Positions 1 through 37,307 of a stretch of DNA of 37,307 nt are shown here, piece after piece (position 1 is the stretch's first letter; each line of letters begins with the position of its first letter). The DNA comes from Gammaproteobacteria bacterium. Its GTDB lineage: Bacteria > Pseudomonadota > Gammaproteobacteria > Arenicellales > Arenicellaceae. A program made the position numbers and the translations under genes. The notes beneath the pieces were generated by a model, which saw nothing but the letters and a program-made list of their open reading frames with translations, did not search any database and was not told the DNA's origin. The stretch is taken from assembly GCA_022447525.1 (NCBI GenBank), contig JAKVBA010000011.1:6842-44148 (forward strand). The letters run 5' to 3'.

Positions 1-1629
1 ACCGTCATGACCGTCGGTGAGGTGATCAAAGCTGAAGTTGTATCTGTAGACGGTGACTATGTTCTGGTTACTGCTGGCCTTAAATCTGAGGCTGAAATCC
101 CACTAGCGCAATTTGCTAAAGTTGAAGGCGAGTACGACGTACACGTCGGTGACTTGGTTGAAGTGGCAATTGAAAGCGTGGAAGACGGCTATGGTCGCAC
201 TAAGCTCTCTCACGATAAAGCTCGACGTGTACGCGTTTGGGCTGAATTAGAAAAAGCACACGAAAACGAAGACATCGTAGTAGGTCAAATCACTGGCAAG
301 GTTAAAGGTGGTTTCACTGTTTCACTACAAAACGTTCGTGCTTTCCTACCGGGCTCGTTGGTTGACGTGCGCCCTGTAAAAGATTCTGCGTATCTTGAGA
401 ACCGCGACCTAGAGTTGAAGGTAATCAAGATCGATAAAGCTCGCAACAACGTTGTTGTTTCTCGCCGCGCTGTGGTTGAGAACGAGTTGGGTGCTGAGCG
501 TGAAGAGCTACTTAAAACCATTGAAGAAGGCCAAATCGTTAAAGGTATCGTCAAGAACCTTACTGATTACGGTGCTTTCATCAACTTAGGTGGTATCGAC
601 GGCTTGCTACACATTACTGATATGGCGTGGAAGCGTGTTAAACACCCATCTGAGATCTTGGAAGTCGGTCAAGACATCGAAGCTAAGGTTCTTAAGTTCG
701 ATAAAGAGAAAGCCCGCGTTTCGCTAGGTATCAAGCAAATGGGCGATGATCCATGGAAAGATTTAGCGAGACGTTTCATGGTGGATACTCGCCATTATGG
801 CAAGGTAACTAATATTACTGATTACGGTGCTTTCGTTGAGTTGGAAGACGGTGTTGAAGGTCTTGTTCACGTTTCTGAAATGGACTGGACTAACAAAAAC
901 ATCCACCCAAGCAAAGTTTGCCAAGTTAACGATGAAGTTGAAGTTATCGTGTTGGAAATCGACCCAGAGCGTCGTCGTATCTCTCTAGGTATGAAGCAGT
1001 GTAAAGCTAACCCATGGGATAGCTTTGCAGCGACTCACAAGAAAGGTGACAAAGTTACTGGTCGAATCAAGTCAATCACCGATTTTGGTGTATTCATCGG
1101 CCTGGAAGGCAACATCGACGGCCTAATTCACTTGAGCGATTTGTCGTGGAACGAAGATGGCGAAGACGTGATTCGCAATTACTCCAAAGGCGACGAACTT
1201 GAAGCCGTTGTTCTTGCTGTAGACTCAGATCGCGAGCGCATCTCTCTGGGTGTTAAGCAAGTGGCTGGTGATCCTTTCTCCGACTACGTTGCAGCTAATA
1301 GTAAAGGCGCGGTTGTAACTGGTAAGGTTACAGAAGCCGACGCTAGAGGTGTTACCTTAGAGTTAGCAGACGGTGTTGAGGCATATTTACGTGCTGGGGA
1401 GATTTCCCGAGACCATGTAGCAGACGCCTCAGCGATGTTCTCTGTTGGTGATGACGTAGAGTCAAAAATTACGGCAATTGACCGTAAAACTCGTCGAATT
1501 TCTGTATCGATCAAGGCCTTGGAGGCGCAACACGAGAGTGAAGCGATTCAAGAGTATGCGCGTGGTTCAGAAGATTCAGCTGGTAGTAGTTTGCTGGCAG
1601 AAAAATTGAAAGAACAATTGAATAAATAG
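1..1629 (+). CDS. rpsA: 30S ribosomal protein S1, 5'-partial
   Basis: Ribosomal protein S1 binds mRNA through repeated S1 (OB-fold) domains and helps the 30S subunit load structured messages. The frame is open from base 1 with no start codon of its own. The internal ATG at base 7 is not the real start, because about 20 N-terminal residues of the first S1 domain are missing compared with the 557-residue E. coli protein. The later S1 repeats are plain: [26 protein letters not shown] and [12 protein letters not shown] each begin a domain, and each is followed by a GL(L/V/I)H strand. The C-terminal domain is shorter and more divergent, as usual. A strong terminator follows the stop. The downstream neighbour ihfB is the classical partner. 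Identification is secure; only the extreme N-terminus lies outside the window. Confidence 0.98.
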
Positions 1630-1653
1630 TTCAGTTAATTCTCGACAATTCAG

Positions 1654-1696
1654 AAAAGCCATCGCTGCAATATGTGGCGATGGCTTTTTTTGTTTT
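1654..1696 (+). terminator. Rho-independent terminator of rpsA
   Basis: A perfect 12-bp stem (AAAAGCCATCGC at 1654-1665 pairing with GCGATGGCTTTT at 1677-1688) encloses an 11-nt loop and runs into a T-rich tract. It starts 24 bases after the rpsA stop, so it should end the rpsA transcript and separate it from ihfB. The A-run on the left arm means it could also work weakly on the other strand. Confidence 0.93.
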
Positions 1697-1771
1697 TATG
1701 TTGTCAACAGTTTGTTTGCGAATATTTGTTGAAATATCAGTGGCTTAGAGTTTTTATTTTAAGTATTGATG

Positions 1772-1800
1772 TTGAAGTGGTTGGCGCAGAACCCTATACT
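1772..1800 (+). promoter_or_regulatory. Candidate sigma70 promoter for ihfB
   Basis: TTGAAG (1772-1777), a 17-nt spacer and TATACT (1795-1800) make a near-consensus sigma70 promoter inside the 354-bp rpsA-ihfB gap. It predicts a start near 1807 and a leader of about 175 nt. It lies downstream of the rpsA terminator, so ihfB would be transcribed separately from rpsA. The call is by pattern only. Confidence 0.6.
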
Positions 1801-1820
1801 CAGACATATACCGTTTTTGC

Positions 1821-1854
1821 AGATCACAAGTAATCATGATTTCCAATGTGATCT
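1821..1854 (+). promoter_or_regulatory. Inverted repeat in the ihfB leader
   Basis: AGATCACA (1821-1828) and TGTGATCT (1847-1854) are perfect 8-bp arms around an 18-nt loop, just downstream of the predicted ihfB transcription start. It could be an RNA stem-loop or a protein site. The arms have the reverse orientation to a CRP site (TGTGA-N6-TCACA), so CRP is not proposed. Apart from this repeat, the promoter and the rpsA terminator, nothing is recognised between 1630 and 1983. Confidence 0.4.
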
Positions 1855-1983
1855 TAAAAGGGCACTAAAGAAGTTTAAGGTTGGAAATTAGAGTTTGGTA
1901 GAGGATTGGCAATCACTAATTTTCAAAAAGACTTACGGCTTAACTTTTAAGTACTAACTTTCAAGAAACAAAAAGGGGTTATT

Positions 1984-2292
1984 ATGAGCAAAATAGCGAC
2001 CATTACACGCTCTGAGTTAATAGAATCATTAATAGATAAACAGCCTCATCTTGATCGACGTGATGTTGAACTAGCGGTAAAGACCGTGCTCGAGCGTATG
2101 TCTGACGCCTTTGAAGAAGGCGAGCGTATCGAGATCAGGGGTTTTGGCAGTTTTTCTCTACACTATCGGCCTGCCAGAATAGGGCGAAACCCGCGCACAG
2201 GAGAATCAGTTGAGGTGGAAGATAAATTTTCTCCGCATTTTAAACCGGGTAAAGAATTGAAAGAGCGGGTTGATTCTATCAATCATAAGTAG
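1984..2292 (+). CDS. ihfB: Integration host factor subunit beta
   Basis: IHF-beta pairs with IHF-alpha to form a DNA-bending nucleoid protein used in transcription, replication and recombination. The 102-residue product has the HU/IHF fold: an N-terminal helical dimerisation part, then the signature [20 protein letters not shown]. The RNPRTGE turn carries the proline that intercalates into DNA at the arm tip. The length and the [14 protein letters not shown] helix favour the beta subunit over alpha or HU. The ATG start follows a purine-rich AAAAAGGGG about five bases upstream. It sits between rpsA and lapA, the classical position. IHF-beta genes are often autoregulated, but no convincing IHF consensus was found in the leader. 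Confidence 0.97.
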
Positions 2293-2330
2293 ATAGCAAA
2301 AAGAGACTCATTAAACTGGTTTTTTAATCA

Positions 2331-2633
2331 ATGAAATATTTAAAGTGGATTTTAGGGCTAGCATTGTTTCTGGCTGTGTTTTTTGTTGGCTTTGGCTTTA
2401 TAGCGCGTAATTCCGATGTAATCACGATAAAAATGCTGCCAAGCTGGACTATAGAACCTACCGTCGCGCAGGCACTGGGTGGTGCTTTTTTATCAGGTTT
2501 GCTGTTGGGTCTGGTGTTTTTGAGTTTTTCTCTTTTGGGTCAGAAGTTTAAAACTGGCTCCGTAAAAAGACAGTTACGTAGGGTTGAAAAAGAAGTTGCC
2601 GAACTTAAAGCGGCTGAATCCTTGACTGAATAG
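2331..2633 (+). CDS. lapA: Lipopolysaccharide assembly protein A (YciS/DUF1049)
   Basis: LapA is a small inner-membrane protein that works with LapB and influences LPS synthesis. The 100-residue product has two hydrophobic segments (about residues 4-25 and 46-70) separated by the conserved stretch around ARNSDVITIKMLP. It ends in a charged, probably coiled-coil cytoplasmic tail (RQLRRVEKEVAELKAAE). This topology and the position directly upstream of lapB identify the family. It starts 38 bases after ihfB and ends 23 bases before lapB, so an ihfB-lapA-lapB operon is likely. No strong ribosome-binding site is visible before the ATG. Confidence 0.9.
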   Translation: MKYLKWILGLALFLAVFFVGFGFIARNSDVITIKMLPSWTIEPTVAQALGGAFLSGLLLGLVFLSFSLLGQKFKTGSVKRQLRRVEKEVAELKAAESLTE

Positions 2634-2656
2634 CTCAATCGCTTGATCCAAATTTG

Positions 2657-3814
2657 ATGCAATCCGAAATCCTAGCAAATGTATCATGGCTGGCTCTTTC
2701 GCTGGCCTTTTCTTTGGGTGTCATAATTTCTTATTGGCTACCTAAAAAGTTGGGTAGACCCAAAAAGGATAAGGTCAATAAGGATTATTTTAAAGGGTTG
2801 AACTTTCTTTTGAATGAGGAAACGGATAAGGCAATTGACTCCTTTATTAAAGCGCTCGAAGTTGACAATGACACCGTTGAACTACACTTGGCATTGGGGG
2901 GCTTATTCAGGAGAAAGGGACAAGTAGACAGAGCGACACGCCTACATCAAAACTTGATAGCGCGATCAAACCTCACCGAAAGACAACGTTTTGAAGCCAT
3001 CTACGAATTAGCGCAAGACTATTATAAGGCTGGTTGGTTAGATAGGGCGGAAGGTTTATTTGACGAGTTAAAGTCTTCGGCCACCTTCAGAGCCGCAGCC
3101 ATTAATGGCTTGTGCGATATTTATCAACGTGAGAAAGAGTGGCAACAAGCGATTGATGTGCTTAATCAACACACGCCGTCAGAGCGCACCAACTATTCTA
3201 AACAGATATCTCATTATTACTGCGAGCTCGCCGAGATAGGCTTGGAAAATTTAGACTACGAGCTGGCTTCCAAATTACTCAAAAAAGCAAGCAAAGAAAT
3301 AAGCTCAAATCCAAGAGTTTCGGTGTTACAGGGAGAGTTGGCATTTCAACAAAAAAACTATCTAGAAGCATTAAAGCAATGGCTTGCTTTATCCAATTCA
3401 CAGTCGAGCCTACTTCAGCTGGTCGCTGGAAAAGTGATCTATTGTTTTCAACAAACAGGGGATAAGGCTGGATTAAAAGAGTTTGTACTAAATTTGGCTG
3501 CGATACCTCGTCATGGCCACGATTTCAGGTCGTGGTATGAAGCTCTATCGGACTCGCTTGGTACGGAATTGGCCGAGGAGCATATTCTAAAACGAGTTGA
3601 GCTTGAGGGCTTATCAGGGCCGGTTGCCAATCACCTCTATCATGCGGTTGATAGAGATCTAGCAACTGATGAGAGCAAGGCTCAATTGTTAAAAGAGTTG
3701 CTGGGTCGCGCAAAAAGCAAAAAGATTGAGTATACTTGTTCTGGGTGTGGGTTCGATACCAAAGCAATGTATTGGTATTGCCAAAATTGTGGTGAGTGGG
3801 ATAGTTTTCGATAA
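2657..3814 (+). CDS. lapB: Lipopolysaccharide assembly protein B (TPR/rubredoxin-like)
   Basis: LapB (YciM) is an inner-membrane-anchored cytoplasmic TPR protein. It presents LpxC to the FtsH protease and so sets LPS synthesis; ftsH is also in this window. The N-terminal hydrophobic helix (about residues 5-24) is the anchor, and residues 40 to about 340 are tandem TPR helices (FLLNEETDKAIDSFIKALEVD is one). The C-terminus is a rubredoxin-like knuckle with two CxxC pairs (CSGC and CQNC), needed for function in E. coli. Length is 385 residues against 389 in E. coli. I chose ATG 2657 over the adjacent TTG at 2654. pyrF, the common downstream neighbour, is not present. Confidence 0.94.
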   Translation: MQSEILANVSWLALSLAFSLGVIISYWLPKKLGRPKKDKVNKDYFKGLNFLLNEETDKAIDSFIKALEVDNDTVELHLALGGLFRRKGQVDRATRLHQNLIARSNLTERQRFEAIYELAQDYYKAGWLDRAEGLFDELKSSATFRAAAINGLCDIYQREKEWQQAIDVLNQHTPSERTNYSKQISHYYCELAEIGLENLDYELASKLLKKASKEISSNPRVSVLQGELAFQQKNYLEALKQWLALSNSQSSLLQLVAGKVIYCFQQTGDKAGLKEFVLNLAAIPRHGHDFRSWYEALSDSLGTELAEEHILKRVELEGLSGPVANHLYHAVDRDLATDESKAQLLKELLGRAKSKKIEYTCSGCGFDTKAMYWYCQNCGEWDSFR

Positions 3815-3920
3815 TTTAATATATGACTCTATTCTGTGTATCTGAAATGTTAAATCTTGTTGGGCTCGAGGGTCCAAAGATTACGGATTTGGCTGCAGGC
3901 ATCGAATTAAAATAGCGAAA

Positions 3921-5288
3921 TTGACAGTGACAGACTTGGTTAAGAAAATTGCTTTTCGGGGATTAGAAAAGAAAGAGGAAATCCTATTCAAATCCTTTCT
4001 GAATCTCGTTAAAAATGATTTGGATTACGCAGTTGAGCTGATCCAAGATCCTGACAGTTTGTTGGATGATGCTGACATCGTTATCGCTGATATTGATTAT
4101 GAGTTGACTGAGGATGAGTCAACCATGACTCCACTCCCCACTCTAAAGATTGGGGCAGACCCCAGTCTGTCTGCTCCAGACTATCTTGTCAGGCCTGTAC
4201 AGTGGAGTGATTTCCGAGAGGGTTTGCTTAATGTAGGGTCTAGCCCTGTTGAGTCGAGCAAGGAAATTGTCGATGCCGTAGAAAAGAATGATGAGCGGTT
4301 ACTTCCGACTAATTTGTCACTTGAAATGGGTGACGCCGGCGTGGATGCGGGTATCACTGGGGATATCGACGAAGACGAAGAAGTGTCCCGAAGCTTTTCT
4401 GATGCCTCCGACTATAATTTCGAGTTGGATAAGATGAGCGTGGATTACCATAGCTTCACCAACAGCGAGTACGTGAAAGCGGCTGCCGACGATGTTAAAG
4501 GGTTTCATGAGGATAAAGGTGAGCCCGAAGCCGTGATGCTGGTTTCAGATGATGAAAGTGCGAATACAAATAGTGTTTTGGTCATTGAGACAAATTCCTT
4601 GGACGCGTGGGATATGGAAGACTCAGAATTTGATGACTTACATTCCCATAGTGTAGAAACACCATCTGAACTGGAGATGCCGGACCTAAGTCCTAAAGAG
4701 CGAAAAGAGGTAAAGGGTAAGCTCGCGGCCGGAACCACAGTCGAGTCTATATCTGAAATGTGGATGACGGAACAGGAGGTGATGATAGGCCCCCAAACAC
4801 TTTTCATAGTAAGGCCTGGAGAGAGAAAAGTGTACTCTACTCGAGAGCCAGCAAGATGGATTATTGCTATGAAGAATAAGGAGCTCACCAGTGTCCCGTT
4901 GGCTGATGATTGGAAACCTTCTTATGAATTGAAGGCTTTTCCACTTGAACGCTTGATTTGGATTAACACCCTAGTTGGACGCAGTCAGAAATTGGATGAT
5001 GGTTTGTCGGACACACAAGAATTTATGCTTATGAAGTGGCCACACTTCGAGTTGTTAGAATTAGATAACTCGCTACTTAAAATGACAACCATGCTCTTTG
5101 TTGGGCCCGAGAGTGCTTACAGTCTGATGCAAAAGACAGGGCTGGGTCGCGCTGTTGTGTATGGCATGCTTAACGCATGCAAGGAATTAGATCTATTAGC
5201 TTCTCAAGAGCAAATTAAAAACTTAAGCTCGCAAAAAGCAGAACAAGAGTCCGGAGTCTTTGGAAAGTTAAAAGACGCTTTTCGATAG
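3921..5288 (+). CDS. Uncharacterised protein with degenerate receiver-like N-terminus
   Basis: I do not recognise a characterised homologue. Residues about 8-105 look like a worn response-regulator receiver: a first strand (KKIAFRGLE), an [12 protein letters not shown] strand where the phospho-acceptor aspartate would sit, and an endpoint resembling the K-P pair but with arginine ([11 protein letters not shown]). Residues about 106-255 are a strongly acidic, low-complexity linker, probably disordered. Residues about 260-440 form a compact domain with many aromatics ([30 protein letters not shown]) and end in a helix-rich, winged-helix-like part ([27 protein letters not shown]). The start is uncertain: TTG 3921 and GTG 3927 are both possible and neither has a clear ribosome-binding site. 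It lies between lapB and dapB on the same strand, 43 bases before dapB. Confidence 0.85.
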
Positions 5289-5331
5289 TCGATCAGACCG
5301 AGACTCCCAACCAAATAGAAATCAAAAAATT

Positions 5332-6135
5332 ATGAGTAAGTTAAAACTTGCAATCACTGGTGTGGCTGGCCGTATGGGTAAGACGCTAGTGCAAGCGATT
5401 AGTCAGGATCCAGATGTTGACTTGGGGGCGGCGTTGTATAAGGCAGATAGCTCATTGCTTGGAGTTGATGCTGGAGAACTTGCTGGAGTTGGTAGATTGA
5501 ATGTTCCTGTCACTGATAATCTAAGTAACGCCGATTATGATCTACTGGTAGACTTCACCCTTATAGAGCCATGTTTGAAGCATTTGGAATTAGCTTGCTC
5601 GGCAAACAAGCCAGTTGTCATCGGGACAACAGGATTTAATGATGAGCAAAAAGTGCAAATTGAGTCAGCTGCACAGCAAATTCCAGTGATATTAGCGCCG
5701 AACACTAGTGTGGGTATTACTCTATGCTTGCATCTATTGAAAACTATGGCGCCAATACTGGCACAGGATTCTGATATCGAGATTATTGAAGCACATCATA
5801 GGCATAAAATCGATTCGCCCTCGGGAACTGCGATAAGACTGGGGGAGGTAATCGCTGAAACCTTGGGAAGAGATTTGGATGACTGCGCAGTCTATGGCCG
5901 CGAGGGCATCGAAGAGCCCAGAGATAGAGAAACCATTGGTTTTGCAACAGTGCGCGGTGGTGACATCGTTGGTGATCATACCGTGTTATTTGCCAGTGAA
6001 GGGGAGCGCATTGAGTTGACACATAAAGCGTCCTCTAGGATGACTTTTGCAAAAGGCGCAATTAGAGCAGCGAAATGGTTATCGAACCAATCAGCGGGTC
6101 TTTATGACATGCATGATGTGCTTGGATTAAAATAG
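5332..6135 (+). CDS. dapB: 4-hydroxy-tetrahydrodipicolinate reductase
   Basis: DapB makes tetrahydrodipicolinate with NAD(P)H in the diaminopimelate/lysine pathway, supplying peptidoglycan and lysine. The Rossmann motif GVAGRMG is at residues 10-16. The strand leading to the DFT turn is near residues 71-76, and GTTGF follows around 98-102. The catalytic signature [15 protein letters not shown] gives H155 and K159, matching H159 and K163 of E. coli. Length 267 residues against 273. It lies upstream of carAB, as in many gammaproteobacteria, but a hairpin terminator and a 339-bp gap separate them. The ATG start gives the normal N-terminus. Confidence 0.97.
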
Positions 6136-6193
6136 TCAGAGACACATTAGCCTAAAAGTTAGCGTTTTTGTTGAATATTCCGACCATATTACA

Positions 6194-6223
6194 TTGCATG
6201 GCTTTGGTCGTTTCGCTTAGAAT
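6194..6223 (+). promoter_or_regulatory. Candidate promoter upstream of carA leader
   Basis: TTGCAT (6194-6199), an 18-nt spacer and TAGAAT (6218-6223) resemble a sigma70 promoter. The predicted start lies near 6230, in the GGCCCG stretch, only a few bases before a short open frame and about 40 bases before a terminator hairpin. A C/G-rich initiation region is of interest at a pyrimidine gene, where nucleotide-sensitive start choice is known in E. coli pyrC. Applying that here is speculation. Confidence 0.4.
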
Positions 6224-6231
6224 ACGGCCCG

Positions 6232-6291
6232 ATGAAAAGGCCACTCAAACAGCCATTGAAATTATTCCGAAAGGGAGAAGCCCAATTTTAG
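6232..6291 (+). CDS. Possible carA leader peptide (19 codons)
   Basis: A short frame, ATG 6232 to TAG 6289-6291, would encode MKRPLKQPLKLFRKGEAQF. It has no visible ribosome-binding site and would be nearly leaderless if the promoter just upstream is real. Its last codons and stop run through the left arm and loop of the terminator hairpin. That geometry is used in translation-coupled attenuators such as E. coli pyrBI, where the ribosome follows polymerase into the hairpin. A frame this short can occur by chance; only the arrangement argues for it. Confidence 0.3.
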   Translation: MKRPLKQPLKLFRKGEAQF

Positions 6292-6308
6292 GGCTTCTCC
6301 CTTTTTTT
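6270..6308 (+). terminator. Strong hairpin terminator or attenuator before carA
   Basis: AAAGGGAGAAGCCC (6270-6283) and GGGCTTCTCCCTTT (6291-6304) form a perfect 14-bp stem with a 7-nt loop (AATTTTA), followed by a run of seven T (6302-6308). It is a textbook intrinsic terminator, 134 bases after dapB and 166 bases before carA. It may end the dapB transcript, or act as a leader attenuator for carAB. The rest of the 6136-6474 gap holds only weak promoter-like sequence (TTGGAA at 6336, AATAAT at 6358). Confidence 0.93.
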
Positions 6309-6474
6309 AAGCAAAATTTGCCTAAATCAATGATTTTGGAAGTTTGCTGGCTTTGTTAATAATCGATGTTTTTGGAGAAGGTAATGTTGTCGAAGCAGAG
6401 AAATTTTCTCGGTTCGTTACAGTTAGTTCTCAACAAACACTAATCTGACCTGCGAAGGTAAAGGCGAGAAAACC

Positions 6475-7605
6475 ATGGTAAAACACACGGCACTTTTAGC
6501 ATTGGAAGATGGGACACTATTTTGGGGGCAGTCCATCGGAGCAGAGGGTAAATCGGTGGGTGAGGTGGTTTTTAACACCTCTATGACCGGCTATCAGGAA
6601 ATTCTTACTGATCCATCATATGCTAAGCAAATTGTAACGCTCACTTACCCCCATATTGGGAACACTGGAACTACGCCTGAGGACTTTGAGTCTGAGAAGG
6701 TTCACGCAGCAGGTTTGATCATCAGAGATCTACCGAGACTTGCTAACAACTGGCGGAACACTCAAAATTTAGACGAATATTTACGAGATCATGGCACGGT
6801 AGCGATTGCGGATATAGATACTCGGAAACTCACCAGGATTTTGCGAGAAAAAGGGGCTCAAAATGGCTGCTTGGTTACTGGTTCGGAAATCAACGCCGAT
6901 GAAGCAATTAAATCAGCTCAAGGATTCCCTGGCCTCAAAGGGATGGATCTTGCTCAGGAAGTTACTACAGAAAATGCTTATCAATGGGAGCAGTCTGTAT
7001 GGTCTCTAGAAAGTGGTTATCAAAACAAGTCTGGAGGTAAATTTAAGGTTGTTGCCTATGACTTTGGTGTTAAACACAACATTTTACGAATTTTGAAGGA
7101 TCTGGATTGCGACGTGATTGTCGTTCCTGCAAAAACTTCTGCTGCTGATGTGCTCGCAGAAAACCCAGATGGCGTTTTCTTATCAAATGGCCCCGGAGAT
7201 CCAGAGCCTTGCAATTACGCTATTGAGGCAACCAAAGCCATTATTGAGGCCGGCAAACCAATCTTTGGAATCTGCCTCGGCCATCAAATTTTAGCATTGG
7301 CTTCTGGTGCAAAAACTGAAAAGATGAAGTTTGGTCATCACGGTGCAAATCACCCGGTGCAAGACCTTGAGACTAAGCGGGTGATGATCACTAGTCAAAA
7401 TCATGGATTTGCGGTCAATCAAGACAGCTTGCCAGATAACTTAGAAGTGACCCATCGTTCACTTTTTGACGGGACCATACAAGGAATATCTCGTACAGAC
7501 GTACCTGCATTTTCTTTTCAAGGCCACCCAGAGGCAAGCCCTGGTCCGCGCGATGTGGCGCCATTGTTTAAACGTTTTATTGATTTAATGAGAGCTGGCC
7601 AGTAG
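6475..7605 (+). CDS. carA: Carbamoyl-phosphate synthase small (glutaminase) subunit
   Basis: CarA hydrolyses glutamine and channels ammonia to CarB for carbamoyl phosphate, the precursor of pyrimidines and arginine. Residues 1 to about 150 are the CPSase small-chain domain ([28 protein letters not shown]). Residues about 190-376 are the class I glutamine amidotransferase domain, with nucleophile C267 in GICLGHQ and catalytic H351/E353 in [13 protein letters not shown]. Length 376 residues, close to E. coli (382). It starts 26 bases upstream of carB and is surely co-transcribed with it. The upstream leader holds a terminator hairpin that may regulate it. Confidence 0.98.
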
Positions 7606-7631
7606 GCACGCGATAGTAGAGGAACATAGAA

Positions 7632-10600
7632 ATGCCAAAACGTAATGACATTCAATCCGTCCTGATCATCGGTGCTGGCCCAATTATTATTGGGCAGGCT
7701 TGCGAGTTCGATTACTCGGGCGTGCAGGCCTGCAAAGCTCTAAAAGAGGAAGGCTACCGAGTAGTTCTAGTGAACTCTAACCCAGCCACGATTATGACCG
7801 ATCCCGGTTTCGCTGATGCCACCTATATTGAGCCGATTACTTGGCAAGCGGTCGAAAAAATAATAGAAACTGAACGACCCGACGTACTGCTTCCGACCAT
7901 GGGTGGACAAACCGCGCTAAACTGCGCTCTCGATCTTGAGCGTGAGGGCGTGTTGGAAAAGTACGGCGTAGAGATGATCGGCGCTAAAAAAGAAGCAATC
8001 GATAAAGCGGAGGACAGGGAGAAATTTGCTGAGGCTATGACTAAAATTGGTCTTGAAGTTGCTCGTGGTGATATTGCTCACAATATGGAAGAGTCCTTCG
8101 CAACCCTCGATGACATTGGCTTACCAGTGATCATTCGCCCGTCTTTCACCATGGGCGGGACCGGCGGTGGTATTGCGTATAATAAAGAGGAGTTCGTTGA
8201 AATTTGTGAGCGTGGTCTGGAAGCATCACCGACCAACGAGTTATTGATTGAAGAGTGTATTTTCGGTTGGAAAGAATACGAAATGGAAGTGGTCCGTGAC
8301 CGCGAAGATAACTGCATTATCGTATGTTCCATTGAGAACTTTGACGCCATGGGCGTGCACACCGGAGATTCCATCACCGTGGCACCAGCGCAAACGTTAA
8401 CTGACAAAGAATACCAAATCATGCGCGATGCTTCTCTGGCGGTATTGCGTGAAATTGGTGTTGATACCGGCGGTTCAAATGTTCAGTTTGCGGTAGACCC
8501 TAAAACCGGGCGCATGATCATTATTGAGATGAATCCACGTGTTTCACGTTCGTCTGCCTTAGCATCGAAGGCAACTGGTTTTCCAATTGCCAAAGTAGCG
8601 GCTAAGTTAGCTGTTGGGTACACCCTGGATGAGTTGCGTAATGATATAACTGGTGGTTTAACTCCGGCCTCATTCGAACCCAGTATCGACTACGTCGTAA
8701 CCAAAATACCGCGCTTCGATTTCGTTAAATTTCCTCAGGCTGATAGCACACTGACAACTCAAATGAAGTCGGTCGGTGAAGCGATGGCAATTGGTCGTAC
8801 TTTCCAAGAGTCTTTGCAGAAAGCAATGCGAAGTCTGGAGATTGGCAGTCATGGTTTCGAACCTCAATTGGAGGGTCTTGAGGGGGGTGCCCGAGAGCAA
8901 CGATTAAGTGAAGCGTTAAGAGTGCCGAAAGCCGATCGTCTTTGGTACATCGGGCAAGCTTTCCGAGAGGGTTTGACTGTGAAAGACGTACATGAAGCCA
9001 CTGGCATCGAGCCATGGTTTTTGGCCGAGATCGAGGACCTGATGGCGACAGAAGATCTTGTTGCTCAGGGTGATCTAGCCAGTTTGAACGCTGATCAGGT
9101 GTTTCAGTGGAAACGCAAAGGCTTTTCGGATGTACGTTTGTCGCAAATCTTGGGAGTGAGTGAAGACGAGTTCCGTTCAAAGCGTCATGAACTAAGCGTG
9201 CGACCAGTCTATAAACGAGTAGACTCTTGTGCCGCTGAGTTTGCTACTGCGACCGCTTATATGTATTCGAGTTATGAGTATGAGTGCGAGTCTGAACCAG
9301 AGACAACTAAAAAAATCATGGTGTTGGGCGGTGGACCCAACAGAATCGGTCAAGGAATTGAATTTGACTATTGCTGTGTACATGCCGCAATGGCATTACG
9401 CGAAGACGGCTATCAGACCATTATGGTTAACTGCAATCCAGAGACTGTTTCTACTGATTACGATACATCAGATCGCTTGTACTTCGAGCCGCTAACGCTA
9501 GAAGATGTCCTGGAGATCGTCCACAAAGAAGATCCGACCGGGGTCATTGTTCAATATGGTGGTCAAACACCTCTGAAGCTAGCACGCCCATTAAAAGCAG
9601 AAGGAACTCGTATTATTGGAACTTCACCTGAGGCCATTCATGACGCCGAAGACCGTGAAGAGTTCCAGGCTCTGTTGAATAAGTTAAATCTAAAGCAACC
9701 TCCAAATCGTATCGCATCCAGTGAAGACACCGCATTAACCCTAGCTGATGAGGTGGGTTACCCCTTAGTGGTTCGCCCTTCTTATGTGCTCGGCGGTCGG
9801 GCGATGGAAATCGTGCATGACAGTACAGCATTAAAAAACTATATGCACAGCGCAATACAAGTATCTAACGAGTCACCGGTTCTTCTGGATCGATTTTTAA
9901 ATGACGCGATCGAGGTTGATGTGGATGCTATTTGCGATGGCGCCGAGGTTGTAATTGGTGGCATCATGGAGCACATTGAAGAGGCTGGAGTGCATTCGGG
10001 TGATTCAGCTTGTTCGCTGCCACCATTTAGTCTTTCAGAACAGATAAAAGCGCAGCTACGAGAACAGACCAAGCAGATGGCTTTAGCGTTAAATGTAGTC
10101 GGTTTGATGAACGTTCAATTTGCGATCAAAGGCGATACGATTTATGTTCTTGAGGTAAATCCCAGAGCCTCAAGAACAGTGCCGTTTGTATCCAAGGCGA
10201 CCTCTCGCCCATTGGCCAAAGTTGCTGCCTTGTGCATGGCGGGTAAAACGTTAAAAGAGCAAGGCATTGATGCTGAGATCGTTCCACCTTACTACTCGGT
10301 AAAAGAAGCGGTATTTCCATTTGTGAAATTCCCTGGTGTTGATACATTACTTGGCCCAGAAATGAAATCAACCGGAGAAGTAATGGGCGTAGGCTCTAGT
10401 TTTGGCGAGGCTTATGACAAGTCTCAACAAGGCAGTGGCGCAGCAATTCCTCAAAGCGGCACGGCACTGTTTAGTGTCAGAGATTCAGACAAAGAGGTGG
10501 CGACAGAATTGGCAAAGTATCTGAAATCCGTGGGATTTGATATCGTGGCGACACGTGGAACGGCCGCAGCGTTTGAAGCCGCTGGTATCGAGGTTAGAGC

Positions 10601-10853
10601 CGTCAATAAAGTGGCTGAAGGCAGACCCCACATTGTCGATTTAATTATCGACGATAAAGCGGATTTGGTTATTAATACGACGTCAACCACCGGCTCAGTC
10701 AGAGATTCGTACACAATTCGTAGAGAGTCTTTGATGCATAAAGTGACATACGCTACTAACATCTCATCTGCGAGGGCCATGGTGGAAGCACACAAGGCGC
10801 AAAGCGAGATGCGAGTAAACAAATTGCAGGATTTACACCAATCCATCAAATAG
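7632..10853 (+). CDS. carB: Carbamoyl-phosphate synthase large subunit
   Basis: CarB makes carbamoyl phosphate from bicarbonate, ammonia and two ATP. The 1073-residue product equals the E. coli length and shows the internal duplication: two ATP-grasp halves, each opening with a dinucleotide-like motif ([18 protein letters not shown] and [17 protein letters not shown]). Each half carries the metal/ATP signature ([19 protein letters not shown] and [18 protein letters not shown]). The C-terminal MGS-like allosteric domain (from about residue 935, [19 protein letters not shown]) is where UMP and ornithine act in E. coli. A good Shine-Dalgarno (AGAGGA) precedes the ATG. greA follows after 26 bases with no terminator between. 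Confidence 0.99.
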
Positions 10854-10879
10854 AATCATAAAAAGCACAGACAGTTAAA

Positions 10880-11359
10880 ATGGATCGAGTATTACTTACC
10901 GCCAAAGGGGCGGCCGAACTTCAAGCAGAACTAAAGAACTTGAAAAGCGTAGAACGTCCAAAAGTGATTGAGGCGATAGCCGAAGCGCGAGCGCATGGCG
11001 ATTTATCTGAAAATGCCGAATATCATGCCGCACGTGAGCAACAGAGCTTTATCGAAGGCCGAATCAAAGAGCTGGAAGGCAATCTTGGTATAGCAGAAGT
11101 TATTGACCCATCGAAGCTTAACGTAAGTGGTAAGGTTGTATTTGGTGCCTTGGTAAAACTATACGATGTTGATGCAGACAAAGAAGTGAGCTATCAAATT
11201 GTTGGCGATTTAGAAGCGGATATAGATCAGGGCAAGATCTCTCTGAGTTCACCGATTGGAAAAGCACTTATTGGCAAGCTTGCGGGAGATGAGTTTACTT
11301 TTCAGGCGCCAGCTGGGGAGAAAACTTACGAAATTGTGGAAGTAAGTTACGATTCTTAG
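10880..11359 (+). CDS. greA: Transcript cleavage factor GreA
   Basis: GreA enters the RNA polymerase secondary channel and triggers cleavage of backtracked transcripts. The 159-residue product (E. coli 158) has the N-terminal antiparallel coiled coil, with the acidic tip motif [12 protein letters not shown] carrying the conserved Asp and Glu that hold the catalytic magnesium. The C-terminal FKBP-like domain spans about residues 80-158 ([16 protein letters not shown]). It follows carB closely, the usual gammaproteobacterial arrangement, and probably shares its transcript. The gene before yhbY starts 28 bases further on. Confidence 0.97.
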
Positions 11360-11387
11360 TGATCGTTTTGCATGGAGGCTCTAGGTA

Positions 11388-12179
11388 ATGAGAATTTGGT
11401 GTTGGGTGTTGTTGCTTGTTTCCTTAAACGGCAGCATTGGGTTATTAAATGCTGAACCAGTTAAAGTTGACAAGCTAAATAGAAAAAACTGGGTTGTCAC
11501 TGAAACTGCAAATTTTAAAGTTTTGAGCGACTTGAACTCTAAAAGGGTTCTAAAAATCGTTAGAGAACTAGAAAAATTTAGAGCCTTTTCTTTATATTTA
11601 CTAAACAGCCCTGCACAAATCAGCGGCGCTCAACCAATTGTCGTTATTGCGACCAAAAGTAGGAAAACATGGTCTCATTTAGGCCTTCCCAAAGACTACG
11701 TTAGTATTACAGATACCGTGAGAAGTGGTCAGACAACAATCTTCGCCGATATCAAAGGATTTACAGGGTCCACAACTCGAAAGAGTAATATGGGAAAAGC
11801 GACTGTCTTTTCTGCAATCGCATTTCAACTTTTTCATGATTTAGATTTGATCGAGAGCACACCGTTTTGGTATCAAGAAGGTGTTTATCATTATCTTGCC
11901 GGATTTACTGAAAAGGATAGTTATTATTCAGTTGGTGAGCTTGAGGCTATGGGGCGTCGTCTTGCAGCCTTGTTTCAGAGTAATGGCCGGCTGCGTAGAA
12001 TCGACGTAAAGGCCTTAATGTCTCGAAAATCATATGTATCACCAGTCACAAATACAGAGATTAAAGGATTAGCTAGAGATCAATTTTTAGCTCAGGCATA
12101 TCTTTTAGTGCACTATTTGTATTCAGACCAAGAAAGAACAAAGATGCTCAGTAAGTTTTTGGCAAGTGAGGGGGGTTGA
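11388..12179 (+). CDS. Exported gluzincin-like protein, N-terminal part of a frameshifted gene
   Basis: The frame begins with a signal peptide (residues 1-22, hydrophobic IWCWVLLLVSLNGSIGLL, cleavage probably after LNA). The body resembles secreted gluzincin-type peptidase relatives (DUF1570-like): a beta-rich part (NFKVLSDLNSKRVLKIVRELE), then the helix that normally carries HExxH, then a PFWYQEGVYHYL motif like the WxxEG(x)AE(Y/F) glutamate motif. The zinc helix reads FQLFH at residues 146-150, so the first His and the catalytic Glu are missing and peptidase activity is unlikely. The frame stops at TGA 12177-12179, just after a run of six G. Deleting one G would fuse it to the overlapping frame that ends at 12486, giving 365 residues. 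Family assignment is by motif only. Confidence 0.75.
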   Translation: MRIWCWVLLLVSLNGSIGLLNAEPVKVDKLNRKNWVVTETANFKVLSDLNSKRVLKIVRELEKFRAFSLYLLNSPAQISGAQPIVVIATKSRKTWSHLGLPKDYVSITDTVRSGQTTIFADIKGFTGSTTRKSNMGKATVFSAIAFQLFHDLDLIESTPFWYQEGVYHYLAGFTEKDSYYSVGELEAMGRRLAALFQSNGRLRRIDVKALMSRKSYVSPVTNTEIKGLARDQFLAQAYLLVHYLYSDQERTKMLSKFLASEGG

Positions 12180-12486
12180 TCTTACTTTAGAGCAGAGAAT
12201 TAAAAATTCGTTTGGCAAAACATCTGATCAATTAGCGCTGAATCTGGCCTTTTATGCCGAGTCAAAGGTCTCTTCAATGATCCGAGATAAGGAGCTGGTA
12301 GATAAAGAGCTTTCCTCTCTGCTCAGCAATGGTGTAGAACAAAGAGTTCTCAATGAGGCAGAACTTTGGAGGCTATTGCAGCCGAGGATGGCAAGGCTCC
12401 CTGAGAGTATTCTTTCGTTTCAAAACAAAAAAGAAATGTACAACAAGGTTAAACACCATTTGCCCGAAATAGAGTCGTTGTTCTAA
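12166..12486 (+). pseudogene. C-terminal part of the frameshifted gluzincin-like gene
   Basis: This frame opens in the +1 register relative to the preceding one and overlaps it by 14 bases at the GGGGGG run (12170-12175). Reading with five G gives a smooth join, ...KFLASEGVDLTLEQRIKNSF..., which looks like the usual tail of these peptidase-like proteins: a short helical segment after the domain, then an end region. A GTG at 12166 could in principle start it, but no ribosome-binding site or independent domain supports a separate gene. The tail is helical and charged, ending KVKHHLPEIESLF. Inactivation, programmed slippage or a sequencing error in the homopolymer could each explain the split. 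Confidence 0.65.
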
Positions 12487-12529
12487 TCGCGAGCTTAATG
12501 AGCGTGTATTGGTATGAACTAAACCCTCG

Positions 12530-12826
12530 TTAGATACTCGGCAGTATGAGTTTGGGTTCCTTGTTGGCACGATAAATAACACCAACTCTGCCGATTATTT
12601 GCACCGGTTCACTGTCTGATTGACCTGTTATTTGAGCGAGTAATGCAACCTTCTCCGCTTTGCTGTTGCTCGGTAATTTGATCTTGACGAGTTCATGTTG
12701 ATTCAAGGCTAACTCGACCTCATTCATCACCGCGTCGGTGAGCCCTTTGCCACCAATAGTTACGACCGGGTTTAGGTTGTGCGCAACGCCGCGCAGATAA
12801 TTCTTTTGTTTTCCAGTGAGTGTCAT
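12530..12826 (-). CDS. yhbY: Ribosome-associated RNA-binding protein YhbY
   Basis: YhbY is a small CRM-domain (CRS1-YhbY) protein that binds pre-50S ribosomal particles. The 98-residue product has the family opening LTGKQKNYLRGVAHNLNPVV, then the GGKGLT loop equivalent to the GxxG RNA-binding turn. It ends in a beta-rich part (VQIIGRVGVIYRA). It is transcribed toward greA and the pseudo-peptidase and divergently from rlmE, the same arrangement as in E. coli. The 110-bp gap to rlmE must hold promoters for both genes, though none is clear enough to name. No terminator is visible between its end and the convergent gene at 12486. Confidence 0.95.
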   Translation of the reverse strand: MTLTGKQKNYLRGVAHNLNPVVTIGGKGLTDAVMNEVELALNQHELVKIKLPSNSKAEKVALLAQITGQSDSEPVQIIGRVGVIYRANKEPKLILPSI

Positions 12827-12936
12827 TTAATGAGATAATAGCGGGCTAGCGGATTGCAGCCCTCAAGCCCTTAGGCGAATGTCAGGCGCGTAATTCTACT
12901 GATATTTTTGATAATTACACCTCTATTCGAAACGAA

Positions 12937-13560
12937 ATGGCACGAAAAGGTAATAAAACTGGTGAGTGGGCTAGGCGCCACATGAATGACCCATGGGTCA
13001 AAAAAGCCGTGAGTCAAGGATATCGCTCTAGAGCAGTCTATAAGTTTCAAGAAATCGATGAGCAAGACAAGCTTGTTAAACCGGGAATGGTTGTTGTAGA
13101 TCTCGGTTCAGCGCCTGGTGGCTGGTCACAATACATTAGTAAAAAGTTCGGCGATAAGGTGACAGTGATCGCCATAGATCTACTGGATATGGAATATCTT
13201 GAGCACGTGCATTTTATAAAAGGGGACTTCCAAGACGAGGAAGTTTTGGCTCAAGTAGATGAGATATTAGATGGGCGAAAAATTGATCTTGTAATATCAG
13301 ATATGGCCCCCAACATTACAGGTGTGAGAAGCTCGGACGAAGCCCTTTACGAGGGCCTTATGGATTCGGTGCTTTATTTTTGTGAGCAACGACTCAAAGC
13401 CAATAGTCATCTATTAGTAAAGTTGTTCGAGGGGTCTGCAGCGCACTATTTTCGCCGTGAGATAAAAGGCCGGTATAAAAGCGGTGTAGTTAGAAAACCA
13501 AAAGCATCCAGACCAAAAAGTAGAGAATTTTACTTTTTGGCGCGTAATCGCATGGCTTAG
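12937..13560 (+). CDS. rlmE: 23S rRNA 2'-O-methyltransferase (U2552)
   Basis: RlmE (FtsJ/RrmJ) methylates the ribose of U2552 in 23S rRNA using S-adenosylmethionine, a late step in 50S maturation. The 207-residue product (E. coli 209) shows the SAM site VVDLGSAPGGWSQY and the K-D-K-E catalytic tetrad: K in RAVYKFQEID, D in ISDMAPN, K in LLVKLFEG and E in SREFYFLAR. It heads the block leading to ftsH; in E. coli rlmE and ftsH form a heat-shock operon. The next coding start lies about 115 bases on. Confidence 0.97.
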   Translation: MARKGNKTGEWARRHMNDPWVKKAVSQGYRSRAVYKFQEIDEQDKLVKPGMVVVDLGSAPGGWSQYISKKFGDKVTVIAIDLLDMEYLEHVHFIKGDFQDEEVLAQVDEILDGRKIDLVISDMAPNITGVRSSDEALYEGLMDSVLYFCEQRLKANSHLLVKLFEGSAAHYFRREIKGRYKSGVVRKPKASRPKSREFYFLARNRMA

Positions 13561-13624
13561 TGGATCTTTTTGCTACGAACTACTCACAAACATGACATCA
13601 CTACTGATACACTCGAAAAGAAAT

Positions 13625-13649
13625 CGCTTAGTCAGTCGTTTACTAAGCG
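13625..13649 (+). promoter_or_regulatory. Hairpin in the rlmE-ftsH intergenic leader
   Basis: CGCTTAGT (13625-13632) and ACTAAGCG (13642-13649) form a perfect 8-bp stem around a 9-nt loop, 25 bases before the chosen ftsH start. There is no T-run, so it is not a terminator. It could be an mRNA processing or stability element between rlmE and ftsH. Confidence 0.4.
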
Positions 13650-13674
13650 AAACCAATACATACAAGGCATTATC

Positions 13675-15594
13675 GTGAATAAAATATCGAATTACGTCAT
13701 TATTGGACTAGTACTTCTTATGATCGGCTCATTTATGGCTGATCGAAGCTCAACCCGCGCTGGTGCTACGTCTGAAGTATCATACTCTGAATTCATGGAT
13801 ATGGTTAAGGCGGGCTCTGTCGGTCAAGTGATCTTAGATGAAGGAGAGCGTGTAATCATCGGAGAGGATACTTCTGGTAAGCGTTTTAGAACGGTAATGC
13901 CTTATGATGCAAAACTCATCGATACTTTGATCGATCGTAGTATTAAGTTTAAAGTTAAAGCGCCAGAGGGACGTTCATTACTGCAGGCCATTTTAGTCAA
14001 CACCCTACCAATTCTACTATTCATTGGAGTTTGGATTTACCTAATGCGTCAAATGCAGGGCGGTGGTGGCAAGGGCGCCATGAGTTTTGGAAAGTCGAAA
14101 GCTCGACTTCTCAATCAAGAAAATAATCGAGTTACTTTCGATGACGTCGCCGGTGTGGAAGAATCCAAAGAGGAAGTACAAGAAATAGTTGAGTTCCTGC
14201 GTGATCCGTCAAGATTCCAAAAACTCGGTGGCAGAATGCCAAGCGGCGTGTTGATGACAGGTAGCCCTGGTACTGGTAAGACACTGTTAGCCAAGGCGAT
14301 AGCTGGTGAAGCTCAGGTACCGTTTTTCTCAATTTCCGGCTCAGATTTTGTGGAAATGTTTGTGGGTGTTGGTGCCTCTCGTGTTCGAGACATGTTTGAC
14401 CAAGCAAAAAAGAACGCTCCGTGTATCATTTTTATAGATGAGATTGATGCCGTTGGTCGTCAGCGTGGTGCTGGAATTGGCGGCGGTAACGACGAGCGGG
14501 AACAGACGCTAAACCAATTGCTAGTCGAAATGGACGGCTTTGAAGGCGGTGAAGGAATCATTGTAATAGCGGCCACCAACCGTCCAGATGTGCTGGATTC
14601 AGCCTTGATGCGCCCAGGTCGCTTTGATCGACAAGTGAACGTACCGTTACCAGACATAAGAGGTAGAGAACAGATATTAAAAGTGCATATGCGCAAAACT
14701 CCAATCGGTCAGTCTGTAGATCCCGCGATCATTGCTCGTGGCACACCTGGGTTCTCGGGAGCGGATTTAGCTAATCTGGTGAACGAAGCGGCTCTGTTTG
14801 CTGCAAGAGCCAACAAGAAGCTCATCGAAATGGATGACTTTGAGTTAGCAAAAGACAAAGTTATGATGGGTGTAGAACGTCGATCTATCGTTATGCCGGA
14901 AGAAGAGAGATTAAATACCGCGTACCACGAATCCGGTCATGCTATCGTTGCGGAAGTGCTTAAAGACAATACTGATCCTGTTCACAAGGTAACTATTATT
15001 CCTCGTGGTAGAGCTTTAGGAGTAACAATGCAGTTGCCTCAGGAAGACAAATACAGCCACGACCGTGAGTATTTGTTAGCGAGAATTGCAGTGTTGATGG
15101 GTGGCCGTATTGCCGAAGAGATTTTTATGAAGCAAATGACCACAGGCGCTTCTAATGATTTTGAAGTAGCAACGGACATGGCCTACAACATGGTAGCGAG
15201 ATGGGGAATGAGTGATGCGCTTGGCCCTCGAGTCTATGCTGATACCGAAAAAGAAATGATGGCTGGGATGCGTAAAAAGATGAGTGGTGAAACGGCCAAG
15301 TTGGTCGATTCTGAGCAGTCGCGTATTTTGACAGAGCAATATGATCGCGCAAGAAAGATTTTGGAGGACAACAGAGACAAAGTTGAGGCGATGACCAAAG
15401 CTTTGATTGAGTGGGAAACAATCGACTCAAATCAAATAGCGGACATCATGGAAGGTCGAAGACCAAAAGCTCCTTCGGATCTACCTGAGCCAAAAGATAA
15501 AGATTCTGGTGATGGATCCTCTCAAGGCGAAAGCGCGTCTAGTGACTCAAAAGATGTCAAACCTCAGTTAGATAACCCAGCCGAAGAGTCTTAA
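13675..15594 (+). CDS. ftsH: ATP-dependent zinc metalloprotease FtsH
   Basis: FtsH is the essential membrane-bound AAA+ protease that degrades LpxC, sigma32 and misassembled membrane proteins. I chose GTG 13675: AAGG lies seven bases upstream and it gives the usual N-terminus ([20 protein letters not shown], first membrane helix). The open frame reaching back to 13570 adds 35 residues absent from the family. A second helix ([17 protein letters not shown]) closes the periplasmic domain. Next come Walker A GSPGTGKT, Walker [12 protein letters not shown], the second region of homology ([22 protein letters not shown]) and the zinc site HESGH. The Walker A motif has Ser where GPPGTGKT is usual. 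Length 639 residues; the tail is low-complexity and acidic. Confidence 0.97.
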
Positions 15595-15616
15595 CGGCAA
15601 ACTAACTTAACTAAAA

Positions 15617-16480
15617 ATGGCAAACCTAGTTCGCCCATTATTGGCCCGAGATTCGGCGCTGATAATGGGCATTTTAAATGTGACGCCGGATTCTTTTTCC
15701 GATGGTGGAGAATTTCACTCTTTGGACCTGGCAATACGCCATGCCGAACAAATGGTCGCTGATGGAGCCGATATTATTGATGTTGGGGGAGAGTCGACGC
15801 GTCCGGGCGCAGATCCTGTTGAGAGACAGGAAGAATTAGATCGAGTTATTCCAGTGATTGAATGCCTTTCGACAAGATTTGATGTGCCAATATCAATAGA
15901 TACCCAAAAGCCAAACGTGATGCATGAGGCCGTTAAAGGTGGCGCTCAAATGATCAACGACGTGAATGGATTGCGCGCAGAGGGAGCAGTGGCTATTGCT
16001 GCAAAATGCGACGTTCCGGTATGTTTGATGCATATGCTAGACATACCAAAGAAAATGCAGGAAAAACCTGATTACAATGAGGTCACAACGGAAGTTTCAA
16101 GTTTTTTGCGGTCTAGAATCGACGCCTGTCTTGCAAGTGGAATCGATAATGCAGATATATTGATTGATCCCGGTATTGGTTTTGGTAAAACGCTGAATCA
16201 TAATCTCGAGTTGTTGAATCATGTCGGCCAAATGATCGAAGATTTGGGGTGTGAGATGTTGATTGGAGTGTCTCGCAAGTCTCTAATTGGTATGCAGCTC
16301 GGTAGAGAGGTCGATTCTAGATTGCCTGCAAGTCTTGGATTAGCGGTTCAGGCTGTTATAAAGGGTGCGAAAATAGTTCGTGTCCATGATGTTCTAGAAA
16401 CGCACGACGCGATTCGAATGATCGAGGCCGTCCGCAACTACGACAAACCAAATAATAAAAATAAAGATAAGTCATTCTAG
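15617..16480 (+). CDS. folP: Dihydropteroate synthase
   Basis: FolP joins 7,8-dihydropterin pyrophosphate with p-aminobenzoate in folate synthesis and is the target of sulfonamides. The TIM-barrel signatures are both present: MGILNVTPDSFSDGG (residues about 17-31) and DVGGESTRPGAD (about 56-67). Further conserved parts are the DTQKPNV strand, MINDVNGL, DPGIGFGK and GVSRKS near the C-terminus. Length 287 residues (E. coli 282), with a short lysine/asparagine-rich tail. It lies 22 bases after ftsH and 9 bases before glmM, in the classical ftsH-folP-glmM order, so co-transcription is expected. Confidence 0.97.
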   Translation: MANLVRPLLARDSALIMGILNVTPDSFSDGGEFHSLDLAIRHAEQMVADGADIIDVGGESTRPGADPVERQEELDRVIPVIECLSTRFDVPISIDTQKPNVMHEAVKGGAQMINDVNGLRAEGAVAIAAKCDVPVCLMHMLDIPKKMQEKPDYNEVTTEVSSFLRSRIDACLASGIDNADILIDPGIGFGKTLNHNLELLNHVGQMIEDLGCEMLIGVSRKSLIGMQLGREVDSRLPASLGLAVQAVIKGAKIVRVHDVLETHDAIRMIEAVRNYDKPNNKNKDKSF

Positions 16481-16489
16481 GTTAAAGAT

Positions 16490-17839
16490 ATGAGTAAACC
16501 CTTTTTTGGCACCGATGGTATTAGAGGCCCGGTTGGTGTAGAACCCATAACTCCACAAACGATAGTGCATTTAGGGTGGGCATTGGGCACGGTTATCAAA
16601 AATCACTACGGCAAGGGCAGTGTTTTAGTTGGGAAAGATACAAGAGTCTCAGGCTATCTCTTGGAATCTTCTATGGAAGCTGGCCTGTCATCGGCCGGCA
16701 TGGATGTAGTTATGTTAGGCCCCTTACCTACGCCAGCTATTGCTTACCTAACACAAACAGCAAGAGCGTTAGCTGGTGTGGTGATCAGTGCCTCTCATAA
16801 TCACTATTCTGACAACGGAATAAAGTTTTTTTCTCCAGGTGGCGCTAAAATCTCAGACGAAATTCAGGATGAAATAGAAGCTTTAATGCAAGAATCGATG
16901 AAGGTTGTTCCCTCGGAGCAGTTGGGCAAAGCCTTCCGGATGGACGACGCAGTAGGGCGTTATGTTGAATTTTGTAAAGGCACCATTCCGCGTAGAATGG
17001 ATCTGAAAGGCATGAAAGTGGCCTTGGATTGCGCCAACGGAGCCGCGTATCAATCGGCGCCTGCGGTGTTTCATGAATTAGGTGCTGATATCGAAGTAAT
17101 AAACAACACGCCAGATGGTTTCAATATCAATAATCAGTGCGGCTCTACTCACATTGAGGGTCTGCAAAAGCTAGTTCTAGACAAAAAATGCGATGTCGGA
17201 ATAGCATTTGACGGCGATGCAGATCGTGTATTGATGGTGGATGCAAATGGGAAAGTGATAGATGGCGATCAGCTACTGTTTGTAATTGCCAACAGCCAAC
17301 AACAACAAGGTAGACTTAAAGGCGGTGTTGTTGGAACATTGATGAGTAATTTTGGTATGGAAAAGGCATTGTCTGATCGAGGTATACCTTTTGTTCGGGC
17401 CAAGGTGGGTGATCGGTATGTAATGCAAGAGCTAAAAGAGAGGGACTGGGTTCTTGGTGGTGAATCGTCTGGCCATATCATATGTTTGGATAAAACCACC
17501 ACTGGTGATGGGCTTGTCTCAGCGTTACAAGTTCTAACCCAAGTACAGTTTATGGACAAGCCGCTGCATGAGTTGGCAGATGAAATGCCTCTGTATCCGC
17601 AAACCATGATCAATGTGAAGTTGCCCTCGGGTGCAGTTGCAGCCGATATCGTTGATATGGCGGAAGTTAAAGCTGCGGTTAAACAGGTAGAAGATCAATT
17701 GCAAGATACTGGAAGGGTCTTGTTACGTCCATCAGGAACTGAGCCAGTGATTCGCGTAATGGTTGAAGGGCAAGATAGCGATCAAGTGGAAAAATGCTGC
17801 AAGCAAATATCTGAAACGGTCAGCCAGCTTCTGGCATAA
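16490..17839 (+). CDS. glmM: Phosphoglucosamine mutase
   Basis: GlmM converts glucosamine-6-phosphate to glucosamine-1-phosphate, the route to UDP-GlcNAc for peptidoglycan and LPS. The active-site serine is S102 in VVISASHNHYSDNGIKFF, at the same number as in E. coli. The magnesium loop FDGDADRVLMVD, the sugar-binding loop GGESSGHII and the phosphate-binding C-terminal loop LLRPSGTEPVIRVMVEG are all intact. Length 449 residues (E. coli 445). It closely follows folP. A 143-bp gap to tpiA probably holds a new promoter. Confidence 0.98.
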   Translation: MSKPFFGTDGIRGPVGVEPITPQTIVHLGWALGTVIKNHYGKGSVLVGKDTRVSGYLLESSMEAGLSSAGMDVVMLGPLPTPAIAYLTQTARALAGVVISASHNHYSDNGIKFFSPGGAKISDEIQDEIEALMQESMKVVPSEQLGKAFRMDDAVGRYVEFCKGTIPRRMDLKGMKVALDCANGAAYQSAPAVFHELGADIEVINNTPDGFNINNQCGSTHIEGLQKLVLDKKCDVGIAFDGDADRVLMVDANGKVIDGDQLLFVIANSQQQQGRLKGGVVGTLMSNFGMEKALSDRGIPFVRAKVGDRYVMQELKERDWVLGGESSGHIICLDKTTTGDGLVSALQVLTQVQFMDKPLHELADEMPLYPQTMINVKLPSGAVAADIVDMAEVKAAVKQVEDQLQDTGRVLLRPSGTEPVIRVMVEGQDSDQVEKCCKQISETVSQLLA

Positions 17840-17913
17840 AAACCGTGTTGGCATTATTGTCTGAAATCGCTGCAAATGTTGCTAAAAATTCTAGTGAAGT
17901 GTGAGTTTTGGTG

Positions 17914-17922
17914 TGCTAATAT
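17914..17922 (+). promoter_or_regulatory. Possible extended -10 promoter for tpiA
   Basis: TGC followed by TAATAT (17917-17922) resembles an extended -10 element about 85 bases before the tpiA start, in the glmM-tpiA gap. No good -35 box is visible at the expected distance, so the call is weak. Confidence 0.3.
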
Positions 17923-18006
17923 CCCGCCTCATTCGATTCGGCGTAGACGATTGGTGTGATTGTTAACACTATCTGATTTGCGTTGAGCAAGTTTATGAGG
18001 AACGGC

Positions 18007-18822
18007 ATGCGAAGACTTTTAGTAGCAGGTAACTGGAAAATGCACGGCGATGTTACTATGACGACAGAGCTAGTGGAAGGTGTTGCTGCAAAAGTAGTGT
18101 CGATGTCTGAGGGTAAAGATCTTTCTTACGAAGTATTGGTCTGTCCGCCCTCAATATACTTGTCTAAGGCTGTCGATGTGGCTGGCAGAGCTCTGTCTGA
18201 AATAAAGGTTGGCGCTCAGAACGTAAGCGAACATAGTCATGGCGCTTACACTGGCGAGATATCGTTACCCATGTTATCTGAGATTGGCTGTGGTTATGTA
18301 TTACTCGGCCATTCAGAGCGTAGGCAATACTACGGCGAAACCAATGAATCGGTAGCAAAGAAGTTCGCTGCATGCACCGCGTTTGGTGACGTAGTGCCCG
18401 TTTTATGTGTTGGTGAGTCATTGGCCGAGCGCGAAGCTGGTTTGACTGAACAGGTTGTTGAAAATCAAATCCAAGCTGTACTTGACTTGGTTGGTATTGA
18501 AGGTTTTGGTAAGAAATACCTTCAAAATACAAAGAATGCCGTAATTGCTTATGAACCTGTTTGGGCCATAGGCACAGGTAAAACAGCAACGCCAGAACAA
18601 GCACAAGAAGTACATGCATTTATAAGAGAAATGCTTGCTTCACTGGATAGAGGTATCGCAGACAGTACCCAAATTTTATATGGGGGTAGTGTTAAACCGT
18701 CAAATGCACTTGAGCTTTTTGCTCAAAAAGATATTGATGGTGGTTTGATTGGCGGTGCTTCATTAGAAATTGAAAGCTTTTCAGAGATCTGTAAAGCTGC
18801 ACAAAAATTGGCAGAATCTTAA
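18007..18822 (+). CDS. tpiA: Triose-phosphate isomerase
   Basis: TpiA interconverts dihydroxyacetone phosphate and glyceraldehyde-3-phosphate in glycolysis and gluconeogenesis. I chose ATG 18007: GAGG lies six bases upstream and the product then begins MRRLLVAGNWKMHG, the family N-terminus. The frame could extend back to a TTG at 17983, but that adds an unneeded leader. Catalytic Lys is in GNWKMH, His in LLGHSERR and Glu in AYEPVWAIGTG; the phosphate loop is YGGSVKPSN, followed by GGLIGGASL. Length 271 residues. The order glmM-tpiA-secG-tRNA-Leu matches Pseudomonas-like gammaproteobacteria, not E. coli, where tpiA lies elsewhere. Confidence 0.97.
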   Translation: MRRLLVAGNWKMHGDVTMTTELVEGVAAKVVSMSEGKDLSYEVLVCPPSIYLSKAVDVAGRALSEIKVGAQNVSEHSHGAYTGEISLPMLSEIGCGYVLLGHSERRQYYGETNESVAKKFAACTAFGDVVPVLCVGESLAEREAGLTEQVVENQIQAVLDLVGIEGFGKKYLQNTKNAVIAYEPVWAIGTGKTATPEQAQEVHAFIREMLASLDRGIADSTQILYGGSVKPSNALELFAQKDIDGGLIGGASLEIESFSEICKAAQKLAES

Positions 18823-18886
18823 GATTTAGCTTGAAAGTCGAAGTTTAGAACAGATACTTTGCAAAGATAAAAAATACAGAGTTACG

Positions 18887-19366
18887 ATGGACATCACAAT
18901 TATTCTATTAATCGTCAACGTGTTCGCAGCTGTCGCTGTCATTGGGTTGACCTTGATTCAGCAACCAAAAGGCGATATGGGTTCGGCATTTGGTGGCGGC
19001 GGCTCACAAAGCATGTTTGGTAGCCGAGGCTCGGCCAACTTTTTAACCAAGAGCACTTCTTGGATGTGCTTTGTGTTTTTTGCAACTAGTCTGATGTTGG
19101 CTTATCTTTATGCGCAAGTCGGAAACGACGAGGGCGTAGTGGATCAGAGTGTGATCGAAGAAGTGAGCAGCGACTTGCCAACAATAGTTGAAAGTGCTGA
19201 ATCAACTAATGCCAATGGAGATCTACCACAGATCCCAGTTGAAGCAGCAGGCGAAACTATCGAAGCTGTTGAGTCTGCTGTCGAAGGCGCCGAGGAAGAA
19301 ATAAACGCTGCAACAGACTCAATAGAAGAAGGGTTGCAAGAGGGTACAGAAAAAGCGCCGGAATAA
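18887..19366 (+). CDS. secG: Protein translocase subunit SecG with long acidic tail
   Basis: SecG is the small accessory subunit of the SecYEG channel. Two membrane helices (about residues 3-24 and 56-76) flank the conserved cytoplasmic loop QQPKGDMGSAFGGGGSQSMFGSRGSANFLTK, given here in part only: GSAFGGG and FGSRGSANF. From residue 80 the protein carries an acidic, Ala/Glu-rich tail of about 80 residues, longer than the E. coli tail (110 residues in total). The tail looks disordered or helical and its sequence is not conserved in type. It follows tpiA by 64 bases and precedes tRNA-Leu by 33 bases, the classical place. Confidence 0.95.
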   Translation: MDITIILLIVNVFAAVAVIGLTLIQQPKGDMGSAFGGGGSQSMFGSRGSANFLTKSTSWMCFVFFATSLMLAYLYAQVGNDEGVVDQSVIEEVSSDLPTIVESAESTNANGDLPQIPVEAAGETIEAVESAVEGAEEEINAATDSIEEGLQEGTEKAPE

Positions 19367-19399
19367 TCCAGCTCGCTTTTAGCATCCAACAAGAATTTT

Positions 19400-19484
19400 G
19401 CTCAGGTGGTGGAATTGGTAGACACGCTGTCTTGAGGGGGCAGTGGCGCAAGCCGTGCGGGTTCAAGTCCCGCTCTGAGCACCA
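19400..19484 (+). tRNA. leuU: tRNA-Leu (GAG)
   Basis: An 85-nt class II tRNA with the 3' CCA encoded. The 7-bp acceptor stem is GCTCAGG with TCTGAGC; the D-arm is GTGGAATTGGTAGACAC. The anticodon stem CTGTC/GGCAG holds the loop TTGAGGG with anticodon GAG. A long variable arm follows, then the T-arm GCGGGTTCAAGTCCCGC. Discriminator A73 fits leucine. It reads CUU/CUC codons. Its place after secG matches leuU in E. coli. Confidence 0.97.
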
Positions 19485-19490
19485 TTATTC

Positions 19491-19520
19491 AAAAAGGCCA
19501 ACTTTTTAGTTGGCCTTTTT
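19491..19520 (+). terminator. Bidirectional terminator after tRNA-Leu
   Basis: AAAAAGGCCAACT (19491-19503) and AGTTGGCCTTTTT (19508-19520) form a perfect 13-bp stem with a TTTT loop. The A-run on one side and T-run on the other make it usable from both strands. It ends the secG-tRNA transcript 6 bases after the CCA. Confidence 0.94.
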
Positions 19521-19580
19521 CTTGCCTAGTACAAAAAGCGCCGTCAGTGGGTAGAATGGTAGAATTGTAGGAGACATTTA

Positions 19581-20576
19581 ATGGAAAGAACTCGATGGGG
19601 GATAATTGCCCCAGGAAAAATAGCCGCAAAGTTTGCCGACGCGCTGCACGCCGTGGATTCAGCCGAGTTGTACGCAGTGGCAAGTAGGTCATCTGAACGA
19701 GCTCGTTCGTTTGCTGAAATACACGGAGCGTCACAGTGGTATGGCGACTACACGGAATTGGTTAAGGATGAGGATGTAGATATCGTTTATATTGCATCGC
19801 CCCATACCTTTCACGCAGAGCAGGCCGTATTGGCACTCACTCACAATAAGCCAGTTTTATGTGAGAAGCCCATTACCGTGAATCACTCGCAGGCAAATGA
19901 ACTTTTTGATCAGGCTAAACGTAATAATCTATTTTGCATGGAAGCGCTATGGACTCGTTTTATGCCTGTTTTTGAAAAAATAGATGAATGGATAGCCACA
20001 GATCAAATTGGGGAAGTTCAAATGATCAGGGCTAACTTTGGCTTTAGTTTTCAGTTTGATCCGAAGGGCCGTTTGTTTGATCCAAACTTAGGTGGTGGAT
20101 CTCTGTTGGATCTTGGAATCTATCCGCTCACATTTGCTCAAATGGTATTAAGAGACTTAAGCCCTAGTAAGGTATCTGCGATAGCGACCAAAGGCTCTAC
20201 AGGAGTAGATGAAAATCTTGGTATGCTGCTTCAGTATGACTCTGGTGTGATAGCTACACTCTCTTCCACTACTCGTGCGAACACAGGTTATATCGCCACC
20301 ATTATAGGAACAAAGGGAAAGATAGAAGTCCCCATGTTTTGGTGTGCTCAATCAGCAGAATTGTACTCAACGGATCGCGCGGAAGAGGTATTAGTTGATA
20401 AAGCGGAGTTTCCGCATTTCTGTAATGGTTATGAGTGGGAGATACAAGAGGCTCAAAGGTGTTTGGCAAATCGACAATTAGAGAGCACAAAAATGACGTG
20501 GCAAAGTTCTCTTGATGTTATGAAAATAATGGATGAAGTAAGAAAGCAAATTAATCTTAGTTATCCTGATGACTGA
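19581..20576 (+). CDS. Gfo/Idh/MocA-family oxidoreductase
   Basis: An NAD(P)-dependent sugar or diol dehydrogenase of the Gfo/Idh/MocA family; the substrate cannot be read from the sequence. The N-terminal Rossmann fold opens WGIIAPGKIAAKFA (residues 6-19). The family motif E95-K96-P97 in VLCEKPITV carries the catalytic lysine. The C-terminal beta-sheet domain has the GGGSLLDLGIYP signature (171-182), shared with dimeric dihydrodiol dehydrogenase-like members. A good ribosome-binding site (TAGGAG) precedes the ATG. It stands alone, after the tRNA terminator and facing phoR, at the place where rimP-nusA-infB usually follow. It is intact at 331 residues. Confidence 0.92.
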   Translation: MERTRWGIIAPGKIAAKFADALHAVDSAELYAVASRSSERARSFAEIHGASQWYGDYTELVKDEDVDIVYIASPHTFHAEQAVLALTHNKPVLCEKPITVNHSQANELFDQAKRNNLFCMEALWTRFMPVFEKIDEWIATDQIGEVQMIRANFGFSFQFDPKGRLFDPNLGGGSLLDLGIYPLTFAQMVLRDLSPSKVSAIATKGSTGVDENLGMLLQYDSGVIATLSSTTRANTGYIATIIGTKGKIEVPMFWCAQSAELYSTDRAEEVLVDKAEFPHFCNGYEWEIQEAQRCLANRQLESTKMTWQSSLDVMKIMDEVRKQINLSYPDD

Positions 20577-20630
20577 GAGCGATGTGCTAACTTCAAATCG
20601 CAACCAAAAGACTACCCGTAACTCATTATG

Positions 20631-21932
20631 TTATGCCGATTTAATGTCTTGTGATGGAATGACCTGAGTGCTGGTGAAATGACATATGAATTTGCTTCCA
20701 ATACCTTCGGAGCTCACTATTTCGAGCTCTGCATCATGTCTTTGTAATACATGTTTGACGATGGCGAGACCTAAGCCGGTGCCGCCACCCTCACGCGATC
20801 TATCAGTGTCTACCCGATAAAAGCGTTGTGTGAGTCTATGCAAATGATGGGGCGGTATACCTAAGCCGTTATCTTGCACACTCAACATCGCTCCTTGTTC
20901 GGTACTTACCCACTGTATTCTTATTTTGCCTTTAGGCTCAGTGTAGTGGATGGCGTTTGTGACTAAATTCGAGATTGCGCTGTGTACTTCAGTCTCGGCA
21001 CCTAATAGTGAAAGCTTGTGATCAATATCAAGAGAAACTCTATGTCGTTTATCTTCTAGTAATGGTTGTACTGACTCGATGATTGTATTGATCAAATTCG
21101 TCATATTAATGGATGTATGCGGAACTTTATTGGCCTTGTCCTCGAGTTTAGCCAAATACAAAAGGTCGCTAACAATTAGCTGCATTCTTAGACTCTGCAC
21201 ATTCATTTGTTCGATGGGCTTCTCGAACACGGCAGGCATGTTGCCACTTCCTTGTAAGATCTCAATATAGCCTCGTAATACTGTGAGCGGAGTTTTGAGT
21301 TCATGTGACACATTCGCAACGAAGTCGGTATGCATCTGATTTACTTTAATCAAGCGACTTACATCACGGGCGATGATCATTCGAGTATCGGAAGAGTACG
21401 GCACCGATTTTAAGTTGATATCTTGTTGGTTAAGTCTGATTGAGTTTATCTCTTTAGTTTCTTTGAGGCTTGAATCGCTGTTTAAAATAGTATCGATTTC
21501 TGGGTGACGAATAAGATCGGTAAACCGTACTCCAGCATCGTCTGGCCAACGTATGGACAGAAGTTCGATTGAATTATTGTTTGCCCATTCGATCTTTCCG
21601 GCCGGATCTATTAGCACAATCGCATCCGGCATTGCGCCCACTGCTTTTCGAAATTGGCCCAGAAGTCCAGCAAGTTGCTTTTTTCGTTTTGCGAATTGGA
21701 TATTCCTATTATTTAGCTTTTTATGTAACAGATAGTACAGGCCACCCATTTCGGGCATTGTGTTATCTCTTGGGTTATCAAGCCATTTATTCAGTAAGTT
21801 TACTCGATGTGTCTGCCATACTATTAGGCCTATGGCTGCCGCGAGCATTGCGATCAGGGTTATATCCAATGAATATCCTACGATCGCGGCGAATAGTAAG
21901 ATAAAGAAATATTTGGTAAGATCTTTTTTCAC
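20631..21932 (-). CDS. phoR: Phosphate regulon sensor histidine kinase PhoR
   Basis: PhoR phosphorylates PhoB when phosphate is scarce, through contacts with the Pst transporter and PhoU. Two N-terminal hydrophobic segments (about residues 8-40) anchor it, with almost no periplasmic domain, as in E. coli PhoR. A charged region follows, then a PAS domain (about 95-190, VGAMPDAIVLIDPAGKIEWAN in part). The HisKA box FVANVSHELKTPL has phospho-acceptor H210. The ATPase core has its N box (SNLVTNAIHYTEPKG), DNGLGIPP and GGTGLGLAIVKHV. Length 433 residues. The start is GTG 21932, 18 bases after the phoB stop. The partner phoB lies directly upstream; no pst or phoU gene is in the window. Confidence 0.94.
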   Translation of the reverse strand: MKKDLTKYFFILLFAAIVGYSLDITLIAMLAAAIGLIVWQTHRVNLLNKWLDNPRDNTMPEMGGLYYLLHKKLNNRNIQFAKRKKQLAGLLGQFRKAVGAMPDAIVLIDPAGKIEWANNNSIELLSIRWPDDAGVRFTDLIRHPEIDTILNSDSSLKETKEINSIRLNQQDINLKSVPYSSDTRMIIARDVSRLIKVNQMHTDFVANVSHELKTPLTVLRGYIEILQGSGNMPAVFEKPIEQMNVQSLRMQLIVSDLLYLAKLEDKANKVPHTSINMTNLINTIIESVQPLLEDKRHRVSLDIDHKLSLLGAETEVHSAISNLVTNAIHYTEPKGKIRIQWVSTEQGAMLSVQDNGLGIPPHHLHRLTQRFYRVDTDRSREGGGTGLGLAIVKHVLQRHDAELEIVSSEGIGSKFICHFTSTQVIPSQDIKSA

Positions 21933-21950
21933 TGGTCTTCGACGATCTTT

Positions 21951-22643
21951 CTAGGCTTGAGGTAGTGAGAACCGATAGCCTACACCCCGAACTGTATTAA
22001 TGTAAGAGTCGCAATCAAATGGTTCTAATACTTTTCGCAGTCTGCGAATGTGTACATCAACTGTTCGATCTTCAACATACACTTGGTTGCCCCATACATT
22101 ATCAAGAAGTTGATCTCGGGCAAAAACGCGATCTGGGTGCGTCAACAAAAAATGCAGGAGTCTAAATTCAGTAGGGCTAAAGTCGACAATCTTGTTATCA
22201 ATGTGTATTCGATGCTGATCTGAGTCGATAGTGATTTTACCGGCGCTAACTACGTCTTGACTGTTTGTTGACTCAGCTAATCGTCGCAGTACGGCTTTTA
22301 TTCGAGAGACCAGCTCTTTGGTAGAGAATGGCTTTTTGACATAGTCATCCGCACCCACATCGAGTCCTCTGATCATATCGTCCTCCTCGTCCTTGGCTGT
22401 GACCATGATGATTCCAACAGACGTATTGCCTTCACGTCGAATTTTACCGGCGAAGTCCACGCCAGACACACCTGGCATCATCCAGTCTAGCAATATTAAA
22501 TCTACGTCCTCAGTCTCCAGTAATTTAGCTGCTTGGTGCGCGTTACTTGCATCAGACACGGTAAATCCCTCCATCTCGAGAGCCATCCTTACCATGTCGC
22601 GTATGGCTGCTTCATCATCAACAATTAGAATATGGGAATTCAC
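21951..22643 (-). CDS. phoB: Phosphate regulon response regulator PhoB
   Basis: PhoB is an OmpR-type transcription factor for phosphate-starvation genes. The receiver has the acidic pair D9/D10, phospho-acceptor D53 in LILLDWMMPGVSG, T82 and K104 before P105. The C-terminal winged helix (about residues 130-228) contains the loop and recognition helix VYVEDRTVDVHIRRLRKVL and ends VRGVGYRFS. Length 230 residues (E. coli 229). It starts at GTG 22643 with AAAGGT upstream at good spacing. Divergent from ttcA across about 270 bp; an imperfect palindrome CTGTCAAATATTACAG (22721-22736) lies there, but a proper Pho box pair could not be shown. Confidence 0.96.
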   Translation of the reverse strand: MNSHILIVDDEAAIRDMVRMALEMEGFTVSDASNAHQAAKLLETEDVDLILLDWMMPGVSGVDFAGKIRREGNTSVGIIMVTAKDEEDDMIRGLDVGADDYVKKPFSTKELVSRIKAVLRRLAESTNSQDVVSAGKITIDSDQHRIHIDNKIVDFSPTEFRLLHFLLTHPDRVFARDQLLDNVWGNQVYVEDRTVDVHIRRLRKVLEPFDCDSYINTVRGVGYRFSLPQA

Positions 22644-22914
22644 GATATTTACCTTTGTTTTGGTTTGTTTTAATCAAAATGACTTAAAATAAGCTTTGGT
22701 TACAATTTTGCTGATTACAACTGTCAAATATTACAGTGTCGTGACATCGTCCATGTTGCTCTTTAACCCAGCCGGTTACTATCATTAGTTAACCAGTTCA
22801 ACTTTACAACAGATTGCTCATAAATGACTTTGTTCTTTTATCAGTCTTAATTTGTGCACAGTTTTAACGTAAACTCGCGCCCAACTAACTTTATTCTCGA
22901 TCTTGATAACAATT

Positions 22915-23823
22915 ATGACGGCCAAACAATATCGTAAAAAATCATACAGCGATAACAAATTGTCCAAAAGGCTGCATCGACAAGTTGGAGAAGCCATAAG
23001 TGACTTCAACATGATCGAGGATGGCGATAGAGTTATGGTTTGTTTGTCTGGTGGCAAGGACAGCTACACGCTGCTCACTATTCTAGATAATATGCGGCAG
23101 CGAGCACCAATTAATTTCGAAGTTATTGCAGTCAATTTAGATCAGAAACAGCCTGGTTTCCCTGAAGAGGTTCTCCCAACATATTTAGCCTCCCAAGGTA
23201 TCAACTATAAGATAGTCGAAGAAGACACCTACAGTGTTGTTACCGATAAGATACCTGAGGGTAAAACAACCTGCTCTTTATGTTCTCGCCTGCGTCGAGG
23301 AATCTTATACCGAACCGCCAGCGAATTAGGAGCCACCAAGATCGCATTAGGACACCATATGGACGATATGGTTGAGACTCTTTTTTTGAACATGTTCCAC
23401 GGCGCTAGATTAAAGAGCATGCCACCAAAGTTGGTAAGTGATGACAAACAACATATGGTCATTAGGCCGTTAGCATATTCTCGGGAATTCGATATAGCTA
23501 AATTTTCTGAAATACAACAATATCCCATCATTCCTTGTAATTTGTGTGGCTCACAAGAAAATCTTCAGCGCAAACGCATCAAAGAAATGCTTGCTCAGTG
23601 GGACAAAGAACAGCCAGGAAGAGTCTTTAATATTTTTAAGTCAATGTCCCGAGTGACCAAAAGTCATTTGACCGATAGTGATCTATTCGACTTTAGAGGT
23701 CTCACAACCGCAAAGGCAGACCAACTGCAGGAATTCGATATTGCCTTCGATGAATCACCGATGGAAACCTTGATGACTAGATCTGCTTTGAATCTGCAGT
23801 TATCAGCCGATAAAGAGCCCTGA
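22915..23823 (+). CDS. ttcA: tRNA 2-thiocytidine(32) synthetase TtcA
   Basis: TtcA thiolates C32 of certain tRNAs, using ATP and an iron-sulfur cluster. From ATG 22915 the product has the PP-loop SGGKDS at residues 45-50. Cluster ligands are C120 and C123 (TTCSLC) and C208 within IPCNLCGS, close to C122/C125/C213 of the E. coli enzyme. [10 protein letters not shown] follows the canonical order. A TTG at 22903 would add four residues; ATG is preferred. Length 302 residues. The C-terminus ends SADKEP, which is the first copy of an 18-bp tandem repeat that continues past the stop codon. It is divergent from phoB and convergent with msrA. Confidence 0.96.
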
Positions 23824-23874
23824 TAGTCAAAAGAGCCTTCAGCCGATAAAGAGCCCTCAGCCGATAAAGAGCCC
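23803..23874 (+). repeat. Four 18-bp tandem repeats over the ttcA stop codon
   Basis: TCAGCCGATAAAGAGCCC occurs exactly at 23803-23820, 23839-23856 and 23857-23874. The 18 bases between the first two copies (23821-23838) are a worn copy that keeps AAAGAGCC and holds the TGA-TAG stop of ttcA. The 18-bp unit keeps the reading frame, so each copy would encode SADKEP; past the two stops, the frame reads SKEP-SADKEP-SADKEP and then TAA. The array therefore looks like a hexapeptide tail that expanded and was then cut short, or slippage at the 3' end. Confidence 0.9.
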
Positions 23875-23916
23875 TAAGCTATAAAAAATCGTAGTTGGAT
23901 AATTTGGCCTAATAAA

Positions 23917-24516
23917 TTACTTACCCCAGAGGTCTCTCACACGTTTGTCTCTACCACAGCCATTACGGTAGAAGCGGTATCTGATGGGATTCTTTTTGTA
24001 GTAGTCTTGATGATACTCCTCAGCCAAATAGAATGGCTTAGCCGGCTCAATTGCCGTGACGATTGCATCGCTAAACGTTTTGTTTTTGTTCAATTGGTCA
24101 AGGGATGACAATGCGATCTGTTTTTCGAGTTCATCAGCGTAAAAAATAGCACTGCGATAGGAACTACCTTTGTCACAGAACTGTCCATCTGGATTGGTTG
24201 GATCGATATGGCGCCAAAAGTATTCCACAAGATCACTGTAGCTCACTATTGTCGGATTGTATGATACTTGGACCACTTCGTAATGTCCGGTTTCAGTGTA
24301 GGTGACTGTTTTGTAGTTGGCGGTATCGGCTGCCCCGCCACTGTACCCAGAAACAACGTTCGTTACACCGTCAAGCTTCTCAAAATCAGCTTCAATACAC
24401 CAAAAGCATCCACCAGCGAAAATAGCTGTTTTATCCTTGTTCCTCATCTCAGCCATGGCAGTACTATCTGTCAACAAAAGGACGAGGGCGTAAATTTTAA
24501 AGATTTTGCTTGTCAT
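23917..24516 (-). CDS. msrA: Exported peptide-methionine (S)-S-oxide reductase
   Basis: MsrA reduces methionine-S-sulfoxide in proteins. I chose ATG 24516, which gives a signal peptide (residues 1-22, hydrophobic IYALVLLLTDSTAMA, then E) and has GAGAG seven bases upstream; the frame extends to 24594 but adds an implausible basic leader. The product is thus probably periplasmic. The catalytic motif GGCFWC gives nucleophile C37 plus C40. Other family marks are the VSGYSGG turn, GHYEVVQVSY and a YRSAIFY strand. A late Cys in NGCGRD (about residue 189) may resolve the disulfide. Length 199 residues. It is divergent from a second msrA 157 bp away. Confidence 0.95.
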   Translation of the reverse strand: MTSKIFKIYALVLLLTDSTAMAEMRNKDKTAIFAGGCFWCIEADFEKLDGVTNVVSGYSGGAADTANYKTVTYTETGHYEVVQVSYNPTIVSYSDLVEYFWRHIDPTNPDGQFCDKGSSYRSAIFYADELEKQIALSSLDQLNKNKTFSDAIVTAIEPAKPFYLAEEYHQDYYKKNPIRYRFYRNGCGRDKRVRDLWGK

Positions 24517-24673
24517 CTGAAAACTCTCAAAAATTATTCTACTAAAAAGTTGATTGGCTTGATTATGACGAATACGTGATCTTGAAATCATCAATGAAGC
24601 TACAATATGGATTAATTAGGTACTTTAACTATTGCTGTATCGACCTTCATCTTACTCATACTGGAGAAAGACC

Positions 24674-25312
24674 GTGTTAGAGAAAAAAATATCACTTCCG
24701 AGTGCAGAAGAAGCATTGCCGGGTAGACAAACCGCTATCTCGTTTACAAACAAGCATTTTGTCAACGGTGCACCGCTAACCTATCCATATACTGATGAAG
24801 ATAAAACATTGGATATAATTTATCTTGGGCTTGGTTGTTTCTGGGGCGCTGAAAGAAAGTATTGGCAGATGCCTGGGGTAATTACAACTGCAGTTGGGTA
24901 TATGGGTGGGTTCACTGCTAACCCAACTTATGAAGAGGTCTGTACAGGGATGACCGGTCACAATGAAGTTGTGAAAGTGGTGTTTGATGTTAATGAAACC
25001 GATACTAAGGCCTTGCTAAAGGCCTTTTTTGAATTGCACGATCCTACTCAAGGCATGCGTCAAGGTAATGATAGGGGCACGCAATACCGATCGGGCATTT
25101 ACTTTACCAGTGCAGACCAAGAAGCAATCGCCAGAGAGTTACTGCAACAATATCAGTATGAGTTGAGCAGACATGGTCATTCTGAAATCACTACTGAGTT
25201 ATTACCTGCCCCGAAATTTTACTTTGCCGAGGATTACCATCAACAGTATTTGGCTAAAAACCCAAATGGCTATTGTGGTATCGGTGGTACCGGCGTGACC
25301 TGTCCTATTTGA
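24674..25312 (+). CDS. msrA: Cytosolic peptide-methionine (S)-S-oxide reductase
   Basis: A second MsrA, of the E. coli cytosolic type: 212 residues, the same as E. coli, with the matching N-terminal extension [14 protein letters not shown] and the motif GCFWGAER (nucleophile C55). [19 protein letters not shown] is the substrate-site block, and resolving cysteines lie in [13 protein letters not shown] at the C-terminus. The start is GTG 24674, with GGAG seven bases upstream; an upstream in-frame TTG at 24632 has no such support. The DUF423 gene starts 7 bases after its stop and is probably co-transcribed. Confidence 0.96.
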
Positions 25313-25319
25313 GATTTCT

Positions 25320-25697
25320 ATGTTTTTCTCTTCAAGCAAAATCTTTGCAGTTAGCGGTGCTCTGCTATGTCTTTTTGCCGTTTTGTTGGGTGCTTTTGGG
25401 GCTCATGCTCTAAAAGATTTGCTGGAGCAAAACGCGCGTTTGGATACATTCGAGCTCGCTAACAGATATCAGTTTTTTCATGGCTTAGCGTTACTAATTA
25501 TATCCGGACGATATGATTTCGTTGCTACTTTCGAAAAACTGATTGGGTTTTGCATTCTGGTTGGTGTAATCGTATTTAGTGGATCCCTCTACGTGCTATC
25601 TATTTCGAATTTCACTTGGTTAGGTGCTGTAACTCCAATTGGCGGGCTCTTGCTAATTTTGGGGTGGGGTACTTTGGCAGTCAAAGAATGGCGCTGA
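25320..25697 (+). CDS. DUF423 small membrane protein
   Basis: A 125-residue inner-membrane protein of the DUF423 (YgdD/YwdK) family, whose function is not established. It has four hydrophobic segments: about residues 8-28 (AVSGALLCLFAVLLGAFGAH, with the family AFGAH motif), 49-62, 70-93 and 97-118. FHGLALL is the conserved second-segment motif. It follows the cytosolic msrA by 7 bases, so translation is probably coupled. No enzyme motif is visible. Confidence 0.9.
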   Translation: MFFSSSKIFAVSGALLCLFAVLLGAFGAHALKDLLEQNARLDTFELANRYQFFHGLALLIISGRYDFVATFEKLIGFCILVGVIVFSGSLYVLSISNFTWLGAVTPIGGLLLILGWGTLAVKEWR

Positions 25698-25804
25698 TCT
25701 CCGACGATACTCATTTTAGCAATCAAGCGCTCCATAGGTTACCATAAGGGGACAACTAGGAAACTAAAAACAGGTCAGTGGTCGATTGGTCGGCGAAGCT
25801 ATAA

Positions 25805-27235
25805 ATGAATCATTCAGAGCTTTCAGAGCGTTATTCTGCTTTAGAACACTCTTTGTCTGAATACGAAAGCTCAGACACTGAGCCCGGTATTGAGCAGCGA
25901 AAACAACAACTAAGTTCAAAGTTTCTAAAGCTTGGCTTGGTCAGTATATTAGTATTTTCGTTCTTAAGCTATTTGCTTGCGTATATCTTCATGCAAAGTC
26001 AGGAAATTAGCAGAGCTGGTGATTATGTGCATTCGCAGGTCAGCAAGGTTGCTAGGATAATATCAGCAAAGAAAGGAGTTGATCGTGATCGAGCTTTGGA
26101 TGCAGTGGTGGCGCTCAGCAGAGACCGGATGCCAAATCTTATAAGCCTTAAACTTCTCGATGAGCGAGGACGTACAGTAAAACGGTCAGGTTCTATGAAA
26201 GATCTTAATGTTGCCCTTGATGGTGTAACCTTGACTGTTTTGGAGCCCGTGAGACCCGTTTCCTCATTATTATTAAATCCGGATTTTATGTTGGCGTTGA
26301 TAACTAACGACTACCCTGATTTGGTTCTTGCAAATCTTGTTTCTTTGCAAAACAAGAGAGCAACGGTGCTAGTTGCTCTGGATAATAGCGAAGGCTTTGC
26401 GATGCAAAGGCTTAGTTCGATGCTTGTTTTAATAGTGGCTCTACTTACTAGCTCAATTGCGTTTCGCTGGTTATACGGGGTATTTTTGAGAAGTCTTGAT
26501 ACCATCGATCGACAAGAGCTTAAACTTAATCGGCAGATTTCTAAGTTATCTAACTTGCTTGAGTTGAACAAAAGTATGCAAAGATCTATTCGCTCGGCTA
26601 GTGCCAGAGCGGTCGAATTAAATGAGCAGTTTTTAAGGCGCACCGGGGCCGATTTGCACGATGGTCCGGCGCAGATGATTGGCTTTTCGGTAATGCGCCT
26701 TAATATGGCAATTGAAAAGGATGAAAGTAATTTGATCAGTCCAGAGTTCCACGCTATCAAGCAGGCACTCGAGGAATCTCTTGAAGAAATTCGAGGAATA
26801 TCGTCTGGTCTGGTATTGCCGCAACTTGAGAGCATGAGCCTCGAGCAGTGTATGAACAAAGTAGTATTACTGCATACCTCAGCTCATCCAACTGAAGTCG
26901 AAGAGGTCTACAATAACCTTGAACATGAGATTCCGCTGCCTATAAAAATTTGTGCGTATAGAATGGTTCAAGAGGGGCTTAATAATGCTCTCAGGCACGG
27001 TAAGGCTGAGAAATGCCGACTCAAAGTTGGAGTGAGTAATGGTGTCTTACAAATTATTCTTAAAGACGATGGAGTTGGCTTTAGAAAGTCACAGCTTACC
27101 AATGATGGAAAACATCTGGGACTCATTGGTCTAAAAGATAGAATTGAGAGTTTAGGGGGTAAATTGGGTGTTGATAGTAAACTAGGAGTAGGGACAACAC
27201 TCAGATTGATAATTACACTCGATACAGTTAATTAG
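25805..27235 (+). CDS. NarL-type membrane sensor histidine kinase
   Basis: A 476-residue sensor kinase of the HisKA_3 (NarX/DegS/LiaS) class; its signal is unknown. A hydrophilic N-terminal segment of about 40 residues is followed by helix 1 (about 41-64), a periplasmic region of about 140 residues and helix 2 (about 203-225). A coiled coil (230-280) leads to the phospho-acceptor H285 in GADLHDGPAQ. The ATPase domain has N box VQEGLNNALRHG, then DDGVGF and HLGLIGLKDRIESLGG. No PAS or HAMP domain is evident. The cognate LuxR-type regulator starts 176 bases downstream. Confidence 0.93.
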   Translation: MNHSELSERYSALEHSLSEYESSDTEPGIEQRKQQLSSKFLKLGLVSILVFSFLSYLLAYIFMQSQEISRAGDYVHSQVSKVARIISAKKGVDRDRALDAVVALSRDRMPNLISLKLLDERGRTVKRSGSMKDLNVALDGVTLTVLEPVRPVSSLLLNPDFMLALITNDYPDLVLANLVSLQNKRATVLVALDNSEGFAMQRLSSMLVLIVALLTSSIAFRWLYGVFLRSLDTIDRQELKLNRQISKLSNLLELNKSMQRSIRSASARAVELNEQFLRRTGADLHDGPAQMIGFSVMRLNMAIEKDESNLISPEFHAIKQALEESLEEIRGISSGLVLPQLESMSLEQCMNKVVLLHTSAHPTEVEEVYNNLEHEIPLPIKICAYRMVQEGLNNALRHGKAEKCRLKVGVSNGVLQIILKDDGVGFRKSQLTNDGKHLGLIGLKDRIESLGGKLGVDSKLGVGTTLRLIITLDTVN

Positions 27236-27411
27236 TTTCTTTTTTAAACAGCATTCTTTTTTAGGCTTGGTTGTGAGTATCGTCTGTTTATTCATGGTCA
27301 AATTAGGTAGCATAGAGTCAATAGTGGCTATTCCGTTGTATTCGATTTTCATCCAGTGTAATCGGACAGAGTCGGATATTATGCAAATAAATCTAGTTTA
27401 GGATATTTTCA

Positions 27412-28059
27412 ATGACGGATAGAATCTCGATCATCGTCGTGGATGATCACCCCTTGTTCCGGGAGGGGGTCGTAATGACTTTGCTGGAAAGCGGCTATTT
27501 TGACGTGGTTGCGCAAGCCGGTAGCAAGGATCAAGCCATAATGATGGCTAAAAAGCACATGCCAGATCTGATGCTGATGGACGTAAGTATGCCAGGTGGA
27601 GGAATCGAAACCGCAGCTGAGCTTGCTACCTCGTGTCCTGCAGTGAAAGTGATAATGCTCACGGTTTCAGAGCAAGAGCATGATGTGCAAGCTGCCCTAA
27701 GAGCTCTCGCCAGAGGGTATGTTTTAAAAGGAGTCGCCTCGAGCGAATTGGTCAGAATTCTCCGTGATATTTATAATGGCGATTCATACATTTCTCCGAA
27801 CTTGGCTGTTAACCTCCTAATGAGGAATGAAGAAGACAAGGCCAAACCTAAAACAGCTCAAGAAGAGTTTGATCTGAGTGATCGTGAGAGGCAAATTTTG
27901 GAAAAGCTTGCTAAAGGAATGAGTAATCGAGATATTGCTGATGAGGTTTGTTTGAGTGAAAAGACCGTCAAGCACTATATGACTAATATCATGACTAAAT
28001 TGCACGTAAGTAATCGTGTGCAGGCGGCGATTAAAGCTTATGAGATGACAAAAAAGTAG
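27412..28059 (+). CDS. LuxR/NarL-family response regulator
   Basis: A 215-residue two-component regulator. The receiver has acidic pair D11/D12, phospho-acceptor D57 in LMLMDVSMPG, then TVSEQEHD and a RGYVLKG end. Residues about 150-213 are the LuxR-type helix-turn-helix (LSDRERQILEKLAKGMSNRD, then SEKTVKHYMTNIM). It is the obvious partner of the upstream histidine kinase, but the 176-bp gap leaves room for its own promoter. The targets are unknown. The nearest terminator lies about 210 bases downstream. Confidence 0.94.
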   Translation: MTDRISIIVVDDHPLFREGVVMTLLESGYFDVVAQAGSKDQAIMMAKKHMPDLMLMDVSMPGGGIETAAELATSCPAVKVIMLTVSEQEHDVQAALRALARGYVLKGVASSELVRILRDIYNGDSYISPNLAVNLLMRNEEDKAKPKTAQEEFDLSDRERQILEKLAKGMSNRDIADEVCLSEKTVKHYMTNIMTKLHVSNRVQAAIKAYEMTKK

Positions 28060-28268
28060 CCTAGGTTACAAATCTTTTAGGTGGATTGTCTATTTTACGA
28101 CTTTAGTCTGATCAAAAAAGCTACCTTTGCCAATACCATGCACTAGTTTGCTTTAGTACCCTTAGATTATGGTTAGGTAGGAGTGTGATTCCTCTTCTTC
28201 AGATAATCTTGGGTAGGATTGAAAAGAGGTTTTACATACTTGATTTAAAAAACTTGCTAGGTTTTTTT

Positions 28269-28294
28269 AAAGCTCCGGGGGCGGAGCTTTTTTT
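28269..28294 (+). terminator. Rho-independent terminator
   Basis: AAAGCTCCG (28269-28277) and CGGAGCTTT (28282-28290) form a 9-bp stem with a GGGG loop, followed by T's to 28294. It lies 210 bases after the response-regulator stop and just before the convergent glycosyltransferase gene. The 28060-28268 stretch could be a long 3' untranslated region or an independent small RNA; no convincing promoter was found within it. Confidence 0.88.
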
Positions 28295-28346
28295 GTGGGT
28301 GTTCAAAAATTGCTGCGGGGTCTGGGTTTGCGCGAACTTGTTCTAT

Positions 28347-29432
28347 CTAGGCGGCAAAGATAAAGTTTGTACCCTCATCGAGATCCAGGTCTAACAAAAA
28401 ATCTCTGATCTTTTCTCTAGCACCCCGAGACGCCACAGCGACAACACAGTACGAGTCAGATAAGCTCGCTTTGATCATTTCTGTGTGTTTTAAGGAAGAG
28501 GGCTGCACGACAGTGATGGGGAGGTTCTTTTTGAATCTACCGATTAGACGTTGATTTATATCGATAAAACCATTTATTTGGATGTCGTTAGCCAACAGTA
28601 AATCATGCAGTTTCTGTCCGGTTGGTCCAGCTCCCCATATGTATACATCATTTATGTTCTTCTTTATTTTGAGGTATTTTGCGAGGTAATAGGCTTTACA
28701 TTTTAGAAATTCGATATCCGAGTAGCGTTTATCGACTCTTGAGGTACGGCTGCTGTGATCTCTCCAGTAAAGCATTGTTTGGGTTTCTGGTTTTCCGAAT
28801 CTCATGTCAGCGAGTAGAGCTCGGCACCAGAGGTCGTAGTCTTCTGGCCAAGACGAATTTTTATACCCGCCGAGAGCTTCGAAATCCTTTCTGGTGAACA
28901 ACGCGGTTGGGTGCGGTATTGCACTTTCGATAAAAAACTCTCGCTCTATTTGGTCATGGCTGGTAAGTCGATTTATCCAATTTTCATAGCAAAGATAGCC
29001 ACCTTGTATTTCACTCTCACGCTTAAATAGTTCAACCTTGGCACCAACTATATTAACTTCTGGGTATAAGCACTTATAGGCGAGTTGATTTGCCAGCCTG
29101 TTGGGGTGGCATATATCATCACCATCCATCCGAGCAATAATCTCATTACTGGCATATTCGATTCCATGATTTAGTGCATCGACAATACCAGTGCCATTTG
29201 ATGTCAATACCTTCAAACGTTGGTCTGTGACACTTGAGAGCAGATGTTCAATGGCCCCATCATCGCTATGATCGTCAATCAGCAATAATTCAAGCTTCTG
29301 ATGTGTTTGCTCAAGTACACTATCTACGGCAGCTTGCAAGAACTCTCCGGGGTTATTAACAGGCATGACTACGCTGACACTGATATCAGACGAATAGTAA
29401 TGGGAGTGCTGAATCGGTAGATGGGAAAGCAA
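28347..29432 (-). CDS. Family 2 glycosyltransferase with C-terminal Rossmann-like domain
   Basis: The N-terminal GT-A domain transfers a sugar from a nucleotide-sugar: VSVVMPVNN opens the fold, LLLIDDHSDDG is the nucleotide-binding strand, and DGDD at residues 103-106 is the DXD-like metal site. PEDYDLWCR near residue 195-205 carries the acceptor-side acidic motif. From residue 263 a separate domain begins VYIWGAGPTGQKLHDLL, a GxGxxG-type Rossmann start, then GFIDI and VAVASRGAREKI; this resembles a NAD(P)- or nucleotide-sugar-binding module. The start is probably TTG 29432, since the only in-frame ATG lies inside the first strand. Substrates are unknown. Confidence 0.88.
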   Translation of the reverse strand: MLSHLPIQHSHYYSSDISVSVVMPVNNPGEFLQAAVDSVLEQTHQKLELLLIDDHSDDGAIEHLLSSVTDQRLKVLTSNGTGIVDALNHGIEYASNEIIARMDGDDICHPNRLANQLAYKCLYPEVNIVGAKVELFKRESEIQGGYLCYENWINRLTSHDQIEREFFIESAIPHPTALFTRKDFEALGGYKNSSWPEDYDLWCRALLADMRFGKPETQTMLYWRDHSSRTSRVDKRYSDIEFLKCKAYYLAKYLKIKKNINDVYIWGAGPTGQKLHDLLLANDIQINGFIDINQRLIGRFKKNLPITVVQPSSLKHTEMIKASLSDSYCVVAVASRGAREKIRDFLLDLDLDEGTNFIFAA

Positions 29433-29486
29433 ACTAATGTTAGTCTGTTCTATCTGTCTTAAGGGAAATTGATTTAGAAATATAAC

Positions 29487-30527
29487 TCAATCAGTTAGTA
29501 CTCCGCCACAACTGCTACCAGCGCCTGCGGTGCATCCAAAACAATGACGATTGGTTGCCACTTTTTGACCTTCAATATCGCTAAAATTGATATCCCAAAG
29601 GTATTTTTCAGATCCACCGCCCATTGGGATGTCTAACATTTGATTGAAATCACAATCGAATACTCGACCCTCCCAGTCTAAGTTAACTAAATGACGGCAC
29701 ATAAGTTGTTCGACTGTTGAAGCATTAAAGTTGTCCACCAGCAATTGTTGATATGGAATTAGTTCACCGTCTCGCTGCAGAGCGTGAGCAAATCGATTGA
29801 CTGGAAGATTAGTGATTGCCAAAAGACTTGTGAAGTGGATCCCAAAGTTTTCGTTCAACATGTTTCTGTAGTCCATTTCTAAACCCGCTTGGGCTGGGGG
29901 CAAAAACGCACCGCCTGGGTTATAGACCAAATCCAACGTAAGGTTCGGATTTTTACCATATCCAAGAGTATTTAGAAGCTGTAAACCTGCGATACTCTTA
30001 TCGAATACGCCTTTGCCTCGCTGCGCATCAACATTGTCTTCGGTATAACATGGAAGCGAGCAAACCAGCCTTATTTTCCTCTCCGCATACCATTGTGCTA
30101 AATCTGATTGACCGGATTCAAACAAAACCGTGATATTGCATCGGGACGTGATTTCAATATTTTGCTTAAGTAGCTCGTCACAAAAGCGACGAAAATTTGG
30201 GTTTAATTCGGGTGCGCCGCCAGTTAGATCGACTTTTTTGACATTGGCTTCTTGGGCCCATGTCAAAACTCTCTCCATCGTTTCCCATGTCATGATCTCG
30301 GTACGTTTTGGACCGGCATCTACATGACAATGGTGGCAAGCTAGGTTGCAGAGTTTGCCCAAGTTGATCTGTAACTCATTTGGAGTCGTATGTAACAATT
30401 CAAGCTTGTGCTGCTCGAGCATATACTCGAAATGGGGTCCGGTGGATGGAATCAAATGAGTACTGTCAACTTCAAAGGTGCTTTCAGCATTCTGCCCGTA
30501 GCTAACTTCAATAGGGAATTCATTCAT
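29487..30527 (-). CDS. arsS: ArsS-like radical SAM protein (radical SAM/Cys-rich domain)
   Basis: Radical SAM enzymes cleave S-adenosylmethionine at a [4Fe-4S] cluster held by CxxxCxxC, here C60, C64 and C67 in CNLACHHCHVDAGPKR. DLTGGAPELN is the GGE-like SAM motif. The C-terminal half is a Cys-rich module ending CFGCTAGAGSSCGG. This architecture matches the family annotated as arsenosugar-biosynthesis ArsS, some members of which carry selenocysteine at the C-terminal site; here that codon is TGT (Cys). No arsM methyltransferase or other ars gene is in the window, so the arsenosugar role is an inference from family only. Length 346 residues; ATG 30527. Confidence 0.82.
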   Translation of the reverse strand: MNEFPIEVSYGQNAESTFEVDSTHLIPSTGPHFEYMLEQHKLELLHTTPNELQINLGKLCNLACHHCHVDAGPKRTEIMTWETMERVLTWAQEANVKKVDLTGGAPELNPNFRRFCDELLKQNIEITSRCNITVLFESGQSDLAQWYAERKIRLVCSLPCYTEDNVDAQRGKGVFDKSIAGLQLLNTLGYGKNPNLTLDLVYNPGGAFLPPAQAGLEMDYRNMLNENFGIHFTSLLAITNLPVNRFAHALQRDGELIPYQQLLVDNFNASTVEQLMCRHLVNLDWEGRVFDCDFNQMLDIPMGGGSEKYLWDINFSDIEGQKVATNRHCFGCTAGAGSSCGGVLTD

Positions 30528-30611
30528 AGGCGCTATCTTTTATCAACTCAATTTATTGCCTTATTAGACCTGGAAGATGGGGATTTTCAAACAATCATTT
30601 AACGAATAGTA

Positions 30612-31748
30612 TTATTGCTCAGTGAAGATCGTTATCACCGTAGCATACTGTCTGATTATATTCTTGTTAGTGATGGGCGACTGTGTGATTTCGCCGTTAC
30701 CATAAAACCCGATCATGGGGACCTCAGGAAACGTGCTCTTAAAGCATTCGAAGTCCTTATCCAAACCATTGTAAAACTCGGCCCCTCGGCTTATGTTAGG
30801 AAACATTAAAGCAAATAGTGGGGTTTTGTCACTGTCTTTTTCGAGCGAGATCTTGAGTTTTAACAGTTCTTCTTGTACCGACTCTCCCGCACTTTCCGCA
30901 TCTCGAATGGCCCAAAACAAGTAGCGACCGGCTTTGGGTTTACCTGATATTTGAACTACCCCCGACTCTCGATCCACTGAAATAACGTGATTAACAGCAT
31001 AAACTCCCTTTGCCAATCCATTCGGATCGTTTGTTTCGGATGTGCAGCAAAGAAGCTGATACGGTTGCGTTTCAGCGATGGTTTTTAGATCTTCGGGTAA
31101 TGTGTCAAATGCGCGCTGCTGATTAATTTGCTTTAAATCATGATCGTTAGCGAGGTTGATTTGCATATTCTTAGACAGTGCTTTTTCACCGGTGGCGATA
31201 ATAGTGTGAGGTTTCAATTTGGGTGGAAATGCACTCAGGCTGAATTCATGTTCTTGTATTTGACCGCTTTGCCAGATTGAATATGGTCCGTGTCCAAATT
31301 CGTCGCTACACAATGATCCAAATTGGCCTAGTTGAGTAGTGTTGGTGGCGATAGCTGACGCATTAGGAGAGGCTAGGGTCAATACCGCGTTGGGCTGAAT
31401 TTCTAGTTGCTCCATCACTCGCAAGGGTTGCAATGCCGTTTCCCTGGGAAAAACCATGGCCACAGCACCTTCAACATCCATTAGCCATTCCTCATCACAT
31501 AACAAATTTAATGCGCAACAGCCGAACACCTGTGGGGTGCCAGCGACTTTTGCTGCTAACTTTATGGCTCCATGAGGGGCATGCGAATAAGCGCTGCTTA
31601 AGAAAAGTAATACGCTCCCGATAGTGCTATTTGGTTCAATTTTAGCAACAGCAGCTTCAACAGCCTTAGCTGCATGATGGTCTTCAGCAATAGCTCCATA
31701 ACTCGATCCAGTCCCAATTTTTTTGTAATCAAGCGAGTAATTAATCAT
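30612..31748 (-). CDS. FIST-domain protein
   Basis: FIST domains are predicted small-ligand sensor modules found alone or in signalling proteins. The 378-residue product shows the N-terminal FIST domain (NSTIGSVLLFLSSAYSH, VFGCCALNLL, GAVAMVFPRE) and a FIST_C domain toward the end (LFALMFPNISRGAEFYNG, PMIGFYGNGEI). No kinase, cyclase or HTH domain is attached and there is no signal peptide, so it is probably a soluble sensor or carrier. Its ATG overlaps the stop of nth by eight bases (31741-31748), so translation is coupled to nth. The biological partner is not clear. Confidence 0.88.
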   Translation of the reverse strand: MINYSLDYKKIGTGSSYGAIAEDHHAAKAVEAAVAKIEPNSTIGSVLLFLSSAYSHAPHGAIKLAAKVAGTPQVFGCCALNLLCDEEWLMDVEGAVAMVFPRETALQPLRVMEQLEIQPNAVLTLASPNASAIATNTTQLGQFGSLCSDEFGHGPYSIWQSGQIQEHEFSLSAFPPKLKPHTIIATGEKALSKNMQINLANDHDLKQINQQRAFDTLPEDLKTIAETQPYQLLCCTSETNDPNGLAKGVYAVNHVISVDRESGVVQISGKPKAGRYLFWAIRDAESAGESVQEELLKLKISLEKDSDKTPLFALMFPNISRGAEFYNGLDKDFECFKSTFPEVPMIGFYGNGEITQSPITNKNIIRQYATVITIFTEQ

Positions 31749-32379
31749 CGATCACTTTCTCTTTGAATTCACATAAATCGCTGATGATGCAAGAGCCACA
31801 TCTGGGTTTGCGAGCTACACAAGTGTATCGACCGTGGAGGATTAACCAATGGTGAGCATCAACTAGAAACTCTTTAGGTACGAACTTCAGTAGGGCCTTC
31901 TCGACTGCTAAAACTGTCTTTCCTGGCGCAATTTTTGTCCTATTGGAAACTCTAAAAATATGGGTATCAACAGCCATAGTTGGTTGGCCAAAGGCGGTAT
32001 TGAGCACAACGTTAGCTGTCTTTCGGCCTACCCCTGGCAAAGCCTCTAAAGACTCTCGATCTTGCGGCACTTTACTATCATGTAGATCGATCAGCATTTT
32101 GCATGCCGCTATTACATTTTTGGCTTTACTGTTATATAGACCAATCGTTTTAATGTATTCGCTTAAACCATCCACACCAAGAGCGTAAATCGCCTCAGGC
32201 GTATTGGCGACAGGAAACAATTTGTCGGTCGCTTTGTTGACTCCGACGTCAGTCGCTTGGGCAGAAAGCGTAACCGCAACTAAGAGCTCGAACTCAGAGC
32301 TATAGTTTAGTTCTGTTTGCGGTTTTGGGTTTTCCGCTTGGAAGCGACTAAATATTTCGTGGCGTTTGGCTTTGTTCAT
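31741..32379 (-). CDS. nth: Endonuclease III
   Basis: Nth is a base-excision repair glycosylase/AP lyase for oxidised pyrimidines. The helix-hairpin-helix LPGVGRKTANVVL carries the catalytic lysine, and the aspartate sits in MAVDTHIFRVSNR. The C-terminal [4Fe-4S] loop is C187-x6-C194-x2-C197-x5-C203, the same numbers as in E. coli. Length 212 residues (E. coli 211). It lies 15 bases after the rnfB-like gene and overlaps the FIST gene, so these form one minus-strand transcript. The rnfB-nth-metG neighbourhood is common in gammaproteobacteria. Confidence 0.97.
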   Translation of the reverse strand: MNKAKRHEIFSRFQAENPKPQTELNYSSEFELLVAVTLSAQATDVGVNKATDKLFPVANTPEAIYALGVDGLSEYIKTIGLYNSKAKNVIAACKMLIDLHDSKVPQDRESLEALPGVGRKTANVVLNTAFGQPTMAVDTHIFRVSNRTKIAPGKTVLAVEKALLKFVPKEFLVDAHHWLILHGRYTCVARKPRCGSCIISDLCEFKEKVIDD

Positions 32380-32394
32380 TTGAAAGCGCGGATA

Positions 32395-33027
32395 TCATGA
32401 TTCCTTTTTCTGTTTTACCCTAGCCAATGCAGCGGCGATGTCATTCTTGATTTGCTCAGCCCCCTTTTCTTTGCGCAGTTCTCGGAGTCTGTTCACCGAG
32501 CTCTTTGATTGTTGTCGAGCTTGCTCTCGCTTTATCTTTGCCTTGGTTTGTTTCCGAGCGCGAGTAGTCGCTTCAGGCGAGTAATCCGGCCAACGCCAAT
32601 CAGCTGAGGAGGTGTGGATTACGTCGACCATGTCAATACAATCAACGGGGCAGGGCTCAATGCATAGCTCACAGCCAGTGCAGTCTCGCTCTATCACGGT
32701 ATGCATCAATTTTGCTGCTCCGACAATGGCATCTGTGGGACATGCTTTAATACACATTACGCAGCCGATGCAGATGGTTTCATCGATAACGGCTACTTGT
32801 TTAGGCTTATGCTCACCATAAGAGGTATCTAAGGGAAGCCTTTCGACTGTCAAAAGGTTCGCCAGACCAGAAATTGTTTCATTTCCACCCGGGGGACATT
32901 GATTTATTTCGGCCTCACCGTCAGCGATTGCGACGGCGTAGTCGTGGCAACGTGGATAACTACATTGTGTGCATTGTGTTTGCGGTAACCACTGATCAAT
33001 AGCGGCGATTTTTTGATCACGTTGCAT
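32395..33027 (-). CDS. rnfB: Soluble RnfB/RsxB-like ferredoxin
   Basis: An RnfB-type iron-sulfur protein lacking the N-terminal membrane helix that anchors RnfB to the Rnf electron-transport complex. The N-terminal 4Fe-4S domain has C19, C22, C27 and C44 ([15 protein letters not shown]). Two ferredoxin motifs follow: C86/C89/C92/C96 ([12 protein letters not shown]) and C116/C119/C122/C126 ([12 protein letters not shown]). The C-terminal third is a Lys/Arg/Gln-rich charged tail of about 60 residues. rnfA, C, D, G and E are absent nearby, so it may deliver electrons elsewhere. It sits between metG and nth. The symbol follows the family only. Confidence 0.85.
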
Positions 33028-33046
33028 GGCTGTTAAACTTAGAGAC

Positions 33047-35104
33047 CTATTTGACTCGCATGCCAGGCTTGGCGCCGTCCTCGGGGTTCAGTATGTATAG
33101 GTCAGAGCCTCCAGGGCCGGCGGCTAAAACCATACCTTCTGACATGCCGAACCGCATTTTTCGTGGAGCCAAGTTGGCTACCATGACGGTTAATTTTCCT
33201 TTCAAGTCTTCTGGTTGGTATGCCGATTTAATACCAGCGAACACATTTCGAGTTTCTCCGCCTAAGTCTAGCGTCAATTGAAGTAATTTATCTGCACCTT
33301 TGACGTGCTGGGCGTCAACTATCTCAGCCACACGAAGGTCAATTTTGGCAAAGTCATCAAAGTTAATTTCATCGCTAATCGGATCCTGACCCAGTGGAGA
33401 ATCTGGGTCAATCGTGTTGGCTGCCTCGGTCGCTTTCAGAGATTCTTTGCTTTCTTCAATCATGTCGTCAATTGAGTCTTTCTCGATTCGTGTCATCAGA
33501 GGTTTAAATTTGTTTATTTGGTGATCAAGAAGTGGAGCATTCAAATCGCTCCACTTCAGTTCATCTACGTTTAGGAAGGCTTCGGCCTCTTTAACCAGTT
33601 TCGGTAGTACTGGTTTGAGGTAAATACACAGTGATCTAAAGGCATTGATACCGGCTGTACAGACTTGTTGGACTTGATCCAACTTGGTTTCATCTTTGAC
33701 TAAGACCCAAGGTTTGTTTTCGTCGATGAATTGGTTTGCTTTGTCTGCTAACGCCATAATTTCGCGCATTGCCTGAGAAAACTCCCGGTTTTCATAACGC
33801 TGAGCAATGCTGTCATTGGCATCAACAATTATTTGGTGTAACTCGGGAGCGGCACTGGCTGTCGCCAATTTGCCATCGAACTTTTTGACAATAAAGCCGG
33901 CACAACGTGACGCAATATTTACCATTTTACCAACTAAGTCTGAGTTGACGCGCGCAGCAAAATCGTCGAGATTTAAATCCATATCAACGACATTACTACT
34001 TAGTTTGGCTGCATAGTAATAGCGCAAGTATTCAGCATTTAAATGCTTCAGGTAAGTTTCAGCCATCACAAAAGTACCGCGAGACTTAGACATTTTCGCA
34101 CCATCAACCGTTAGAAAGCCATGTACGAAAACGCCATTAGGTTGACGATATCCTGACGCTTTCAACATGGCTGGCCAAAACAAGGTGTGGAAGCGCACAA
34201 TATCTTTGCCGATAAAGTGATACAACTCCGTCTCTGAATCGTCTTCCCAGTAACTCGCCCAATCATCGCCAGCGGCGTCACAATGAACTTTGTGGCTAGC
34301 CATGTAGCCAATCGGTGCGTCTAACCAAACGTAAAAGTACTTACCGGGAGCATCGGGAATTTCAAAACCCCAGTACGGCTTATCGCGACTGATGTCCCAG
34401 TCAATTAGCCCTGATTCAAACCATTCTTCGAGCTTATTAGCGATCTCGGGTTGTAATGCGCCAGAATCTTTCCAAGACGTTAGCATTTCTTCGAATTCGC
34501 TGACCTTGAAAAAATAGTGTTCGCTCTCTTTTTCTATTGGGGGTTTTCCCGACAACACTGAATAAGGCTCGATTAGATCGGTAGTTTCATATGTGCTTCC
34601 GCAAACTTCACAATTGTCCCCATATTGATCTGGAGCTTTACATTTTGGGCAGGTTCCCTTTACGTAGCGATCAGGCAAGAACATGCCTTTCTCTTCGTCA
34701 TAGGCTTGTTTAATGGTACGGACGTCGATGTGGCCAGCGTTGCGTAGTTTGACGTATATGGCTTTTGCCATTTCTTCGTTTTCTACGTGATGAGTGCCGG
34801 TGTAATTGTCAAACCCGATTGAGAACCCATCTAATGACTCTTTATGAGCTTGCTCGATACGATCCACCAATTCTTGCGGAGAAATGCCCAGCTTTTCGGC
34901 ACCAAGCATGATAGGGGTGCCATGTTGATCATCACCACCTACGAATGTAACTTTATGACCACGCAGCTTCTGAAAACGAGCCCAAATATCGGCTTGTAAG
35001 AAACCAACCATATGTCCAAGGTGTAATGGTCCATTAGCGTATGGAAGCGCATTGGTTATGAGTATCTTGCGATTGGTATTTTTAACGTATGTGGTGTTCG
35101 ACAT
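33047..35104 (-). CDS. metG: Methionyl-tRNA synthetase
   Basis: MetG charges tRNA-Met and initiator tRNA. The class I signature is HLGH (the HIGH equivalent) in [12 protein letters not shown] near residue 25-30, and KMSKS is in [10 protein letters not shown] zinc knuckle ([19 protein letters not shown]) lies in the connective peptide. The C-terminal EMAP/Trbp111-like tRNA-binding domain (from about residue 580, [15 protein letters not shown]) is present, as in E. coli-type MetG dimers. Length 685 residues (E. coli 677). It heads the minus-strand block metG-rnfB-nth. A 600-bp gap without a recognised gene lies upstream; mrp, often divergent from metG, is absent. Confidence 0.98.
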
Positions 35105-35705
35105 TTGGGTCTATAAACGGCCAGTTCAACGGTTTTTTTATGTGTTTTAGTTGGTTTTTAGTAAATAAAAACACACCTTGATAAGGGCGCTAATGTACCC
35201 GTTTTAGGGTGGAACCACAATTAATGATGACTAGGTTTTAAACTCGTTAACCACAATACCGAAACTATCGCGACAAATTAACTAACAATTGAGTCAATGC
35301 TTGGGCATATATTGCGTTTGCTTGTTGTTTTAACGTCCTCAGAACGCGATAAGATTGCAGGTGGAGCGCACAACGAGATCAGAGCGACTACTTTTTGAGG
35401 ACTTGAGTTTCTAACCATCGAACGTGGCAGAACTCAAATCCAATTTTGCGCCATATCGACTATCAAAATTAGGGCACACAACTCAAGCAAAACCGGACCA
35501 ACTTGACATTCCAGAGTATATAAAACCTATTAAGGAACGCACAAAGAATATGCTCGAGTGTTGACAATTAAAGTCAGATTATATGATAACCAAGAGGCTT
35601 AAATATGCGACTTATCTTGGGGTATATGAGCTGTTTTTAAATACCAAATTAGATATACCAACACAGATCAATAGGACAAGGGGGATTGGTTGCGAGTCGA
35701 TTTTA
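35105..35705. other. 600-bp intergenic region without a recognised gene
   Basis: The metG leader must lie at its left end. On the plus strand a short frame, GTG 35424 to TGA 35564 (46 codons), reads like a sensible peptide (ELKSNFAPYRLSKLGHTTQA, then a PEYIKPIKERTKNML helix) but has no ribosome-binding site and no recognised homologue. TTGACA (35561-35566) and TATGAT (35582-35587) with a 15-nt spacer could be a promoter pointing right. The region may hold a decayed gene. No repeat, tRNA or strong hairpin was seen. Confidence 0.5.
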
Positions 35706-36476
35706 TTACTCAGCTTCTTCTCTGAAAAGCTCTTCAAACTTCAAACCGGTATGTTTGGTCATACTCTTGAACGCATAAAAAGCGGCCCCGAGGGTGAAAA
35801 CAGTCGCGGGCAGACCGATCATTAAGTAGCCATAGACAGTGATCGTGCCAAGCTCTGAGTTGAATGCATCGGTGCCTGATTCGCTCACCACGATCCATTT
35901 TGCCAGAAAGTAGTTGGCTACTGCGGAGAATACAAAACTGGCTGCAATAATCCATGTGGCATTGACCAAGGATTGATCAAAGTCAGATTGTGTGCCTTGG
36001 TCTTTGAGAGCGCCTTCAATTTTCTCCGTGTTCATTATAACGGGGTTCATTACGAACGGCCTAACTAACGGCTTTTTAAGTAACGCTGATGCTATGACGA
36101 TGATTCCAATGACACTTGGTACCAACGCCTCTTTGATGGCGATATACTCTTTGGGTAGTTTTAATACACCAATACTCCCCGTCAGTAATATTGAAACAAA
36201 TCCAAGGGCAGGTATAAACGTTATTTTCCCTTTTTTGATAAAGCCCCAAATACCCGCTAATGCGGGAAAAGAGAGAGCCAGCACCAGAGCCCAAGTTGGG
36301 CCTAGCATATCTGCACCACTCATCTTCTTTAAAATTAAAGTCGGAATGATGATAGAAAACACGAGATCTATAAGAAGCTCATTGAAGCTACCCGTTTCGG
36401 CTTGCGAATCTCGACTTGGTGTTTTTATAGCTGGTTCGTTCATCTCTTTAGCGTGGCCAATAGTGCATCGCTGCAT
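35706..36476 (-). CDS. VC0807-family integral membrane protein
   Basis: A 256-residue membrane protein resembling the uncharacterised VC0807 family. It has a hydrophilic N-terminus, then hydrophobic segments: LLIDLVFSIIIPTLIL, WALVLALSFPALAGIWGFI, FIPALGFVSILLTGSIGVL and SVIGIIVIASALL. Two more lie toward the C-terminus (WIIAASFVFSAVANYFL and YLMIGLPATVFTLGAAFYAF). The family marks are the P-T-L-I-L end of the first helix, KEALVPSVIG and PLVRPFVMNP. The start is uncertain: ATG 36476 and ATG 36443 are both open, without a good ribosome-binding site. It stands alone and is divergent from the deoxynucleoside kinase. Function unknown. Confidence 0.85.
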   Translation of the reverse strand: MQRCTIGHAKEMNEPAIKTPSRDSQAETGSFNELLIDLVFSIIIPTLILKKMSGADMLGPTWALVLALSFPALAGIWGFIKKGKITFIPALGFVSILLTGSIGVLKLPKEYIAIKEALVPSVIGIIVIASALLKKPLVRPFVMNPVIMNTEKIEGALKDQGTQSDFDQSLVNATWIIAASFVFSAVANYFLAKWIVVSESGTDAFNSELGTITVYGYLMIGLPATVFTLGAAFYAFKSMTKHTGLKFEELFREEAE

Positions 36477-36759
36477 TTTGTGTATTGGTTTGGATTATAG
36501 ATTAATTGCTCTGCAAAGCCGTGTATAAATCAGGTTTTTTACAGATCTTAGACAGTTAGATGTCTGCTGGTCTTTTTGGTGTATGGGTCAAAGCGTTGGT
36601 TGACCTTTAGCCGATCCCTAGTTGTTACTTGGTATCGTCATATAGAGATTTACGATCAATGTCCAAATTAAGCGCACGGACTTTTATACAGTGTGATAGT
36701 AAGTTCTTAGGTATACTCGGCAATCCCATGGCTTGATCTATAAGGTTAACTAAATTTTC

Positions 36760-37284
36760 ATGACATTAGAGATTCCACTCAACAAGAAGCATATTGTGAT
36801 TGAGGGCCCTATCGGAGTAGGAAAGTCGAGTCTGTGTCGCAAAATTGTTGAGCATTGTGGCGGGTATTTGTATTTAGAAAAGCCTGCTGAAAATCCATTT
36901 TTGGCCAGTTTTTACAAGAGAAAAGAGCAATTTGCGCTAGCTACTCAGCTTTTTTTTCTCATGCAAAGGCTTGAACAACGCGAAGAGCTAAAGTCCCTCG
37001 AGACAACAGGAGTCGTCAATCAGGTTGTTGCCGATTTTATGATCGAAAAAGATCCGCTGTTTGCAGAACTGATCTTATCTGGCGATGAGTTGTCACTCTA
37101 TCGAAAAGTATTTGATCGAGTTTGTGTTCAAAAAACCAAACCAGATTTAGTAGTGTTTTTGCAAGCCCCTGTCGATGTGCTGAAAAAAAGAATCAAAAGG
37201 AAGATGAGAAGAAAAAGACGAAAATCGACTGGGAAGAAGAGAAAGATATTCTCAAAAAATATCTCAGTGAAAAATATCCATTAA
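36760..37284 (+). CDS. Deoxynucleoside kinase, apparently cut short
   Basis: Deoxynucleoside kinases salvage nucleosides using ATP. The P-loop GPIGVGKSS is at residues 16-24, and the fold continues with LYLEKPAENPFL, FALATQLFFLMQRLEQ and PDLVVFLQAPVDVLKKRI, matching the family through about residue 148. The last 25 residues, KMRRKRRKSTGKKRKIFSKN..., are unlike any dNK C-terminus, and the frame is shorter (174 against about 210 residues). In the -1 frame the same bases read as a smooth Lys/Glu-rich protein to the window end. The 3' end of the gene is therefore missing or fused to foreign DNA. In many gammaproteobacteria this gene lies between folK and panB. Confidence 0.8.
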   Translation: MTLEIPLNKKHIVIEGPIGVGKSSLCRKIVEHCGGYLYLEKPAENPFLASFYKRKEQFALATQLFFLMQRLEQREELKSLETTGVVNQVVADFMIEKDPLFAELILSGDELSLYRKVFDRVCVQKTKPDLVVFLQAPVDVLKKRIKRKMRRKRRKSTGKKRKIFSKNISVKNIH

Positions 37285-37307
37285 GTAACAAAAAGATTGA
37301 AAACATT
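37181..37307. other. Anomalous A-rich right edge, possible misjoin
   Basis: From about 37181 the sequence becomes very A-rich on the plus strand. The frame starting at 37182 is open to the last base and reads EKKNQKEDEKKKTKIDWEEE and onward through YLSEKYPLSNKKIENI. This lysine/glutamate-rich, low-complexity style is unlike every other gene here. The change occurs within an A-rich tract inside the kinase, where microhomology could join unrelated DNA. Assembly chimera at a contig end is the simplest reading; a real insertion is possible. Confidence 0.55.

Follow-up and report, generated by a model that had tools for sequence, protein, structure and literature searches.

The closest described counterparts of the protein analyzed here belong to the Group 3 MglA systems. 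According to Wuichet and Sogaard-Andersen (2014; PMC4316618), these systems occur almost only in beta- and gamma-Proteobacteria, including Neisseria, Stenotrophomonas, and Xanthomonas, and have mglA and one or two mglB genes adjoining the gene of a partner, a functionally uncharacterized protein in which a variable linker joins a receiver-like N terminus to a winged-helix-like C terminus. MglA GTPases of Groups 2 and 3 are described there as having a D-x-R sequence at G5 and as lacking the G4 lysine. A Group 3 mgl locus has also been reported in Snodgrassella, in a study whose available text is centered on mglB (PMC11112851). No further paper on the Group 3 partner was found by title among the MglA, receiver, and roadblock papers listed, which is no proof that none exists. 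Two other systems offer looser parallels. RomR of Myxococcus xanthus has been described as a receiver-domain protein that interfaces with MglA; it belongs to a Group 1 system and is alike in its working only. In actinobacterial conservons, CvnC/MfpC partners Group 2 MglA-type GTPases, and MfpC is reported to be a likely exchange factor (PMC13343842); the GTPase partner is a shared feature, but a receiver part is not mentioned in the available text of that source, and the likeness is one of description only.

The window, the whole stretch of 37,307 nucleotides analyzed here, contains between lapB and dapB a gene whose product, the orphan protein, shares the layout of the Group 3 partner, a receiver-like N terminus and, after a variable linker, a winged-helix-like C terminus, and is homologous over its full length to 19 such proteins, the majority encoded next to MglA-like genes. 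The form in the marine genus Arenicella differs from the Group 3 partner in that its gene adjoins neither mglA nor mglB, 10 of 18 genomes yielded no Group 3 MglA, the Ser/Thr of β4 and the Lys of β5 are lost, and the linker holds two conserved islands. The family is identified, and it is already known as an observation because PMC4316618 describes the layout; it is uncharacterized, and the Arenicella form is a new variation on it. We favor, with moderate confidence, the reading that the orphan protein descends from an orphaned Group 3 MglA partner and has turned into a GTPase-independent protein with a putative docking role.

The open reading frame at 3921-5288 on the forward strand, 455 codons counted from TTG, is present. 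Judged by the sequence alignment, the true start is probably GTG 3927 rather than TTG 3921, because 16 of the 18 Arenicella orthologues have GTG at the aligned start position (TTG and ATG in one each), which gives a protein of 453 residues plus stop (3927..5288, +). Pfam confirmed both flanking genes named in the initial annotation, lapB upstream (2654..3814, +; TPR and Zn_ribbon_LapB) and dapB downstream (5332..6135, +). At 3890-3927 of the window, and at the same place in loci L031 and L035-L039, hexamers resembling TATAAT, TAAAAT, or TAGATAAC stand ~11-13 bases upstream of the GTG; the 18 bases that precede it show no obvious Shine-Dalgarno sequence. The transcript may have a very short leader.

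The degenerate receiver domain comprises residues 1-106 (3927..4244, +). In a full-length model (pLDDT 64.7), residues 5-104 fold as a receiver in which the regular second helix is missing. Model residues 3-109 match receiver domains in VIA (top Z 10.9, rmsd 2.6, 100 aligned, a PhyR entry), and the 50 matches listed are all receivers or receiver-bearing proteins except two, which are a chain of mycobacterial complex I. Foldseek with the receiver part returned nothing at E ≤0.001, the best match (1.4e-3) being a receiver complex. The predicted structure thus agrees with the degenerate receiver claimed initially, and the strand and the R-P in place of K-P that were noted in it are present. In the window protein, Asp55 of β3 is kept, and the acidic pair, Ser/Thr, and Lys are replaced by R11-G12, G76, and R89. 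The β1 acidic pair is missing in all 18 Arenicella proteins, which have Lys, Arg, or Ile followed by Gly at these columns; the 19 relatives have no acidic pair there either, although in L118, L124, L140, and L150 two neighboring acidic residues follow two to four columns later. The phospho-acceptor Asp of β3 occurs in 16 of 18 Arenicella proteins, including that of the window (Glu in two), and in 13 of 19 relatives. The Ser/Thr at the end of β4 is found in none of the Arenicella proteins (Gly in all 18) as compared with 10 of 19 relatives, and the Lys of the β5 K-P in none (Arg in 17, His in one) as compared with 14 of 19. The orphan protein therefore has in common with a canonical two-component response regulator the receiver fold and the β3 Asp but lacks the acidic pair, the β4 Ser/Thr, and the β5 Lys, and a phospho-competent receiver was rejected on these residues. 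Because the receiver fold is without a complete phosphorylation site, the protein is likely to be a phosphorylation-independent adaptor, as had been proposed.

No family in Pfam, NCBIfam, PHROGs, or PDB sequences matches the orphan protein. The description "unrecognised" is accurate to that extent and ceases to hold where the literature is concerned, the layout having been described, unnamed, in PMC4316618. Weak Pfam matches (best Methyltransf_35, 0.044, and DUF3877, 0.047) differed between members and were rejected; in scans at E 1, no Pfam family matched more than 3 of 18 Arenicella proteins or more than 1 of 19 relatives. Plasmids gave no match, and public genome contigs gave none in a single-protein search and 15 loci in a search with the alignment. 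The route to the family was a weak match in genome G007 to a BLUF-domain protein with a C terminus resembling that of the orphan protein; profile comparison of the two sets of C termini gave E 1.1e-6 (prob 90.9). The combined C-terminal profile matched 23 of 369 genomes sampled from the class, and the full profile matched 12, four being Arenicella in each case. The newly found proteins have the same receiver-linker-C-domain layout, and a comparison of the 18 Arenicella proteins with 19 distant members by hhalign gave E 3.4e-21 and prob 99.4 over 327 columns that span both domains, at a low identity of 12-20% in the C-domain. Against PDB sequences, the relatives' profile is headed by two designed TIM barrels (E 6e-4, positions 31-79) that were taken as chance; the next matches, none better than E 0.05, are response regulators and ArsR/SmtB/MarR proteins. 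Two further weak matches, reading by eye as an RNase III-like (L025) and a peptidase-like (L020) open reading frame, were also taken as chance. Short open reading frames in another family of the order (L185 of genome G061, and G063:C1:39514-39822) match the receiver part of the relatives' profile only (E 6e-12).

Outside Arenicella, 23 of 29 gammaproteobacterial loci have an MglA-like GTPase gene directly downstream of the family gene in the same orientation, and in one of the 23 (L144) the two are fused; roadblock genes lie in the flank (~1.5 kb) of 13. The 29 loci, of whose proteins the 19 aligned relatives are a subset, exclude Arenicella, the duplicates L147, L148, and L152 (of L123, L118, and L119), the pieces in genome G019, and L185, which has the receiver part only in a 143-residue frame; the GTPase queries were taken from four of the 29 and from the BLUF-linked locus L080. 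Six loci are without a GTPase in the flank. Two of them (L136 and L151) are weak matches that are possibly not family members, and the other four (L120, L141, L149, and L153), each read with ~1.5 kb around it, may be orphan-like copies outside Arenicella. Genome G225 has two family members, L119, which is separate from its GTPase, and L144, the fusion. Among 13 aligned GTPases, eight from family loci and five BLUF-linked, every one has D-x-R at G5 and none has the G4 lysine, in agreement with the description of Groups 2 and 3. Within the order, only genome G066 has, outside Arenicella, a family protein with an adjacent Group 3-type GTPase.

The linker (residues 107-254; 4245..4688, +) had been described as an acidic stretch of 150 residues. 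It comprises 148 residues with a summed net charge of -34 and is mostly disordered (pLDDT under 50 for residues 106-250), and to this description must be added two strongly conserved islands, at residues 161-195 (4407..4511, +) and, around a DDES sequence, at residues 203-232 (4533..4622, +). Their mean conservation in 18 Arenicella sequences is 0.74 and 0.82, as compared with 0.66 for the receiver, 0.78 for the winged helix, and 0.26-0.44 for the other parts of the linker. The C-terminal domain (residues 255-425; 4689..5201, +) is common to the GTPase-linked relatives by homology and in the model. The aromatic and helical C terminus of the initial annotation is, in a model built from 37 sequences (pLDDT 85.8, pTM 0.81), a folded domain that runs from a helix through β-strands and a second helix to a tri-helix of winged-helix type, with a short helical tail at the end. 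Profile and fold comparison places the winged-helix-like part at residues 367-425 (5025..5201, +). The conserved amphipathic tail helix (5247..5285, +), defined by alignment and model, has counterparts in the relatives, and the BLUF proteins of Arenicella carry both the winged-helix part and the tail. The charge of the last 18 residues is +1 to +6 in the relatives, +2 to +5 in the BLUF proteins, and -1 to +1 in the Arenicella orphan proteins.

Profile and fold searches with the C-terminal part, as had been suggested, yielded the relatives but no fold match reaching Z 8. Foldseek with the C-domain model found nothing at E ≤0.001 (best 0.54, a winged helix), and a viral fold library gave nothing at E 0.001. 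In VIA, GATOR1/SEAC chains lead (Z 7.0, 6.5, and 6.4), followed by other winged helices, and six of the top seven matches are chains of GATOR1/SEAC entries (Z 7.0-5.7). The top match, 9h4q_T, aligns 72 residues of the winged-helix part at Z 7.0 and rmsd 3.1, within the range of chance arrangements, and the listed matches fall within model residues 103-198 and barely touch the first half. We assume the matched chains to be Npr2/Npr3 subunits. Because all Z values are below 8, the likeness is a curiosity; there is no sequence link between the C-domain and Npr2/Npr3, and a roadblock nature of the domain was rejected, profile comparison giving prob 0.2 and no similarity.

Winged-helix domains frequently bind DNA, and the orphan protein could be an atypical transcription regulator, with the pseudo-receiver as the sensor of a ligand or partner and the winged helix as the DNA-binding part. 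Most of the C-domain fold matches listed are winged-helix or HTH proteins, including several regulators, and the C-terminal part of the relatives' profile weakly matches ArsR (E 0.08), SmtB (0.18), and MarR (1.3) among PDB sequences. The winged-helix core is not always acidic (charge -4 to +3 across the Arenicella proteins and -4 to +4 across the relatives), and gene regulation has been proposed for Group 3 systems (PMC4316618). However, the recognition-helix stretch is close to neutral (charge 0 to +2 across the Arenicella proteins and -3 to +2 across the relatives), every C-domain fold match is below Z 8, and in the relatives the gene is linked to a GTPase gene, in one case as a fusion, so that we consider a DNA-binding regulator unlikely.

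A second alternative, that the orphan protein is still coupled to a GTPase, namely the BLUF-linked MglA where there is one and a Rup-type or other cellular GTPase elsewhere, is drawn from the relatives, which adjoin GTPase genes, and from the Arenicella genomes themselves. A search with a GTPase query and a 13-sequence profile found Group 3-type GTPases in 8 of 18, always beside BLUF proteins with the same winged-helix part. In the other 10 the search yielded no Group 3 MglA; among them is the genome of the window, where the best profile match was at E 0.41. Many assemblies are drafts or metagenome assemblies, with completeness down to 78% within the genus, so a single absence is weak and ten together are stronger. 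The orphan gene is equally present in these 10 genomes, so that the protein persists there in the absence of its usual partner, and where Arenicella has a Group 3-type GTPase, its gene lies elsewhere in the genome, away from the orphan gene. Other small GTPases, Rup-type by eye and excluded from Group 3, occur in G001 (E 5e-7), G003 (5e-5), and possibly G014 (0.0076). They could be partners of the orphan protein in these three genomes; none was found in that of the window. We judge continued coupling to a GTPase improbable. Two Robl_LC7 matches in the window's genome, below the curated cut-off and falling by eye in a short uncharacterized and a transposase-like open reading frame, were taken as chance.

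The orphan gene is single-copy in the window's genome (96.5% complete), and an intact orthologue with 33-64% identity to the window protein is present in 18 of 18 Arenicella genomes. Whole-gene dN/dS is 0.029, 0.012, and 0.036 in three pairs, two more of the five pairs being saturated. Because it is intact in all 18 genomes and dN/dS is 0.012-0.036 in the three pairs that allowed an estimate, the open reading frame is a real gene, conserved otherwise than by chance. The context at the Arenicella loci is rpsA-ihfB-lapA-lapB-orphan gene-dapB-carA, three further neighbors carrying HU/IHF-type, LapA, and carbamoyl-phosphate synthase small-chain domains. Downstream, dapB and then carA follow in the window and in 17 of 17 other loci read; upstream, lapB is found in 17 of 18 genomes including that of the window, in two as a partial gene at a contig edge. 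The exception is G011 (87% complete), in which lapB was not detected at the locus (L042) or genome-wide at E 1e-10 and the orphan gene is kept; at L042 4341-5029, ~690 bases without a long open reading frame lie between lapA and the orthologue. The orphan-gene tree has 7 of 15 bipartitions in common with the dapB tree and 7 of 15 with the carA tree, where label shuffles of the carA tree shared a mean of 0.26 and a maximum of 2. Its 10 strongly supported bipartitions are in strong conflict with dapB in none and with carA in five, and because of the latter, vertical descent of the whole neighborhood is not proven.

In 109 genomes of the order, the profile of the 18 Arenicella proteins found, beyond Arenicella, a sole match at E 0.01, in G019 of the same family. 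In this sister genus the syntenic copy (L197 2726-3756), between lapB and dapB, is broken into short open reading frames in different frames. G018 and G020 of the same family gave no match to the orphan protein; the G020 contig stops a short way past lapB. At 23 lapB loci in 22 genomes of other families of the order, neither the orphan gene nor dapB was found in the flank (≤1.5 kb); in 16 of them the next genes are, by eye, ComEA-like and/or UDP-glucose-dehydrogenase-like. The gene-neighbor survey found lapB (17/18) and dapB (18/18) as neighbors in the genus; pyrF, said initially to follow lapB often, was read by eye at none of the 23 lapB loci. The suggested link to envelope synthesis, in which the protein would be an envelope or LPS adaptor tied functionally to LapB, draws on the upstream position of lapB. 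It is very unlikely: the gene is retained in G011, where lapB was not detected, no such gene was found after lapB at the 23 loci of the order's other families, the constant neighbor is dapB, and the closest gene association of the family is with the Ras-like GTPase. That the gene is a decaying relic being lost, as the broken copy in G019 and the missing matches in G018 and G020 might suggest, is scarcely credible for a gene that is intact in 18 of 18 Arenicella genomes with dN/dS far below 1 where estimable.

We judge a GTPase-independent docking protein to be the likeliest reading because the phosphorylation site is incomplete, the recognition-helix stretch is near neutral, the linker contains conserved linear motifs, and no GTPase was found; stand-alone docking is probable because the gene sits alone beside dapB and no such GTPase was found in more than half of the genomes. 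The pseudo-receiver and the winged helix would both be protein-docking surfaces, neither a phospho-switch nor a DNA reader, and the linker motifs would recruit a genus-specific partner, so that the orphan protein would act as a constitutive scaffold for which the GTPase is not needed. In the relatives, the same protein would link an upstream signal to MglA, possibly by serving as an exchange factor or effector, and by analogy its C-domain could act on MglA as the likely exchange factor MfpC of the conservons does. How the Arenicella form arose can be proposed only tentatively: the adaptor may have outlived its GTPase, loss of Group 3 MglA having been followed by fixation throughout the genus, loss of the remaining switch residues, and gain of new docking motifs in a GTPase-free scaffold. 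In that history, the C-domain is possibly a prokaryotic parallel of the GATOR1 winged helices, Npr2/3 having tandem wHTH domains (PMC3521125). Because more than half of the Arenicella genomes keep the partner without the GTPase, the partner's own activity is separated there from that of the GTPase, and its function is testable without MglA.

The small GTPases at L221, L222, and L223 are Rup-type by eye; beside those at L221 and L222, the genes read as encoding a membrane protein, an Hpt-like protein, and a histidine kinase with a receiver. The Group 3-type GTPases of Arenicella form a different arrangement, a BLUF protein gene followed by the MglA-type GTPase gene and a roadblock-like gene, with nine GTPase genes in 8 of 18 genomes (L080-L087 and L096; genomes G007, G002, G008, G017, G013, G015, G005, and G011). 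The BLUF protein of G007 (L027) matches Pfam BLUF at 3.8e-21, the other copies having been assigned by alignment. The Ras-like GTPase gene follows its gene, and the roadblock-like protein of this genome is below the cut-off (E 2.2e-4); Robl_LC7 is above its cut-off in 4 of 18 Arenicella genomes. No paper on such a module was found by title among the literature matches listed. The gene order and domain content suggest a light-controlled Ras-like GTPase module, and the operons also suggest that input domains have been swapped on a common GTPase-facing domain.
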